Source: Candidatus Poribacteria bacterium
GTDB taxonomy: Bacteria; Poribacteria; WGA-4E; WGA-3G
Assembly: GCA_958295945.1 (NCBI GenBank)
Contig: OY282386.1
Location: forward strand, 3,652,204 to 3,716,203
Direction: 5' to 3'
DNA length: 64,000 nt
The position numbers and the translations under genes are program-made. A model generated the notes under the pieces. The model was given only the letters and a program-made list of their open reading frames with translations. It made no database searches and was not told where the DNA came from. Shown one piece after another: positions 1-64,000 of the stretch; the first letter of the stretch is position 1, and each line of letters starts with the position of its first letter.

Positions 1-60
1 ATGTAAAGTGTGTAAAAAAAATCCAAAATCTACCATAATATCCTAAACAAAGAATAAGCG

Positions 61-90
61 ATATAGTCTAAATAGGGTCCCTGACTATAT
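61..90 (-). terminator. Weak hairpin downstream of the hydantoinase gene
   Basis: ATATAGTC at 61-68 pairs with GACTATAT at 83-90, about 45 bases past the stop of the minus-strand hydantoinase gene. There is no clean U-tract on the minus strand (the following transcript would read cgcttattcttt), so intrinsic termination is only possible. The rest of bases 1-135 shows no gene. Confidence 0.3.
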
Positions 91-135
91 TTTAATTATA
101 CAGACTAATAACCAAATCGTCAACCCCCAAAAAAA

Positions 136-2166
136 CTACCTCTGCTGCAAGATGAGATTCTCATACACATCAACATAAGCAGAAAAATTGGGGGGAACGA
201 CCGAAGTAGCACTAAATTCGACGATGACTGCAGGTCCTGCAATCCGATTGCCGGGTCGCAGTGACTCTCGTTGATAAAAATTGGTGGAATATGTTTCACC
301 TTCAAAATCCATGGGGTGTGTTGCAACTGGTGCATCAGAGGGTTCAGCATCTGTCTGGGTATTTGACGAGATTTCTGGCTTATCCGTTTCACCGATTGCA
401 GAAAGCCGTAAATTCACCACCTCCACCGATGCTTCAGGACGTGCATAACTAAATCGATGTTCGTGTAAGGAATGAAATTGGCTTACAAAATCGACTTTTT
501 CATTTTCATAACTAACATTCAACTCATAAGATTGACCTTCATAACGCATATCAAGTGATTGTTTGATTATGAGTTGAGAGAATTCAATATCCTCCATATC
601 CATATCAACTTCGGCAAGCGCAACTAATGTCTCAAAACCTTTCTCCAATTGAGTATGTATATCCATGCTATCAATATCAATTTTCAACAATACCGTCTGG
701 GAATAATCTTTGACAACATCCGCATATAACATACCATAAGCAGAAAGCAATCCACCATTCGGTGGGATTAGCACATTTTGCATGCCGAGATTTTCCGCAA
801 GAAACGCCGCATGCAAACCACCTGCACCACCAAACGAAACAAGCGTAAAGTCGCGCGTATCATATCCGCGTTCAACAGAAATCACTTTAATTGCACGTTC
901 CATTGTTGCATTTGCAATTTTCAAAATGCCATCAGCAGTATCACGTGCAGATAGTCCCAGGTTTTCAGAAAACTCATTTATATACTGACGCGTCATATCA
1001 GATTCAAGCGTCATCCTTCCACCTAAAAATTGTGTAGATAAAATACGACCTAAGAATAGATTCGCATCCGTAACAGTAATATCCTTTCCGTTGTTTCCAT
1101 AACATATCGGTCCAGGGTCAGCACCTGCACTTTCAGGACCAACACGTAACGCACCACCAGAATCTAAGTATGCAATTGAACCACCACCAGCACCAACCGT
1201 ATGGATATCTATCAAAGGCACTTTAATCGGTAATCCACTGATAGAACTCTCGGTAGTCATTGAGATGTCACCATCACATAAACTCACATCAGTAGAAGTT
1301 CCACCCATATCAAAAGTGATAATCTTTTCATACCCCGCAGTTTTAGCAATATGATATGCACCGATCACGCCTCCTGCAGGACCAGAAAGTACTGTTTGGA
1401 TTCCAGCAGATTCGAAATTATTCGTTGAAATACATCCCCCATTGGAGAGCATCAATTGGAAGAAGTGGGGAAATTCATCTGAATTCGTCAGTGTGGAAAG
1501 ATGTTTTTCTAATGTAGGACGAATATATGCGTTTGCAACAGTGGTACTAAATCGCGCATACTCACGATATTCGGGTAAAATCTGGTGAGAACATGATACC
1601 GGTATATTCAAACGATTAGATAGATATTCAGCGACAATCAGCTCATTTGTAGGATTGATATAGGAAAAAAGAAAACATATTGCAATTGCATCTAAGTCAA
1701 AAGATGAAAGCCGTTTCACCAGCTCTTCAAGATCGGATTGTTTAATTTCGGTTTGAATTTCACCTGAGTGCAATGTGCGTTCATTTATTCCGATTCTAAG
1801 ATCTGCTGGCACGAGTGGAGGCGGACGTTGGACATTTATATCATATAGATGAGGACGCGACTGTCTACCTATCTCTAAAATATCTTCAAAACCTTTTGTC
1901 GTAACAACTGCGATCCGTGCACCTCTACGTTCCAACAATGCATTTGTTGCGACTGTAGAACCGTGAACGATATCCACATCTTCATAAGAATTGATATTAT
2001 GCTGACTTAGGATTTCGCGAACACCCTTAATAACAGCAAGTGCAGGATTTTTAGGTGTCGACAAAACCTTATGTGTGAAGAGATTTTGATTCACAGACAT
2101 CACAATATCTGTGAAAGTGCCACCAGTGTCAACTCCTATTTTTCTAATTCCATTCTTTTCTTGCAT
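136..2166 (-). CDS. Hydantoinase/oxoprolinase family protein (HyuA-like)
   Basis: ATP-dependent ring-opening hydrolase of the N-methylhydantoinase A/5-oxoprolinase family. The N-terminus carries the ASKHA phosphate-binding motif DTGGTFTD, and a second phosphate loop DMGGTSTD lies near the middle. Gly-rich VGAGGGS and SFGGAGGLHA motifs follow, and the length (676 aa from this start) is normal for the A subunit. Three in-frame ATGs compete (2229, 2196, 2166). I chose 2166 because the family starts a few residues before the DTGGTFTD motif, but none has a clear Shine-Dalgarno and 2229 would overlap the upstream gene. No HyuB subunit is present downstream. The gene is last of three on the minus strand after a periplasmic binding protein and a dehydrogenase, suggesting uptake and degradation of a cyclic amide or related compound (inference). 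Substrate unknown. Confidence 0.85.
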   Translation of the reverse strand: MQEKNGIRKIGVDTGGTFTDIVMSVNQNLFTHKVLSTPKNPALAVIKGVREILSQHNINSYEDVDIVHGSTVATNALLERRGARIAVVTTKGFEDILEIGRQSRPHLYDINVQRPPPLVPADLRIGINERTLHSGEIQTEIKQSDLEELVKRLSSFDLDAIAICFLFSYINPTNELIVAEYLSNRLNIPVSCSHQILPEYREYARFSTTVANAYIRPTLEKHLSTLTNSDEFPHFFQLMLSNGGCISTNNFESAGIQTVLSGPAGGVIGAYHIAKTAGYEKIITFDMGGTSTDVSLCDGDISMTTESSISGLPIKVPLIDIHTVGAGGGSIAYLDSGGALRVGPESAGADPGPICYGNNGKDITVTDANLFLGRILSTQFLGGRMTLESDMTRQYINEFSENLGLSARDTADGILKIANATMERAIKVISVERGYDTRDFTLVSFGGAGGLHAAFLAENLGMQNVLIPPNGGLLSAYGMLYADVVKDYSQTVLLKIDIDSMDIHTQLEKGFETLVALAEVDMDMEDIEFSQLIIKQSLDMRYEGQSYELNVSYENEKVDFVSQFHSLHEHRFSYARPEASVEVVNLRLSAIGETDKPEISSNTQTDAEPSDAPVATHPMDFEGETYSTNFYQRESLRPGNRIAGPAVIVEFSATSVVPPNFSAYVDVYENLILQQR

Positions 2167-2200
2167 GTGTTGGCTTTCATTTGGAAGGGGTTGCATGCAA

Positions 2201-3160
2201 TTATGCAACCACATTTTGTGGATTACCATTTAAGAATGCGATGATATTGTCAACTGCACCTTCATTAAGTAAATCAACTCCTTCGGGAGTCATATCTGCA
2301 CAATGGGGTGTCAAAATCACCTGTTCACATGATAGCAGTGGATGGTCTTTTGGAATCGGTTCTTGATCATAGACATCAATCGCTGCCCCACCAAGATGTC
2401 CATTATTTAAAGACTGGATTAATGCGTCTATATCTAAAACTTGTCCGCGTGCTACGTTAATTAAGAGAGCGTTTGGTTTCATCATTGCAAGTTCACGTTG
2501 ACCAATGAGATGATAACTTTCTTCTGTTAATTTAACATGCAGACTCACAACATCAGATAAACGTAGCAGATCATCAAAAGATACATATTTCACACTGAGT
2601 TGATTCGCACGTTCTGAGGAAGGATTGTATGTCCACGCAAGGACGTTCATTCCAATTGCATTCGCAAGCCGTACCATTTCAGAACCGATGTGACCTGTCC
2701 CGACTATCCCCAAAGTTTTACCTTGCAGATAGACATTATCCATTCTTGGCCAGTCACCTTTTTTCAAAGCAGATGTCATGAAAGCAGCACGTTTGGCAAG
2801 TGCGAACATTAAACCGAAACTATGTTCTGCAACGACAGAAGCAGTTCTCCCCGGTTGATTGCAAACGACAACCCCTCGCTCTTTTGCTACTTCAAGATCA
2901 ATCATATCCGTTCCGATTGAACAGAGTGAAATCATCTTGAGTTTTGGCAAATGAGGCAGGACATCAGCATGCCATTTAACCATCCCTCGTGAGTTGATGA
3001 GAATATCTGCTTCAGATGCACGACGGATTTTTTCTTCAACAGTTTCTGGACGATCCGAATACAGTACAATATCTCCATGAGGTTTGAGACGATTTAAATG
3101 TGGAGATCCTTCAATCTGGGGAGGAGAGTCACCAGGAACTACAATCTTGAGTCTATCCAA
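2201..3160 (-). CDS. D-isomer specific 2-hydroxyacid dehydrogenase
   Basis: NAD-dependent oxidoreductase of the D-2-hydroxyacid dehydrogenase family (319 aa), cytosolic. The Rossmann motif GTGHIG is at residues 154-159. The catalytic triad is present: Arg238 in NVARGQ, Glu267 in DQEP and His286 in TPHCADM. The start is TTG at 3160 behind AAGGGA. The gene starts 12 bases after the BMP-protein stop and runs into the hydantoinase gene, so the three genes are probably co-transcribed. The motif set cannot separate glyoxylate/hydroxypyruvate reductase, phosphoglycerate dehydrogenase-like and other activities. The ACT domain of SerA is absent, so a serine biosynthesis role is unlikely. Confidence 0.88.
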   Translation of the reverse strand: MDRLKIVVPGDSPPQIEGSPHLNRLKPHGDIVLYSDRPETVEEKIRRASEADILINSRGMVKWHADVLPHLPKLKMISLCSIGTDMIDLEVAKERGVVVCNQPGRTASVVAEHSFGLMFALAKRAAFMTSALKKGDWPRMDNVYLQGKTLGIVGTGHIGSEMVRLANAIGMNVLAWTYNPSSERANQLSVKYVSFDDLLRLSDVVSLHVKLTEESYHLIGQRELAMMKPNALLINVARGQVLDIDALIQSLNNGHLGGAAIDVYDQEPIPKDHPLLSCEQVILTPHCADMTPEGVDLLNEGAVDNIIAFLNGNPQNVVA

Positions 3161-3172
3161 AAATACTATCCC

Positions 3173-4177
3173 TTACTTTTCGTCAGATTTCGTTTGTGAA
3201 CGTTCATGCGGAACTATAATCTCTCCTGCAATGATTTTCGTTTTGAATTCCTCAACCTTCTTGAGTATTTCCGCAGACAACAGTGATTTATTGTCTTTAT
3301 CTACGATGTATTCTATCCCACCCTCTTTTAGACCGTAGTTTCTCACACCACCGGTAAAAGTGTCAGATACCACATGTTCAATCATCTGATAAACTGACAG
3401 TTCCACACCTTTAATTATACTAGTGAGAACTTGACCGGGAAGCAAACCGTTTCCATTGGAATCTACCCATACAATATACTTCTTCGTCTCTTTCGCAGCT
3501 TCAAGCACACCTAATCCACTCGCACCAGCAGCAGCGATAATTATATCAGCACCTTTTTTATATTGGGCAAGTGCCAATTCTTTTCCTTTAGCAGGATCAT
3601 CAAATGCCTGCGGCGTTACCCCGACATAATTGACAAGGAGTTCAACTTCTGGATCTGTTGCTTTGATGCCAGCAGCAAAACCAATTTCAAATGCTTCAAC
3701 GAGAGGTATTTTCATTCCACCTACAAACCCAACTTTTTTCGTTTCTGTTTTCATCGCTGCGATAACACCTGCGAGGAATGTACCTTCATGTGCTTTATAA
3801 ATCAACGAAGCAACGTTTTCAGGTTTAGCGACAGCATCAATCAATGCAAAGTTGACATCAGGGAAATCAGGCGCGACTCGTTCCATCGGTTCACGAAACA
3901 GGAAACCGACCCCAATGATCAGATCATATTTTAATTTTGCAAGTCGGCGAACAGCCATTTCCGTATCGGTGTTCTGTACAGGATTTATTTCGGTCAATTT
4001 GATATCCCATTCTTCTTCAGCCTTTTTTGCTCCTGCATACGCTGCGTCACAAAAGGAAAGGTCACCACGACCGCGCACATCATAAATAAGGCCAACTTTA
4101 ATCTTTGCAAATGATGATTGACTGATTACAAGGACACTGATACATAAAAATAAAAATAGTAAGAAATTTTTCCTCAA
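3173..4177 (-). CDS. BMP family ABC transporter substrate-binding protein
   Basis: Periplasmic binding protein of the Bmp/PnrA/Med family (334 aa), which mostly binds nucleosides. A signal peptide occupies about residues 1-24 and ends in SSFA, before KIKVGLIYDVRGRGD. No lipobox Cys is present, so it is probably soluble in the periplasm. Family features include DLIIGVGFLF, the KVGFVGGM block and GADIIIAAAGASGLGVLEAA. The start is TTG at 4177, supported by a strong AGGAGGG seven bases upstream. It opens a three-gene minus-strand operon, but no permease or ATPase gene lies in the window, so the transporter partners must be elsewhere. Ligand unknown; a purine-derived or hydantoin-like compound would fit the downstream genes (inference). 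Confidence 0.88.
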   Translation of the reverse strand: MRKNFLLFLFLCISVLVISQSSFAKIKVGLIYDVRGRGDLSFCDAAYAGAKKAEEEWDIKLTEINPVQNTDTEMAVRRLAKLKYDLIIGVGFLFREPMERVAPDFPDVNFALIDAVAKPENVASLIYKAHEGTFLAGVIAAMKTETKKVGFVGGMKIPLVEAFEIGFAAGIKATDPEVELLVNYVGVTPQAFDDPAKGKELALAQYKKGADIIIAAAGASGLGVLEAAKETKKYIVWVDSNGNGLLPGQVLTSIIKGVELSVYQMIEHVVSDTFTGGVRNYGLKEGGIEYIVDKDNKSLLSAEILKKVEEFKTKIIAGEIIVPHERSQTKSDEK

Positions 4178-4872
4178 GACTATCCCTCCTGAAATAAAAT
4201 GAAAAGGTTTCTATAATAATTAGAATACACTATTGAGAATACGAATGCAAGATATTTCCTGTTTGAGTCCATCATGAAGGATATGTGACAAAGATAAATG
4301 TTACTGCTATAACAAATGTAAGAATCAGTTTAAATTCGTTCAAATAAGACACAGAAAAAATAGTGTTAGATAAATCCACTTATACAACGCTATCGAAAAT
4401 TAGGGTATGTTAATCTTGTTAACATTGATAAGAGCCAATTTACCATACCATACAGACCGGACAAATGACTTGGCAATAGTTGAACAAACCATTGACGTTG
4501 GTAGCATTGCATGGTAGAATAAAGAAATTGATTTTTAGTCAACCATCTCGGATAATTTAGGTACATCCAAATACAAATGCCAAATCTGCTAAATTCACAC
4601 TAAATCCGCTGTATTATACGGAAGTAGATCAAAACTGGGTAGAGACAGTATATCCACAGATAAATTTTTAGCCAAAATTTGAAACTTTACTTTATTCGCA
4701 CATTTCAGTGTTTTTGTGTGTATTATATATGACAAGCAAGAAAAAATGCGTTGTACGCCAACGTGAGCATTCAAATTTTAAGTGATTTTCAAAATTCTTC
4801 ACATCATTACAATTGTTCATTTTCGTGCTATAAATTCCAATTCTTTCCAAATCATAATCATTTTCGCACTTT
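4178..4872. other. Intergenic AT-rich region without a recognisable gene
   Basis: About 700 bases between the divergent BMP operon and the FG-GAP gene. Short open frames occur on both strands but have no ribosome site or family resemblance. It must hold the two divergent promoters, yet I see no pair of good hexamers to assign. Confidence 0.5.
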
Positions 4873-6531
4873 ATGCAATACAATCATTCTACTATTTTCC
4901 TCATTTTCTCTTTGATACTATTTTCAATCGGACAAGAAAACGGTATAACACAAAAATCTACTCCGATTCATGAAAGTGTGAAGTTCACAGATATTACAAA
5001 AGAGGTTGACATCCAATTTCGTGACGAAAATGGTGAGAGCGGCAAAAAATATTTTATTGAACCGCTTGGAAGGGGACTCGCACTTTTTGATTATGATAAT
5101 GATGATGATCTAGATCTATATCTCGTCAATGGATGCGACCTACCAGCTGCAATTTCTTCAACTCCACAGACTAATGTATTATACCGTAATGATGACGGCA
5201 AATTTATTGATGTAACCTCAAATGCATCTGTAGGAGATACTGGATACGGACTGGGATGTTGCACGGGTGATTACAACAACGATGGATATGTTGATCTCTA
5301 TGTTACTAACTACGGTCCAAACATCCTCTATAAGAATAACGGCGATGGTACTTTTTCAGCTGTTACTGACGAATCCGGTGTTGGTGGAAATCAACTCAGC
5401 AGTGGCTGTGCATTTATCGACTATGATGTTGATGGATACTTAGACCTATATGTTGTGAATTATGTTCAATTTGATACGAACGAAAACCCAATATGTACCA
5501 GAAAAGGCATTCAGACATATTGTACCCCTGAGACACTGGATGCTGAAGCAGACATTCTCTATCGGAACAATGGGGACGGCACCTTTACAGACGTTACAAA
5601 GAAAGCAGGAATCACATCGTCACCAGGAAAAGGATTAGGCATCGTTTGTGGTGATGTTGATAACGACGGAGATGTTGATATTTTTGTTGCAAATGATACT
5701 ACTCCTAATCAACTCTACCTTAATAATGGAAACGCGACTTTCTCTGAAAACGCCCTGTTCGCAGGAGTCGCTTTAAGCGAAGACGGACGCGCCTTTAGCG
5801 GAATGGGTGTGAACTTCGGTGATTACGACAACGACGGTTTCATGGATATCATAATAACAAATTTTCAAGACCAAGTGAATAACTTATATCACAACACACA
5901 AAACGGATTCTTTAATGATGTTAGTTTCACAACCGGAATAGGTGAAAAAAGCTTGCCCTATTTGGCATGGGGTGTGGATTTCGTTGATTTCAACAATGAT
6001 GGTTGGCAGGACATTTTCGTTGCAAATGGACATTTGGATGACAATATCGCTAAGATTGATCCTGTCGGCACTTATGAACAACCTAATCAAATTTACTGGA
6101 ATAATCAAGACAACTCCTTCAATGAGTCTCAAATATCAATGTCACCAAGTTCAAGCCGCGGTTCAGCTTTCGGCGATATTGACAATGATGGAGATGTAGA
6201 TATAGTGATTGCAAACATAAAGGATACGCCTAATGTCTTACGAAATGATGGAGGCAATTCTCAAAATTGGGTCACTATAAAGTTGGTCGGCTCACACTGT
6301 TCTCGCGATGCTTTCGGCGCACGCGTAACTTTAACTATAGGAGAATTAACGCAAATCCGTGAAGTAAGAAGTGGTTCGGGTTACCTTAGTCAGAACGATA
6401 CTCGCTTACACTTCGGTTTAGCTGAGGCTGAACGCATTGACTCCATCTCTGTCAGATGGGTTTGCGGCAAGACAGAAAAACTCAAAAATGTTCATGTCAA
6501 TCAGTTTTTGGTCATTAAAGAAAAGCAGTAG
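4873..6531 (+). CDS. Secreted FG-GAP/VCBS repeat protein with C-terminal ASPIC/UnbV domain
   Basis: Secreted beta-propeller protein of 552 aa, CRTAC1-like. A hydrophobic signal segment (TIFLIFSLILFSI) lies at about residues 7-19. Six or more calcium-binding FG-GAP/VCBS repeats follow, each with a D-x-D-N-D-G-D loop (for example DYDNDDDLD, DYNNDGYVD, DVDNDGDVD, DYDNDGFMD, DFNNDGWQD, DIDNDGDVD). The last about 80 residues match the ASPIC/UnbV module (GARVTL, REVRSGSGYLSQND, HFGL, RW). It is expressed alone, on the plus strand, with no Shine-Dalgarno before the ATG at 4873. Family members are extracellular or surface proteins of uncertain function. The tail does not carry the K-L-x(3)-W motif seen in other secreted proteins here. 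Confidence 0.88.
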   Translation: MQYNHSTIFLIFSLILFSIGQENGITQKSTPIHESVKFTDITKEVDIQFRDENGESGKKYFIEPLGRGLALFDYDNDDDLDLYLVNGCDLPAAISSTPQTNVLYRNDDGKFIDVTSNASVGDTGYGLGCCTGDYNNDGYVDLYVTNYGPNILYKNNGDGTFSAVTDESGVGGNQLSSGCAFIDYDVDGYLDLYVVNYVQFDTNENPICTRKGIQTYCTPETLDAEADILYRNNGDGTFTDVTKKAGITSSPGKGLGIVCGDVDNDGDVDIFVANDTTPNQLYLNNGNATFSENALFAGVALSEDGRAFSGMGVNFGDYDNDGFMDIIITNFQDQVNNLYHNTQNGFFNDVSFTTGIGEKSLPYLAWGVDFVDFNNDGWQDIFVANGHLDDNIAKIDPVGTYEQPNQIYWNNQDNSFNESQISMSPSSSRGSAFGDIDNDGDVDIVIANIKDTPNVLRNDGGNSQNWVTIKLVGSHCSRDAFGARVTLTIGELTQIREVRSGSGYLSQNDTRLHFGLAEAERIDSISVRWVCGKTEKLKNVHVNQFLVIKEKQ

Positions 6532-6579
6532 TTAATCTCTACTACTTCTCATTTGAGTTTATTCTCTGAATTTTTCAAT

Positions 6580-6607
6580 TTGATTTTTTTTGATTAAGAT
6601 GTATACT
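6580..6607 (+). promoter_or_regulatory. Possible sigma-70 promoter of the IS-interrupted secreted gene
   Basis: TTGATT (6580-6585), a 16-base spacer and TATACT (6602-6607) lie about 90 bases upstream of the original ATG at 6695. A good ribosome site (AAGGAG) also remains, so the IS element now separates an apparently working promoter and start codon from the rest of the coding region. Confidence 0.45.
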
Positions 6608-6706
6608 ATTAACCACTATTACAACTATTCCAGTGCTTGACTATTAACCAAATTTCACTTGTCGGTGAAAATAAATCAATTAGAAGGAGATTAAATGGAT
6701 ATTAGA

Positions 6707-7796
6707 CAGAACTTACGCATTTTTAAAAATTATTGAAGGATTAGAGAGTTGAAATCGCATATAATCATCCAATAAACTTTGTTTTAGTTCATAAATTGTT
6801 TTACCATGTTTGCGCGCAACACGTTTCAAACAGACCCATACTTGAAAACAACAAGCAATATGATTTCTTTGGGCACGCAACTTGCGGCATTGACATTTAC
6901 CAATACCGGTGACTTGTTTGATCTCACGATGAAGTTGTTCAATCTTCCAACGCACGCGACATTCTTGGCGTGTCGCATCCGCATCCGATTGAGATAAATC
7001 GTTTGTCGCAATATATTCCGTGCGTCCGTTAGAGGAGACTAACCGGAACAACTTCACTTGATGCCCTTTTGGAAACTTCTTGATGTGCACGTGCTTTCCG
7101 TGTTGCGTTTCTGTCTGTGTCCAAGATAACTTTTGGACTTGTTGGTGTGGTTCAACGCCGTCCGTATCGTTTACAAGACGATTGCGTTTCAGTGGCACAT
7201 AATAAATCTTAGAAAGTTTTTCAATCGCTTTCATGACTTGCATGGATGCATACCAACTATCCATTAGCACCGTCCGAAACGGGAGTTGTTTTTTGAAGAC
7301 CGCGTTTTGCAGCATGTCTAATAAATGGTCTATTTTGGTTTTTCCATCATGGTCTTTGTCGTAAATGCGATAATCAATGATCCAATACTCTTGCGTCTTT
7401 GGGTTGACATAGAGACACGTTACAATACCGATGCCATCAACGACTTTTTTGTCGCTACCACTCCACTGAGGACGGAGAGCTTCAATCTTTTTCGCATGCG
7501 GTTTAGGTAGCACAACATCATCAAAAGCAATGTGCCCTTGATCATCAAACTCAATGTCATCCTGGACAGACTGCCAGAGTTCGCTTGATGGAATGTTCTC
7601 ATTTCTCAAAAAACGATTGAGTTGATCATGGCTCCATTTCTCAGACTGATCACCAAAGTACGTTTGCGTCCAGTTCGTAAAACTTGATAACAAAAATTGA
7701 CAATAATCGGAAAATAGGTTTTCCTTCTTTTTAGATTGTGTCCATGTAGTCATAATAGAATAGTATACACCATTTTATAAAAATGCGTAAGTCCTG
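6707..7796 (-). mobile_element. Complete IS element, IS4 superfamily (IS701-like), 1090 bp
   Basis: Terminal inverted repeats begin CAGAACTTACGCATTTTTA at 6707 and, on the other strand, CAGGACTTACGCATTTTTA from 7796 inward. The flanks are a perfect TTAGA duplication (6702-6706 and 7797-7801). This could also be read as a 4-base TTAG duplication, which is the pattern known for IS701. It carries one transposase gene on the minus strand and looks intact and recent. Confidence 0.9.
6713..7753 (-). CDS. IS701-like DDE transposase
   Basis: Transposase of 346 aa filling the IS at 6707-7796. The DDE residues are recognisable: Asp in YWIIDYRIYD, Asp in VLMDSWYAS and Glu in WKIEQLHREIKQ, followed by the K-x-R-AQRNHI helix typical of the IS701/IS4 group. 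The ATG is at 7753, just inside the right terminal repeat. No frameshift or stop interrupts it, so it could be active. It is transcribed against the host gene it disrupts. Confidence 0.9.
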   Translation of the reverse strand: MTTWTQSKKKENLFSDYCQFLLSSFTNWTQTYFGDQSEKWSHDQLNRFLRNENIPSSELWQSVQDDIEFDDQGHIAFDDVVLPKPHAKKIEALRPQWSGSDKKVVDGIGIVTCLYVNPKTQEYWIIDYRIYDKDHDGKTKIDHLLDMLQNAVFKKQLPFRTVLMDSWYASMQVMKAIEKLSKIYYVPLKRNRLVNDTDGVEPHQQVQKLSWTQTETQHGKHVHIKKFPKGHQVKLFRLVSSNGRTEYIATNDLSQSDADATRQECRVRWKIEQLHREIKQVTGIGKCQCRKLRAQRNHIACCFQVWVCLKRVARKHGKTIYELKQSLLDDYMRFQLSNPSIIFKNA

Positions 7797-8524
7797 TTAG
7801 AGTTATTTTTTCAAGAACGCGCACCCTTTTGATACTTCTCACGATGCTTTGCCTTTTTGTAACCTTGTCATCTCATGCAGGAACACAATTATGGGATTTT
7901 GAGAGAAATGACGATGGATGGAAAGTAGCTAACGGCAACTGGGAAGTCAAAGATGGTGTGTATAAAGTTAGTCAAGGGGCAGAAGCAGAACATTCCCTTG
8001 TCGGTGAAAATGATTGGGATAACTATACCATTCAGGCAAAGATCCGCATAGATGCAGGGGATTGGGCAGGTCTTGTGTTCCGAGCGAAAAGTGAAATGGA
8101 GTATTATGTCTATTACCTGAATGTACCAAATAACAAAACCGAACTCTGGAAACATACGCCTGGTGCTTGGACAAACCGGGCAAATCTTGCTCAAATTCCG
8201 GCAGTAGGCGGTGTCCAAATTCAGAGAGGCGAATGGATAGATATGATGGTAGAAGTAGACGGTAATGAATTTACCCTGCATATCAATGGTGAAGAACAAA
8301 GCAATAATAGTGATGACAGTTATGCTGAAGGACAAGTCGGAGTCTGGGCTTGGCAAACTGGCGCAAGTTTTGATGATTTCACTGTTGAGGGTGATAACAT
8401 AGTGGATACACTTGCTGTAGATCCAAAGAGAAAACTAACTACAACTTGGGGACGACTCAAACGCACAGATTAAACAACTTAATTTGTACAATCTTCCACT
8501 GTAAAATTTTAACACTATGATATA

Positions 8525-8542
8525 CCCAAATATGTATTTGGG
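8525..8542. promoter_or_regulatory. 18-bp palindrome upstream of the second LamG-like gene
   Basis: CCCAAATAtgTATTTGGG is a perfect two-fold symmetric site 25 bases before the ATG at 8567. Its position in the leader suggests an operator or an mRNA hairpin. No regulator is identified. Confidence 0.45.
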
Positions 8543-8566
8543 ATACCTATAAAACGAGGAGTATAT

Positions 8567-9232
8567 ATGAAACATCTAATGTTAATTGTGATTGGTATTT
8601 GCTTTCTTGCGATTATTTCCCCATCTTTCGCGGGAGAACAATTATGGAATTTTGATAGCGGTTCAGCAGATGATTGGAAAGTAGCAAACGGTAATTGGGG
8701 TGTAACTGATGGCATATATCAACTTACTAAAGGTGGTGCAGCTGAACACGCTCTCGTTGGGGATGCAGCATGGTCTGATTATACTATTGAAGCAAGAGTG
8801 CGAATAGATGAAGGAAATTGGGCAGGTATTGTATTCCGTGCTAAGAGTGAAATGGAATATTATGTCTATTACTTTAATGTCCCTGACAACAAAACCGAAT
8901 TTTGGAAACATACTGCTGGCAGTTGGACGAGCCGGGAAAACCTTGGACAAATTCCCGCCGCAGGTGGTGTCCAAATTCAGGTAGGTGAATGGATAGATAT
9001 GAAGGTAGAAGTCGCAGGTGACACCTTTACATTGCACATCAATGGAGAAAGACAGGGCGATAATAGTGATACCTCTTATGGCGCAGGTCAAGTCGGTGCC
9101 TGGGGTTGGGAAACAGGTGTCAGTTACGATGACTTCAAAGTATCGGGTGATGAAATTGAGGGCGATGTGACTCCCGTAGTACCTCTTGATAAATTGACGA
9201 CAACATGGGGACGAGTGAAAAGTCAACGATGA
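8567..9232 (+). CDS. LamG/DUF1080-like secreted protein with KL-x3-W tail
   Basis: Intact tandem paralogue of the IS-split gene (221 aa). The ATG at 8567 is preceded by CGAGGAG. The signal peptide spans about residues 1-22 (LIVIGICFLAIISPSFA). The mature part is a single concanavalin-like sandwich (WKVANGNWGVTDGIYQL, GIVFRAKSEMEYYVYYFN, VEVAGDTFTLHINGERQG). A short linker leads to the tail KLTTTWGRVKSQR. Proteins of this fold bind or cleave glycans. No catalytic residue can be assigned, so a binding role is as likely as an enzymatic one. A terminator follows at 9275-9316. Confidence 0.82.
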   Translation: MKHLMLIVIGICFLAIISPSFAGEQLWNFDSGSADDWKVANGNWGVTDGIYQLTKGGAAEHALVGDAAWSDYTIEARVRIDEGNWAGIVFRAKSEMEYYVYYFNVPDNKTEFWKHTAGSWTSRENLGQIPAAGGVQIQVGEWIDMKVEVAGDTFTLHINGERQGDNSDTSYGAGQVGAWGWETGVSYDDFKVSGDEIEGDVTPVVPLDKLTTTWGRVKSQR

Positions 9233-9274
9233 CCGCCTGATTCAGTGAACGTGGAGATAACACCCACAATTCGA

Positions 9275-9316
9275 GGGAGGCGTTTCAGTTATCAGGAACT
9301 GCCTCCCTTCGTTTTT
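9275..9316 (+). terminator. Intrinsic terminator after the LamG-like pair
   Basis: GGGAGGC (9275-9281) pairs with GCCTCCC (9301-9307), with an inner AGTT/AACT stem, followed by ttcgttttt. It closes the two-gene secreted-protein unit before the TPR gene. Confidence 0.8.
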
Positions 9317-9339
9317 ACTGTCAGAATATGGATATTCTC

Positions 9340-11133
9340 ATGAAACGAATTTGGTTCGTTTTATTAATCTGCTGTCTTTTTGATATTAGTTCCAATCTAA
9401 ATCCGTGTATATGTGAATCCGTTATTTCGCAGAGTCCATTGAAACTAATTGAATCCTACCAGCAACAACTTACCGTTGATAGTACAAGAATTGACATAAG
9501 ATTAAAACTAGCAAAGGTCTATCTACAAGTTGAAGGATATACAAATGCAGTAGCTGAATATCGTCAGGTAATTTCGTCCGTTGAACACAATCCAAAGCAA
9601 ATTTCAAATTTAACTGATGGTTACTACGGATTGGGTTTGGCATATTCTGGACTTGAAGAATTTGACAAGGCAATTGAAGTCTTTCAAAATGCAATTAAGT
9701 ATATACCTGACCGTGCACATATACATGCCGCATTAGGCTCAGCATACACAAACTTGCATAAATACGACAAGGCACTTGACGCATACAAAACTGCAAACAA
9801 ACTCAATCCTTCAGATGCAATGATTCTTCATCAATTAGCGAACATATATGGCAAAAGAGGTAAAAGCCAAGAGGCGATACTTCATCAGGAAAAAGCAATC
9901 GCAATCTCTCCAAATATGGCTTCCGCACACTATCAATTAGGACTACTTTATACCCAAGAGAACCGATTAGAAGATGCTATTATATCCTATGAAATCGCTT
10001 ATGAAAAAGATTCCGAGTTAATTCAAGCTCTTTATAACTTAGCGCAGGTACACCGTCGTAATGGTAATAATGAAGCCGCACGAAAACAGATGCAACTTTT
10101 TGAAAAACGAAAAGCAGAAGTAAAACCTATCCAGGAATTGCGAGGTGCAATGCAAAGAACCCATGAACAATCAGAAAGAGCAAGGATTCTTGCGAATATC
10201 GGAAGGTTATACTTACAAAGTCAAAACTATGAAAGAGCTGTTCATGAGTACGATAAAGCACTTGCCTTAAACTCACAAGTTGTTGAAGCATACAACGGAA
10301 TTGGAATGGCTTTTGTCATGTTAGAACGTTATTCTGATGCAATTGCTGCACAAAATAAGGCACTTACAATCAAACCAGATTTTGCTGAAGCACACGCTGG
10401 TCTCGGCTTAGTATATCTCATGCAAAAAAAGGATGAATTGGCTCTCAGACATTACCGAAGAGCAATCAATCTCAGTCTAAACAAACCGAAATTCAAAGAA
10501 GAGGCACATCATAAAATAGGTTTAATTCTGTTAAATCAAGAAAAGTATTTAGATGCTATCAAGTCATTCCAAGCAGTACTTGCCTTAAACCCAAATCACG
10601 GTGAAGCATATCATAACTTAGGTCTGTCCTATGCACACCAAGATAAGACAGAAGATGCCTTGGTCGCTCTAAAAACAGCTGTGGAAATCTCTGAAAAACA
10701 ACAGGTTCCTATCACCGATCACTCAGACTCTTCACCGACAAAACCACCCTTCCTTCCTGAAACATATTATTTAATGGGTGAACTTCTGACACAGCAGAAT
10801 GATTACAATGAAGCAAAAACCGCATATCTTGCGTCAGGATTACCAAAAGCATATAATGCACTTGCCCAACTCACTGCTAAAGTGGCAAGTTCTTATCAAA
10901 GACCGAAGAAACGCGCGGAGATGTTAGATTCTGCAGCAGCTTATTCCGAAACTGCAATTCGTCTAAATCCTGATGTCGCAAGTTACCACAACACTTATGC
11001 AATAATTTGCTTCAGAAAAGGGGATCATAAAACAGCCGAAACATCAATCCGAAAGGCTATTACACTTGACCCAACGAACCCAAATTATCAAGAAGGATTG
11101 AAACAAATCCAGAAGATAATGTCTCAACAATAA
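9340..11133 (+). CDS. Tetratricopeptide-repeat protein with signal peptide
   Basis: About 597 aa starting at MKRIWFVLLICCLF (9340); the in-frame ATG at 9328 would add four residues. The N-terminus is a signal peptide or membrane anchor, and a Cys-containing stretch (NPCICES) follows the hydrophobic core. The rest is a chain of TPR units (about 34 residues each, with motifs such as YYGLGLAYSGLEEFDKAIE, HYQLGLLYTQENRLEDAI, AYNGIGMAFVMLERYSDAI, AYHNLGLSYAHQDKTEDAL). TPR proteins scaffold complexes, so this is probably a periplasmic scaffold. Partners cannot be inferred from the neighbours. No clear Shine-Dalgarno. Confidence 0.85.
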   Translation: MKRIWFVLLICCLFDISSNLNPCICESVISQSPLKLIESYQQQLTVDSTRIDIRLKLAKVYLQVEGYTNAVAEYRQVISSVEHNPKQISNLTDGYYGLGLAYSGLEEFDKAIEVFQNAIKYIPDRAHIHAALGSAYTNLHKYDKALDAYKTANKLNPSDAMILHQLANIYGKRGKSQEAILHQEKAIAISPNMASAHYQLGLLYTQENRLEDAIISYEIAYEKDSELIQALYNLAQVHRRNGNNEAARKQMQLFEKRKAEVKPIQELRGAMQRTHEQSERARILANIGRLYLQSQNYERAVHEYDKALALNSQVVEAYNGIGMAFVMLERYSDAIAAQNKALTIKPDFAEAHAGLGLVYLMQKKDELALRHYRRAINLSLNKPKFKEEAHHKIGLILLNQEKYLDAIKSFQAVLALNPNHGEAYHNLGLSYAHQDKTEDALVALKTAVEISEKQQVPITDHSDSSPTKPPFLPETYYLMGELLTQQNDYNEAKTAYLASGLPKAYNALAQLTAKVASSYQRPKKRAEMLDSAAAYSETAIRLNPDVASYHNTYAIICFRKGDHKTAETSIRKAITLDPTNPNYQEGLKQIQKIMSQQ

Positions 11134-11169
11134 CAAAAATGGATATATAATTAGAGTTTAGAGGTGAAC

Positions 11170-12615
11170 ATGGCATATTCCAGTCTCAGAGAATTTGTAA
11201 AAGCACTTGAACGTGCGGATGAACTCAAACGCATAAAAACAGAAGTATCACCAGACCTTGAAATAACCGAGATTACCGACCGTGTTAGTAAAGCAGAAGG
11301 TCCCGCACTGCTGTTTGAAAACGTTGAAGGTAGTGAGATGCCCCTCCTGATTAATGCCTTCGGTTCATATTCACGAATGGCGATGGCACTCGGAGTGGAC
11401 GACCTTTCCAGAATTGCCTATGAAATTGAAGGGATGATAAAAATAGGACCGCCTGAATCACTTCTGGATAAGGTTAAAATGCTACGTATCTTATCTCAAC
11501 TTACCAACTTCCCACCAAAAACAGTCAAACGTGGTGCATCTCAAGAAGTCGTCTTAACTGGAGAAAATGCTTCGTTAGACAGACTACCATTGATCAAGTG
11601 TTGGCCATTGGATGCGGATAAATATATCACTTTACCACAAGTATTCACCCACAGTCTAAAAACTGGACAACGCAATGTTGGCACATATCGTCTACAGAAA
11701 CTAAATCCACACGCATTAGCCATGCACTGGCAGATACATCATGACGGTGCAGCACACCATCGAGAATACAAACAGGCAGGAGAACAGATGCCAGTCGCAA
11801 TCGCCATCGGGGGGGATCCCATCATGTCATACATCGGCACTGCACCGCTACCTTCAGGTATTGACGAACTCCTATTCGCTGGCTTCCTACGAAAAGCGAA
11901 TGTTGAGATGGTAGAAGCAAAAACGATAGATATGATGGTTCCCGCAGAGGCTGATATTGTCATAGAGGGATTTATTGAACCCGATGAAACTTGTATTGAA
12001 GGACCGTTCGGCGACCACACAGGATTCTATTCTATGCCTGATGAATACCCGGTTTTTCGAATCACCGCAATCACGCACCGTAAAGATCCTATCTATCAAA
12101 CCATCATCGTAGGTAAGCCTCCGATGGAAGATTGCTACATGGGCAAAGCAACCGAACGCATCTTCATGCCACTAATCAAAACCCAACTCCCAGAACTTGT
12201 TGATATGAACCTACCACTATTCGGTGTATTCCACAACTTCGCACTAATTTCAATAGACAAACGCTATCCATACCAAGCCAAAAAGATGATGCACAGTTTC
12301 TGGGGACTTGGTCAACTCATGTTTAGTAAATTCATTATTATTGTTGATAAGGATGTAGATGTTCAAAACGTTGAGGAAGTCCTATTTTATGTCGGCAGCA
12401 ATGTTGACCCGAAACGCGATGTAACAATCGTTGAAGGGCCCGTTGATGTACTTGACCACGCCGCACCCCTGCTCGGTGCTGGTTCCAAGATGGGTATTGA
12501 TGCCACAACAAAATGGCCTGAAGAAGGATACCACCGAGAGTGGCCTCCTGAAATTCTGATGTCCAACGAAATCGTTGAACTCGTCAATGAACGTTGGAAG
12601 AAATACGGTCTGTAA
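11170..12615 (+). CDS. UbiD family decarboxylase
   Basis: Prenylated-FMN-dependent decarboxylase of the UbiD family (481 aa). The ATG at 11170 follows AGAGGTG; an in-frame GTG at 11164 lies within that ribosome site. UbiD features are the N-terminal REFVKALERADELKRI block, the central EGPFGDHTGFYS segment carrying the conserved Glu and Asp/His region, and the ERIFMPLIK helix. Members decarboxylate aromatic or alpha,beta-unsaturated acids, including 4-hydroxy-3-polyprenylbenzoate in ubiquinone synthesis. The substrate here is open. No UbiX-type prenyltransferase gene is adjacent. The next gene, a flavoprotein, is on the same strand 68 bases later. Confidence 0.88.
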   Translation: MAYSSLREFVKALERADELKRIKTEVSPDLEITEITDRVSKAEGPALLFENVEGSEMPLLINAFGSYSRMAMALGVDDLSRIAYEIEGMIKIGPPESLLDKVKMLRILSQLTNFPPKTVKRGASQEVVLTGENASLDRLPLIKCWPLDADKYITLPQVFTHSLKTGQRNVGTYRLQKLNPHALAMHWQIHHDGAAHHREYKQAGEQMPVAIAIGGDPIMSYIGTAPLPSGIDELLFAGFLRKANVEMVEAKTIDMMVPAEADIVIEGFIEPDETCIEGPFGDHTGFYSMPDEYPVFRITAITHRKDPIYQTIIVGKPPMEDCYMGKATERIFMPLIKTQLPELVDMNLPLFGVFHNFALISIDKRYPYQAKKMMHSFWGLGQLMFSKFIIIVDKDVDVQNVEEVLFYVGSNVDPKRDVTIVEGPVDVLDHAAPLLGAGSKMGIDATTKWPEEGYHREWPPEILMSNEIVELVNERWKKYGL

Positions 12616-12683
12616 ACATAATACTTGTTTCTGTAGTTATATCATCCATATATTCGTTTATATTTAATAGATGGAGTGAAAAT

Positions 12684-13757
12684 ATGGCAGAAACAATTTA
12701 TGATGTCGCTGTGATTGGTGCCGGTCCAGCAGGAACGCAAGCCGCAGTATCTGCAAGTCATCAGATGCGGCATGTTTTAGTGCTACATTCCGGCAAAGTT
12801 AGTTTCAGTCGTGGTAGAGCATATTGGTCTAAATCGGTTGAAATTGAAGATGCACCTGTCTTTCCAGGTATAATCGGTCCACATTTCGCAAAAGAACTCA
12901 TGAAGTGGATGGAAAGTAGACCGGTAATGGATTTCATGCTCGGTGAAGAACAACGGAAAACAGGAATTGATGTCAGAGATGGCATGGTTACCCGTTTAAC
13001 TCTGAACAACGACATTTTTGAATTAGAGGCATCAACAAAAACCTTAAAGAAAGACAACCCGCTACAAATAGAACATTTCAAATCTCGCACCGTCGTCGTT
13101 GCTTCCGGTTTTGATGACAAATGGCCCGATATAGAGTTCCAAGCTGATGCTGAACGATTGTATAAACAGTATGCAACCGTGTTTCGTTATGCCGGAAATC
13201 GGAAAGGATGGCACGTCTGCATCCGATGCGATGGACACCTGCATGTCAATGAGCATTTAGCACTACTCGGTGTTGGCGACTATATCTATGAAGCAGCGAT
13301 TGGCGCACAAGATTTCACCGACAAAATCACTATCCTTACCAATGGACGACCCCATGGGATGTCGCCCCCAATTCTGAATCAAATTAAAGAGAGAAACATC
13401 CAAATCATTGAAACAAAGATAAAGCGACATATTGGTGAAAAAACCGATCTTCTCGGCTTTGAAATGGATAATGGATCAGAGGTATTCTTCCACGGATTTC
13501 TCGTTGATGAAGGCTTAATACCAAATACCAAGTTCTTGGATGGATGGGACTATCAAAAAGACGAGGAAGGTCTAATCATCGCAAATGAAGATATGCAGAT
13601 GGTGGACAACGATGGAGAACCAATTCCTGGTCTCTTTGCAGCAGGTGATATAATTTCAGGTGAACGCAACCTAATAGCAACTGCCTTCGCACTCGGTCAA
13701 GAAGCAGGTTTATCAGCTTCCGACTCACTCCGAAAATGGCACTACCCCAAAGATTGA
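12684..13757 (+). CDS. Thioredoxin-reductase-like FAD/NAD(P)H oxidoreductase
   Basis: Flavoprotein of 357 aa. The start at 12684 is set by GGAG seven bases upstream and by the FAD motif VIGAGPAGTQAA near the N-terminus. A CxxC pair, CIRCDGH, sits where thioredoxin reductases carry their redox-active CATC-type disulfide, followed by the second nucleotide-binding segment LLGVGDYIYEAA. The C-terminal FAD contact GLFAAGDI is present. The Cys pair supports a disulfide reductase. The low-complexity variation and the lack of a nearby thioredoxin leave the protein substrate open; a ferredoxin/flavodoxin-type reductase is an alternative. Confidence 0.82.
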   Translation: MAETIYDVAVIGAGPAGTQAAVSASHQMRHVLVLHSGKVSFSRGRAYWSKSVEIEDAPVFPGIIGPHFAKELMKWMESRPVMDFMLGEEQRKTGIDVRDGMVTRLTLNNDIFELEASTKTLKKDNPLQIEHFKSRTVVVASGFDDKWPDIEFQADAERLYKQYATVFRYAGNRKGWHVCIRCDGHLHVNEHLALLGVGDYIYEAAIGAQDFTDKITILTNGRPHGMSPPILNQIKERNIQIIETKIKRHIGEKTDLLGFEMDNGSEVFFHGFLVDEGLIPNTKFLDGWDYQKDEEGLIIANEDMQMVDNDGEPIPGLFAAGDIISGERNLIATAFALGQEAGLSASDSLRKWHYPKD

Positions 13758-13819
13758 TTATAATAGGGTAGATGAGTTAGTTAACAACATCTATCGCAAA
13801 TTTCTATAAGGAATACTAT

Positions 13820-16648
13820 ATGACACCAAACGACAATTCAAAGACGCTCTACATTATAGACACACTCGCTGAGATTTTTCGTTCATTTTACGCAATCCAA
13901 ACCCGTTTAGTAAGCGGTGTAACTGGTGAACCCACCAACGCAATCTATGGGTTTATGACAACTGTCATGAAGCTGCTGATTGACTACAAAGCAGAATACA
14001 TCATCGCAGCAATTGACATGCCCGGAGACACCTTCCGTAATGAGATGTATGAGGAATACAAAGGGCATCGCAGAACCCCACCTGACGACCTTGTTACGCA
14101 AATTCCTCGTATCCAACAGGTACTTGAAACACTACAAATCCCCGTTATAGGAAAACCGGAACTTGAGGCAGACGATATTATCGCCTCTGTTACCCAATAC
14201 ATTTTGGATTCACCTGACACGCAAGACGTGCAGGTGAGTATTATCTCTAAGGACAAAGACCTTGAACAATTGTTAGGTGACCGAGTTACGATGTTAGACC
14301 TCCGTAAAGACGTAACGATTGATGTAGCAGCATTATGGGAAAATAAAGGAATAACACCTGACCAAGTTATTGACACACTCGCTCTAATGGGCGATGCTTC
14401 TGACAACATCCCTGGTGTTGAAGGGATCGGATTGAAAACTGCTGCAAAGTTAATACAAGAGTTCGGTTCTATTGAGAATATTTATGCAAATATTGAAAAA
14501 ATAAAGGGAAAACGACGCGAGAATTTAGAGAAAGCACAAGAATTCATCTCTCTTTCACAAAAACTTGTAACGCTAAAGCGCGATGCAGATTTAGATTTTT
14601 CTATGGAACAAGCACGCTTTAAAAAACCTGACCTTAGTAAAGTCAATCCATTGTTGGAACAACTTGAACTCAAACGGTTCTATAATCCACTCGCTGAACT
14701 TGCATCAGGAAGTACGGTAACAGATCAGGTTAAAACTGAAGTGAAAACTACCCGAAAAGAACGATTAGAGGCAATGGAGAAGGAAAAAGATGCTATCATT
14801 GAAGAGGGAAAATTCACTACTGCAGCAATGGGTGATTATACAGCAATTACAACCGACTCGGAATTGGATACACTTGCAGAAACACTTGCAACACAACCAA
14901 TCATCGCAGTTGACACAGAAACAGACGGATTGTATCGAAATTCAGCACTATGTGGAATCAGCTTCTCTTGGAAACCACAGCAGGGCGTATACATACCCAT
15001 TCGTTCATCAAATCCTGAAAGCCATTTAGATGAACAAACTGTGATTGCCAAACTCAAACCGATATTAGAAAATTCTGAATTACCGAAATGCGGACACAAT
15101 CTGAAGTTTGATGCAAGTATCTTCATTCGCCACGGTGTTCAATTGCAGGGGGTTGTTTTTGATACGATGTTAGCAAGTCAACTTGCCAATCCCAGACAAC
15201 CATCTCATAATCTGGACAATCTCGCACTTCTTCACTTAAACCACAAGATGATTCCACTCTCAGACTTGATTGGAGATGAAGAAGACTCAACATCTATTGA
15301 TAAAGTGCCTTTTGAAGATGTCACAAGATACGCTTCGGAGGATACAGATGTCGTTCTGCAACTCTATCACTATTTTAAGCCGAAACTTCAGGAAACCGAA
15401 ACAACTGAATTAGTAAGAAAAATAGAGTCACCTCTTGCCCCCATCCTGGCACTCATGGAGTTCAACGGGGTCGTATGTGACACTGAGGAATTGGAGAAGC
15501 AGGCAAATGTTGTGCGACAACTCGTTGTTGAACGAGAAAAAGAAATCCACGATCTAGTCGGTTACGAATTTAACATAGATTCACCATCACGATTGGGTGA
15601 AATATTGTTTGATGACATCGGCTTTAAACCTGTCAGACGCACAAAAACTGGGAAGAATTCTACCGATGCAAACGTTCTTGAAGCACTCGCAGCACAAGAG
15701 GACATAAACAACCCAAAAACATCTGTGCCACGACTGATTATTGAGTATCGCCAATACAGAAATTTACAGAGCACCTATCTCGGTCAGCTCCGAAATTCAG
15801 TGAACGAACAAACAAAACGTATACACACACACCTTTACCAACTCACAACTGCCACCGGACGACTGAAATCCGATAGTCCAAATCTACAGAATATCCCTAT
15901 CCGATCAGAAATAGGTAGACAATTAAGAAAGGTTTTCATCGCACCAGATGGACACAAGTTGATTTGTGCTGATTATTCTCAAATTGAACTGCGGGTGCTT
16001 GCTCATTTCAGTTCTGATCCTAAATTGGTGGAAATCTTTACCAATGAAATGGATATCCATACATCCGTTGCAGCAGAGGTATTCAAGATTGAACCAGACG
16101 ATGTATCAAGAGAAATGAGAGACAAAGCGAAAATCGTGAATTTCGGTATCATCTACGGGGTTTCGCCATCTGGATTAGCACGAAGAATTCAGGGAATGAA
16201 TGTCTATGAAGCAAGAGAGTTAATCACAGATTATAAAACACGTTTCCCAGGAATCAACACATTTTTCCAAGATTGCGTCCAACAAGCATTAGATCAAGGA
16301 TATGTCTCAACGCTAACAGGCAGACGGCGTGCTATTCCCGAACTCTTTGAACCATCCCAAAGCAGGCAAAGTCTCGGAGAACGGTTGGCAATCAACACCG
16401 TCCTTCAAGGGACAGCAGCAGATCTCATCAAAGCTGCGATGGTCAAAGTTCAACATAGAATTGACCGTGATCAGTTAGAAATGAAATTGCTACTGCAGAT
16501 ACACGATGAACTCGTTCTTGAAACACCCGATGAATTGGCTGAAAAACATGCTGCCATCGTTTCAGAAGAGATGGAAAACGCCCTGGAACTCAATGTGCCA
16601 CTCCGTACTGAAACAGGTATCGGGGATAATTGGATGGATGCAAAATAA
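13820..16648 (+). CDS. polA: DNA polymerase I
   Basis: Full-length Pol I (942 aa) for repair and Okazaki-fragment processing. Residues about 1-300 are the 5' nuclease (YIIDTLAEIFRSFYA, EADDIIASV, LMGDASDNIPGVEGIGLKTA). At about 350-510 the proofreading domain is intact: DTETDGL (Exo I), GHNLKFD (Exo II) and YASEDTD (Exo III). The polymerase domain has motif A ADYSQIELR near 716, motif B RDKAKIVNFGIIYG near 767 with the Phe that disfavours dideoxynucleotides, and motif C QIHDELV near 893. AAGGAAT precedes the ATG. The proofreading residues are complete, unlike many Pol I proteins that lost this activity. Confidence 0.97.
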   Translation: MTPNDNSKTLYIIDTLAEIFRSFYAIQTRLVSGVTGEPTNAIYGFMTTVMKLLIDYKAEYIIAAIDMPGDTFRNEMYEEYKGHRRTPPDDLVTQIPRIQQVLETLQIPVIGKPELEADDIIASVTQYILDSPDTQDVQVSIISKDKDLEQLLGDRVTMLDLRKDVTIDVAALWENKGITPDQVIDTLALMGDASDNIPGVEGIGLKTAAKLIQEFGSIENIYANIEKIKGKRRENLEKAQEFISLSQKLVTLKRDADLDFSMEQARFKKPDLSKVNPLLEQLELKRFYNPLAELASGSTVTDQVKTEVKTTRKERLEAMEKEKDAIIEEGKFTTAAMGDYTAITTDSELDTLAETLATQPIIAVDTETDGLYRNSALCGISFSWKPQQGVYIPIRSSNPESHLDEQTVIAKLKPILENSELPKCGHNLKFDASIFIRHGVQLQGVVFDTMLASQLANPRQPSHNLDNLALLHLNHKMIPLSDLIGDEEDSTSIDKVPFEDVTRYASEDTDVVLQLYHYFKPKLQETETTELVRKIESPLAPILALMEFNGVVCDTEELEKQANVVRQLVVEREKEIHDLVGYEFNIDSPSRLGEILFDDIGFKPVRRTKTGKNSTDANVLEALAAQEDINNPKTSVPRLIIEYRQYRNLQSTYLGQLRNSVNEQTKRIHTHLYQLTTATGRLKSDSPNLQNIPIRSEIGRQLRKVFIAPDGHKLICADYSQIELRVLAHFSSDPKLVEIFTNEMDIHTSVAAEVFKIEPDDVSREMRDKAKIVNFGIIYGVSPSGLARRIQGMNVYEARELITDYKTRFPGINTFFQDCVQQALDQGYVSTLTGRRRAIPELFEPSQSRQSLGERLAINTVLQGTAADLIKAAMVKVQHRIDRDQLEMKLLLQIHDELVLETPDELAEKHAAIVSEEMENALELNVPLRTETGIGDNWMDAK

Positions 16649-16697
16649 ATATGCTACAAAACCAATATTCTTGAAATGTAATATTTAAACCAAATTA

Positions 16698-16718
16698 GGC
16701 GCGCAGAAAAAGCGCGCC
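16698..16718 (-). repeat. GGCGCGC hairpin overlapping the stop of the TolB-like gene
   Basis: GGCGCGC (16698-16704) and GCGCGCC (16712-16718) form a 7-bp stem. On the minus strand the TAG stop (16718-16720) is part of the hairpin. A nearly identical hairpin stands 22 bases behind the third tandem secreted gene (53382-53406), so this is a dispersed palindrome. It may stabilise or end the transcripts, though neither copy has a convincing U-tract. Confidence 0.6.
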
Positions 16719-17770
16719 TACCGATACATCTTTTTCATATCTCCCCATTGCACATTCAATTTACCTTCTGGAGAGACAGAGAACGCACCCGGCACCCAAT
16801 GCGGATCATATTCTTTGTAAGGTGTATCAGTGATCTGTGTTATATTTCCGCTAAAAATGTGATAACGGTATATTTCATAATTGCGCTTTCCTTTATTTTG
16901 AAAACCATCCTTCTCACCAGCGAAAAGCACCTGATCACCATTCGCTGCCCAACATGCTGAGTATAACCACCAACTTTTTGGGATATCAAGTTTTTTCGGG
17001 TTCCTCCCATGCTTATCTACTACTATGATGTGATTGGCAAGTCTAACGACACGATTCGCTTCATATCTCATATGATCTTCAAAATACATAACGTGTGTTC
17101 CATCGGGAGACCAGCGCGGATGACTTCTTGAAATTACTGTCTCTCCAATTAAGTGCGGTTGCACTCCCTGGAGGAAAGGACGCGTGTTCTTGCCATCTAT
17201 ATCAGTGATGTAGATATGCCTTCCACCACCATCAATGATCTGTTCGTGGACAATATGTAGTCCATCGGGTGACCAACTCGGTAGAGATGAATACCCTTCA
17301 TCCGGGTTGTTTTTTGTAAGTTGTCTAATCTTACCACTGGCAAGTTCTATGATATGGATTTCACCATTGCCACTTCTCCGACTTGAAAACGCTATGTGTT
17401 TTCCATCGGGCGACCATGCGGGAGCACCATCGCTTTTGGGATGATGGGTGAGGCGTCGTTCATTAATACCATCCACATCCAGGATAAAGATATCAAACTG
17501 TTGCACATGTGGTTGTTCCTCAGTCGAACCTAAGTCCCGCATAAAAACAACTTGGCTGCCATCTGGGGACAAGCGCGGCATTATCTCTGTAAAAGGTGTA
17601 TGTGTAAGTTCACGAACATTTCTTCCATCATCATTCATGATGTAAATCTGACTTTGACCAGTATGACTGTCTCTGAAAACGATCACTGCTTGTGATACGT
17701 CAGGAAATATAAATATTGACACTATAAAGAATAAAATACTGGTTTTCCAGTGCGTGTATATTGTGAGCAT
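16718..17770 (-). CDS. Secreted TolB/PD40-type beta-propeller protein with KL-x3-W tail
   Basis: Protein of 350 aa. The start at 17770 has AGGAGG eight bases upstream. The signal peptide covers about residues 1-28. The body contains repeated PD40/WD40-like blades with W-SPDG motifs (LSPDGSQVVFMRD, WSPDGKHIAFSSRR, WSPDGLHIVHEQ, WSPDGTHVMYFED). After the propeller a short linker leads to the terminal KLNVQWGDMKKMYR, the same tail type as the LamG-like pair and the triplet at 51-53 kb. TolB itself is part of the Tol-Pal system, but Pal and other Tol genes are absent, so this is more likely a stand-alone extracytoplasmic propeller. Confidence 0.85.
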   Translation of the reverse strand: MLTIYTHWKTSILFFIVSIFIFPDVSQAVIVFRDSHTGQSQIYIMNDDGRNVRELTHTPFTEIMPRLSPDGSQVVFMRDLGSTEEQPHVQQFDIFILDVDGINERRLTHHPKSDGAPAWSPDGKHIAFSSRRSGNGEIHIIELASGKIRQLTKNNPDEGYSSLPSWSPDGLHIVHEQIIDGGGRHIYITDIDGKNTRPFLQGVQPHLIGETVISRSHPRWSPDGTHVMYFEDHMRYEANRVVRLANHIIVVDKHGRNPKKLDIPKSWWLYSACWAANGDQVLFAGEKDGFQNKGKRNYEIYRYHIFSGNITQITDTPYKEYDPHWVPGAFSVSPEGKLNVQWGDMKKMYR

Positions 17771-17924
17771 AATTGCCTCCTGAAAAGCACCTTATAGTGT
17801 TGACACATGATATGTCAACACTATAAGTCTATAAAATCAGATATTTTTATTCGTTTTCAAAAATCCAAAATACCGCCACTTCATCGTCTGTTTGAACCTC
17901 TAAACGACCACCTTGTATCGCAGT

Positions 17925-18323
17925 TCAAACTGCGGTATAGGCTTTAATTTCATATTGCCCCGGTCTCCGACCACTCATGCTTATACCTTGACCACCACAT
18001 TGGTCAAGACTATCATTAGCATTAACAGTAATAACCAGAAATGTTTGGCTTTGGCCAACAAACCTTTCCTGGATAACTTCACCACGGTTGTTTCGCCGAA
18101 GAACTTCCCTAACTCCATGCGTAAATTCGTATGTGAACAATAATTTACGATCAAGATAGTTAAGAATCTCATACCAATGGCAGCTATATGTTCGCTGTGT
18201 AACAGGGTCGTAACGAACATTGTCAACTTCAACATTTGCCCAACAAGTAGACAAATCTCCTACTCCGCCGCCACTATTTGTAGCTGCTTGAACGATGTTA
18301 CCGACAAATAAACTTATTGCCAA
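17925..18323 (-). CDS. Small secreted protein of unknown function, start out of frame by a poly(A) tract
   Basis: Unrecognised protein of about 132 aa with paired cysteines (LSTCWAN, YSCHWYE, SLDQCGGQG), suggesting disulfides outside the cytoplasm. The open frame extends upstream of TTG 18323 into a hydrophobic stretch (KLLTLIIGCILAISLFVGN) that would be a good signal peptide, ending near VQAA. The natural start would be the ATG at 18367-18365, but nine A residues follow it. With nine, that ATG reads a stop after a few codons; with seven or ten, MKK(K)IKLLTLIIG runs straight into this frame. So the gene is either frameshifted, phase-variable, dependent on slippage, or carries a homopolymer sequencing error. 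Confidence 0.6.
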   Translation of the reverse strand: MAISLFVGNIVQAATNSGGGVGDLSTCWANVEVDNVRYDPVTQRTYSCHWYEILNYLDRKLLFTYEFTHGVREVLRRNNRGEVIQERFVGQSQTFLVITVNANDSLDQCGGQGISMSGRRPGQYEIKAYTAV

Positions 18324-18367
18324 TATACAACCTATGATTAGGGTTAGTAATTTGATTTTTTTTTCAT

Positions 18368-18714
18368 TTTTTCGCCTTTCTGTGGCATCTGTGTAGTAAA
18401 AGAGAACAGAATGCCAGTATAAAGAAATTTACTTGGAAAAATGATTTCATCATAATCTATGATTTAAAGGGATATGACGGGCACATTTAACTTTTGCCAT
18501 ATATTGGCACATTGTATCTTAAATTTACAAAAAAATCATCAATATTTTAAATAGATTTGAATTGTAAAGTGTGTCCAGTTTTTGGCAAAATATGATCAAG
18601 AAACCTGTCCGATCAATCTCCGAATCGCGAACTGTTGGGAATCGGAGATCCCTCAGACAATGAATTATGCGGTTAATGCCAAAAACTGGACACACTCATT
18701 GTAGTAAATCAAAT
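18368..18714. other. Intergenic region with a MITE
   Basis: No gene is visible. The region contains the 127-bp MITE at 18569-18695, and the RRM gene promoter begins just after it. Confidence 0.5.
18569..18695. mobile_element. 127-bp MITE with GTGTGTCCAGTTTTTGGCA ends
   Basis: Perfect 19-bp inverted repeats (18569-18587 and 18677-18695) enclose an internal palindromic unit (atctccgaatcgcga ... gggaatcggagatccct) that also occurs at 21381-21446. The ends resemble those of the ISKra4-type element at 59244-60702 (GTGTGTAAAGTTTTTGGCA), differing at three positions. It could be mobilised by a related transposase. There is no coding capacity. Confidence 0.8.
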
Positions 18715-18743
18715 TTGACAAATTTGCTAATTTATAGTATACT
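18715..18743 (+). promoter_or_regulatory. Consensus sigma-70 promoter of the RRM gene
   Basis: TTGACA (18715-18720), 17 bases, TATACT (18738-18743). Transcription from about 18750 gives a leader of about 245 bases before the ATG at 18996. No translated leader with a ribosome site is evident. Long leaders are typical of cold-induced RNA-binding protein genes (general knowledge), so post-transcriptional control is plausible. Confidence 0.75.
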
Positions 18744-18995
18744 GTTTATGTTTATGACAATGTTTGGGAAATGTGACGGTGTCTGCGAAACACGTTATGC
18801 GTAGTATTTTGACAGTTTTACGATTGGAACCTGAAGCATTCTTGATGATTGTGCGGCTTCCGAATAAGATTGATGAGAATCCCGAGTTCATTTTTAACAA
18901 TCTTAGCACTGCCAAATGCCTGCCTATAGAACATGCTGACAGTACTCAGTTTTCTCACATTCCCGTTTATTTTCAATTTCAAAAGGAGAAACGAG

Positions 18996-19289
18996 ATGAA
19001 CATCTACGTTGGCAATGTGCCCTATGCAGCCACAGAAACAGACTTGGAAGAAATTTTTGAGCCGCATGGACCACTGGCATCTGTAACTATTATCCGTGAC
19101 CGCTATGATGGTCGGTCAAAAGGGTATGGATTTGTTGAGATGGAAAACCAAGAAGACGGTGAACGCGCGATTGAAGCTCTTGACGGTCAAGAAATAATGG
19201 GTCGTCCATTGAAAGTCAATCCAGCACGTCCACGCGAACGTCGCTCAGAACCCCGATACCAAAACCGAAGCCGCTACGAAGAAGAGTAA
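18996..19289 (+). CDS. RRM-type RNA-binding protein
   Basis: RNA-recognition-motif protein of 97 aa, similar to the single-RRM proteins of cyanobacteria and other bacteria. RNP2 is IYVGNV at residues 3-8 and RNP1 is KGYGFVEM near residue 40, both with the aromatic RNA-contacting residues. A basic Arg-rich tail (ARPRERRSEPRYQNRSRYEEE pattern, last about 20 residues) follows the domain. The ATG at 18996 has AAAAGGAG upstream; longer in-frame starts lack one. It is monocistronic, with a consensus promoter, a long leader and terminator-like palindromes behind. The likely role is an RNA chaperone. Confidence 0.93.
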   Translation: MNIYVGNVPYAATETDLEEIFEPHGPLASVTIIRDRYDGRSKGYGFVEMENQEDGERAIEALDGQEIMGRPLKVNPARPRERRSEPRYQNRSRYEEE

Positions 19290-19296
19290 TCAAACA

Positions 19297-19312
19297 CGGT
19301 GAGGAATTCCTC
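19297..19312 (+). terminator. Palindrome after the RRM gene
   Basis: GTGAGGAATTCCTCAC is a perfect 16-bp palindrome about 10 bases after the stop, followed by tacatttta. It could act as an intrinsic terminator, although the loop-free centre would have to open. Confidence 0.5.
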
Positions 19313-19337
19313 ACTACATTTTAGATAACACTTCTCG

Positions 19338-19385
19338 AAGTTATTATGCTCCTGTTGTTGTACAACAACAGGAGCATAATAACTT
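19338..19385. repeat. Perfect 48-bp palindrome without spacer
   Basis: The 24-base arm 19338-19361 (starting AAGTTATTATGCTCC) is followed directly by its exact reverse complement 19362-19385. It lies between the convergent RRM and AAA genes and could end transcription from both sides. Perfect spacerless palindromes this long are normally unstable in replicating DNA (general knowledge). Confidence 0.85.
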
Positions 19386-19447
19386 AAACAGTTGTGGATC
19401 CTTCCTCTTTCCTTCATTCTTCCTAATCACCATTCACCACTACAATA

Positions 19448-21298
19448 TCACGCACTCAAACCAAGTTCCTTACTCAGTTCCATCAATCTATTATTTATCT
19501 TTGTCTTGTCTATCTTGTTATCTTCCACAAACTCTTGGTATGGACGTGGGAGTCTGTCCGGTATCATAGCACGAGAATTTGCCTCTTGTAGTGCTAACAA
19601 AGACATAAACATCTGCATCTCAGCAGAATGATCAGGCATATAATCTGCTACAACCTGACGCAAATCTTCTTCTATAAAGGTATTTCGATTCTTGCGTTTC
19701 GCTAAGTTATGACTACGATTCGCTATCTGGGCAAGATCCCCAACACTCACACCGCGTAACTTCTGATCTCTTGCTATCTCTTGGAAATTCATCTCTTCGC
19801 GTGTATGAAGTCTGCAAAAGAACTGTAGAATACCTGCACGACTCTCACGCATAGGTGGAAGTAGTACTAATTTATGGTTAAATATCTCTGGTTTCCGAAA
19901 AATCGGTGGCATCAAATCGGGACGACTGCAGGTCCCAACCCATATTACTTTTCCGTGTAAAGAAGCATCACTGATGGCATTTGTTAACAGAACAGGGAAA
20001 CCGTGCTCCCTACTTCCTTGCTGCATACCTGTATGTGGAGATGCACTTTCAACTTCATCCATAAATACTACTACAGGAGCCAGTCCCCTTATAAAATTGA
20101 TCGCAGAATTCAAATTCCTTTCGTAACTATTTCCATTCTCACTAATAGTCAGTGTTACTTCACTTACTTGACTTGCATAACGGAGTTGAACAAATGCCAT
20201 ATTTGTCTGTCCAGCAAGCATACGTGCAGCAAACATATTACCATTCCCTGTTGGACCAAGCATCAAAATACCACGCGGTACACGCTTATTATCGTTCTCT
20301 CTTAAGCCTTCAGCAACGTCTTCAATCACTCGAGTAATATGACTTGACCAATGTTGCCTCGGTTCCATTAACGGTTCATTCACCTCAATAATTCCATGGC
20401 TAAATGTCCTGACACTTTGCCGCCGATAGTTGGCGAGGAGAGGTCCTTCTATTTTCTGTTTTATGGATGCAGCATGCCGAACCAAATCATGGATACCGAA
20501 GAGATTCAAACCAGCTGAATCTCGGGCTAATGTTTGTTTATCCCGATCATTACCCAGATTTAAATTCACTTGAACTTTTTGGTCTGGATTATCTTGGTGT
20601 GAAATCTCCTGAGGTATTTGAGCCAAGTGATTGATAAACTTCAAACGCTCATCATAGTCTGGAAAAGGAACTTCAACAATAGGTATTTCCTGATTCACAA
20701 GAAAATGTGGATGAATGTCGTAGGTATTTTGTGTGAGAAGTAAGATGATGTGTTTCTTTCTACGGATTTCCAGATCCGCTGCCCAATTCTGTAATTGAAA
20801 TAGGAAGTATTGTTGATTGTCTTTTGCTGCACCTTCAAAAACGGGATCACTCGGGGCAATTTGCTCCAAGTGATTGATAACTAAACCTACTCTTACCCTA
20901 TCCTGTTTCAGGAGTTCATGCATCTTATTTGCTAAATCTTTCGTTGGTATCGGATCACTTTTGAAAAATGGATCCTCATATAGTTTATTGAGTGCAAGCG
21001 TGCTGTTTATTCGCTTTCTATGTTCTGTCTCGTCGGGGACCGCCTGTTCTTTTGGAATGAGGCCTAATACTTTCTGGGTATCTACCCACCGACCCGTCCC
21101 TGGCCACATAAACCCTTGCGTAGCATTATACCCGATAACTAATCGACACCCGAGAACATTCATCTGCTCCATCAAAAAATCCAGCGCCGGCAAATATCCG
21201 AAATGTTCGTCAAATTGCAAGTCACCAACATTAAAATGCAGCAAGAATTGATGAGCCGCAGCAACTTTATATTGTGATTCTATCTTCTCCCAAAACAT
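19448..21298 (-). CDS. AAA-family ATPase-like protein with degenerate Walker A
   Basis: Cytosolic protein of 616 aa starting at MFWEKIESQYKV (21298; GGAG upstream). Residues about 1-270 form an N-terminal domain with a P-loop-like layout but no obvious active site (VIGYNATQG, LVINHLEQIAP), similar in arrangement to Ycf46-type AAA proteins. The C-terminal AAA module has a Walker A-like loop near residue 345, GPTGNGNM, where Lys and Ser/Thr are replaced by Asn and Met. Walker B (VVVFMDEVES, near 408) is intact, and sensor/arginine regions (WVGTCSRPDLM, FRKPEIFNHK) follow. It can probably bind but not normally hydrolyse ATP. Monocistronic; partners unknown. Confidence 0.82.
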   Translation of the reverse strand: MFWEKIESQYKVAAAHQFLLHFNVGDLQFDEHFGYLPALDFLMEQMNVLGCRLVIGYNATQGFMWPGTGRWVDTQKVLGLIPKEQAVPDETEHRKRINSTLALNKLYEDPFFKSDPIPTKDLANKMHELLKQDRVRVGLVINHLEQIAPSDPVFEGAAKDNQQYFLFQLQNWAADLEIRRKKHIILLLTQNTYDIHPHFLVNQEIPIVEVPFPDYDERLKFINHLAQIPQEISHQDNPDQKVQVNLNLGNDRDKQTLARDSAGLNLFGIHDLVRHAASIKQKIEGPLLANYRRQSVRTFSHGIIEVNEPLMEPRQHWSSHITRVIEDVAEGLRENDNKRVPRGILMLGPTGNGNMFAARMLAGQTNMAFVQLRYASQVSEVTLTISENGNSYERNLNSAINFIRGLAPVVVFMDEVESASPHTGMQQGSREHGFPVLLTNAISDASLHGKVIWVGTCSRPDLMPPIFRKPEIFNHKLVLLPPMRESRAGILQFFCRLHTREEMNFQEIARDQKLRGVSVGDLAQIANRSHNLAKRKNRNTFIEEDLRQVVADYMPDHSAEMQMFMSLLALQEANSRAMIPDRLPRPYQEFVEDNKIDKTKINNRLMELSKELGLSA

Positions 21299-21380
21299 GC
21301 TAACTCTCCAAGTAATGTAAATGTTCAATAATATAATAACAGATACTATGGTGAAGTATGAAAATAATTATACACACCAC

Positions 21381-21446
21381 TGTAGGAGCGATCTCCGAAT
21401 CGCGATTTAATTCAGTGATTATCGGGAATCGGAGTTCCCTCCTACA
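21381..21446. repeat. Palindromic intergenic repeat (REP-like)
   Basis: The unit starts tgtaggagcgatctccg and ends agttccctcctaca, with imperfect two-fold symmetry. A related core lies inside the MITE at 18569-18695. No gene. Confidence 0.6.
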
Positions 21447-21549
21447 ATTCCTAATGTTCATTTAATTCTAAATTCTACCATAAATGTCGTTCTTCTAACA
21501 AATAGAATACCACATGAACCATTACAAAGTCAAACGATTCAGATTGACA

Positions 21550-21617
21550 GGGTGTGTAAAGATTTTGTCACTAACTTCTCACCATGAATTGTAGGGGCGG
21601 GTCTCTGTGCCCGCCCT
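21550..21617. repeat. Copy 1 of a 68-bp dispersed repeat
   Basis: The unit starts ggtgtgtaaagattttgtca and ends in a GGGCGGG/CCCGCCC hairpin. It is nearly identical to 58899-58964. Its left end resembles the ISKra4-type terminal repeat (GTGTGTAAAGTTTTTGGCA), so both are probably derived from non-autonomous elements of that family. Confidence 0.65.
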
Positions 21618-21715
21618 TCGTAGCACATGCTGCCAGCTTGTGCATGCAAAAATGCCAAAAAGACAAAAAAAATAATTAAAAGAATACAAAATTCGCTAAA
21701 ATTGTAAAAATTTAC

Positions 21716-21744
21716 TTGACTTACGTTATTTATTAGGTTATAAT
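21716..21744 (+). promoter_or_regulatory. Consensus sigma-70 promoter without an assigned gene
   Basis: TTGACT (21716-21721), 17 bases, TATAAT (21739-21744). Transcription would start near 21751 and run through a region without a supported gene towards the kinase gene at 22365. It may drive a small RNA or a 600-base leader. Confidence 0.6.
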
Positions 21745-22364
21745 ATATGTCACATAGATTTTAATTTCAAAGCAGTAAATTATGAAAACAAGACCTCTTA
21801 TGCAAAGAATAATGATTAACCTACAAGCAATCTCTTCATTATATAGAAATACATTACACAAAAATGAGAATACACAGACATTCAATATGAAACTCTTATG
21901 CATAAACGCCAAACCCTTAGGCATCACATCACTTTTGACATTTAGAAACATGCTATCTGCATTCGTCCAATGCTGGACAAGTATGATGCTCAGTCAACCA
22001 ATCTCACACAACAAAAGACGAATAGTGAAAGTGTACAAAATAAAAATTTTTTGTTTTTTTATAAATCCTTTACCAACCCTGATAGCGACTGCTCTGAAAG
22101 CACTAAAAAAAACTGTACAGATGTACGAAATAATGTACAATTTCTGTACAGTTTTGAGAAGCGAAAATTCCATAAAATTAGAAGGAAATCACAGAGAATA
22201 TATTGTCAGATGAAACACAGAATTCATGAAAACTTTAACTGCTGTCAATCAAACCGCACAATAAAATCTTAAGATTAAGATTTACTATCAGATTGACAAT
22301 ATCACCGAAAGATGATACTCTAATTATGTTCTATAACAATCTGTAATTTGGAACACATAGAATA

Positions 22365-23003
22365 ATGACAAAAGAGGAAACACCTAAACCGATTATCATT
22401 GGAATTATGGGTGGGTCAGCATCGGGCAAAACGACCTTCGCCACTGACCTATCAGAACAACTTTCTGAGTATACACCTATTACATTACACCAAGACTTAT
22501 ATTTTAGAGATTGGTCAGAATTCTCATCTGAAGAAAGAGAAAAGGTAGTAACAGCCAATCATCCAGATGCTGTACGTTGGGACGTTCTAATATCGGATGT
22601 AGAAAAGTTACGTGCATATAATCCTATAGAGACACCCGCACCCGGCACACGTGCTGCAAGTCGCGGTGATGAAATGAAAACAACACAACCCAGCCGTGTT
22701 GTGATTGTTGAAGGACACCTTATTTATTGGAATGAACAACTCCGCGACCTAATTGATATAAAGCTATTTCTTGATGTGGATGCACATGAACGTGTACTCA
22801 GACGCCTCCTCCGCGATGTCGGTACACGCAGCGCAAACCTTGAAAGTGCAATCAGTTGGTACCGGCGTGACGTACTCCCTAATTTCCCAATATACACGGA
22901 ACCTTGCAAGCAATACGCAGACTTGATTATCCCTTTCCTCAACGAGAATCCAATAGCACTACAGACAGTTGTAGCAGGTATACGCGCGACACTCACTGAT
23001 TAG
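22365..23003 (+). CDS. udk: Uridine kinase-like P-loop kinase
   Basis: Kinase of 212 aa related to uridine kinase and phosphoribulokinase (phosphorylation of uridine/cytidine with ATP or GTP in pyrimidine salvage). Walker A is GGSASGKTT at about residues 16-24. HQDLYFRDWSEF matches the uridine-kinase substrate loop (usually DSYYKD), and VIVEGHLIYWNEQLRDLIDIKLFLDVD matches the strand-helix carrying the catalytic region. RRLLRDVGTRS is a variant of the Arg-rich lid RRI-RD-RGR. A weaker promoter (TTGACA 22293, TACTCT 22316) lies upstream, and the Shine-Dalgarno is poor. Substrate could differ from uridine. Confidence 0.78.
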   Translation: MTKEETPKPIIIGIMGGSASGKTTFATDLSEQLSEYTPITLHQDLYFRDWSEFSSEEREKVVTANHPDAVRWDVLISDVEKLRAYNPIETPAPGTRAASRGDEMKTTQPSRVVIVEGHLIYWNEQLRDLIDIKLFLDVDAHERVLRRLLRDVGTRSANLESAISWYRRDVLPNFPIYTEPCKQYADLIIPFLNENPIALQTVVAGIRATLTD

Positions 23004-23706
23004 ATAATTATGTCCTTCAGTTCAATTCTACAAGCATTTTTTTGTAGCACAAACTGCCAGTTTGTGTGGAATTCGCTTCATTTCTAACAAGAAGTAATGA
23101 GACAGAATAAATAGATATGGTATTATTATAGTGAATTATAAATATATAGTCCAGTTTAGAATTAAGAAGACATTTCAATGCACTTGCAAGCACCACAAGG
23201 CCCGTAGGGGCGAGGTTTCCTCGCCCTCTGAGACGTGTCCTATTAATTGTCCATTCCACTATAAATAGATATGGTATTATTAAATAGACTATAGTTTGGA
23301 CAATTTCTCTCGGTTGCATACTGATATTTCCAGCATTTTCAATATTTTGTGAGTTTTCAATAGGATAATAACTTGACGAAAAAGTGTTAGAATATCAAAA
23401 TGAGCAGCCCCAGCGGGGCGGAATGTGTCCAGAAAAATGTGCCCCGACCAATGCAAGCCCCAGCGGGGCGACAGGTGTCCCATTGAAGAAAATTAATGCG
23501 ATAAACTCTACACACCTCTGTCACTATGCCTGTTTGACACATACCCTATATCATTATGACATACATTGTCATTGTGGCAGATATACATTTCTCTATCTAC
23601 CCATCAACATTTCGGATTACCCACCAAGAATTTCATCTGAAGGACCTTTGTCTTTGCCCATTGTTACTGCTACTGATAGATATATGTAGAGATCCATCTT
23701 GTGTTT
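23004..23706. other. Intergenic region with dispersed repeats
   Basis: It holds a CACAAACTGcCAGTTTGTG palindrome (about 23046-23064), the 119-bp repeat at 23145-23263 and two CCCCAGCGGGGCG hairpin units (about 23409-23421 and 23458-23470). Short frames here show no ribosome site or domain. Confidence 0.5.
23145..23263. mobile_element. 119-bp dispersed element, copy 1
   Basis: Nearly identical to 32083-32201. The ends show a degenerate inverted repeat (tatagt ... aattaagaagaca against tgtcctattaatt ... actata), and the centre is a GGGCGAGG/CCTCGCCC hairpin. No coding capacity; probably a MITE. Confidence 0.75.
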
Positions 23707-23722
23707 TGGCATCATACTTGCT
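23707..23722 (+). promoter_or_regulatory. Sigma-54-type promoter, distal copy, upstream of hsp20
   Basis: TGGCAT, five bases (catac), TTGCT: a GG at -24 and a GC at -12 separated by exactly ten bases, matching the RpoN consensus TGGCAC-N5-TTGCW with one change. It lies 120 bases before the Hsp20 ATG. Confidence 0.55.
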
Positions 23723-23758
23723 CATATACAAAATAGTTAGAATTTACTGAGCAAAGGT

Positions 23759-23774
23759 TGGCATAGAAATTGCT
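23759..23774 (+). promoter_or_regulatory. Sigma-54-type promoter, proximal copy, upstream of hsp20
   Basis: TGGCAT, five bases (agaaa), TTGCT, with the same 16-base spacing as the copy 52 bases upstream. Transcription would begin about 40 bases before the ATG at 23827. No CIRCE or sigma-32-like site was seen. Confidence 0.6.
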
Positions 23775-23826
23775 CTCTAAATTATAATCTATCACAAAAA
23801 CAAATGAAATCAAAAGGAGAAGAAAA

Positions 23827-24279
23827 ATGAATAATTTGATGACACGCAAACCAATCGGTAATCTCTTCAACCTTCACAACGAGATGGGCAGACTATTTGG
23901 AGACCTACTTTCCTCTCAAGACAGTGATGTGAAAACAGAAAGTGCTTCCTGGGTGCCTACGGTTGACATTACTGAGACAGAAAACGACTATGAAATACAT
24001 GCTGAACTTCCTGGTGTCAAGGAGAGCGATATAAACGTCTCTGTAACCGATAACCTACTTACAATCAAGGGTGAGAAACAAGCAGAAGAGAAGACTGATG
24101 AGAAGAATATCCATCGTGTTGAAAGACGGTACGGTAGTTTCCAAAGAAGTTTCACGCTACCCCGTCAAGTGGATACCACACAAATCAAGGCTGGATATAA
24201 GAATGGTATTTTGACTCTAACCATTCCAAAGGTAGAAGAGGCAAAACCCACTGAAATCCCGATTTCAACTGACGCTTAA
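23827..24279 (+). CDS. Small heat shock protein, Hsp20/alpha-crystallin family
   Basis: ATP-independent holdase chaperone (150 aa). The alpha-crystallin domain occupies about residues 40-140: WVPTVDITETENDYEIHAELPGV, LTIKGEK, RRYGSFQRSFTLP and the conserved GILTLTIPK (A-x-x-x-n-G-v-L motif). A short C-terminal extension carries EIPIS, an I-x-I-type anchoring motif. The start has AAAAGGAG upstream. It is first of two adjacent hsp20 genes (93-base gap), downstream of two sigma-54-like promoters. Confidence 0.95.
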   Translation: MNNLMTRKPIGNLFNLHNEMGRLFGDLLSSQDSDVKTESASWVPTVDITETENDYEIHAELPGVKESDINVSVTDNLLTIKGEKQAEEKTDEKNIHRVERRYGSFQRSFTLPRQVDTTQIKAGYKNGILTLTIPKVEEAKPTEIPISTDA

Positions 24280-24371
24280 TACTTTGAACTTTGGCATGCC
24301 TCGTTGACAAAGGTCTTCGGGGTATGTCAAACAGAAACAACAATTACACAAATAAATTAAGGAGAACAGAA

Positions 24372-24827
24372 ATGACTTATTTAACCTTACGCAGACCGGT
24401 AGCAACCCCATTCAGGTTTTTCAACGCACCTTTCACATTTCATCGTCCATTATCAGTGACAGGTGAAAACAAATGGAAACCCTCGGCTGACATAACCGAA
24501 ACGGATGATAACTACGAAGTTCGTACTGAACTCCCCGGTGTTTCCAAAGACGATGTCCAAATCTCTGTCAAAGACGGTCTCTTATCTATCAAAGGTGAAA
24601 AACGGCAGGAAAATATGGACGATAGTAAGAATTACAAACGGATTGAAAGACGATACGGCACTTTTGAACGGAACTTTACACTCCCTCCCAAAGTTAAAGC
24701 AGACAATATCAATGCAAAATTCAACGATGGGGTGTTGACCGTTTCTATCCCAAAACCGGAAGAAGTAAAACCGAAAGAAATTCCGATCACTACTGAAACG
24801 GTTGTGGATGTCCCTGAAGAAAACTAA
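24372..24827 (+). CDS. Small heat shock protein, Hsp20 family (second copy)
   Basis: Paralogue of the preceding gene (151 aa from the ATG at 24372 with GGAG upstream; a longer in-frame start at 24291 lacks one). It contains the alpha-crystallin domain (WKPSADITETDDNYEVRTEL, LSIKGEK, RRYGTFERNFTLP, GVLTVSIPK) and the I-P-I tail (EIPIT). The N-terminal arm differs (TLRRPVATPFRFFNAPF), as is usual in this family. Probably co-transcribed with the upstream copy and able to co-assemble with it. Confidence 0.95.
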   Translation: MTYLTLRRPVATPFRFFNAPFTFHRPLSVTGENKWKPSADITETDDNYEVRTELPGVSKDDVQISVKDGLLSIKGEKRQENMDDSKNYKRIERRYGTFERNFTLPPKVKADNINAKFNDGVLTVSIPKPEEVKPKEIPITTETVVDVPEEN

Positions 24828-25490
24828 ACATCAGTTTAGTAACAAAAACAGGTTGGTATATAGTAAAACATATAATTAATGGGGCACTTTTGTAGCGTCA
24901 ACTTTTAGTTTGCGCTCTTGTGGCACAAACTAAAAGTTTATGCTACAACTTCTGTTGTCCGTTCTGTTCAAAATAGATTTATTAAAGTGCCCCAATAATT
25001 TCAAAGTTTACTATAAAAGTGGACGCTACAGAAGTGTCACATTATAGTATATTTTGAAATTACTTGAACACTCTGCATCGGCTAGGTTAGGAAACCTCGC
25101 CTACCATGTGACAAAAAGTGTCAACTTATATTTATAATTCACTATAATTATAGGTTTTACTATAGTTTTCGGTTTTTCTCGTCCTTTTTTCCCGGAAGCT
25201 AAATTCCCCAAGCCGGTAGGCGGGGAATCAAGGCGAATACCACACGCGTATCCGCTATGATTTCCCGTGTGGTATTCAGCATTGGCTCGGAAACCGCACC
25301 TGCCGCAGAGCGTGCACGTGTTTTACATTTCACTATAATCTTCATAGAAGGCGGGATAAAAAAGAGAGAACTTACGCATTCTCCCTTGATAAGAAGGAAG
25401 AGGAGAAATTGCGCGATATTTCAGTAAATCAAAACAAAAAAGGCAGAAACCCAAAATGGATACCTGCCTGTAAAGTGTCAGTATAGTTGA
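24828..25490. other. Intergenic region with MITE-like repeats
   Basis: No gene seen. It contains the inverted-repeat element at 24880-24994, 'ctataa/tatagt' repeat remnants around 25010-25160 and a palindromic unit (GAATACCACACG ... CGTGTGGTATTC) around 25233-25277, related to sequence near 59010-59100. Confidence 0.5.
24880..24994. mobile_element. 115-bp MITE-like element
   Basis: TGGGGCACTTT (24880-24890) and its exact complement AAAGTGCCCCA (24984-24994) enclose an inner palindrome around ACTTTTAGTTTG / CAAACTAAAAGTT. No coding capacity. Confidence 0.7.
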
Positions 25491-26999
25491 TTAGTCGTTT
25501 GAAACAATCACGGTATAACTTACCTCATAAATAGTCGTACCATCTCCATCATACACATAAGCCGTGATCACATAATCACCACTCACGTCACTAGGGAACG
25601 TGTAGGTCATTGAGGCAGTGGTTGTGTTACCATCCCCAAAGTCTGTCTCTACATTCCTGCCATACCCAGACTCACTCGGAGACTTCACATACCAATACAC
25701 AGAACTATATGCAGAAGATGCACTAAAGTTCGCAGTGTGACTATGACCAGGAGTTGCATAATACGATCCAGATGCCGGAGATACACTTGCTGGGGAAGCG
25801 GTAGACGTACTGCTACTCGGTGGAGACGCGGTTGATGTACTGCTACTCGGTAGAGACACCGTAACCGTATAACTCGTTTGATACGTTGAGTTATCACCAC
25901 CATATACATACGCAGTTATGACATAATCGCCAGAAACACCACTCGGAAAGGAATAGCTTAACTGCGCCGTCGTCGTTGTGCTACTATCACCATAGTCCGT
26001 ATCTACATTCGTTCCTAATCCAGATTCACTCGGTGATTTCACATACCAATACACAGAACTATAAGCTTGATCCGTCGTAAAGTTTGCCTCATGGCCTGTA
26101 CCAGCTTCCGCGGTGTAGCTACCATCAGAGGACGATAACGAATACAGCGGATCGGGAGCAGGGGATGGATCAGGAGTCGACGGATCAGGAGCATAAATTT
26201 CTTGTGCTTGCTGGTTGCCTTGCTGCGCATTATCATTCTCCATGTCGGTATTTGCCTCTGCAGACTCTACTGTAGTAGAAGCAGCGTTGATCGCTTGTCC
26301 GGAAGCTGCGGCATAAGGATCAAACAATCCTTCTATCTCGTCATCGGTATAGTTCCCATCACCATTGGGATCCTCTTTTGTCTTCTCTATTGCCGCACTA
26401 TCGGAAAGGTTCATAGTTTGAGCATTTCTTCCAAAAAGCCTAAATCCTAAAATAGAAAAGCCGGTCTCTGAAACAATTCCTATTTTTGCAGCTGCAGTAT
26501 AATATATTGCAGATGTGTCATCAGGCACACGGATTTCTCCAGCATTTTCTTCTGCGTGGTTGTCGATGTAGTATTGAATCTGATCTAGCTCGATATACTT
26601 GGGGGTACCGTCGGCATCCATTATGTATACTTGACCGTCAGCAAGCGTCCCCCGAGACACACCCACGCTTGATCCGCGCGTTGTGTTTTTATCTGCGACA
26701 CCCTTGATTTGTCCAAAACCATCATAATTATGAAGTTTTGCCCCTTTTTTTCCGAGGCATTCCATTGTTACAGAACTGCTCACCTCACTTTTAGCTCTGG
26801 ATTCAGATAAGTCAGTGATTGTGCACGAAGCTGATACCGTTATAGGATTGTCTGCATCCCCATTGTCTCTGTCAACATCGATGTCAACTAGTATATGAGG
26901 ATACGTGCGCGACAGAGCAGTATCAGCGGGAAATACAACTCCTATATGTCCGAAACACTGTCCACATAGCACAATCAACAAAATCATCATTCTTTTCAT
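25491..26999 (-). CDS. Secreted protein with two Ig/PKD-like repeats
   Basis: Unassigned secreted protein of 502 aa. The signal peptide is residues 1-17. The N-terminal half has no recognised fold; it includes an EF-hand-like loop (DPNGDGNYTDDEI, about residues 210-222). The C-terminal half has two beta-sandwich repeats of about 85 residues, each with YSSVYWYVKSPSESG, a FPS-VSGDYVITAYVY core and YTV-VS end, joined by a Ser/Thr/Pro-rich linker (STSTASPPSSSTSTASP). These resemble PKD/Ig-like modules of adhesins. AGGAG precedes the ATG. It lies four bases after the anchored protein upstream, so the two are co-expressed and probably act together. Confidence 0.72.
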   Translation of the reverse strand: MKRMMILLIVLCGQCFGHIGVVFPADTALSRTYPHILVDIDVDRDNGDADNPITVSASCTITDLSESRAKSEVSSSVTMECLGKKGAKLHNYDGFGQIKGVADKNTTRGSSVGVSRGTLADGQVYIMDADGTPKYIELDQIQYYIDNHAEENAGEIRVPDDTSAIYYTAAAKIGIVSETGFSILGFRLFGRNAQTMNLSDSAAIEKTKEDPNGDGNYTDDEIEGLFDPYAAASGQAINAASTTVESAEANTDMENDNAQQGNQQAQEIYAPDPSTPDPSPAPDPLYSLSSSDGSYTAEAGTGHEANFTTDQAYSSVYWYVKSPSESGLGTNVDTDYGDSSTTTTAQLSYSFPSGVSGDYVITAYVYGGDNSTYQTSYTVTVSLPSSSTSTASPPSSSTSTASPASVSPASGSYYATPGHSHTANFSASSAYSSVYWYVKSPSESGYGRNVETDFGDGNTTTASMTYTFPSDVSGDYVITAYVYDGDGTTIYEVSYTVIVSND

Positions 27000-27002
27000 T
27001 TT

Positions 27003-27941
27003 CTACTCCTTATATTTCATATTGTAACGTTCATATTGAATCGGTTGAAGGGTGAGCGGGTTAATGCTATAATCCCATCCACCAAGCCGTTTTAGTTCCT
27101 CATCAGACGTGTTATAAACATCAATAGTAACAGTTTTTTCTGGATTACGAACATTGCTACCACGGTAAAAACCGCTTTTCCTCTCCCACGGTAGCCCCTC
27201 TTCAGTTAAGCCTTTATAGACAAAATAATACTTTGTTTCACCTTTCAAGAAAAAAGGACGGCCATCGGCAAGACGAAAAAAGTTCCATTCGGGTTCTAAC
27301 TCTCCCATCTCAATACGCGAGGTCGTATGAGTTTTGTTTTCTTCACCTGGAGGCGGTTCTTCCCCGAACAAGTTCATCTTCATGACTTCAGGAAATGCCC
27401 ATGTCTGTTCATACAGCCAATCAATACGGCTAAACGCGTAACCGGAAAGCGGGGTGTAACCGAGTTCTGCTTCTGCTATAACACGATACATTTTTTCGTA
27501 AGCAATGTACTGTGGCCATATTTCTGATAGCGGACGTTTCGGATTGTAATCACGAACAATCTCTTCGAGGATATCCTTATAACGTAGGGCTTCCTCAGCA
27601 GACCATTCGTAGTCTTCAGGTTTTGGGTCTTCAAGTCCGTGATAATGTCCATTGACCCATTCTGGAGGGAGTTTTAGGTGATCGGGAATATTATCTGGAA
27701 CCGACGGGGGCGGCATTTCGTAAGCCGGAATTAGAGCCTTAAAATAACCTGGTTTGTGTGCTTCATCGCCATGCCCACCTCCACCCGGTGAGGCACCGGG
27801 TCGCGGTTGTCTTTGTGTCTCTACGACAACCTCTGGATTGTTATTCTTTTCAAACAGTTTATCTGATTGCAAGTAGAACACGAATGCACCGATGAGTAAA
27901 ATTATGAGGGTTGCGATCCCCCAATACATTTTGCGTTTCAT
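27003..27941 (-). CDS. Membrane-anchored protein of unknown function
   Basis: 312 aa, not recognised. One N-terminal membrane segment (residues about 6-24, GIATLIILLIGAFVFYL) is followed by a Pro/Gly/His-rich stretch (RPGASPGGGGHGDEAHKPG) and a mixed domain rich in Trp, Tyr and Pro. Because the N-terminus is basic and the rest polar, the body is probably periplasmic. GGAG precedes the ATG. It is the first gene of a two-gene minus-strand operon with the Ig-like protein (three-base gap). A joint surface role is an inference. Confidence 0.6.
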   Translation of the reverse strand: MKRKMYWGIATLIILLIGAFVFYLQSDKLFEKNNNPEVVVETQRQPRPGASPGGGGHGDEAHKPGYFKALIPAYEMPPPSVPDNIPDHLKLPPEWVNGHYHGLEDPKPEDYEWSAEEALRYKDILEEIVRDYNPKRPLSEIWPQYIAYEKMYRVIAEAELGYTPLSGYAFSRIDWLYEQTWAFPEVMKMNLFGEEPPPGEENKTHTTSRIEMGELEPEWNFFRLADGRPFFLKGETKYYFVYKGLTEEGLPWERKSGFYRGSNVRNPEKTVTIDVYNTSDEELKRLGGWDYSINPLTLQPIQYERYNMKYKE

Positions 27942-28243
27942 GAAAACGTTCTCCTTTCACTGTTATAGCAAATAGGGTTTATTTAACATGGTTAAAAAGG
28001 GTATGAAAGGACTTTGTAGTCATGTCTTACCCGTGTTTACTATTATAACATGAGTTGCCACCTATGTAGCACAAACTTTCAGTTTGTGTCATAAGGGCGC
28101 AAACTAAAAGTTTACGCTACAAAATATTGGCTAATTATCAGTCCTTTTCACTAAAAACAGAGTTTCCATGTCTAAAAACTTATAGGCAGCAACTTAGGTT
28201 ATTATAACGTGAGTTTGATAAATAATTCAAATATTTTTTCTAA
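27942..28243. other. Intergenic repeat region upstream of the IS982 remnant
   Basis: It carries a MITE-like unit with TGAGTTGCCACCTA (about 28049) and its near complement TAGGCAGCAACTTA (about 28181) around CACAAACTTTCAGTTTGTG palindromes. From 28211 the left end of the IS982-type element (GTGAGTTTGATAAAT) begins. No gene. Confidence 0.45.
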
Positions 28244-28857
28244 AGAGAACTCTTTTGGTCCAATGAAGTCATTATATTTATTTTCCAAAGGAGTTCTCTA
28301 ATGTGTATTTTAACACTATTTTGCAAAATTGACGACTTTTTTAGCTTATAAGGCATTTCTGGAATCGCGATCACTTCAGAATGATAAACCGATTGAAACA
28401 CGCGGGTGTCCGCGCAGTGGACACGACAGTGAGGTCATGACCATCATCATTGCCTTCCATCAAAGTGGGTATCGTACGTTCAAACATTTTTATGAAAAAC
28501 ATGTCTGCGTCTATTGGTGTGCTGAGTTTCCAAATCTTGTCAGTTATTCTCGGTTCGTGCAGCTCAAAAAAGAGGTGCTGCACCTCTTGACGATTTTTCT
28601 TGATGTGCACCTCGGAGAATGTCCTGGCACCTCTTTTGTCCATTCCACGCGTCTGCGCGTGTGTGATAACAAGCGGATTTCAGCACATCGTGCCATCTTA
28701 TATGGAATGGGCTGAATATGCGGGGCGTTCAAAAACCTCTATGGGCTGGTCCTTTGGCTATAAACTTCACCTGATCATCAATGAGAAAGGCGAAGTTTTA
28801 AGTCCTCAACTCACATCGGGCAACACAGATGACCGAAAACCCGGACCCGATTTATAA
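28211..28857 (+). pseudogene. Degenerate, truncated IS982-family transposase
   Basis: The frame from ATG 28301 starts MCILTLFCKIDDFF, the usual IS982 beginning, but stops at 28349. Homology then continues in other frames: ESRSLQNDKPIETRGCPRS, GYRTFKHFYEKHVC, LVSYSRFVQLKKEVLHLL, then STRLRVCDNKRISAHR and KTSMGWSFGYKLHLIINEKGE up to GNTDDRKP. The second half of the transposase is missing, cut off by the MITE beginning near 28853. At least two frameshifts make it inactive. The left IS end is near 28211. Confidence 0.85.
28244..28299 (+). promoter_or_regulatory. Hairpin sequestering the IS982 transposase ribosome site
   Basis: AGAGAACTCTTTTGG (28244-28258) pairs with CCAAAGGAGTTCTCT (28285-28299) with one T-G wobble. 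The AAAGGAG ribosome site lies in the right arm, one base before the ATG at 28301. This would block translation, a known way for ISs to avoid activation by outside transcription. Confidence 0.65.
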
Positions 28858-28958
28858 TAGAAAACTTCGCATTTTTGTCCCACAAACTTTCAGTTTGTGC
28901 TGTCCTTCAAGATATTCTTAACGAATGTTAATGGGATGAACATTTATAGAAATGGTAT
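28853..28958. mobile_element. MITE copy truncating the IS982 remnant
   Basis: Similar over its length to 30558-30671 (taatagaaaac, gtgctgtccttcaaga, cttaacgaatgttaatggga). The right end TAGAAATGGTAT is intact; the left end is degenerate and fused to the IS982 relic. Confidence 0.65.
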
Positions 28959-29030
28959 GATATTACGAACAAATTGCAATTTCAGTGGTCTTATCATTTG
29001 AAAGCATAAAACAAATTAAGGAGAATTATT

Positions 29031-29663
29031 TTGAGAAGATCACAACAGAACGGACCAAGAGGAGAATTTCAAAATCCACGTCCTAACAATCACAGAAAAG
29101 GACGCGGTAGAAGACATCCTGAAGGAGAACGACAAGGTCCTCCACATCAGAAAAGACGAAACCGTAGAAGGAACCCCCAAGCAGGTCATAGAAACCGAGA
29201 CAATCATCCACCGAGAAGAAGAAATCGACAACGTTCACCACAACATCCAATGAGAGAACACTTCCCACATCACAACAGAATGCAAGAAGGTTTTGGTGGA
29301 GAAACACCATCTCAACGGAGAAGAAGAGGCGGATTTAGACCTATTGCTGGTTTTACCGGTTATGATGACAGGTTTGAGATTAAAGTTGAGCTTCCCGGCG
29401 TTGAAGAAAAGGATATTAGGGTTGCTCTTGCAGGTAAAAGGTTGATAGTAAAAGGCAAAAAGCATCGGACGCAATCTGACGAAAATCATAACATCCGTAG
29501 ATCAGAACTGAAGTATGGAAGATTTCAACGGGCATTTCCACTGTTACCAATGGCTAACACTGATGGTATTAAGGCTAATTTTAAGGATGGTATTCTAACG
29601 ATAGTAATACCGAAGAAGGAAGAAGCAAAACCGATAGAAATACCTATCAATGCGGATGCCTAA
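29031..29663 (+). CDS. Hsp20-family protein with long arginine-rich N-terminal extension
   Basis: Third Hsp20 gene (210 aa). The start is TTG at 29031 with AAGGAG nine bases upstream. Residues about 1-105 are a low-complexity arm rich in Arg, Pro, Gln, His and Asn (clusters such as RKGRGRRHP, KRRNRRRN, PPRRRNRQR, SQRRRRGG). Residues about 106-210 are a normal alpha-crystallin domain (GYDDRFEIKVELPGV, LIVKGKK, LKYGRFQRAFPLL, GILTIVIPK) with the I-P-I tail. Usual N-terminal arms are 30-60 hydrophobic residues, so this strongly basic arm is atypical and suggests nucleic acid binding or condensation (inference). The same DNA is also open in the +1 frame for 72 codons. Confidence 0.85.
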   Translation: MRRSQQNGPRGEFQNPRPNNHRKGRGRRHPEGERQGPPHQKRRNRRRNPQAGHRNRDNHPPRRRNRQRSPQHPMREHFPHHNRMQEGFGGETPSQRRRRGGFRPIAGFTGYDDRFEIKVELPGVEEKDIRVALAGKRLIVKGKKHRTQSDENHNIRRSELKYGRFQRAFPLLPMANTDGIKANFKDGILTIVIPKKEEAKPIEIPINADA

Positions 29664-29679
29664 ATCTTACCTAATTGTA

Positions 29680-29703
29680 GGGATGGGTCTCTGTACCCAT
29701 CCC
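29680..29703 (+). terminator. Hairpin after the third hsp20 gene
   Basis: GGGATGGGT (29680-29688) and ACCCATCCC (29695-29703) form a 9-bp stem 17 bases after the stop, followed by taattt. It also belongs to the 'taggg(c/a)ggg-tctctgt' hairpin family seen at 21592 and 58939. Termination is possible but the U-tract is weak. Confidence 0.5.
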
Positions 29704-29775
29704 TAATTTCCACTTATGAAACATGATGGATCACAGAGACACTCTTCTACAAAAGACTTATGAGATACGCAGCAC

Positions 29776-30453
29776 TTATCGTGTACCCTTGTCGCCAATC
29801 ATCCCAAGATAGAGCAATGCAGCAAGCACTGCACCAACACACGGTCCAACAAAGTAAAGCCACAAATCAGCATAATTTCCCGATGCAATCGCAGGTCCTA
29901 ATGTCCGTGCAGGATTAAAAGATGCTCGTGTCAAAGGGCCACCTATTAGGATGCAAGCGATCAATGATAACCCGATTGCAATTCCTGCGAAATTTCCTGC
30001 TTTCCCACTGACAGCAGTATTGAATATAGTAGTGACAAGAAAGAATGTTAGTATGATTTCAACAAAGAGACCTTGTGTTACGGAGACATTCTCCGCCAAA
30101 ATGGTAACCCCCAAATCTCCATCAGCAGGCAGTAATCCTTTTAGCACCAATGCCCCAGCAATTCCACCAGAAAACTGAACAATCCAATAGCAAATTGCAG
30201 TCATAAATCTGATCTCACCAGCCACCAAAAAACCAAGTGTTACTGCAGGATTAATATGTGTCCCTGATATATGGCCATAAGCATACACAAAAGCAATGAC
30301 CACAAACCCATGAGCAAGTGCTACACCTAATAAATTCTCAAGGGCATAAGAGTGTCCATCTAAATTTAGACCCGTTATTGCTAAAGCACCCGCACCAACA
30401 AAGATCAATGCAAATGTGCCAATAAACTCTGCAACATATTTCTCAGTATTCAT
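29776..30453 (-). CDS. Aquaporin (MIP family channel)
   Basis: Inner-membrane water or small-solute channel, 225 aa, six membrane segments. The two pore motifs are THINPAVTLG and ASFNPARTLGPA, with the selectivity-filter Arg directly after the second NPA. At the H5 filter position (His in E. coli AqpZ) the alignment by eye gives Ile (CILIGGPLTRASFNPA), and LE1 is Ala, as in plant TIP-type channels and archaeal AqpM. This predicts a wider pore than AqpZ. Monocistronic. A GAAGA ribosome site is weak. Confidence 0.93.
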   Translation of the reverse strand: MNTEKYVAEFIGTFALIFVGAGALAITGLNLDGHSYALENLLGVALAHGFVVIAFVYAYGHISGTHINPAVTLGFLVAGEIRFMTAICYWIVQFSGGIAGALVLKGLLPADGDLGVTILAENVSVTQGLFVEIILTFFLVTTIFNTAVSGKAGNFAGIAIGLSLIACILIGGPLTRASFNPARTLGPAIASGNYADLWLYFVGPCVGAVLAALLYLGMIGDKGTR

Positions 30454-30557
30454 TGGTTGCTATCTTCTTTCTACACTAAATCAGAACCGTCATCGGTGCC
30501 ACCCAGAACTTGTTGGAAGGGTTTCTAACCCTGATAATATTCTGTAAGTGGAAACTT

Positions 30558-30671
30558 ATACCATTTCTAATAGAAAACGCCCCATTTTTGTACCACAAAC
30601 TGCCAGTTTGTGCTGTCCTTCAAGAGATTCTTAACAAATGTTAATGGGATAAACATTTATAGAAATGGTAT
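30558..30671. mobile_element. 114-bp MITE with ATACCATTTCTA ends
   Basis: Perfect 12-bp inverted repeats at 30558-30569 and 30660-30671. The interior includes a CACAAACTGCCAGTTTGTG palindrome and matches 28853-28958. It lies between the sulfatase-fold gene's 3' end and the aquaporin start. Confidence 0.8.
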
Positions 30672-30688
30672 TACCTTGTAGTAAGCGA

Positions 30689-32047
30689 TCAATGTGGCCA
30701 ACGACTCTGAAATTGCTCAACCATCGCATCCGGTCCACCGTGCTGTCCTAAAAACGCCAAGAATGCTTGATACAGCCTACGTGCTTCGTCATTGTCCGAC
30801 TCAAACCGATTTTGCATCTGCTCTGGATCAGATGGAAGATGAAACAGACTCTTAGGAGCACCTTGATTCTCCAACAACAACGACCATTCACCATCCGTAA
30901 CACTCCCATGCGGACTCCCACCATCAGGACTCCAACCTCCACCCCATGCACCGTGTGTGATCGCATAATCCCTACACTTATCTGTATCACCAAGGACAGT
31001 AGGCAGTAAACTTATACCCTCAACCTGTTTTCCCCGTTCTGCACCAAAGACATCAATCACAGTCGCGGGTATGTCAATAATACTGGCAAGAGCATCTGTG
31101 CATCGTGGTGTGACTTCAGGATGATATATCATTAGTGGAATATGCACAATCTCTTCAAACATACTAAGGTTCTTAGCGATGAGACCGTGTTCTCCCAACA
31201 GAAATCCGTGGTCAGCCATAAAGATAATCATCGTGTTTTCCATCAAACCCATATAGTCAATCTTACTCAGCAATTTCCCAATCCAATGGTCTACAAGACA
31301 CGCTTCTGCCCTATAAAGAGCATTGAGTCGTTGTGTCGTCCGTTCATCCATCTTATTCACACCATAAGTTGGATAGATGGGTTCTGGACCATCGTAATCA
31401 TCAGGGTCAAACCTTCTGATATACCAATCAGGCACATCCCACGGTTCGTGTGGGTCAAAGGTATCAACCATCAGATAAAAACTCTCGTGTTGATAGTTCC
31501 GTTCCAGCCAATCACATGCGGTCTGTACCGTTTGTCCAACAAAGGTATCCCCTTCGTTCTTACGATATTCGCTGTTTTTTAGATGATTCCCAAGACCCGG
31601 TGGCAATCTATCAGGATGCGGTCGAGTGTGTTCACGATAACGCAGTGCTATTTCCGTTCCAAAATCGTAGGGTTGTGTTTCCAATAGATCGGATTCTTGA
31701 CCTCGTATCCATTTCCATCCTGTGAACCCTCTATTATACAAGAATCCATTATTAAGATGGTGTGGTGTATCCGCAATCATCATACTCACAACACCCGCTC
31801 TTGTAAGTGCATTTGCAATAACAGGAACATTACCTTTAAGCGGTTCCCATCCACGACGACATATACCTAATTCACCGGTGACGAGATCACCACGTATCGG
31901 AACAGTCGGATAACTGCTAACATAGGCTTTGTCAAAAACCACACATTTTTCAGCGAATGCATTGAGTGCAGGACTATATCCTTTACCGCCGTAAACTTCT
32001 AAATTATCACGTCTAAATGTATCTGAAATGATATGTATTATATTCAT
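30689..32047 (-). CDS. Sulfatase-fold (alkaline phosphatase superfamily) hydrolase with Thr at the nucleophile site
   Basis: Hydrolase of 452 aa. The start is ATG 32047 with GAGGG upstream; a longer frame to 32197 only translates the repeat at 32083-32201. Metal-binding residues are visible: Asp9 in ISDTFRRDN and the MADHGFLLGEHG block near residue 275. At the sulfatase signature [CS]-x-P-x-R the sequence is T-V-P-I-R (residues 48-52), so the formylglycine precursor Cys/Ser is Thr. Thr is the nucleophile in phosphodiesterases of the superfamily, so phosphate-ester or phosphodiester cleavage is more likely than sulfate release. No signal peptide is visible, so it is probably cytoplasmic. Confidence 0.82.
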   Translation of the reverse strand: MNIIHIISDTFRRDNLEVYGGKGYSPALNAFAEKCVVFDKAYVSSYPTVPIRGDLVTGELGICRRGWEPLKGNVPVIANALTRAGVVSMMIADTPHHLNNGFLYNRGFTGWKWIRGQESDLLETQPYDFGTEIALRYREHTRPHPDRLPPGLGNHLKNSEYRKNEGDTFVGQTVQTACDWLERNYQHESFYLMVDTFDPHEPWDVPDWYIRRFDPDDYDGPEPIYPTYGVNKMDERTTQRLNALYRAEACLVDHWIGKLLSKIDYMGLMENTMIIFMADHGFLLGEHGLIAKNLSMFEEIVHIPLMIYHPEVTPRCTDALASIIDIPATVIDVFGAERGKQVEGISLLPTVLGDTDKCRDYAITHGAWGGGWSPDGGSPHGSVTDGEWSLLLENQGAPKSLFHLPSDPEQMQNRFESDNDEARRLYQAFLAFLGQHGGPDAMVEQFQSRWPH

Positions 32048-32082
32048 AATTCCCTCTATGATCTGAAAGATAGTTCTATAAT

Positions 32083-32201
32083 TATAGTAAAGTTTAGAAT
32101 TAAGAAGACATTTCAATGCACTCGCAAGTACCACAAGTCCCGTAGGGGCGAGGTTTCCTCGCCCTCTGAGGCGTGTCCTATTAATTGTCCATTCCACTAT
32201 A
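32083..32201. mobile_element. 119-bp dispersed element, copy 2
   Basis: Nearly identical to 23145-23263, differing at about seven positions. Inserted between the O-antigen-ligase-like gene and the sulfatase-fold gene, 36 bases before the latter's ATG. It may supply part of that gene's leader. Confidence 0.75.
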
Positions 32202-32232
32202 GATAGAATCCAACTAAATTATAGTCTTAAAA

Positions 32233-33645
32233 TTATACATGAATTTCACTTTCTTGTGTCATCTTTTCCTTTGCACGTTCAGCAATCTGCACCACAGCAG
32301 GCAACAAACCGTAGATACACCAGAACGGGACACCGATAGCATCACCATTCAATAGGTTATTAACTACGAAATGCACCATCAATGATATTTCTACAGCCAT
32401 TAGACCTACAATTATAGAACGATAAAAACCATCTTCAATTCGTTTGAGAGCACGAAAACCGTAATGTAAAAAAGCAAGATTAAGCCAGACCCAAACGACT
32501 AATCCGATAATACCGAGTTCTGCCATCACTTGTAGATATTCACTATGTGCACCCAACTGATACTGAGCAACATAACTACCTACAAGCGAAACATCCTCCT
32601 CATACAGCATTGCAAACGCGCCATACCCCTTACCTAATATAGGACTATCCAGAAACATCGTGATAGCTTGTCCCCATCTCATGATGCGTGCACGGTTAGA
32701 GGCATAATTCAAATCTACAGTTGTTGAAATCCGTTCCATAAGAGCACTATAGACACCCGGCAAACTCAAACATAGTAATAAGACAAGACAGGCAGCCCCA
32801 ACAAACAGTATCTTCTTATGTGTCACACCTTTTCCTAATTGCAAAAGCATAAACCCAACTGCAACGATAACAGATAACCAAACCCCACGCGAAAAACACA
32901 TTATGAGACCTATCCCAAAACAGATAATCCACCCAAACCACATAACACGGTCATATTGCTGATTATCAAACATAAGACGGCTTAAACATATTAGAAAGAA
33001 GATTGCCGTGAATGCACCGTAGACAGAATAGTTCGTGAATGGTGAACCCCGAAAAGCACTTGTCCACTGCCACTGATCAATATGGATTATCAACACAATA
33101 ATCGTCCATATAACTGCAATTGCCGCACTCGGGAACGAAGCGATAAAAAATCGCTTCAAATCCTGACGCTGTTGAACCATATCATATACGACTAAACAGA
33201 ATAAGATGTATGTAGTATAACGAATTGCACCTTTCAAAGTGCCAAAGAGATCGGGGGTATTGAGAGCAGAAAGAAACGTTACGCCAATAAACAAACAGAG
33301 TGGTAATAAGAAAGGGAATGTAGGTTTGTTTTGCTGTCTTCTGAGCGCAAAGTCTAATATCTTCTTTAGCAGATAGACAGCACACAGCATACCCAACAAG
33401 GGTTCAGTAGGGGTTTGTATCTCAAGCAGATTAGGGATAATATAACGAAAAGAAAACGGCAGGCAAATTAAGAGAAGATAGAGTGCCAACTCCATTCCTA
33501 AAAATACAAACAATCCTGTAGCAAACAATAGACAAAGAACAGCAAGCGGCGATTCTGAATGAATTCCAAGAATTATCCCGAAAACTATGCAAACTATAAA
33601 TGAAAGGATTCGGTTTGCGTGCTTCAAGGACTTGCCTAAATTCAA
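32233..33645 (-). CDS. O-antigen ligase/polymerase family membrane protein
   Basis: Polytopic inner-membrane protein (470 aa, about 10-12 hydrophobic segments) of the Wzy/WaaL-like O-antigen ligase family, which joins or polymerises lipid-linked glycans at the periplasmic face. The family signature is the loop GKGYGAFAML ... LGAHSEYLQVMAELGIIGL, with the conserved His in AHSEYL. The start is TTG at 33645 overlapping the stop of the barrel-like gene (TTGA, 33642-33645), indicating translational coupling. The exact substrate (O-antigen, capsule, teichuronic-like polymer) cannot be read. Confidence 0.82.
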   Translation of the reverse strand: MNLGKSLKHANRILSFIVCIVFGIILGIHSESPLAVLCLLFATGLFVFLGMELALYLLLICLPFSFRYIIPNLLEIQTPTEPLLGMLCAVYLLKKILDFALRRQQNKPTFPFLLPLCLFIGVTFLSALNTPDLFGTLKGAIRYTTYILFCLVVYDMVQQRQDLKRFFIASFPSAAIAVIWTIIVLIIHIDQWQWTSAFRGSPFTNYSVYGAFTAIFFLICLSRLMFDNQQYDRVMWFGWIICFGIGLIMCFSRGVWLSVIVAVGFMLLQLGKGVTHKKILFVGAACLVLLLCLSLPGVYSALMERISTTVDLNYASNRARIMRWGQAITMFLDSPILGKGYGAFAMLYEEDVSLVGSYVAQYQLGAHSEYLQVMAELGIIGLVVWVWLNLAFLHYGFRALKRIEDGFYRSIIVGLMAVEISLMVHFVVNNLLNGDAIGVPFWCIYGLLPAVVQIAERAKEKMTQESEIHV

Positions 33646-34355
33646 AACTGCGTCCTGACTCCAAATCCGATCGCAGTTCCGTCTAATATTATGTTAATTG
33701 GGGGAGTTCCTGTGGTTTCAAATCTCTTCAGTAATCGCTTCAATTCAATAGTGATAGCAGCATTATTTCCAATGGTCGCACGGGAATTTGATTGCGATTG
33801 CCACTGAAACAACTCCATTCCGACAATTACATACCCAGTTGTACTTGACCCACCATTTGACAACATAATTCCCTGTTCTTCCAGCAAATCGACCATATTG
33901 CCATCAAAATTAGCACTTAACAGACCAATTCCTGCACCGAAATAAATCGGTAGATACTGATAGAGCAACACCGGACGATATATCATTTGGTAGGAGATCG
34001 GCACGAGTGTTGTTGTGATGGAAAGCGAGTTAGGTCCAGGTGTTTGAAGTTCTGTTCGCCAATATCCAATTTCAACACGAGAATCAAGTTCAGGTATGTG
34101 TTGGAAAACAATAGACAATGATGGCATCATGGCTACAGGTGTTTTGGTTATTCCTAATGACTGAAGAACATTGTTCAAATCACCTAACTTCGGTTTATAT
34201 GAATAAATTGCAAACTGGAGTGATGATGTCTTAATGTTGCGGTTGATAAAACTCTGTAGGTGTGATGGGTATGACTCCTGTTCCTCAACTGGATGAGCCA
34301 TTAGAAGATTAGAAAAAGGACAGAAGAAAAACAGAGCAACAAATAGATATTTCAT
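33642..34355 (-). CDS. Outer-membrane beta-barrel-like protein, unknown function
   Basis: 237 aa with a signal peptide (residues 1-20, ending LLMA). Alternating polar/hydrophobic strands, Gly- and aromatic-rich, run through the mature part (RVEIGYWRTEL, LYQYLPIYFGAGIGLLSANF, TTGYVIVGMEL), and the C-terminal residue is Phe (GFGVRTQF), the usual signature for BAM-dependent insertion. This supports an outer-membrane barrel of about 8-10 strands. Translationally coupled to the O-antigen-ligase-like gene, so a role in envelope glycan export or surface structure is plausible (inference). Confidence 0.65.
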   Translation of the reverse strand: MKYLFVALFFFCPFSNLLMAHPVEEQESYPSHLQSFINRNIKTSSLQFAIYSYKPKLGDLNNVLQSLGITKTPVAMMPSLSIVFQHIPELDSRVEIGYWRTELQTPGPNSLSITTTLVPISYQMIYRPVLLYQYLPIYFGAGIGLLSANFDGNMVDLLEEQGIMLSNGGSSTTGYVIVGMELFQWQSQSNSRATIGNNAAITIELKRLLKRFETTGTPPINIILDGTAIGFGVRTQF

Positions 34356-34440
34356 ATTTTGAATAAATACAAATTGTTTCTTTCAACTAAACATATCCGA
34401 GAGATAAAAAGCGAAATTTACATTTAGTGATAAAAAGATA

Positions 34441-34466
34441 GGATGTCCCAATTAAGAAGGACATCC
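34441..34466 (-). terminator. Intrinsic terminator of the OmpA-family lipoprotein gene
   Basis: GGATGTCC (34441-34448) and GGACATCC (34459-34466) form an 8-bp stem. On the minus strand it is followed by tatcttttt, a U-rich tract, 50 bases after the stop at 34516. Confidence 0.8.
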
Positions 34467-34515
34467 TAACAACACTTGACGAAAAATCGTGAGCAACATG
34501 ATGCGTAAAATTACA

Positions 34516-35388
34516 TTACATGGAACCAGTTGGATTGAGAATAATCTCTACACGCCGATTCATTGCTCTACCAGCTGTTGTGTTCTGTGGTCCGACCGGG
34601 TCTGTGTGTGCCTTTCCAACAGGTTTGACTCTTGCTGCGTCTATACCTTTATCTTTCAGGTATTTTGCCGCGGCATTGGCACGCGCTTGTGACAGATCCC
34701 AATTACTTTGATATCCACCACGCAATACAGGAGTACCATCGGCATGTCCAACCACAAGTACTTCTGCCTCTGGGTTTTCCAAAATCTGTGCAACAACACC
34801 GTCAATCATCTCTTTTGCTTTGGCAGACAATCTTGTCTGTCCACTGGAAAAGTTGACTGTAACCAAGAGTGATGGTTTAGATGCAATATCAGCTTTAACT
34901 GTACTCAATTCTTCTATAATAGAGGCAATTTGAGATAATGCCTTCTTAATGTCCATACCTTGCGTATTCACAGTTTTTGCAAGGTCGGATAAGTCTTTTT
35001 GGATCTTTGCATCACCGGCTTTGGCTAAATCATTCGCCTTTCTACCTGCCATATCAAGATCCTTTGTATGATCCGCGCGAAGTTTTGCGATTTCTTCTTT
35101 AGTATTTTGTTTCATGGCAGCGATTGTGTCAGCATCTCCTTGTTGCGATGCGGCAATAGCCTCATCCTTAGCCTTAGAGATTGCTTCCAAATGATCTTTG
35201 TTGTTCTGATCAACCTTGCCTTCAAGTTTTGTAATATCGGCTTTGATTTCACTCGTGGATTGTTCTATCTGAGCAACATGCTCATTCTTCCACATGTCAA
35301 ACTCTTCTTGGTTTACTTTACCGCATCCAATGACGGCAACACTCAAAACCAACAGAGCTACAACAAAAAGTGTTCCTCTGGTTTTCAT
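34516..35388 (-). CDS. OmpA-family peptidoglycan-binding lipoprotein with coiled coil
   Basis: 290 aa. The signal peptide ends in a lipobox (VAVIG/C, Cys22), so the mature protein is lipid-anchored. Residues about 25-170 are a charged, heptad-like coiled coil (KADITKLEGKVDQNNKDH ... AIAASQQGDADTIAAMK). Residues about 175-285 are an OmpA C-terminal domain (VNFSSGQTRLSAKAKEMID, GHADG, NWDLSQARA, GRAMNRRVEI), which holds diaminopimelate-containing peptidoglycan. It should bridge outer membrane and wall, like Pal or YiaD but with a long spacer. GGAGG precedes the ATG. Monocistronic, with its own terminator. Confidence 0.93.
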   Translation of the reverse strand: MKTRGTLFVVALLVLSVAVIGCGKVNQEEFDMWKNEHVAQIEQSTSEIKADITKLEGKVDQNNKDHLEAISKAKDEAIAASQQGDADTIAAMKQNTKEEIAKLRADHTKDLDMAGRKANDLAKAGDAKIQKDLSDLAKTVNTQGMDIKKALSQIASIIEELSTVKADIASKPSLLVTVNFSSGQTRLSAKAKEMIDGVVAQILENPEAEVLVVGHADGTPVLRGGYQSNWDLSQARANAAAKYLKDKGIDAARVKPVGKAHTDPVGPQNTTAGRAMNRRVEIILNPTGSM

Positions 35389-35567
35389 GGAATTCCTCCA
35401 AAATATGATACGTAAACTGAGTAATTTATTTAGTCCACAATAGATATGTTATAATAGTTTACCACAATTTAGCAATTAATTCAAAAAAATTTGTTCTGTG
35501 TCTCTTTTTCTATCTAAACGCTATCTGATTACTTGAAATTTCATGCAAAATACTGTAAACTAAGTAT

Positions 35568-36932
35568 ATGGGTCAATTGAGTATAATCTTTATTATAGGC
35601 TTCCTATGTCTATTTAGTTATGAACTGCCAGCTAGCGTTGAAAAAATAAGCATAGTACCGAGACTTTTCTGGCACATTATACTTACATTCATTCCCATCT
35701 TAATTTCTTACCTAATTTCCTCTGTTGCGCCTCGCTTCCTAAATTCCGAAAAATCCATAGGAAAATTTCTTGAGTCCCGATTTGGCACAATTCGTCTACT
35801 ACTTGAAGTACTTTGTTTAGGCACTTTCTTGTGTAATCTATATCTATTAGACTTACTTGAGTTTATTAATATACATTTAAGTTTTTTTCCCTTTATTGAA
35901 TTACGTCAAAGCATCGCATTGCTCCCATTAATGATAAGTCTAATTGGTGTTAAACTTGTTTTTCACAGTATGAGTCAAGGAGACGATGTTCGCTATGGTG
36001 AATTGTTGTCATTCCACATTAAATTCTTACTCATTCCACTTATACCGTTGCTGATATATCTCACAACCCTAGATATCTTAGATCGACTACCCGATAGTGT
36101 CTTGGAATTTCTTGTTAAACATCCCTATTTATTCATTGGACTTCTCTTACCAGTACTTGCGGGAGCATATATATTTGCACCATTGTTAATGCGGTTTATG
36201 TGGAAGACAAAAGCACTCACGGATGTGGTATTAAAGGAAAGATTGGAGGAATTGACGAAGAAAAGTCAGACGAAATATAAGGATATCGTTGTTTGGCAAA
36301 CAGGATCGTTATTAATTGCAAACGCTGCAGTGGCGGGTACCCTTCATTGGAACAGACGTATCTTTATTACGGATACACTTCTAAAGTATTTTACAGATGA
36401 CCAAATTGAAACAATTGTGGCACATGAACTTGGTCATATTCGGTTTAAACACATTCCAACTTATGTTTTATTTTCTTGTCTCTATCTGGTCAGTTATCCA
36501 GTCTTCTTAATTCTAATAGAACAACCAATTCTTAAGTTGTTACCTACGACTCTATTGGAGAACTATCCTATAATATCTTCTGCAGGTTCTTTGTTGTTTT
36601 TTATCTTATATTTTGTCTTCGGATTCCGATATATCTCTCGTCGCTTTGAATACCAAGCAGACCTATACGCAGTCTCACTTACAAATAAACCGGAAGCATT
36701 TATTTCTGCATTAGAACGACTAGCTTTATTCAATAATATTCCAAAATACGTTAGACGAATTGTAGAATCTTTCAATACACACCCATCCATCCATCGACGT
36801 ATTGAATTTGTTAATCGGTTTATAAAGAACGATGTTGGAATAATGCGGTTCTATGACTATCTACTTGAGACGAAAATTCTAATAATATTATTACCTATAT
36901 TTATTACGGTTATACTGATACTTATATTTTAG
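35568..36932 (+). CDS. M48-family membrane metalloprotease (Ste24/HtpX-like)
   Basis: Zinc protease of 454 aa. The N-terminal 220 residues contain five or more membrane segments. The catalytic HELGH is near residue 287 (VAHELGHIRFKH) and the third zinc ligand Glu is in EYQADLYA near 361. Two more membrane segments lie between, and one is at the C-terminus. The layout with many N-terminal helices is closer to Ste24/CAAX-protease-like members than to HtpX. Members cut membrane proteins for quality control. No clear ribosome site. It converges on the ZapA-like gene with a 14-base gap. Confidence 0.88.
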   Translation: MGQLSIIFIIGFLCLFSYELPASVEKISIVPRLFWHIILTFIPILISYLISSVAPRFLNSEKSIGKFLESRFGTIRLLLEVLCLGTFLCNLYLLDLLEFINIHLSFFPFIELRQSIALLPLMISLIGVKLVFHSMSQGDDVRYGELLSFHIKFLLIPLIPLLIYLTTLDILDRLPDSVLEFLVKHPYLFIGLLLPVLAGAYIFAPLLMRFMWKTKALTDVVLKERLEELTKKSQTKYKDIVVWQTGSLLIANAAVAGTLHWNRRIFITDTLLKYFTDDQIETIVAHELGHIRFKHIPTYVLFSCLYLVSYPVFLILIEQPILKLLPTTLLENYPIISSAGSLLFFILYFVFGFRYISRRFEYQADLYAVSLTNKPEAFISALERLALFNNIPKYVRRIVESFNTHPSIHRRIEFVNRFIKNDVGIMRFYDYLLETKILIILLPIFITVILILIF

Positions 36933-36946
36933 TTGCCGAATAACTG

Positions 36947-37282
36947 TTACTCAGGTTCAAGCACGAATTTAAGTTTGTCAATTGCACGATTGATTGGTAG
37001 TTCATAGAACTTTTGTAACTCACGTAGTTCGTTTGCAATATCAAATGCAACAAGCATTGGTATCCGTGTTTCATCATAACGTTTTTTCGCATAACTATCT
37101 ACTCGGTTCTTAACATAAGTAATTAGGACATCAATATCTTCAGCACTTAATTCCTCAGATGGTTTTATAGAATAAGGGATACCCAATATCACAAATCGGA
37201 TTGTTTGGGCATCCTGAGTAGATTCTTTATCTTCTTCTTTAGGCTGTTCGTCAAATTGTTCTTCCTTCTGTTCGTCTTGCAT
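36947..37282 (-). CDS. zapA: ZapA-like cell division protein
   Basis: Small protein of 111 aa. The first about 28 residues are acidic and disordered. The rest matches the ZapA pattern: RFVILGIPYSIKPSEE (beta strands of the globular head), AEDIDVLITYVKNRVDSYAKK helix, then ETRIPMLVAFDIANELRELQ, the helix giving the tetramer coiled coil. ZapA cross-links FtsZ filaments. AAGGAAAAG precedes the ATG. It is the last gene of the minus-strand operon after aroE. Sequence similarity is by pattern only, so the assignment is moderate. Confidence 0.65.
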   Translation of the reverse strand: MQDEQKEEQFDEQPKEEDKESTQDAQTIRFVILGIPYSIKPSEELSAEDIDVLITYVKNRVDSYAKKRYDETRIPMLVAFDIANELRELQKFYELPINRAIDKLKFVLEPE

Positions 37283-37368
37283 ATCTTTTCCTTTCAGAAA
37301 AAGTTCAAATTACTGTTGATGCGTTTATAATAGTTAGGTAGAAAAGTCTAATTTGTGTATTATTACAC

Positions 37369-38286
37369 CTATGTTAGTGTCTTTCGCATCCTATCAACAC
37401 AAGGTTCAACACCCGTCCACCTTTGAAAAGAAATTGCCCCTTGATGAACCAGCATGCCAATTCCACCAACGATTCTACATTTCTTTTCTGCTGCTATTAA
37501 TAACGATGTCATTGGTGGAGTGTATACAATATCGCATACAGTTGTATTCTGTTGAAGCCAATCCGGATTAATAAGAAGCGGTATTGAGGTGTCCATACTT
37601 GATGAAGAAGTGTTGACAAGTAATGCACTTCCATTTACGGCATTAGGTAAACGAGAATCCTGTAACCCCATACCTATTAACTTTGTCTGGTGTTTTGGAT
37701 CGGTGTCATTGTCGGGTGCGGAATCTGCAAAGTTTGCTTGCTTATTATCTCCAAATATCTTTTCTGAGAGTTCTTCCGCTAAAGCAACTGCCTTGGAAGT
37801 AGTCCTATTGGCAATGACAACAGAACGGACTCCAGCAAGTGCTAAAGCGACTACGATTGCTCGTGCTGAACCTCCTGAACCCAACACAACGACATCTTCA
37901 TCCACCGGTATATTCGCACCTGCTTCCTCCAACGAACGCAAAAAGCCTGGTGCATCTGTATTTTCCCCGTGTATCTGTCCATCAGTAAATGTAAGCGTAT
38001 TTACTGCTCCGATGAGTTCAGCTTCGCGTGAAATTGTCGTCAGAAATGGAATAACAGATTGCTTGTGTGGAAGCGTAACATTTATTCCAACTACGTTGAG
38101 GGCTAAAAATCCATTTAATGCTTCGGATACTGCATCAGCTGCCACATGAAACGGAACATAAACATAGTCAAGTCCAGCTTCAGCAAGAGCTGCATTATGC
38201 ATCTGTGGTGAACGACTATGTGTAACTGGTTCCCCTATAACACCAATGATCCGAGTTTTACCAGTTATTGAATGAGGTATGTCCAT
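37369..38286 (-). CDS. aroE: Shikimate dehydrogenase
   Basis: NADPH-dependent reduction of 3-dehydroshikimate to shikimate (aromatic amino acid synthesis), cytosolic. From the ATG at 38286 it is about 305 aa; a TTG at 38328 is an alternative. Motifs in order: SRSPQMHNAAL (substrate binding), NVTLPHKQSV with the catalytic Lys, GAVNTL, GENTDAPGF with catalytic Asp, GSGGSARAIVVAL (NADP loop), NRTT and GGIGMLVHQGA. It is 25-30 residues longer than usual because of an insert around residues 195-225 (DNKQANFADSAPDNDTDPKH). Confidence 0.93.
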   Translation of the reverse strand: MDIPHSITGKTRIIGVIGEPVTHSRSPQMHNAALAEAGLDYVYVPFHVAADAVSEALNGFLALNVVGINVTLPHKQSVIPFLTTISREAELIGAVNTLTFTDGQIHGENTDAPGFLRSLEEAGANIPVDEDVVVLGSGGSARAIVVALALAGVRSVVIANRTTSKAVALAEELSEKIFGDNKQANFADSAPDNDTDPKHQTKLIGMGLQDSRLPNAVNGSALLVNTSSSSMDTSIPLLINPDWLQQNTTVCDIVYTPPMTSLLIAAEKKCRIVGGIGMLVHQGAISFQRWTGVEPCVDRMRKTLT

Positions 38287-38342
38287 TGATTTTTTGCTTG
38301 CTTTTATGCGATTGTTATAACAATCCAACTATTCTATCAATA

Positions 38343-41300
38343 TTATTCAGATGTCTCAATTTCGTTCGTCTGTGATGAAAGTAAATTTCCCACTAATTGT
38401 TTTGCTGCATCCATAGACAGATAACGAATTTCACGATATCCACGAACGGTTTCAGCACACTCTATAGCTTGAACATGTTTGTCATAGTCAACGCCACTAT
38501 CTGATGAAAATGTATCTATGACTTCACGGATATACCAATCTCGGAAATCACGTTCCTTTGCATGCCATTTAGACAACCATCTCCGTAAGAATTTCATCCG
38601 TTTCATTATGTGCAACATCCAATTACGTGTATCAATATCATGTTCAATTTCAAATCCCATTACAGTGAAATGTGGACGGTTGAGATGGAGATACTTAATC
38701 TTATCACCGTTCTTTTCATCAACATTATATCTTATCTTATCACGAGCGAATTTCTCTTTACTAGTCAACAGATGAGACACATAGACTTCATCCTTAATCA
38801 ACATCACTTTGTGCAGATATTTTATAGTTGCATTAGTGGCACGATAGTCGTTATTATCGTTTTCGTAGACCTTTTCAACCTTTCCGATGTATTTTCGCGC
38901 ATATTCAATGTTTTCAAACTGAATCAGGTCATATATATAAATGGCAAGAGATCTGTTTGTGTTCTCATCAAGGTTCAGTTTCTCAACGATTCCCTCTACT
39001 GACTGAACATAAGATGCGGCAATATGTTTTCCTTGACTTTTTTCAGATAATATTTTCCGTTTCTCTTCTAATGTGACTTCATAACTTTCTGTAGCAGATT
39101 CAGTTATATGTTGCGATATAGTGTTTTGAGTCTTTTCATTTACCGCAAGGTATCTGCCAATTTCAAAGGCGTTGAGATTCTGTTGTAAATCGGATCTGCG
39201 AACCATCTGTTTCAAAGCGATCTGAATAGGTTCAAGTTCAAGTGGCATCACACCACGTTGGAATGTAACACCTAACAGCATTATATTCGCGTATAATTTT
39301 GTTCCGAATAATTGTTCGGATACTTCAAATAGATTTAATCCAAAATAAGTTTTTGAATTCTCCTGAATAGTTGATTCCAAATCAGCGGTCTCAAAACTAT
39401 CCTCACCGATGAGCATTCTGATAGTTTCTGTTTTAGCAGTATTGACAACTGCATCCGTCCGTTGAGACGATGCAACACGAAAAACCGACTCTCCCGTTAT
39501 GCCACGAACAGCTTCCAATATGTCAAGTCCCATCACAAGATCCGCTTTTCCATACGGTATAATCGGTGAAATCTTAGTATCACTATTTGTATAGGTGACG
39601 TGCGTATAGACACCACCATTCCGTATAGCCAAACCTTTTCTATCACAGAAATGGACATCAAACCCTTGTAAATATCCTGCAACAACAAGGATTTTGGACA
39701 TGGTTCCGATTCCCATTCCACCCACACCGGCAGCATATGCACTCCAAACGTTCTTGAATGGTTGCGGTGGTGGTGGTAAAGGATGTCCACCATCCATACC
39801 TATTTGCATCAGTAAATCGGAGAGACCTGTTTCATCCCACAATTTATCTGTGTCTTGACTATTATCATCAGGTTTTTCAATTTGCTGCAGTTTCTGTTTC
39901 CGAGGCGGACGTTTACGAGTGATGACGACTTCTTCAAAAGAGGGACATGCCCATTTAATACGAGCACAAGCACCATCGGTGACACAATTAGATTTATCAA
40001 CCGCTATTTTGTTACCATAATCTGTATCTTCAATCTTTAGGGCAGGACATCCCGTAGATTTGGTACATTCCAAACAAAATTCACATACTTCATGTGTAAT
40101 GTTAATATGTTTCTCTACTTTTAGGAAGCCTTTTTTCTCTTTGACTGCTTGTTGTTCACGTCTTAGTCGTCTGTGTAGTGTTATAGCACATTCTTTATCC
40201 GCAATGATTATTTTTACACCGGATTTCAGAAATGCTTTCTCAAGATATTTCTTATAGTTTAATCGATCTTCAGGATTTACTCGGACGATAGTAATTTCAG
40301 AATCCCCTGCTAACCCTTGAACAACTTTTTCTATGTCTTGAGCAAATGTAGGATTACCAAGGATATCCAGTTCGTCTGCTGGTGTCGGTTGATGTCCTGT
40401 CATCGCTGTTGTCTGATTGTCCAATATGATGTAGGCTAAATCTTGGTTATTCTTGATTGAATCAGAAATAGCAGACATACCACCGTGAAAGAAGGTTGAG
40501 TCACCCATGAACACGACCTGCTTGTTGATGATGAAAGGATCAATTCCTGCTCCTGTTCCGCCTCCGAGTGTCATCGCTGAAAGATTATGCATCAAACGTG
40601 GAAATGGTTCGTATTTCAGCATTGAATAACACCCAATATCTCCGTGAAAGACAAGATCAACCGGTGGCAAATCGTGGTGTTTTTTCATGTAATCGGGATC
40701 CATAAATTGTTTAGTAATATCAAGTAAAACGCTTGAGGAATCCCGATGTGGACATCCTGGACAGAATGTTGGCGTGCGTTTTGGTAGGTCAACTTTGATA
40801 TCTGATACCTGCTGCTGTAACTCTGCGACTGATACAAAATGGTCAGTATCTACAGGAACATGAGATGCATATTCTTTTACATTTCCATTTTCTGCGAAAA
40901 GTGAAATCAAACGTTGGATTAGAATAGAGGCATCCAATCCAGCTGCGACAGGTATACCAGTCAATCCGTTGGGAAACTGTTTACCCCAGACCTTTACATA
41001 CCTTTCCAGTTTACCTTCCTGATAGATTTGTGTCAAAAACGCCTTGATTTCGTTTTCCAAGATAGGACGTTTCTCTTCTATGACAATTATTTCATCAACG
41101 TTTTTGGCGAATTCATGAATTATATCTGTATCTATTGGGTGGGTCATTCCAAGTTTGAGGATGGGAATAGTATCACTGATGTTCAGTTCAGTTAGGGCAT
41201 GTTCTAAGTAGCAGTAACTGAAACCTGACGTAATGAAACCAATCCTATGACGTGATTGATTTGTAGAAGAATCTCCATTCTCAGGAGGGTAGATAATTTT

Positions 41301-42032
41301 GTTAAGACCTAAACGTCTAGCTGTTTCAAGCGCGGTGGGAAAACGCTCATTAAGTAATTCAATTTCAACTCGGATAGTATCAGGAGGAAGCAAGACACGT
41401 TCATCTGTAGAAATCAAAGAAGTATCTAATTCTGTCGGTGCAATTTTACTTATTTTCGGATAATGATTGGGATGTAGTTCAACATTTCCGCCGCCATCTG
41501 CTTGATTCTGTGTGGTTAAATAGCATGTATACAAGTTTGAAGCTGTAGAAATCTCAAATGCACATTTGACCCAATCTTTCATCTCCTGCCAAGTTGAAGG
41601 TTCTAACAGTGGCATATAGAGGTGTCGTGCCAATACACGGGAATCGGCAGGTACTTGCGTACTATACGACCATGTGTCATCACCTACAACGACAACAGCA
41701 CCACCGCTTGTCCCAGCAAGATTGCTAATGGCAAGACTATCAGACGCAACGTGCATGCCGACACTCTTCATAAAGGCAATAGCACGCATCTCAGCCATTT
41801 GTGAACCATTCAACCTTGCTACACTCAACGCTTCATTGTTGGCAATTTGTGCAACGATACCATTTGTTTTGAGTAGATCAGAATTGCGCTGCAGGACATC
41901 AAACACCTCAGAAATTGGTGAACCCGGATAACCTGTCAGCAAACTCACGCCGCTCTCTAAAGACCCCTTTACAAGCAGCTCACAGCCGGTATAGACATTT
42001 GTGCCGTTTGATTGAGAAAATCTTTCATCCAT
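38343..42032 (-). CDS. Fused indolepyruvate/2-oxoacid:ferredoxin oxidoreductase
   Basis: Single-chain TPP-dependent 2-oxoacid:ferredoxin oxidoreductase of 1229 aa. Residues about 1-400 are the IorA-type pyrimidine-binding part (TGYPGSPISEVFD, NNEALSVA). The TPP part includes CPGCPHRD near 422 and GDSTFFHGGM near 507. Near 647 lies a Cys-rich iron-sulfur segment (CEFCLECTKSTGC ... CVTDGACARIKWAC). The gamma/IorB domain starts near 764 (GVGGMGIGTMSKIL), and an extra C-terminal domain completes it. It oxidises aryl or branched 2-oxo acids to acyl-CoA, reducing ferredoxin. It starts 23 bases after recN. The substrate is an inference from the family. Confidence 0.88.
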   Translation of the reverse strand: MDERFSQSNGTNVYTGCELLVKGSLESGVSLLTGYPGSPISEVFDVLQRNSDLLKTNGIVAQIANNEALSVARLNGSQMAEMRAIAFMKSVGMHVASDSLAISNLAGTSGGAVVVVGDDTWSYSTQVPADSRVLARHLYMPLLEPSTWQEMKDWVKCAFEISTASNLYTCYLTTQNQADGGGNVELHPNHYPKISKIAPTELDTSLISTDERVLLPPDTIRVEIELLNERFPTALETARRLGLNKIIYPPENGDSSTNQSRHRIGFITSGFSYCYLEHALTELNISDTIPILKLGMTHPIDTDIIHEFAKNVDEIIVIEEKRPILENEIKAFLTQIYQEGKLERYVKVWGKQFPNGLTGIPVAAGLDASILIQRLISLFAENGNVKEYASHVPVDTDHFVSVAELQQQVSDIKVDLPKRTPTFCPGCPHRDSSSVLLDITKQFMDPDYMKKHHDLPPVDLVFHGDIGCYSMLKYEPFPRLMHNLSAMTLGGGTGAGIDPFIINKQVVFMGDSTFFHGGMSAISDSIKNNQDLAYIILDNQTTAMTGHQPTPADELDILGNPTFAQDIEKVVQGLAGDSEITIVRVNPEDRLNYKKYLEKAFLKSGVKIIIADKECAITLHRRLRREQQAVKEKKGFLKVEKHINITHEVCEFCLECTKSTGCPALKIEDTDYGNKIAVDKSNCVTDGACARIKWACPSFEEVVITRKRPPRKQKLQQIEKPDDNSQDTDKLWDETGLSDLLMQIGMDGGHPLPPPPQPFKNVWSAYAAGVGGMGIGTMSKILVVAGYLQGFDVHFCDRKGLAIRNGGVYTHVTYTNSDTKISPIIPYGKADLVMGLDILEAVRGITGESVFRVASSQRTDAVVNTAKTETIRMLIGEDSFETADLESTIQENSKTYFGLNLFEVSEQLFGTKLYANIMLLGVTFQRGVMPLELEPIQIALKQMVRRSDLQQNLNAFEIGRYLAVNEKTQNTISQHITESATESYEVTLEEKRKILSEKSQGKHIAASYVQSVEGIVEKLNLDENTNRSLAIYIYDLIQFENIEYARKYIGKVEKVYENDNNDYRATNATIKYLHKVMLIKDEVYVSHLLTSKEKFARDKIRYNVDEKNGDKIKYLHLNRPHFTVMGFEIEHDIDTRNWMLHIMKRMKFLRRWLSKWHAKERDFRDWYIREVIDTFSSDSGVDYDKHVQAIECAETVRGYREIRYLSMDAAKQLVGNLLSSQTNEIETSE

Positions 42033-42055
42033 TGTATATATTATCCTTTGAATGT

Positions 42056-43762
42056 TTATGTATTCAATAACTCACGGGCATGAGCGAGACCCACTTCAGT
42101 CTCGTTTCCTCCATGCATACGCGCAATTTCTGTCACACGTTCAGCATCTGAAAGTGGTTTAGCAGTAATCAGAGTTCGTTCATCTACTACATCTTTTTCA
42201 ACGAGAAAATGTCTGTCAGCAAAACGGGCAATCTGTGGTAAATGAGTGATGCAAATAACCTGAGCAGACTGAGACAGTTCCTTCAACTTTTTTCCTACTA
42301 CATCAGCAATTTTCCCACCAATTCCACTATCAATCTCATCAAAAAGCACCGTAGGGATGCTATCAACTTGAACCAACACGGTTTTCAAGGCAAGCATGAC
42401 ACGAGATATCTCGCCACCAGATGCTATCCTTGCCAACGGACGTAAGTCTGAACCTACATTCGGAGCAATAAGGAACTCTACTTTATCCATCCCGTGTTCT
42501 CGAAACGAATATCGCTTCTCGTTTATCCTAAGAATGCCATTCTCATCTTCCTGTGGTTCCACAGATGTATGAAATTCAGCTTTTTCCATACCCAATTCTT
42601 GGAGTTCCTTTTCTACTAATGCTGATAGTTTTTCTGCAACCTTCTTTCGTTTCTCAGATAATGCGACACATAATTCTTTAGCTTCCTGTTTCATTCCCTT
42701 AATCTGCAATTGCAAGTCATCTATTTTTTCAGAACCAAGTTCTAAATTCTCTAACTTTTGTTCTGCATCAGTCTGATATTCTATCATCTCCGAAATTGTA
42801 TCACCATAGCGACGTTTGAATTTAGAAATTAGATCTAATCGCTCTGTAACTTCGGCAAGCCTTGCAGGATTGAACTCTATGGTTTCAGTGTAATCAAGAA
42901 TTTGTGATGCAATATCCTCAAGTTCATACAATGATGAATCTAACCGTTCCCCCAATTCTGTTAGACTTCCATCCATTTCAGCCAATTTTGAAAAGGTCTT
43001 TGCTGAATCTCTTAGACTTTGTAACACTGAGAGACTACTCCCAATATCCGATCCTACATGACCTCCCTGTCCATCACCATCAAGCTGCTCATAAACAAGG
43101 GTTGAAGATTCATACAATTCTTCAGCATTGTTGAGTATAGATAACTCCTTAGTCAGTTTTTCTTCCTCTCCTTCTTGCAATTTCGCAGAAGTAAGTTCCT
43201 TCACCTCAAATTGAAGGAGTTCCTTCTCTCGCTCTGATGTCTTCAATGTATGTAAAAGCGTATCTAATTCTCTCTGCAAATCAAGCAAATGATGGTAATG
43301 TTTACTGACTTGTTGACGTTCCGTTTCTGTTTCTCCAAAATCGTCTAATAACTCAAGATGTGTTTCCGTTCTAAATAAAGATTGATGTTCGTGTTGGCCA
43401 TGAATATCAACTAATAATGCTCCCAATTCTTCAAGTTGCTTTAAATTTGCTAATTCTCCGTTGATACGACACCGACTTCTACCATTTGAACTAATCTGTC
43501 TGGAAAGAACCAATGTATCATCTGTTTCACCTACTGATGCAAGTGGTGTGGCGGGAGAAACTCCTATTTCCACAGATGCTGCGTTTGTCCCCTCACGCAC
43601 TATATCTGCTGATGTTCGTTCTCCTAATACTAAACCAATAGATTTGAGAATGACCGATTTTCCCGCGCCTGTTTCACCTGTAAAGATATTCAATCCAGGT
43701 GATAATTCAAGTTGAAGTTCGTCAATAAGGGCAATATTGCGGATAGAGATTGCTTCTATCAC
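42056..43762 (-). CDS. recN: DNA repair protein RecN
   Basis: SMC-like ATPase for double-strand break repair (568 aa). The N-terminal head has SIRNIALIDELQLEL and Walker A GETGAGKS at residues 30-37. A long coiled coil spans about residues 150-370. The C-terminal head contains LARIASGGEISRVMLAL (signature), VLFDEIDSGIGG (Walker B) and VICITHLPQIA. GTG start at 43762 with AAGGAA upstream. It sits between nadK and the fused oxidoreductase; nadK-recN adjacency is common in bacteria. Confidence 0.96.
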   Translation of the reverse strand: MIEAISIRNIALIDELQLELSPGLNIFTGETGAGKSVILKSIGLVLGERTSADIVREGTNAASVEIGVSPATPLASVGETDDTLVLSRQISSNGRSRCRINGELANLKQLEELGALLVDIHGQHEHQSLFRTETHLELLDDFGETETERQQVSKHYHHLLDLQRELDTLLHTLKTSEREKELLQFEVKELTSAKLQEGEEEKLTKELSILNNAEELYESSTLVYEQLDGDGQGGHVGSDIGSSLSVLQSLRDSAKTFSKLAEMDGSLTELGERLDSSLYELEDIASQILDYTETIEFNPARLAEVTERLDLISKFKRRYGDTISEMIEYQTDAEQKLENLELGSEKIDDLQLQIKGMKQEAKELCVALSEKRKKVAEKLSALVEKELQELGMEKAEFHTSVEPQEDENGILRINEKRYSFREHGMDKVEFLIAPNVGSDLRPLARIASGGEISRVMLALKTVLVQVDSIPTVLFDEIDSGIGGKIADVVGKKLKELSQSAQVICITHLPQIARFADRHFLVEKDVVDERTLITAKPLSDAERVTEIARMHGGNETEVGLAHARELLNT

Positions 43763-43855
43763 TGATTTTTCCTTGTTGATTGTGCTGCAAAATCCTACTT
43801 ACAAGATGAAACTATGCTTCTGACAGTAGGAACGTGTATGACACGCATATTAAAC

Positions 43856-44719
43856 CTATTTGAATCTTTCTCCCAACATCAGTTTCTCACGCAATGCTTT
43901 ATAGTAGCTATGACTTTGAGAACGAATGAGTTGTATAGTTCGCTTTGCCTTTTGCACCTTAATCTCTGCCTCTCTTGTCAGAGTGTGTGTTTCGCGTTGT
44001 CCATCAATAAATAGATCCAAACTTTCATAAGTGGAATGCATTTCTACCTTTATCTGTGCATCACCGTTGGCAATAAACGGACGTACAGTCAGACTATGCG
44101 GTGCAATTGGTGTTAGCAAAATCGCTTCCAACTGGGGTGCGACAATTGTGCCACCACATGCAAGGGAATATCCTGTTGAACCACTCGGAGTAGCAATAAT
44201 CAATCCATCAGCATTATAGGGTATAAAGAGTTCACCATCAATATAAGCGTCCAATTCTATTAGCCGTGTGTAGTGCCTGATGACAACATCATTCAAAGCA
44301 TAAGCATGAAATGGATGAGGACTCTGACTATTCACAAAAACTTCCAACATCATCCGATGCTCTATGCGATAGTCTCCTCGCAATGTCGCCTGTAAAGTCG
44401 GTTTCAGTTCATCCAACGAGGCATCTGTCAAAAAACCTAAGTTACCGATATTTATAGCAAGAAGCGGCACATTTTCAATCTTCGGTGTATGTGCCGCACT
44501 CAGTAGGGTTCCATCTCCACCGAGTACAAGTACTAAATCTACTATCTCAACCATCTCGGCTGTGCCAATTCCTGTCCGAGGAATTCCGAGAGCGTGCGCC
44601 TGTTCATCAGGGACAATCGGTTCAACACCTGCTTTTTTGAGCAATTCCGATACTTCAGAAACGACCTGTTGGGCATGTTCCTTACCGGTATGTACAAAGA
44701 AACCGACTTTTTTCGTCAT
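43856..44719 (-). CDS. nadK: NAD kinase
   Basis: ATP-dependent phosphorylation of NAD to NADP (287 aa). The start is ATG 44719 with GAAGGAG upstream, overlapping the DUF368 stop (ATGA). The catalytic GGDGT motif is near residues 67-71, followed by INIGNLGFLTD, NDVVIRH (NE/D-type motif), ADGLIIATPSGSTGYSLACGG and the PIAPHSLTVRP segment. All are hallmarks of NadK. Confidence 0.96.
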   Translation of the reverse strand: MTKKVGFFVHTGKEHAQQVVSEVSELLKKAGVEPIVPDEQAHALGIPRTGIGTAEMVEIVDLVLVLGGDGTLLSAAHTPKIENVPLLAINIGNLGFLTDASLDELKPTLQATLRGDYRIEHRMMLEVFVNSQSPHPFHAYALNDVVIRHYTRLIELDAYIDGELFIPYNADGLIIATPSGSTGYSLACGGTIVAPQLEAILLTPIAPHSLTVRPFIANGDAQIKVEMHSTYESLDLFIDGQRETHTLTREAEIKVQKAKRTIQLIRSQSHSYYKALREKLMLGERFK

Positions 44720-45714
44720 CCAGTCTCCTTCTCTAACCGGGAAAACCCAAAAATTATAGCACACCCAACCAGAAAGACACATATAGTAATCATCAGATTC
44801 ATATCAATTTGAGGCAGAATATGTGCAGTATCATAGCGTTTGTCCCCAACCATCCGAAAACCACGAAACGGCCACAGACCATATAATGATCCAAACATCA
44901 GACCTATAAGAAAAGAAATTGTAAGATTACGATAGCGTTCTAAAAGAAACTTTAACAACCTTGTGAATACCAAAATTCCGAATATGCAACCAAATGCAAA
45001 AAATGTGAGAATCAATAGTTGACTGAGGAATAGTTGTGTAATTTCTCCCGACAATAATGTCGGTATACCATCCAAAAAATCCTTAATCAAGGCCAATAGT
45101 GGGAAATAGATACCGAATGCAAGCAATAAAAACGACCCACTGACCCCAGGAAGAATCATCGCTGAAATAGCAATTGCCCCACATGCAAAAAATGTGATAA
45201 TCGTAATAATCGACAGTTCTACAACTTCATCAGCTTCCGAAACTACTACCGCAGCATCCTTCTTCAACTCTTCTATGAAAACAATAACCGTCCCTGCAAC
45301 GAGCAATATGATCAGTTCACGCCAACTGAATCCACGTAACATTCGCATAGGTATGATTATAGATGTTAACACCAATCCAAAAAAGAATCCATAAGTTGCA
45401 TCATGTTGTGAATCCAATAGGTAGACTATCAACTCTGTTGATACCAACACTGCTGCAACAGCACCAACACCTAAAACTATCAGAAATCCAAAATCAATAC
45501 GACTTAGTTCTGTCCGTAATTTGTCAACAGCACTCTTTTGAAATGTCAATATCCCAAGAAGTCGTTTGACAGTTTGAAGTCCAATGTTTCGTAATGCTGT
45601 GATCAATCGCTCATAAATGCCTAAAACAAGGGCAAGCGTTCCTCCACTCATACCCGGAATAATGTTGGCAATACCTATCAAGAAACCATTAACAAATAAA
45701 CGGATTGTATTCAT
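44716..45714 (-). CDS. DUF368 polytopic membrane protein
   Basis: 332 aa with 8-10 membrane segments and the DUF368 signature GIANIIPGMSGGTLALVLGIYERLI near the N-terminus and a related MILPGVSGSFLLLAFGIY in the second half (internal repeat). DUF368 relatives include proteins implicated in undecaprenyl-phosphate recycling (PopT-type), so a polyprenyl-phosphate flippase role is a good hypothesis. It opens the minus-strand operon and is translationally coupled to nadK through a 4-base overlap. Confidence 0.85.
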   Translation of the reverse strand: MNTIRLFVNGFLIGIANIIPGMSGGTLALVLGIYERLITALRNIGLQTVKRLLGILTFQKSAVDKLRTELSRIDFGFLIVLGVGAVAAVLVSTELIVYLLDSQHDATYGFFFGLVLTSIIIPMRMLRGFSWRELIILLVAGTVIVFIEELKKDAAVVVSEADEVVELSIITIITFFACGAIAISAMILPGVSGSFLLLAFGIYFPLLALIKDFLDGIPTLLSGEITQLFLSQLLILTFFAFGCIFGILVFTRLLKFLLERYRNLTISFLIGLMFGSLYGLWPFRGFRMVGDKRYDTAHILPQIDMNLMITICVFLVGCAIIFGFSRLEKETG

Positions 45715-45875
45715 AAATTAGGTTGTACTATCTACAATCTGGAATCTACACTATTGTATGTTGACAAAAATTATACTACAAAACCATCTCTATGTCAACC
45801 GTTTATGGAACTGTCTTCACTGATACATTTGTGATTGAAGTTGTAGACTGATTATATCAGATTATATACAAATTG

Positions 45876-47330
45876 CAATACCTTCGCCAAAAAAATTGTT
45901 GAATAAATTGGGCAAATGTCCTAAAGTTATGCAAATATATTAATAAAATAACTTTGAAAGGACAATTGCCCATGCAAGTAATTATAGCACTTTTTGCAGT
46001 TTTTGCACCACATATATCTGCAACGACAGGACGCCAATTATCATGTGTTGTCCTCGCAGTGCTTGCGATGACAGGACGGGTCACCATGTTAAATATCTCT
46101 CGTTGGACATCAAAAGGCGGTAGCTACCGCACACTTCAACGCTTTTTCAACACGGTGCTGCCTTGGCCGACCCTCTTCTGGGTGTTTTTTCGCACACACC
46201 TGCTTGATCGTGAAAGCGAATATATCATCGTAGGAGACGAAACAATCAAGCCCAAAACGGGTTCAAAGACTTTTGGTTTAGACCGTTTCTTTTCTTCAAC
46301 ACATGGCAAAGCGATCCCAAGTTTGTCATTCTTAGCCGTGTCCTTAGTGAGTGTCAATGAACGGCGTTCTTATCCAATGGCTATAGAACAAATCGTCCGA
46401 GATGACACATCATCGACTTCAGCTGCCAAACAAGATGCTACCCCAAAGGACCCCTTGAAACGCCCGCGTGGACGCCCAAAAGGGAGCAAAAACCGAGATA
46501 AAACCGATGTCGTGATTATCGGTGTTTTGAAACAACTTCAAATTATGATCAAAACGCTACTGTCAAAAGTCGGAGGTGCGATCCAACTCCGGTATTTAGT
46601 GCTTGATGGATATTTTGGACATAATAACGGAGGACAAATGACAAGACAATGTGATCTCCATCTCATCTCAAAACTTCGCTCGGATGCCGCACTGTTTTGG
46701 CAACCGACAGACGAAAAAGAAGGCCCCGGACGCCCACGGCTCTACGGGGAAAGGTTCAACCCACAACAGATTGATCCGAAATATCGCATCTCTATCCAAA
46801 CCGATGGAAATATCAGAACCGACATCTATCAAGGACACCTGCGAAACCAAAAGTTCCCAGAACTTCTAAACGTCGTTTGCCTCCTCAAGACAAACTTGAA
46901 AACAAAAAAGCAATCACACATCCTATTGTTTAGTTCTGATTTAGCATTAGACGCAGAAAAGATGATTGACTATTATTCCCTTCGTTTCCAAATCGAGTTC
47001 AACTTCCGGGATGCGAAACAATATTGGGGATTGCAAGATGCTATGAATGTCAACAAAGAACCCGTGAACACTGCAGCAAATCTATCAATGTTTATGATCC
47101 ATGTCAGTGCGAAACTCATGGAAAAGGACAGATGTCAGAATCCCGAATATAGTGTATTAGATCTCAAATCGCGCTACCGAGGGCTGAAATATGTGCATGA
47201 AACATTAAAAATGCTTCCGCAAAAACCTGAACCAATTGTTATTCAGAAAATCACTGAACATCTGGGTTCAATCGGTGCTATTCATCACACACAACCCAAT
47301 CTTAACCCAGGATAATTGGCGAAGGTATTG
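45876..47330 (+). mobile_element. Complete IS4-type insertion sequence, 1455 bp
   Basis: Perfect 15-bp terminal repeats CAATACCTTCGCCAA (45876-45890; complement 47316-47330), flanked by a 6-base duplication AAATTG (45870-45875 and 47331-47336). It carries one intact transposase gene. Inserted in intergenic DNA upstream of the DUF368 operon. Confidence 0.92.
45972..47315 (+). CDS. IS4-superfamily DDE transposase
   Basis: 447 aa from the ATG at 45972 (AAAGGA upstream). Catalytic-type residues: Asp in YIIVGDETIKP, Asp in LRYLVLDGYFGHN and Glu in YYSLRFQIEFNFRDAKQYWGLQD, the Y-x-x-R-x-x-IE-F-R-DAKQ pattern of IS4-like enzymes. A Pro/Lys/Arg-rich spacer (KRPRGRPKGSKNRDK) lies between the first two. 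No interruption, so it could be active. Confidence 0.9.
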   Translation: MQVIIALFAVFAPHISATTGRQLSCVVLAVLAMTGRVTMLNISRWTSKGGSYRTLQRFFNTVLPWPTLFWVFFRTHLLDRESEYIIVGDETIKPKTGSKTFGLDRFFSSTHGKAIPSLSFLAVSLVSVNERRSYPMAIEQIVRDDTSSTSAAKQDATPKDPLKRPRGRPKGSKNRDKTDVVIIGVLKQLQIMIKTLLSKVGGAIQLRYLVLDGYFGHNNGGQMTRQCDLHLISKLRSDAALFWQPTDEKEGPGRPRLYGERFNPQQIDPKYRISIQTDGNIRTDIYQGHLRNQKFPELLNVVCLLKTNLKTKKQSHILLFSSDLALDAEKMIDYYSLRFQIEFNFRDAKQYWGLQDAMNVNKEPVNTAANLSMFMIHVSAKLMEKDRCQNPEYSVLDLKSRYRGLKYVHETLKMLPQKPEPIVIQKITEHLGSIGAIHHTQPNLNPG

Positions 47331-47336
47331 AAATTG

Positions 47337-47880
47337 ACAATCATATTCAAATTAACCGCATGTGTAAAACCATTTATTTTAACACAAAACCTTTCTTACT
47401 GGTTGGCTTTACAATGTTCCCTCCAACAGAATCTGATATGTTTAGGCAAAAATATTAACACTAACACAATGATCCTAATTGTAATAAGAGGAAAGGTGTA
47501 AAATATTCATCAATAGAAATAGGTAATCTTCAATTTATCCGACAAAGATAACTATAGCATAACACATGTAATAAATAAAGCAATAGTAAAACATGACAAT
47601 ACATAATACTGAGTCTCAGTATCGTTTATCAATAATGATATTGAGACTCATAAACACTAAATTATTTATATACTGAGTCTCAATATCATATTATAAAATT
47701 TCCACTTATGTGATAAATATATTCTTAATTGTAATGTATTATCATTTCGTTAATTATTGAAGCGATCACCTACAATTATAATTCAATCAATTTATCTAAA
47801 CAATTATGTTGACTTGTTCCCCTCATAATATGATAAACTATAAGAATATCTAAATTCATAACATAAGGATAATAGAACTG
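47337..47880 (+). other. Intergenic region upstream of the nucleoside hydrolase
   Basis: AT-rich, no gene. It holds three copies of a TGAGWCTCA-centred motif (47606-47689) and a weak promoter (TTGACT near 47810, GATAAA after 17 bases). Confidence 0.45.
47606..47689. promoter_or_regulatory. Cluster of three TGAGTCTCA-type palindromes
   Basis: Copy 1 ATACTGAGTCTCAGTAT (47606-47622) is itself a palindrome. Copy 2 ATGATATTGAGACTCA (47635-47650) and copy 3 TGAGTCTCAATATCAT (47674-47689) are exact inverted 16-mers. The arrangement looks like operators or a stem-loop, about 190 bases before the nucleoside hydrolase ATG. Confidence 0.5.
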
Positions 47881-48798
47881 ATGAACTATCCGAACCTATC
47901 TGAATCAAGACGCATAGAGATGCTACAACCCCCGCAAGGTCGTGTTAGAATGGTTCTTGACACAGATACATATAATGAAATTGACGATCAATTTGCTGTC
48001 GTTCACGCCATTCTATCACCAAAGGAACTAAACCTTGAAGCAATCTATGCTGCACCATTTCACAACAACCGTTCCACAGGACCTGAAGATGGTATGGAAA
48101 AAAGTTATGACGAGATTCTAAGACTGTTAAATTTCCTTCAGGTCAAATCAAAAAACTTTGTATACAAGGGTTCACAAGGTTTCCTCTCTAATGGTGAAAC
48201 CCCGTTACAGAGTGAAGCAGCAAGTGATATGGTTGAACGCGCTATGGATGGTTCAGATGAACCGCTATATGTCGTAGCAGTTGGTGCAATAACTAATGTC
48301 GCTTCAGCAATACTGATCGAACCTGAAATCATTAAAAAGATAGTCGTGGTATGGCTTGGAGGAAATCCGCATTACTGGTCTCATACAAGAGAATTTAACC
48401 TTGCACAGGACATACACGCCGCACGCGTAGTTCTTGATAGTGGCGTGCCATTTGTCCACCTGCCAGCACGCGGAGTTGTTTCACATCTGTTAACTACTGT
48501 ATCAGAAATGGAACGTTATGTTGAAGGACAAGGAAAAATTGGTGATTATCTGGTGCAAATATTTAAAGATTATCATAAAGACCACTTCGGTTGGTCAAAA
48601 GTAATATGGGATATGTCTGCAACAGCATATCTTGTCAATAGCAGTTGGGTACCAACGGACATAGTTCATAGTCCTATTCTGACTGATACGGCAACGTGGA
48701 GTTTTGATAACAGTCGACACCTAATGCGTGTTGCTACAAGTGTTAATCGTGATGCAATCTTCAGAGACTTATTCCAGAAGTTACAACAAGCGGAATAA
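47881..48798 (+). CDS. Inosine-uridine preferring nucleoside hydrolase family protein
   Basis: 305 aa. The calcium-binding N-terminal motif is variant DTDTYNEIDDQFAV (canonical DTDxGxDDAxA), with an extra four-residue spacing. Later motifs are ALYVVAVGAITNVASA-like (YVVAVGAITNVASAI, Asn/Thr contact) and ARVVLDSGVPFVHLPARG. It would release ribose from nucleosides in salvage. The altered DTD loop leaves specificity open. AAGGAT precedes the ATG. It converges with the dioxygenase remnant. Confidence 0.82.
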   Translation: MNYPNLSESRRIEMLQPPQGRVRMVLDTDTYNEIDDQFAVVHAILSPKELNLEAIYAAPFHNNRSTGPEDGMEKSYDEILRLLNFLQVKSKNFVYKGSQGFLSNGETPLQSEAASDMVERAMDGSDEPLYVVAVGAITNVASAILIEPEIIKKIVVVWLGGNPHYWSHTREFNLAQDIHAARVVLDSGVPFVHLPARGVVSHLLTTVSEMERYVEGQGKIGDYLVQIFKDYHKDHFGWSKVIWDMSATAYLVNSSWVPTDIVHSPILTDTATWSFDNSRHLMRVATSVNRDAIFRDLFQKLQQAE

Positions 48799-48808
48799 GC
48801 GCGTCAGA

Positions 48809-49273
48809 TTAGAAGGGCGGATGCCAGTCCTCTCCACAAATAATCTGAATCTGGTCATTAGGCTTGTAGTAATCAGTTGGGTGGTGGTTTTCTCCCATAT
48901 CGCCAAATAATCTACGTCGCCGTGGTGTCATTCGATCTAATACATGAGATGGAAGTCTATCATAGTCGTAGGGGCGGCACCACATCTGACCATAGCGAAA
49001 TGTAACACTCTTTCTAATTCGATCTGTTTGATTCGGTCCAACACCATGCCACAAAGCCCAAGGAAAAATAACTGCATCACCGGCTTCAGCCAATACCTGT
49101 ATTGCTCCTTCAGGATATGTTCCTTTTAGTAATCTCTTCTCATGAAATGCCTTCTTATGACTGCCGGGAACACACATGAAATTGGCAGAATCAGGTTTAT
49201 CAGCACTGTGCGTCAAAACCCCATGCAGATATAGATGCAGTGCTAAGTATAGCTCCTGAAAACAATTATGCAA
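48809..49273 (-). pseudogene. C-terminal fragment of a phytanoyl-CoA dioxygenase (PhyH) family protein
   Basis: Only the second half of a PhyH-type Fe(II)/2-oxoglutarate dioxygenase is present: ANFMCVPGSHKKAF (after the core strand), AGDAVIFPWALWHGVGPNQT with the distal iron-binding His, and the 2-oxoglutarate-binding Arg in RKSVTFRYG. The proximal H-x-D iron site and about 90-120 N-terminal residues are missing, so it cannot be active. A PhyH-like N-terminus occurs at 50665 on the same strand (see findings). Confidence 0.78.
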
Positions 49274-49376
49274 AATATTGCAAAGCGATAATCTGTATTA
49301 GATGGGGGAATGCACTTGTATCTGAAGGAATAGATTTGATAACGCAGAGTGATCAGTTGTAATGAGACTGAATCAA

Positions 49377-49415
49377 AAACACCTCCGATATGTTTTAATC
49401 AAATCAGAGGTGTTT
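49377..49415 (-). terminator. Intrinsic terminator of the minus-strand anchored-protein gene
   Basis: AAACACCTC-x-GAT pairs with ATC-x-GAGGTGTTT (12 bp with one mismatch). On the minus strand the stem is followed by tttttgatt. It lies 21 bases after the stop at 49436. Confidence 0.75.
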
Positions 49416-49435
49416 CTTTGTATATCACATTAGCA

Positions 49436-50068
49436 TTATGGGTTTGGATCTCCAACACGTTTGAGATGTTCGATATAAACATTCACCCAATCTCTATCAC
49501 TTTCATCATCTATCTTTTCTAATTCACGAATTGTTTTTTTGATGTCTTCAAGTGTCCCCGAAACTACAGCTCCAGGCGGTATAGGGGATTGCCTTGAATT
49601 GCGCGAATCAAAAATAGTGCCATCGTCCAACACTTTGGTATAGTGATGATCCTGATGCAGTAAATGTACAGTTGTTAAATCTGGAATTTTGCGTGCTTCA
49701 CTATCCCATACTTCGTTGACGGGTAATTCGACAGGAGTTTCATCGACATCTTCATCAATTGTGTTTTCAACAATAGTTGAATCATCGTCTTGTGTATCTG
49801 TATCGGATACAACAACTTCAGTACCATTGCCAACTTGTTTATTTTCAGTGCTCGTATTAGATGTGTCAGCAGTGGTTTGTTCTGGTTCTTCTGATTTTGA
49901 TTGATTGTTTTCCTGAACAACTTTTACATCTTCTGAAGTTGATTGATTTTGAACTTGTGATGCATCTTGCTGGCTACCATTGTAACGCGCTATTACAACA
50001 AAAAAGGTAGTGGCACAGACAAGCACAATTGCTATTAGATAATATGCGCTTTTGCGTTTGATAGTCAT
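49436..50068 (-). CDS. Single-pass membrane protein with acidic disordered linker, unknown function
   Basis: 210 aa from ATG 50068 (AAGGTG upstream). Longer frames read into the tandem repeat and are rejected. A basic N-terminus (MTIKRKS) and one membrane segment (about residues 8-26) are followed by a Ser/Thr/Gln/Glu/Asp-rich stretch of about 90 residues. A compact C-terminal part (VHLLHQDHHYTKVLDDGTIF, GAVVSGTLEDIKKTIREL) may be a small domain. Not recognised. Paired with another membrane protein gene upstream. Confidence 0.6.
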   Translation of the reverse strand: MTIKRKSAYYLIAIVLVCATTFFVVIARYNGSQQDASQVQNQSTSEDVKVVQENNQSKSEEPEQTTADTSNTSTENKQVGNGTEVVVSDTDTQDDDSTIVENTIDEDVDETPVELPVNEVWDSEARKIPDLTTVHLLHQDHHYTKVLDDGTIFDSRNSRQSPIPPGAVVSGTLEDIKKTIRELEKIDDESDRDWVNVYIEHLKRVGDPNP

Positions 50069-50095
50069 AAGTTTCACCTTATTCCTTTTATTGAT

Positions 50096-50191
50096 TGTAT
50101 GTGATATATTGTATGTGATATATTGTATGTGATATATTGTATGTGATATATTGTATGTGATATATTGTATGTGACACATATCACATACAAT
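50096..50191. repeat. 14-bp tandem repeat (five full copies plus part) ending in an inverted copy
   Basis: TGTATGTGATATAT is repeated exactly from 50096 to 50165, with a sixth partial copy (50166-50174). Then TGTATGTGA-cacata-TCACATACA forms a hairpin. It lies in the leader of the membrane-protein gene starting at 50068, downstream of the gene ending at 50207. Confidence 0.9.
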
Positions 50192-50206
50192 TAGTTCGGA
50201 TTAATT

Positions 50207-50665
50207 TTAAGAGTCATCACATGCATTATTAAACCATTCTTGAATTTTCTGATTTGTTAGCCATGATCCACCCCAGTGTACCCATTCTCCGTCATCATTT
50301 TTTTCATAATAGTGACCAGATATGGTAATTCTTTCCGAAGATCCATCAGTGCATTGCTTATTAAAACGTATGAAAACAGCACGATCAGTAGCTAAATCAT
50401 CATTAATTTGTCCCATGACAGTCTTGCCATGTCCTACGAGTTTTTTATTTGCATCAAAATAATAGTCGTAATAAACATATTGCCATACATCATCGCCATT
50501 GCTTACAGACATGAGTGGTAACAATGCTATTGCACAAAATGCGATTAAGACTATTGCAGTAATTGAAAACCTTTTAAGAACCTGTTTAAGCTGAAGATAA
50601 CCTTGTTCGTGCCAGTGTTTTCGCTGTGCATTTGATATGTAACCTATATCCATTGATTTCTCCAT
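50207..50665 (-). CDS. Membrane protein with a PhyH-like N-terminus, unknown function
   Basis: 152 aa (148 from the internal ATG at 50653). Residues about 5-30 (IGYISNAQRKHWHEQGYLQLKQVL) closely follow the N-terminal pattern of phytanoyl-CoA dioxygenases (T-x-E-Q-x-x-x-F-x-E-x-GY-L-x-x-x-x-VL), then a membrane segment (about 34-52) and a polar domain with two Cys. It is behind a consensus minus-strand promoter. The chimeric look suggests that a dioxygenase start was captured by an inserted membrane-protein gene. Confidence 0.55.
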   Translation of the reverse strand: MEKSMDIGYISNAQRKHWHEQGYLQLKQVLKRFSITAIVLIAFCAIALLPLMSVSNGDDVWQYVYYDYYFDANKKLVGHGKTVMGQINDDLATDRAVFIRFNKQCTDGSSERITISGHYYEKNDDGEWVHWGGSWLTNQKIQEWFNNACDDS

Positions 50666-50684
50666 ACTTCATTGTAATTGCAGA

Positions 50685-50714
50685 ATTATATGACATGAGA
50701 AAGTTACTGTCAAG
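50685..50714 (-). promoter_or_regulatory. Consensus sigma-70 promoter, minus strand
   Basis: TTGACA (complement of 50709-50714), 18 bases, TATAAT (complement of 50685-50690), about 20 bases upstream of the ATG at 50665. It is divergent from the promoter at 50745. Confidence 0.75.
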
Positions 50715-50744
50715 CAATTGTCAGTATGAACTTTACATACCCCT

Positions 50745-50774
50745 TGACAATCCTACAAGATTTAATATATAATA
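50745..50774 (+). promoter_or_regulatory. Consensus sigma-70 promoter of the secreted triplet
   Basis: TTGACA (50745-50750), 18 bases, TATAAT (50769-50774). It gives a leader of about 200 bases before the ATG at 50980, containing a direct repeat of atcttataagaagtaaat (about 50845-50879). Confidence 0.7.
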
Positions 50775-50979
50775 ATTTGAAGCGATAATACCAAGACAAT
50801 TATGCTATAAAAAATAACCAACCCTATTTTCTAAACTGATCTTATCTTATAAGAAGTAAATATCTTATAAGAAGTAAATTTGCAAGAAAGGTTACTTGTC
50901 CAAGAACCAGTAATATCTAACTACTTTTTCCAGATACATTGTTTGAAACAGAACTTAAATCAATAAGGAGGAATGGAAG

Positions 50980-51669
50980 ATGCATAGAATATTTTTCTCT
51001 TTTTTCACACCCTCTGTTTTAGCAATCTTGTTTGTCCTTCCTGTGAATGTCGTCTTTGCACGTGCATTTAACAATGATTTTGAAACAGGAGACTTAACAG
51101 ATTGGGAGAAAGAAGGTATAGCATTTGATTTCCAACCCACATGGGGTGACAACCCAACAGCACGTGACCGAGGACAACCTTCACAACATCAAGGGGATTG
51201 GTGGCTCGGACTGTTTGAAAAGTATCCGGGAGAAGAAAAAGCTAAAGCCCTTGGAGTGAACCCGGGTGCTACTCAAGGAGATGGTCCTCAAGGTACTCTC
51301 ACCTCAATTGAATTCAAAATTATCGGAACTTCCATGAACTTTCTTATCGGTGGAGGAACCCACCCATGGGATGATGACCCCGCACCTTGTTGTGTAAATC
51401 TTGTAATAAATGACACAGTGGAACGTACAGCTACAGGTAATAACACTGAAAGTATGAGTCGTAAAGAGTGGGATGTATCCGATTTAAAAGGCAAAGTCGC
51501 TCAACTTGTCGTCGTAGATAATAACGGTGGCGGTTGGGGGCATCCAAATTTTGATGATGTACATCAAGCAGATGCAGATGGTGAAAATATTCCGTGGGAT
51601 AGAGTCCTTGCTGTTGATGCACGCGGAAAATTGGCTGTCAGTTGGGCACAGATGAAAAAGTGCTATTAG
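50980..51669 (+). CDS. Secreted beta-sandwich protein, tandem copy 1, with KL-x3-W tail
   Basis: 229 aa; AAGGAGG precedes the ATG. The signal peptide ends near VVFA/RAFNN. The body (FETGDLTDWEKEG, NPTARDRGQPSQHQGDWWLG, GTLTSIEFKI, FLIGGG, VNLVINDTVERTATG, WDVSDLKGK-AQLVVVDNN, GGWGHPNFDD) resembles the jelly-roll module found next to or fused to GH32 fructan hydrolases and in sialidase-like proteins. No catalytic acid pair is evident. The tail is VDARGKLAVSWAQMKKCY. First of three tandem copies. Function unknown; extracellular glycan binding is plausible. Confidence 0.78.
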   Translation: MHRIFFSFFTPSVLAILFVLPVNVVFARAFNNDFETGDLTDWEKEGIAFDFQPTWGDNPTARDRGQPSQHQGDWWLGLFEKYPGEEKAKALGVNPGATQGDGPQGTLTSIEFKIIGTSMNFLIGGGTHPWDDDPAPCCVNLVINDTVERTATGNNTESMSRKEWDVSDLKGKVAQLVVVDNNGGGWGHPNFDDVHQADADGENIPWDRVLAVDARGKLAVSWAQMKKCY

Positions 51670-51736
51670 GTGATAAATCATACTGCCATCAATAACCATT
51701 ACACACCCAGAAAAAACGAGATATTCTATGTCTCAA

Positions 51737-51776
51737 GATATATTAGAGTCATGTAAGATTATGAACCGAATATATC
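51737..51776 (+). repeat. Leader hairpin before tandem copy 2 (degenerate)
   Basis: GATATATT-agag-TCAT and ATGA-accg-AATATATC form an imperfect 16-base-arm hairpin 33 bases before the ATG at 51809. It corresponds in position and sequence to the perfect hairpin before copy 3. Confidence 0.6.
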
Positions 51777-51808
51777 ATAACTATTCTAAACAAAAGGAGA
51801 TATTTCGG

Positions 51809-52519
51809 ATGAATAAATTCGCTTTTTCAATTATGATCTTTTTTCTAATCGCAATCCTGTTCATTATGTCTGTTGACATCGCTTTTGCGCGAACGTTTAA
51901 CAATGACTTTGAAACAGGAGACCTTACCGATTGGGAAAAAACGGGAACAGCATTTGATTTCCAACCAACTTGGGGTGATAACCCAACTGCTCGTAACAGA
52001 GGTCAACCCTCACAACACCAAGGCGATTGGTGGCTTGGTCTTGCTGAAAGATACCAAGGACCGGAAAAGGGCGCAGTACTCGGTCAGAATCCAGGAGATT
52101 TGGAACAGGACTCAAACGGCAACGTTGCTCCAGATGCCCCCCAAGGCACATTAACCTCTATTGAGTTCACCATTGTCGGTGAATCTATGAATTTCCTAAT
52201 GGGTGGAGGAAACCGTGCTTGGGGAGCTGCCGAACCTTGTTGTGTTAACCTTGTCATTAATGAAGAGGTCGTTAGAACAATGACCGGTAGTAACACAGAA
52301 AGTATGACACGTAGAGAGTGGGATGTAACCGACTTGAAAGGGCAAATCGCACAACTTGTCGTAGTAGATCAAAGCAGCGGTGGATGGGGGCATCCCAATT
52401 TTGACGATGTACATCAAGCTGATGCAGGTGGAGATAATATTCCATGGTCACAGGTGACTGCCGTTGACGCACGTGGAAAGTTAGCTGTCAGTTGGGCACA
52501 GATGAAGAAATACTATTAG
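51809..52519 (+). CDS. Secreted beta-sandwich protein, tandem copy 2, with KL-x3-W tail
   Basis: 236 aa from ATG 51809 (AAAGGAGA upstream; a longer start at 51728 runs through the leader hairpin). The signal peptide ends near DIAFA/RTFNN. The domain is the same as in copy 1, with the conserved double Cys (EPCCVNLVINEE) and GGWGHPNFDDVHQAD. The tail VDARGKLAVSWAQMKKYY is identical to that of copy 3 and differs by one residue from copy 1. Evidently produced by tandem duplication including the leader. Confidence 0.8.
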   Translation: MNKFAFSIMIFFLIAILFIMSVDIAFARTFNNDFETGDLTDWEKTGTAFDFQPTWGDNPTARNRGQPSQHQGDWWLGLAERYQGPEKGAVLGQNPGDLEQDSNGNVAPDAPQGTLTSIEFTIVGESMNFLMGGGNRAWGAAEPCCVNLVINEEVVRTMTGSNTESMTRREWDVTDLKGQIAQLVVVDQSSGGWGHPNFDDVHQADAGGDNIPWSQVTAVDARGKLAVSWAQMKKYY

Positions 52520-52584
52520 AGATAGACCTAACGTGCATCTATTACCATCGCATACACTGAAAAACGAGACATGCTTTGTCTTGA

Positions 52585-52624
52585 GATATATTCGGTTCAT
52601 ATAAATTCATGAACCGAATATATC
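52585..52624 (+). repeat. Leader hairpin before tandem copy 3 (perfect)
   Basis: GATATATTCGGTTCAT (52585-52600) pairs perfectly with ATGAACCGAATATATC (52609-52624) across an 8-base loop, 34 bases before the ATG at 52659. No U-tract follows, so it is more likely an intercistronic processing or stability element than a terminator. Confidence 0.7.
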
Positions 52625-52658
52625 ATAACTTTTTGCTAAACAGAAGGAGAAATGACTG

Positions 52659-53360
52659 ATGAATAAATATGTTTTATCACTTCTGATTCTCTGTTTTCTT
52701 GCAATCTTTGTCATTATGAGTGTAGACACTGCTTTTGCACGAACATTTAATAATGACTTTGAAACAGGAGACCTTACCGATTGGGAGGAGAAAACAGGAG
52801 ATGCATTTGATTTTCAACCCACATGGGGAGATAACCCAACAGCACGTGACCGAGGGCAACCTTCAAAACATCAAGGTGATTGGTGGCTTGGATTAGCTGA
52901 GAAATACCAAGGACCTGATAAAGGAGCAGCACTTGGACAGAATCCAGGTGATCTTGCGGGGAACGGTAACCCCGATTTGCCTCAAGGCACTTTAACCTCT
53001 ATTGAGTTCACAATTGTCGGTGAAACCATGAATTTTCTTATGGGAGGAGGCAATCGTCCCTGGGGAGATGTCAATCCCTGTTGTGTTAACCTCTTGATTA
53101 ATGACAAGGTTGAACGGACAATGACTGGTAGTAACACAGAAACTATGACACGTAGAGAGTGGGATACCTCCGATTTAAAAGGCAAGACTGCTCAGCTAAG
53201 GGTTATTGATAACCATACTGGAGGTTGGGGGCACCCAAACTTTGACGATGTACATCAAGCCGATAGAAACGGAGATAATATACCGTGGGATAGAGTGCTT
53301 GCAGTTGATGCTCGCGGAAAGTTAGCTGTCAGTTGGGCGCAGATGAAAAAGTATTACTAA
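52659..53360 (+). CDS. Secreted beta-sandwich protein, tandem copy 3, with KL-x3-W tail
   Basis: 233 aa; AAGGAG precedes the ATG. The signal peptide ends near DTAFA/RTFNN. Same domain as copies 1 and 2 (FETGDLTDWEEK, GQPSKHQGDWWLG, FLMGGGNRPWG, PCCVNLLIND, GGWGHPNFDD), ending VDARGKLAVSWAQMKKYY. A GGCGCGC hairpin follows. Confidence 0.8.
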   Translation: MNKYVLSLLILCFLAIFVIMSVDTAFARTFNNDFETGDLTDWEEKTGDAFDFQPTWGDNPTARDRGQPSKHQGDWWLGLAEKYQGPDKGAALGQNPGDLAGNGNPDLPQGTLTSIEFTIVGETMNFLMGGGNRPWGDVNPCCVNLLINDKVERTMTGSNTETMTRREWDTSDLKGKTAQLRVIDNHTGGWGHPNFDDVHQADRNGDNIPWDRVLAVDARGKLAVSWAQMKKYY

Positions 53361-53381
53361 ACTGAACTTACACAGTAACAG

Positions 53382-53406
53382 TAGGCGCGCTTTCTAAGCG
53401 CGCCTA
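53382..53406 (+). repeat. GGCGCGC hairpin after the secreted triplet
   Basis: taGGCGCGCtttctaaGCGCGCCta, a 9-bp stem counting the flanking ta/ta. It matches the hairpin at 16698-16718 behind another gene of the same tail class, including the flanking TA bases and a T-rich loop on the coding strand. Confidence 0.65.
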
Positions 53407-53519
53407 AAACCACAATTCTGCTGGATCTTACGCTTTTTAACACATAACAATTGATAAATTTGTGAGAAATACGTTTGTCTAGTAATGTTGATTTATACTC
53501 ACTGCTTCTATAATTTTCG

Positions 53520-53673
53520 TGAGTTTGATAAATAGTGAGGACTTCCACATTTCCTCTCAAAGTCCCCTGATAAGGGACTTTAGGAGGTCAAAAACACCAA
53601 AATAACTATTTTTTAAGCAAATATGCTTGTTCTCTGTTCAATTTTGCATCCATCCAATTAATTATCAAACTCA
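53520..53673. mobile_element. MITE with IS982-type ends, about 154 bp
   Basis: TGAGTTTGATAA at the left and its complement TTATCAAACTCA at the right. The left end (GTGAGTTTGATAAAT) equals the left end of the IS982 remnant at 28211. The interior has an AAAGTCCC/GGGACTTT hairpin (53559-53581). No coding capacity, so it would need an IS982 transposase in trans. Confidence 0.72.
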
Positions 53674-53693
53674 TGTTAATTTGAGATATTACA

Positions 53694-55325
53694 ATGAACA
53701 AAGTTGTTACCTTCCCACTTATTATACTGATATTTGTTTCTATTAACTGTCAGTCCGTTTTTATAGCAGAAACGGTACCAAAAGACACACTTTACAAATA
53801 TAACAAACAGTCAGAATTCATTAAAGAAAAGGCAGCAGCACTTCGGCGACTTTTCATTTACCCTCCACCATATATTCATGATAGAGTTGGCAATCAAAGA
53901 TACGAACGTTGGAATGAGTTTGTTAACAAACAGCACGATGATTTGACAATTGACTCGCTATTGTATCTATACCATACAAGTTCAAAGAAATAGTACAAAG
54001 ACACTCGCTTCAAGCCTTATCACATCAGAAAAAAACAAGACTCATACCTCTTTGGAAGGAAATATTAGAGACACCTGGTGACCTTAGTTATGGGTTTCGT
54101 TGGTTTGCTATATCGGGACTGGAGAGCATACAGACGCAACAATCAAATCATGTTCTCGTGTCCATATTTTCCAACCCAATGACATCGCCTGAAATCCTTT
54201 TAGATATATGTAAAATGTATGAAAAAAAGGAGTTTCACAAGATAGTCTGGAACGAATACTTCAACTTACTAACCATCATGATGAAAGTATTAGACATGCT
54301 GCCTATCAATTAGTTTGGCGCGATAGCAAAGAATCGCGAAATCAGATCTTTCGTCGCATGTTTGCTGATGAATATACTGAAATTGTTAAAAGGGGATTGA
54401 AAGTTTTTAGCGTAAATATAACCACTGAACTTTTTCCTGATGTTTTCAAACTTCTCGATCATCCGGATGTATCTATTCGTGTTCTTGCTGATAATCTGTT
54501 TCAAAACTTCTTTTCAGAGAAACATTCTATAACAAACAAGACTCAGAAGTTTAAACAATTTAGGGATGCATTTGAAAAAAACTTGTGGACATATCAAAAT
54601 GCTCCGCTACTTACTCTGGGATATGCTAAATGTCTTGAAGACAAAGGAGAATATGCTGATGCAGAAAAGGCACTACAATTAGCTCAAGAATCCTATGCAT
54701 CCAACAGTGTTTATAAACATTCAAACCACAATGCAGGCGCAACTATGCTCTTTAGACTAATTCAAATCAGGCGGAAACGTTCAGATATTGTTGGTGCTTT
54801 AGATATACTCAATAGACTCGTCAATGAGTATTCAAAAGAAACCAAAATATTACTTGAAGATTTTCCGCACCCATGGAACAATACAAAACAACGGTTGGCA
54901 AATTAGAACCAACACTTAGGAGAACTTTGGAAAATGTCCCTGTACGTATTATCGTTACCCCAGAAAGTGCGAAATACCAACTCGGTCAAGATCCAAGGTT
55001 CAATGTGTCTATTTTCAACAATAGAAATGTTGAAGTAACACTATACTGTGTTAAACATATAAAGAATGATACATTTCTTCTTCCAGCAAATGTAACTGTA
55101 GGAAGTTTTTTTACTCGATTTTCAAATGAGGACTATACAAAAAATGTCAAAGTGAAAATCCCACCGAAAGAGTCTATTTCATTTGTAGGAATTCTTCATC
55201 GTTATACACCAGGAAAACATCTGATTAACTCTATCTTCAAGGTAAAATGTGAATTGGAAAATGGTAGACTGTGGTATGGAGAGATATACGGCAATTCTGT
55301 AACAGTGAATATTCAAGCAGAATGA
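53694..55325 (+). pseudogene. Decayed secreted alpha-helical-repeat protein (three frameshifts)
   Basis: A signal peptide (MNKVVTFPLIILIFVSI) opens the first frame, which ends at a stop at 53993. Sensible coding continues in a second frame (FKEIVQRHSLQAL, SLIPLW-like KEILETPGDLSYGFRWFAIS) to about 54240, in a third (LERILQLTNHHDESIRHAAYQL ... AEKALQLAQESYASNS) to 54906, and again in the first (RIIVTPESAKYQLGQDPRF ... GEIYGNSVTVNIQAE) to 55325. Each switch can be explained by a small indel near 53980, 54240 and 54890. The middle has HEAT- or TPR-like helices, the end an Ig-like domain. Not functional as one protein. Confidence 0.75.
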
Positions 55326-55352
55326 TTTATTAATTCTTGGTTGATTTGTCAA

Positions 55353-56300
55353 TTATATCTGTTCCAATCCCGCTCTTTCCCGAAACTTATTATACGTTTT
55401 CAATATTCCTTCCTCCATCGTATATTCAGGTGTAAATCCCATCTCATCAGCAATAGCAGATGCGTCATAATCCCACGAAATACCGAATACACCCGGTTCC
55501 AATGTAATTTGTGCATCAGGCACTAACGATTTCAGATATGCGACACCCTCTTTGACGGGACGAATTCCACCTTTAACATTGAAAACACGCGTCTTAGTTG
55601 TCGGGCATGTGCATGCCATGGCGATTGAACTTGAGACATCTTCAACATACTGCCAATCCACAGAGTCATCACCAAACGGACATACATGAGGTTTACCCAT
55701 CGCAACGTCTTCAATCATCTTTGTCGTGAATGAACTCATACCTCGTGTCCTACCAACTCCGTAAACCGCAGTAAACCGAAGTCCGATTGAATCAACGTCG
55801 TAAACATCAAAATAATGCATCGCATATCTCTCGTTAAGTGATTTGCATGCTCCATAGATAAACTTTGGATAGTGCGGTGCATCGTTGAGTATCTGTTGGT
55901 GGTTGTAATCTTCAGGAGAACCGAAAACAGCAACACTACTTGCCCACACAACACGTTTTATATCAAATAAACGTGCAGCTTCTAATATATTAATTGTGCC
56001 TTCGCACACTATTTTTAATGCTTGGGGAGGATTCGCATTGCAAGCTGGCACTTGCCACGATGCGAGGTGAATTATACGATCAATCTCGTGTTCCTGCAAT
56101 GTACGTAAGACATGCGGTAGGTCTGTTATGTCTCCTTGAACAAAAGTTAGACCTTCAATTTGTACATCTGTGAGTACCATTTTGGGAATGGTTAGGTCAT
56201 AAGCAAAATCGTAGACGACCACTTTTTCACCAGCGGTTAAAAGATCCCGAATTACATAACTACCGATGCAGCCCATACCACCGGTGAGTAGATATGCCAT
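55353..56300 (-). CDS. NAD-dependent epimerase/dehydratase (SDR family)
   Basis: Extended short-chain dehydrogenase of 315 aa acting on a nucleotide sugar or similar. The N-terminal NAD motif is TGGMGCIGS (canonical TGxxGxxG), the catalytic Ser region is WASSVAVFG and Tyr-x-x-x-Lys is YGACK near residue 149. GDITD and LAS-x-Q are typical. GGAG precedes the ATG. It lies 53 bases after the Rieske gene on the same strand, so they may be co-transcribed. Substrate not determinable. Confidence 0.88.
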   Translation of the reverse strand: MAYLLTGGMGCIGSYVIRDLLTAGEKVVVYDFAYDLTIPKMVLTDVQIEGLTFVQGDITDLPHVLRTLQEHEIDRIIHLASWQVPACNANPPQALKIVCEGTINILEAARLFDIKRVVWASSVAVFGSPEDYNHQQILNDAPHYPKFIYGACKSLNERYAMHYFDVYDVDSIGLRFTAVYGVGRTRGMSSFTTKMIEDVAMGKPHVCPFGDDSVDWQYVEDVSSSIAMACTCPTTKTRVFNVKGGIRPVKEGVAYLKSLVPDAQITLEPGVFGISWDYDASAIADEMGFTPEYTMEEGILKTYNKFRERAGLEQI

Positions 56301-56353
56301 ACAAAATACTCCATAATAATGTTGTGATACTGTTATCTATCTGTTATCATTTT

Positions 56354-56689
56354 TCACTCAGGTTTGTCCATATTCATCGGTTCATCCACATTCACAAGGA
56401 TATCATCACCCTCAATTTTCACAGGATAAATGGGAAGTTTCTCCTCACCTGGCCAAACACATTCACCTGTCTTAACATCAAACTCCCACATGTGCATCGG
56501 ACAAGTGACACAGTTTTTGTCAATGAAACCGTAAGTCAATATCCCACCAAGATGTGGACAAATATTGTTCATGGCGAAAAATTCACCTTCAACATTATAA
56601 ATACCGACTAAAACACCTTCAACTTTGACACCGATACATCTACCGGGTTGTATCTGTTCGGTTGTCGCAGCTTTTACAAATTGTGACAT
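56354..56689 (-). CDS. Rieske [2Fe-2S] ferredoxin-type protein
   Basis: Small Rieske protein (111 aa) with both cluster motifs, CPHLGG and CPMHMWEFD, in the spacing of ferredoxins of ring-hydroxylating oxygenases or NirD-like proteins. No membrane anchor, so it is a soluble electron carrier. GGAG precedes the ATG. No oxygenase or reductase partner is adjacent; the epimerase gene follows. Confidence 0.92.
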   Translation of the reverse strand: MSQFVKAATTEQIQPGRCIGVKVEGVLVGIYNVEGEFFAMNNICPHLGGILTYGFIDKNCVTCPMHMWEFDVKTGECVWPGEEKLPIYPVKIEGDDILVNVDEPMNMDKPE

Positions 56690-56771
56690 ATCTGTTCATA
56701 CTCCAATCGTTGTAATATATGAATCGAGTTAAACGATCCTTTTCATTCTATATTTTCAACACAGATAGACA

Positions 56772-58373
56772 TTATCGTGATATGACTTTACCCTCTCCGC
56801 GTGGGTCAGTACCACCATCTTGACATATTCCTTCATCCCAAAGACAAATAGCATGCCCTGGTCCTCCAATTCCACCACTTGCTGAAATATCATGCCCAAG
56901 TTTTCGTAACCCTTCAAGTGTTTCTTCACCAGCACGAGATTCCACTTGAATAGGTTCAGCACCATCACAGTGAAAACGCGGAGCGTCTAACGCAGCTTGT
57001 GCACTAACCTGCATATCCATCAGATTAATACTGATATTAAGTTGATTATTCGGAATTGTTCGTCCACCGGGTATTCCATAAGTTGCAAAAGGCATCCCGT
57101 CCAAAGTTGCAAGGCAAGGCCCCATGTTGTGGAGTGGACGTTTTCCGGGACCGATAGAGTTTGCCAAGCCAGGTCTCGGATCAAAACGACCTACACCGTG
57201 TCCAAATAGCAATCCTGTCCCTGGCACCGTTACCATTGAACCGAAACCACCACCGTGTGTCTGCGTCAACGATACCATATTCCCTTCCGCATCAGAAGTA
57301 GAGATATGACTTGTGCAACTCATCGGTTCATAATAGACCACTTCACCGGGTTGTGGGGATTCAAGTCCTGACCTCAATTGTTCACTGAGTTTCGCTGTGA
57401 AACTATCAGACAACTCTTCATCTATGTCAATATCAACGAAAGCAGGATCCCCAAAACGACGAAGCCTTTCAACCCAACATATTTTCATTGCTTCGGCACA
57501 GAGGTGAAACCTTTCTGTGAGAGTCATTCCAGCAACGTCATATCCTTCCACCAAACGAAGCATCTGCAAAGTGGTTAGTCCACCTGCACCGAGCGGCGAG
57601 GTATAGACAGAATACTCACGATACTGGATTTTGTAAGGATCTGTAATAAAGGGACGGTAATTCTTCAGGTCATGATATGTCAAACACCCACCTAATTCCT
57701 GAATATGGTTGGCGATTATTTCTGCGATATGTCCTTCGTAAAATGCTTCGTGTCCACCTTCAGCGACTGCTTCCAAGGTCCTTGCAAGGTCAGGATTCGT
57801 GAGTACTTCACCTTTTTTAGGCGGTGTGCCATTTTTAAGGAACACACATGCTGTTTCAGGAAACTCTTTCTTCCATCGTTCAGCATTTCCTGCAATCCCA
57901 CCACGATTAGCACCGTTGGGTGCGTATCCATAACGGGCAGAATTGATAGCCGGGCGTATCACATCCGAAAGTGGAAGACTGCCATACGCATTCGATGCTA
58001 AACAGAGACCTGCAACAACGCCTGGCACTCCAATAGATAGCGGTCCGTGAACATTTACACGACCCGGAACACGGTATCCAGCAACTGCATCGGGTGCATC
58101 CTCAATTGTGAACATATCTTCGGAAGCGGAGGAAGGTGCAACACTGTTGTAATCAATCGCTACAACATTTTGTGTTTTCTTACGATAGATAAGCATACAG
58201 CCGCCATAACCTGCAATACCGTTTTGCGCAGGTTCAACAACTCCTTCAGCAAACGCAGCAGCCACAGCAGCGTCAACTGCATTACCACCCGCAACCAACA
58301 TGTCAAATCCTGCCTTTGCAGTGCGAGGATGGGGTCCGACTACAGTCCCATATTTCCTTTTGTGTGTATTCAC
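56772..58373 (-). CDS. ggt: Gamma-glutamyltransferase family protein
   Basis: N-terminal nucleophile hydrolase of 533 aa. The self-processing and catalytic Thr is in the CTSHISTSDAEGNMVSLTQT segment near residue 352, followed by GGGFGSMVTVPGTG, RPLHNMGP, YGIPGGRTIPNNQ and a C-terminal GGPGHAICLWDEG and DPRGEG. The N-terminus starts directly with GTVVGPHPRTAKAG and has no signal peptide, unlike E. coli Ggt, so it may act in the cytoplasm. GTG start at 58373 with AAAGGAA upstream. Monocistronic. Confidence 0.9.
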   Translation of the reverse strand: MNTHKRKYGTVVGPHPRTAKAGFDMLVAGGNAVDAAVAAAFAEGVVEPAQNGIAGYGGCMLIYRKKTQNVVAIDYNSVAPSSASEDMFTIEDAPDAVAGYRVPGRVNVHGPLSIGVPGVVAGLCLASNAYGSLPLSDVIRPAINSARYGYAPNGANRGGIAGNAERWKKEFPETACVFLKNGTPPKKGEVLTNPDLARTLEAVAEGGHEAFYEGHIAEIIANHIQELGGCLTYHDLKNYRPFITDPYKIQYREYSVYTSPLGAGGLTTLQMLRLVEGYDVAGMTLTERFHLCAEAMKICWVERLRRFGDPAFVDIDIDEELSDSFTAKLSEQLRSGLESPQPGEVVYYEPMSCTSHISTSDAEGNMVSLTQTHGGGFGSMVTVPGTGLLFGHGVGRFDPRPGLANSIGPGKRPLHNMGPCLATLDGMPFATYGIPGGRTIPNNQLNISINLMDMQVSAQAALDAPRFHCDGAEPIQVESRAGEETLEGLRKLGHDISASGGIGGPGHAICLWDEGICQDGGTDPRGEGKVISR

Positions 58374-58467
58374 GCTCTATTCCTTTGTAGATGGATAATG
58401 CAAGGTATTTTAAAGTGTTTTCATTGAATTGTCAAGTTTTTCTGGTAAGGATAGTATAGGAATAGTG

Positions 58468-58495
58468 TTGACAAATAACCATACTTTTATATAAT
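58468..58495 (+). promoter_or_regulatory. Consensus sigma-70 promoter
   Basis: TTGACA (58468-58473), 16 bases, TATAAT (58490-58495), both hexamers perfect. It gives a leader of about 115 bases before the pilin-like fragment at 58620. Confidence 0.75.
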
Positions 58496-58619
58496 TGAAT
58501 GCGTATAAACCTGCGACTATAATCTACATTCAAAAAATAACTCTACCGATATTTAATCAGATATTGATGGTTATCAAACTAACTTATACCATCAAAAACA
58601 ATAAACTGAGAGGAAAATA

Positions 58620-58907
58620 ATGGATTCAAATGCACAACAACAGAATGAAACTCAGAATGTTGAACATGAAAAAAGAAACATCAACTTATGTACTCAAAAC
58701 TTGAAAACCATCGGAAAAGCAGTTCAGTCGTATCTTAACGACAACGATGATTACCCTGAGTGGTTATCCGATCTCCACTCCAAATATCTCCAAGATACAA
58801 GCAACCTGATCTGTCCTGCTGATAAAGAGAATGGACAGGTATTTCATTCATTCAATGAAGATAAAAATAGATCTATCAGTTATGACTACCAGTTTCAGGT
58901 TGTGTAA
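58620..58907 (+). pseudogene. Type II secretion/pseudopilin-like C-terminal domain, cut off by a repeat
   Basis: 95 codons with GAGAGG upstream. CTQNLKTIGKAVQSYLNDNDDYPEWL ... YLQDTSNLICPADKENGQ follows the pattern of the soluble domain of pseudopilin-like proteins (C-x-NLK-x-IG-x-A-x-x-Y-x-x-DN-x-x-YP ... CPSD), but without the N-terminal membrane helix. The natural C-terminus is lost: the frame enters the dispersed repeat at 58899 and stops. It is behind a perfect promoter, so it is probably still expressed. Confidence 0.6.
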
Positions 58908-59236
58908 AGATTTTGTCACTAACTTCTCACCAACCATTGTAGGGGCGGGTCTCTGTGCCCGCCCTTTGCATTACAGGACAAGGAATGGCGGGGCACAGAG
59001 ACCCGGGGAATCATGGCGGATACCAAACGCGTATTCGTCTAAGCGCATTCATACCCGACAAATGCCACACGGGGAATGCCTCAATGGCATTCATACCGTT
59101 GATTTGGCGCATTTGGCGTTGATTTGGGGGAACGCCTACAGGCGTTCATACCGTTGATTACTTGATTTGGCCCTACAATAGATTACAGGTTTTTCACTTG
59201 AATTGACGCTAAGGTGCCAAAAACTTTACACACCCC
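58899..59236. mobile_element. MITE-like element, about 338 bp, adjacent to the ISKra4-type IS
   Basis: The left end ggttgtgtaaagattttgtca and right end TGCCAAAAACTTTACACACC (59215 onward) form imperfect inverted repeats of the ISKra4-type class. The first 66 bp match 21550-21617. The interior contains several palindromes with GCATTCATACCG-type words. No coding capacity. Confidence 0.6.
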
Positions 59237-59243
59237 ACCTATA

Positions 59244-60702
59244 GGGTGTGTAAAGTTTTTGGCATGAACATCATGCTGCTTTTGTATTTGGATACCAATA
59301 TCTGTCCCAAGCCTTATTCTTTGACAAACATCTCCACTTTAGCACAGCATTGATGCCCGGTTTCTCCCATCTCATAGCTGCTTGTGGACACCTTTCTCCG
59401 ACAACATGTTTACATGCACTTTCAATCACACCACTTCCAATCATATACCCTTTTTCTCTAAACGCTTTGGACTGCATGCGGTTTGCATGTTTTTCAAAAT
59501 ATCTCGCTTCTCTTTCTAAACTCTCTGACACTTCTGGGTGCTGTGTGGCTAAGGCACGAATGCTTGAGGCAACTTCTGCGATGTTCCCATCATGCAGAAA
59601 ACATTCTGTTTCTTTTATCCACGCTTCAAACAACTCCGTTTCTGTCTCTTCAAAAACAAGTTTAGCAACATCGGACAGATGAGATACGGCGTGTGGATAA
59701 TCCACAATCTGAACAGCATTAGGAAAGTCCTCTGGACAAAGGTTCCAAATCCACGCAGCACCATCTCCGATAAGGACAATCACTTGTGTATTTATATCTT
59801 TTTGATAGATGCCACTTTTTAGTGCTAACTCGGACAACTTCTTACCAAAAGCGGCGGCATTTTGACGACCCGCAACATACCGAATACTTTCTGTTCTCAC
59901 ACTCGGGGTCCCACCCGAAACAGGTTGTGGATAATCTCTGTAAATACACCCACTTTCACCTCTTTCCACCCACCCGGAGAGTTCGTGTGGCACCCATCGC
60001 AACTCACATACCAACGCTGATTTTCCTTAAGTTCTTGAGCCTCTACTTGTTCACGGACATCCAAATCTTCTGCCCACGGACACACACTTTGATGAAGTCT
60101 CGTGTGACTCACTTCTATACCTTGATGAGACAACTCCTCTGATGCTTCCCTATAGTCAAGCCGCGCAGACAAACGACACATCGCTTCAGCGACACGATGC
60201 GTGTATTGATCCGATAACTTCTGTTTGACTTCCCACGGGGCATGCCTATGTCCGTGTTCACAGCAATACACCCAACGCCTTGGACTTATTTTGCCACAAA
60301 GAGTTGTTAGATGTTTCGCACGCTTGCGTAATGGACGGCAAGGTGCTGGACACTCTGGACATTCAACAGGTTCACTCTCTTTCTTACCTGCCTTTTTAGA
60401 GACACACATTTCTAAAAACTTTTGTTCAAGAGAACGGAATGCTTCGAAAACACGAACTTCAACATCATCTAAAGATAAACTCTCGTCAACATTGATGTCT
60501 CCATAGAGATCGTTTACTTCTTTGACAATCTTTCTAAAATCATCTTCGCAATCGTTGCTTTCATGAACACTTAATGATGGACTTGACATTGGTATCCTCT
60601 CCTAAAATTGTGATTTAATTTATTAGGTTAGGATACCATGTGTATACATACAAAACAAGAACTCCATTCAAGGCAATTTCATGCCAAAAACTTTACACAC
60701 CC
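59244..60702 (-). mobile_element. ISKra4-type insertion sequence, about 1459 bp
   Basis: Perfect 25-bp terminal inverted repeats (59244-59268 and 60678-60702) beginning GGGTGTGTAAAGTTTTTGGC. Two overlapping transposase frames are on the minus strand. No convincing target duplication is seen; only seven bases separate it from the inverted end of the neighbouring MITE. Confidence 0.85.
59271..60589 (-). pseudogene. ISKra4-family transposase in two frames
   Basis: The N-terminal part (60589 to about 59907) has zinc-finger-like cysteines (CPECPAPCRPL, YCCEHGHRH) and ends in VKVGVFTEI. The C-terminal part continues in the -1 frame (RTESIRYVAGRQNAAAFGKKL, VIVLIGDGAAWIWNL with catalytic-type Asp, YMIGSGVIESACKHVVGERC with Glu, MRWEKPGINAVLKWRCL) to the stop at 59271. 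The two frames overlap by 118 bases and join naturally near 59905 (GPRV/RTES). A -1 shift is needed. It is either decay or programmed, but no classical slippery heptamer is obvious. Confidence 0.8.
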
Positions 60703-60951
60703 CTTTCTGCGTAAAACGTTTGAATTATATTTAGATTTATGGTAAAGTTTTGACAGATGTTTTAAGACTTGTGAAAACAATAACAGATTCCGTTGATCTT
60801 GTCAAGTTTAGAAATATTCTCAAATTGTCCTTTCCAAGGCAATAGATTTCGAATTTAATAAACATATTAATAAACATAGTCCAACTGACAGAAGCACAAA
60901 CAAGAATCTTATACCTACTCCGTTAGTTTATACACAGAAAGGAGTTTAAGC

Positions 60952-62001
60952 ATGGAACTCGGTTTTTTCACAATGCCTTTGCATCCTCCCGGCAGCGACA
61001 CTACGAAAACATTAGACGATGACCTTGAACAGGTGGTAACGTTAGACACGTTAGGCTACAAAGAGGCTTATATTGGTGAACACTTTACATTTACATGGGA
61101 AAATATTCCGTCTCCTGACCTTTTTATCGCCAAAGCACTTGCGATGACAGAGAACATCATTTTTGGTACCGGTATAACGTGTATGCCGATACATAATCCG
61201 GCAGTTGTTGCACATCGTATCGCGCAGTTAGATCATCTTGCGCACGGACGTTTCCATTGGGGGGGGGTTGGATCCAGTTCCACACCGAGCGATGCGGAAA
61301 TGTTCATGGCATCTGCTGACAGACGGAAGGCAACTCGGGAAGGAATTGATGCTGTTCTCAAATTTGGACGAATCCTGAACCCGGTCATTATAAAAGTGAT
61401 TCATGGGAATTTAAAATCCCCGAAGGCCATCCAGACATCGTGAGCATTCACATGAAGCCGTATCAGAAACCGCATCCACCGATTGCACTGGCTGGGTCGT
61501 CAATGAAATCCGATACGCTTATTTTTGCGGGTGAACGCGGCTGGATCCCGATGAGTATCAATCTGGCACCTGTTTCTGTGATAAAAACGCATTGGGATGC
61601 GGTTGAAGAGGGGGCTGCGAAAACAGGACTTTCTCCATCTCGATCCACATGGCGCATTGCCCGCGAGGTATACGTTGCAGATACCGATGAGCAGGCACGA
61701 AAAGAGGCAATTGAAGGCACACTCGGACGCGATTTTAGAGATTATTGGTTTAGACTCTTTGGATGGGAGAAATTTAAGATGAACCCAGATATTCCTGACA
61801 TAGAAACGTGTTTGGAGAACTTATTAGACACGTTATGGATTGTTGGTAGTCCTGACCATGTTGCGAATCGCTTGCGTAAACTCTATGAAGAAGTTGGTGG
61901 GTTCGGTGTGTTGCTGGCAATGGGACCCTAAGGAGCAGTGGACGCATTCAATGGAACTTCTAAAAAATGAAGTGATGCCGCAATTGGCGGATTTGACGTA
62001 A
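60952..62001 (+). pseudogene. LLM-class flavin-dependent oxidoreductase with two frameshifts
   Basis: Bacterial luciferase-like monooxygenase (F420/FMN TIM barrel). AAAGGAG precedes the ATG. The first frame (LGFFTMPLHPPG, EAYIGEHFTFTWENIPSPDLF, IAQLDHLAHGRFHWGGVG) is right until about 61385. Homology then shifts (GHYKSDSWEFKIPEGHPDIV) into the frame read to 61931 (KPYQKPHPPIALAGSS, WIVGSPDHVANRLRKLYEE). It shifts again near 61927 so that EQWTHSMELLKNEVMPQLADL ends at 62001. A few codons are also missing at the first junction. The protein is not expected to be made whole. Confidence 0.82.
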
Positions 62002-62124
62002 TCGTTTCGTGAAGAGATAACGAATTTGTTGGGAAGACTAAAGAAGTGTCAGAGTAGTGGCTTGCGGACCGAGACCGGATAGTGAATTGCTCAAAGCATT
62101 CTGCTTATGTCCTTAGTCGAATTA

Positions 62125-64000
62125 TTATGGCGCACGTGGTGTGAGAACTAAGGTCCTACGATTTTTTTTAGTTAGGTATCGATTGACAACACTCGCAACA
62201 TCAACCGCGGAGACATCGCCAGATGCCTCCGCAAGTAGTGGCATGGTTTCACCATATTGGTATTCCAACATTCCCCAAGTTACACCAAGTTGTAGGAGCA
62301 TATGAGTTTCTGTTATATTTTTGGGTTTTTGCTGCATGAGCGTTGTTATATCCGGCGGTGCGCTGCGTTCTGTAGAAAGGTACTGGGCAAGGATAGGAGC
62401 CTGAGCGTTGTTCTCTGATTGCTTTAAGGGGTTCATTAACTGCCAAATTCGCTGCTTAACTCTTTCTATATCTGTGTTTGGCTTGAGTGAGGCACTGATG
62501 TAAAAGTATACTTGCTCAGGCGTGATGAGGTCAACCCCACAAACAACATAACCTGTTAATTCTTTCAATTGGGTATCCTGTATGAATGCTAACCGTAAGA
62601 GCACACTCGCTACGTAAAGTGCGGGGTAGTCTTCGTTTTCAGGACGAGGAATCTCGTAAGTTTCCATGTAATGCGTTACGTTGACATCCCAAGTGGCGTT
62701 TTGGTCTTTTGCCATGTTTGGAGATGCTGTTGGATTAGGAAACGTCTTCGCTGTTAAGTTGATAGATCCAAGATGTTTTTCCATTGCATCTTTCAACGTT
62801 TCGGAGTCAACGCCGCCAACGACACACAAAAGGACGCGATCTGCTTGCACTAAATGTAGGTCACGATATTCCTGTAATTCACCTAACTTTGCTGATTGCA
62901 CATCACCACGCATTGATATATCAGTTTCACCATGCCGAAAAACCTGGTTCCACGCTGCGTGTGCTAACTTATGCGTTGTTAAGTTCTTTTCAATATAATC
63001 AAACTCGGCTAAGACATTCGGGAGTGCTTCAGCGAGACTGTCTGCTGAGAACGGAAGTCCAGAAAGCCATTTCGCATGAAGCTCTAAGCCTTGAGTCCAT
63101 GTATCCGTACTTCCCCTGAACTCCAAGCGTATATTGTCAGTCATTATCTCACCACTACTTGTCTTGTAGTCAAGGGGGCCGGTAGTGCGTGCTGATAGGT
63201 GCATTATTAGACTACTCCACTGTGTTTTTGCATTTCCATCATTGACGAGTCCAAGAGGTAAATAACTAAAAATACCGACATCCTTGGAGTTTTCAACATG
63301 GAGATTAACAACTCGGATACCATTGCTTAAAGTAAATCGTGTCACTATAGGCGAACCATTAGAGGCAGTAATTATAGGGAAGTTCTCGGATGCATTAGGT
63401 GGAGAGACTTCCTCAGAAACCCGTGATCCAGTGCTGCTACTTTTGTCGAGAGCAGCCCGTCCAGCTTGACTTCGCACATCCGGTTTTGTGTCAGATTCAA
63501 GTATGGTAAGTGCCTCTATAATTTCAATAGTGGGTTCGGATTGTGCCTCAAAACTATATGGTTTCTGAAATCTGGTAAGATATTGATTACTCACACCGAA
63601 CAGCAATATAATCAAAACCGTGGCTGTACTGAAAGCAACCCATGGGAGAAAAGGTTTTCCAGATGGAGACGGAACCGGGTTTGTGTCAGCAACTTGCTGC
63701 ATGATGTTCTCAAATATGCTATTAGGCAATTGCAAACCGCTAAGCGTATCGTTAATCAAGAGTTCTTCTGATGCTTTTAGACGTTCTCGTGCTCGCTTGA
63801 GTCGACTCGTAATAGTGTTCACTGACACACCCAAGAATTTGCCAATTTCTTTTGCCGTCATTTCACCGAGATAGTAGAGCGTCACCACAGTGCGTTCACT
63901 CTCTGGTAGTTTTTTCAGAAGTCGCTTAACGATTTCTTGACGATATTCAGTCGCTTCTGTCTCACGTTGTTCTAATACATAACGTTCATAAGTTAACTTA
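62125..64000 (-). CDS. ECF sigma factor region 4 fused to membrane segment and M16-like domain (partial)
   Basis: The frame is open through the right window edge, so the N-terminus (expected sigma region 2) is outside. From the edge: LPESERTVVTLYYLGEMT and the sigma-4 helix-turn-helix AKEIGKFLGVSVNTITSRLKRARERL. After about 40 residues comes one membrane segment (63588-63648, WVAFSTATVLIILLFGV), then a Ser/Pro/Glu-rich linker. From about 63303 an M16-peptidase-like domain follows (TLSNGIRVVNLHVENSKD, LGELQEYRDLHLVQADRVLLCVVGGVD, VLLRLAFIQDTQLKELTGYVVCGVD). The zinc motif HxxEH is absent (QWSSLIMHLS instead). A membrane-tethered sigma factor with a catalytically dead sensor is the likely reading. 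Confidence 0.82.
   Translation of the reverse strand, partial: KLTYERYVLEQRETEATEYRQEIVKRLLKKLPESERTVVTLYYLGEMTAKEIGKFLGVSVNTITSRLKRARERLKASEELLINDTLSGLQLPNSIFENIMQQVADTNPVPSPSGKPFLPWVAFSTATVLIILLFGVSNQYLTRFQKPYSFEAQSEPTIEIIEALTILESDTKPDVRSQAGRAALDKSSSTGSRVSEEVSPPNASENFPIITASNGSPIVTRFTLSNGIRVVNLHVENSKDVGIFSYLPLGLVNDGNAKTQWSSLIMHLSARTTGPLDYKTSSGEIMTDNIRLEFRGSTDTWTQGLELHAKWLSGLPFSADSLAEALPNVLAEFDYIEKNLTTHKLAHAAWNQVFRHGETDISMRGDVQSAKLGELQEYRDLHLVQADRVLLCVVGGVDSETLKDAMEKHLGSINLTAKTFPNPTASPNMAKDQNATWDVNVTHYMETYEIPRPENEDYPALYVASVLLRLAFIQDTQLKELTGYVVCGVDLITPEQVYFYISASLKPNTDIERVKQRIWQLMNPLKQSENNAQAPILAQYLSTERSAPPDITTLMQQKPKNITETHMLLQLGVTWGMLEYQYGETMPLLAEASGDVSAVDVASVVNRYLTKKNRRTLVLTPRAP

Follow-up and report, generated by a model that had tools for sequence, protein, structure and literature searches.

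Small heat shock proteins (sHSPs, Hsp20) are usually thought to hold their clients by hydrophobic arms. Arginine-dependent targeting or RNA contact has been described in human HspB8 and in E. coli IbpA. Human HspB8 depends on arginines in its disordered region to enter FUS droplets and stress granules, and the alpha-crystallin domain protects the RNA-recognition motif (RRM) inside the condensates (PMC8510580). IbpA binds its own mRNA via an arginine, in a self-repressing manner (PMC10474464). We describe here an Hsp20 gene, C, of Candidatus Poribacteria, whose lineage departs from the hydrophobic-arm scheme. "The window" denotes the whole stretch of 64,000 nucleotides that was analysed; its features are listed in Table 1.

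Table 1. Features of the Hsp20 locus, in window coordinates
Feature	Position	Strand	Remarks
Two tandem sigma-54-type sites, TGGCAY-N5-TTGC	23707..23773	+	before A-B; conserved across the family
Ordinary Hsp20 paralogue A	23827..24279	+	
Ordinary Hsp20 paralogue B	24372..24827	+	short hydrophobic arm, MTYLTLRRP..
Transposase relic	28329..28857	+	weak DDE_Tnp_1_3 match; inside insertion between A-B and C
CGAACA-N16-GTC element	28966..28990	+	conserved; putative ECF-sigma-type promoter
Shine-Dalgarno AGGAG	29019..29023	+	ahead of the TTG of C; kept in orthologues
C-type Hsp20 gene	29031..29663	+	210 aa, TTG start
Arg-rich disordered arm, residues 1-101	29031..29333	+	
Alpha-crystallin domain and C-terminal IPI motif (I204-P205-I206)	29334..29660	+	
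Aquaporin/MIP gene	29776..30453	-	conserved downstream neighbour of C

We found that C is a real, selected and lineage-restricted variant of the known Hsp20/alpha-crystallin chaperone family, and a third Hsp20 paralogue, monophyletic in origin, that accompanies two ordinary Hsp20 genes, A and B. The Pfam HSP20 profile matches residues 112-207 (E=7e-19; 68.3 bits against a cut-off of 20.8), solved sHSPs are Foldseek matches of the protein (E down to 4.5e-09), and AlphaFold2, given a 16-row alignment, predicts the alpha-crystallin sandwich with confidence (most blocks at pLDDT about 80-92). The C-terminal I-x-I/V motif is present as IPI, and both of its isoleucines are invariant in 16/16 C proteins. 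Hsp20 proteins vary in their N-terminal arm, which does not define the family, so that the non-hydrophobic arm of C does not exclude the protein from membership.

That arm combines 27% Arg with 13% Pro, 12% Gly, 10% Gln, 10% Asn and 9% His, only 4% of its residues are I, L, V, F, W or Y, and its net charge is +22. AlphaFold2 models it without secondary structure, at a mean pLDDT of about 40-47. The original prediction had proposed an arm of about 100 residues, rich in arginine, poor in hydrophobic residues and unlike the arms of normal Hsp20, and this description holds. A and B, ordinary bacterial Hsp20 proteins from the same locus, share with C the alpha-crystallin domain, the IPI tail and the locus position, but their arms measure 34-41 residues and contain 24-32% ILVFWY and 5-12% Arg, and sigma-54-type promoters lie before A-B. 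A hydrophobic client-binding arm of this kind was not found in the C proteins, whose arms contain 4-11% ILVFWY. The arm strongly favours Arg over Lys (27:2) at a regional GC content of about 43%, a bias in keeping with a role for guanidinium chemistry and not just for charge. RGG-box features, i.e. repeated RGG/RG units with aromatics, were looked for in the C arms and not found (2-8 RG, 0-1 RGG and 0-1 Tyr per arm). With Tyr and Trp almost absent and few RGG units, the arm does not have the make-up of a classical self-condensing RGG domain.

Within the phylum, chance does not account for the Arg-rich composition. A supported start is available for 91 distinct Hsp20 proteins; over the longer arm scored in this comparison, the Arg fraction is 0.21-0.28 in the 16 C-type proteins and at most 0.143 in the other 75. 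A homology search of the source genome found no second Arg-rich arm, no bacterial sHSP with a comparable arm was found in the open-licence literature, and a search for viral relatives returned none. Seemingly Arg-rich extensions in three further genomes (G054, G056 and G057) were rejected as arms, since they stem from reading frame that precedes the likely start.

A profile search for Hsp20 covered 85 genomes of the phylum, and reading of the loci identified C-type genes in 16 of the 18 genomes of the genus, this one included. The 15 orthologues, all in the same genus, match C over its full length, and none of them starts at the alpha-crystallin domain. C is not universal even within the genus: it was not detected in one genome that has A and B (G011), and another, 81% complete (G004), gave no Hsp20 match whatever. 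The 16 arms measure 77-131 residues, with 22-32% Arg and a net charge of +18 to +31. A GGAG-type Shine-Dalgarno sequence precedes the start in 16/16 C orthologues (3 TTG and 13 ATG starts), in agreement with the original prediction of a ribosome site and a TTG start in frame with the alpha-crystallin domain.

Codon-level comparison, which that prediction had proposed as a check, showed the arm to be coding and under purifying selection in the frame of C. In this frame dN was below dS in 8/8 close pairs (Nei-Gojobori; dN/dS 0.21-0.58), compared with 0.09-0.25 in the alpha-crystallin domain of the same pairs. The arm is thus faster-evolving than the domain, as disordered regions are, yet constrained. 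Frame +1, which contains an other-frame stretch open from 29035 to 29250 with a sub-threshold Pfam match only, carries stops in the compared pairs and has dN/dS >1 in 6/8, and is not conserved. In frame +2, dN is below dS in most pairs, but this frame cannot be coding because it contains 6-16 stops per pair. Neither of the two outcomes that the original prediction had named as refuting it, orthologues beginning at the alpha-crystallin domain or conservation in the alternative frame, was seen. Composition, furthermore, is held while the sequence diverges. A neutral simulation started from the C arm gave Arg 0.18 and hydrophobics 0.185 at 40% amino-acid identity, against 0.22-0.32 and 0.04-0.11 in the 16 observed arms, and the simulated arm sheds Arg and gains hydrophobics well before reaching the observed divergence.

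All C proteins form one clade (support 95/92) in a maximum-likelihood tree of 62 alpha-crystallin domains, which has few columns and is midpoint-rooted, so that it does not fix the parent paralogue of C. The stretch of the arm at residues ~72-95 is similar to the canonical N-terminus of Hsp20 in a decayed form (PMREHFPHHNRMQEGFGG against PIGNLFNLHNEMGRLFGD; 4/1000 shuffles score as well). In 5/16 C proteins, this one included, the arm end aligns with the canonical A-type N-terminus, e.g. PMRDIFLHHNRMRHVFDRRF against PIGNLFNLHNEMGRLFGDLL, and these five alignments are equalled or exceeded by only 1 to 32 of 1000 shuffles; in the remaining C proteins this part is lost or unrecognisable. Judged from this resemblance, the Arg-rich part probably arose as an extension ahead of an ordinary arm, which later decayed, rather than as a plain replacement of it.

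The conserved order in the genus is a uridine-kinase-like gene, A, B and C, followed by the aquaporin and a sulfatase on the other strand; B is absent in three species (G015, G006 and G012). In three sister genera, most loci comprise the kinase, at least one ordinary Hsp20 and the aquaporin, without C. A 4.2-kb insertion with a transposase relic parts C from A-B in the source genome. Two ORFs of 502 and 312 aa lie between B and C on the reverse strand (25491-27941); the larger has internal repeats and the smaller has no Pfam match. In one genome (G008), C and the aquaporin are found on a contig separate from A-B and the sulfatase (loci L037 and L038), and for this reason they seem to have moved as a unit. 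Several repeats were also observed in the window. A 109-nt direct repeat (91%; 28850-28958 and 30563-30671) flanks C together with the aquaporin. It includes a palindromic unit of 28 nt (like TTTTTGTAGCACAAACTGCCAGTTTGTG), which occurs at six places and resembles a miniature mobile element. A dispersed 134-nt repeat, 92% identical, is located at 23136-23269 and 32074-32207.

The only RRM-domain protein of the genome, which has a short Arg-rich tail, is encoded at 18996-19286, ~10 kb upstream of C, and lies close to the Hsp20 genes in most members of the genus. We considered this protein as a specific client of C and rejected it, since it is kept at the locus in the G011 species without C and sits elsewhere in the examined sister genera.

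The motif TGGCAY-N5-TTGC, which is the sigma-54 consensus, has two matches in the window, both before A, against 0.17 expected; it recurs upstream of A in nearly all family members examined, mostly as two sites in tandem. The source genome encodes one RpoN. No sigma-54-type site was seen upstream of C. Comparison of the upstream regions shows that C, unlike A-B, has its own conserved promoter-like element, GAACA-N16/17-GTC, which lies 63-94 bases before the start in 16/16 C orthologues, in an otherwise divergent stretch (mean 0.07 and maximum 1 in shuffles). GAAC and GTC at this spacing represent the layout of ECF-sigma promoters, and the source genome contains 42 matches to Sigma70_r4_2, the family to which region 4 of ECF sigma factors belongs. 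We infer that the element may be an ECF-sigma-type promoter. A genome scan for the GAACA-type pattern gave 10 hits versus 13 for the reversed control, so the element alone defines no regulon.

Taken together, the retention of the arm in 16 of 18 genomes and the conserved promoter-like element of C suggest that the arm may steer C to RNA or another negatively charged target. The reading we favour, tentatively and at somewhat less than an even chance, is that C is a genus-specific duplicated Hsp20 whose Arg-rich arms bind polyanions, most likely RNA or ribonucleoprotein (RNP), under ECF-sensed stress. An ordinary Hsp20 would have been duplicated, and a disordered Arg-rich extension would have grown ahead of the old N-terminus. 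Oligomers of C, built via the alpha-crystallin domain and the IPI motif, could then display many Arg-rich arms, which would engage polyanions, RNA or RNP in the first place, through multivalent Arg contacts. Such a tether may place the chaperone domain beside clients that unfold at RNA or RNP when an ECF-type sigma factor senses stress. By analogy, C may plausibly be targeted to nucleic acid or to RNP condensates, and the composition of the arm would be compatible with nucleic-acid binding and phase separation. The genome neighbours of C, an aquaporin and a sulfatase rather than RNA genes, count against an RNA or RNP target. A narrower version, in which C is an sHSP dedicated to RNP condensates or the nucleoid and activated by its own ECF stress sigma factor, evolved independently of animal HspB8, appears unlikely to us.

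Among the alternatives, an entropic, charge-repelling bristle, which would keep oligomers small and sHSP-client complexes soluble without any specific partner, is a possible though rather unlikely explanation. Low hydrophobicity, disorder and high net charge would suffice for such a function, and variation in arm length, as between 77 and 131 residues, is expected if only bulk properties count. However, a plain bristle needs no arginine, a sticky residue, and Arg is kept in C rather than Lys or Glu. The arm could also bind a polyanion other than nucleic acid, such as polyphosphate, an anionic membrane or an acidic protein partner, since a polycation need not select nucleic acid. Membranes are a site of action for some bacterial sHSPs, but C lacks the hydrophobic or amphipathic elements that membrane arms typically have and no partner gene was found at the C locus, and we regard this explanation as quite improbable.

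Still less probable is a co-chaperone role, in which C would enter mixed assemblies with A and B via the IPI motif shared by all three and alter their sHSP-client aggregates, as IbpB does for IbpA. The A-B-C tandem locus of most genus members and the retention of the IPI motif in C would agree with this, but the promoter-like element of C is its own and differs from those of A-B, and C lies apart from A-B, on another contig in G008 and at a distance of 4.2 kb in the source genome. Finally, an artefact or drift, in the form of a wrong start, an overprinted other-frame gene (for which the stretch open at 29035-29250 might speak) or unconstrained low-complexity sequence, is highly improbable in view of the conserved starts, the in-frame purifying selection, the stops in the other frames and an arm composition held beyond neutral expectation.

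The preferred reading of C, as an Hsp20 steered to RNA or RNP by its arm, can be set against three described systems. Disordered Arg-rich regions also occur in bacterial RNP proteins such as RNase E (BR-bodies, PMC10412687), which differ from C in being RNA enzymes rather than chaperones. IbpA is, like C, a bacterial Hsp20, and has an arginine-dependent RNA contact, but the arginine concerned, R93, belongs to the alpha-crystallin domain, and IbpA is not described as having an Arg-rich arm (PMC10474464). In HspB8, as in C, a disordered Arg-bearing region is joined to an alpha-crystallin domain, with 10 Arg in the predicted IDR of HspB8 compared with 27 Arg in the 101 residues of the C arm, which is much the richer in Arg (Boczek et al. 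2021, PMC8510580). This proposed likeness is one of mechanism and not of family. C offers a natural case in which to ask whether an IDR is by itself sufficient to retarget a bacterial chaperone, and, if its target is RNP, it would represent convergence with HspB8.
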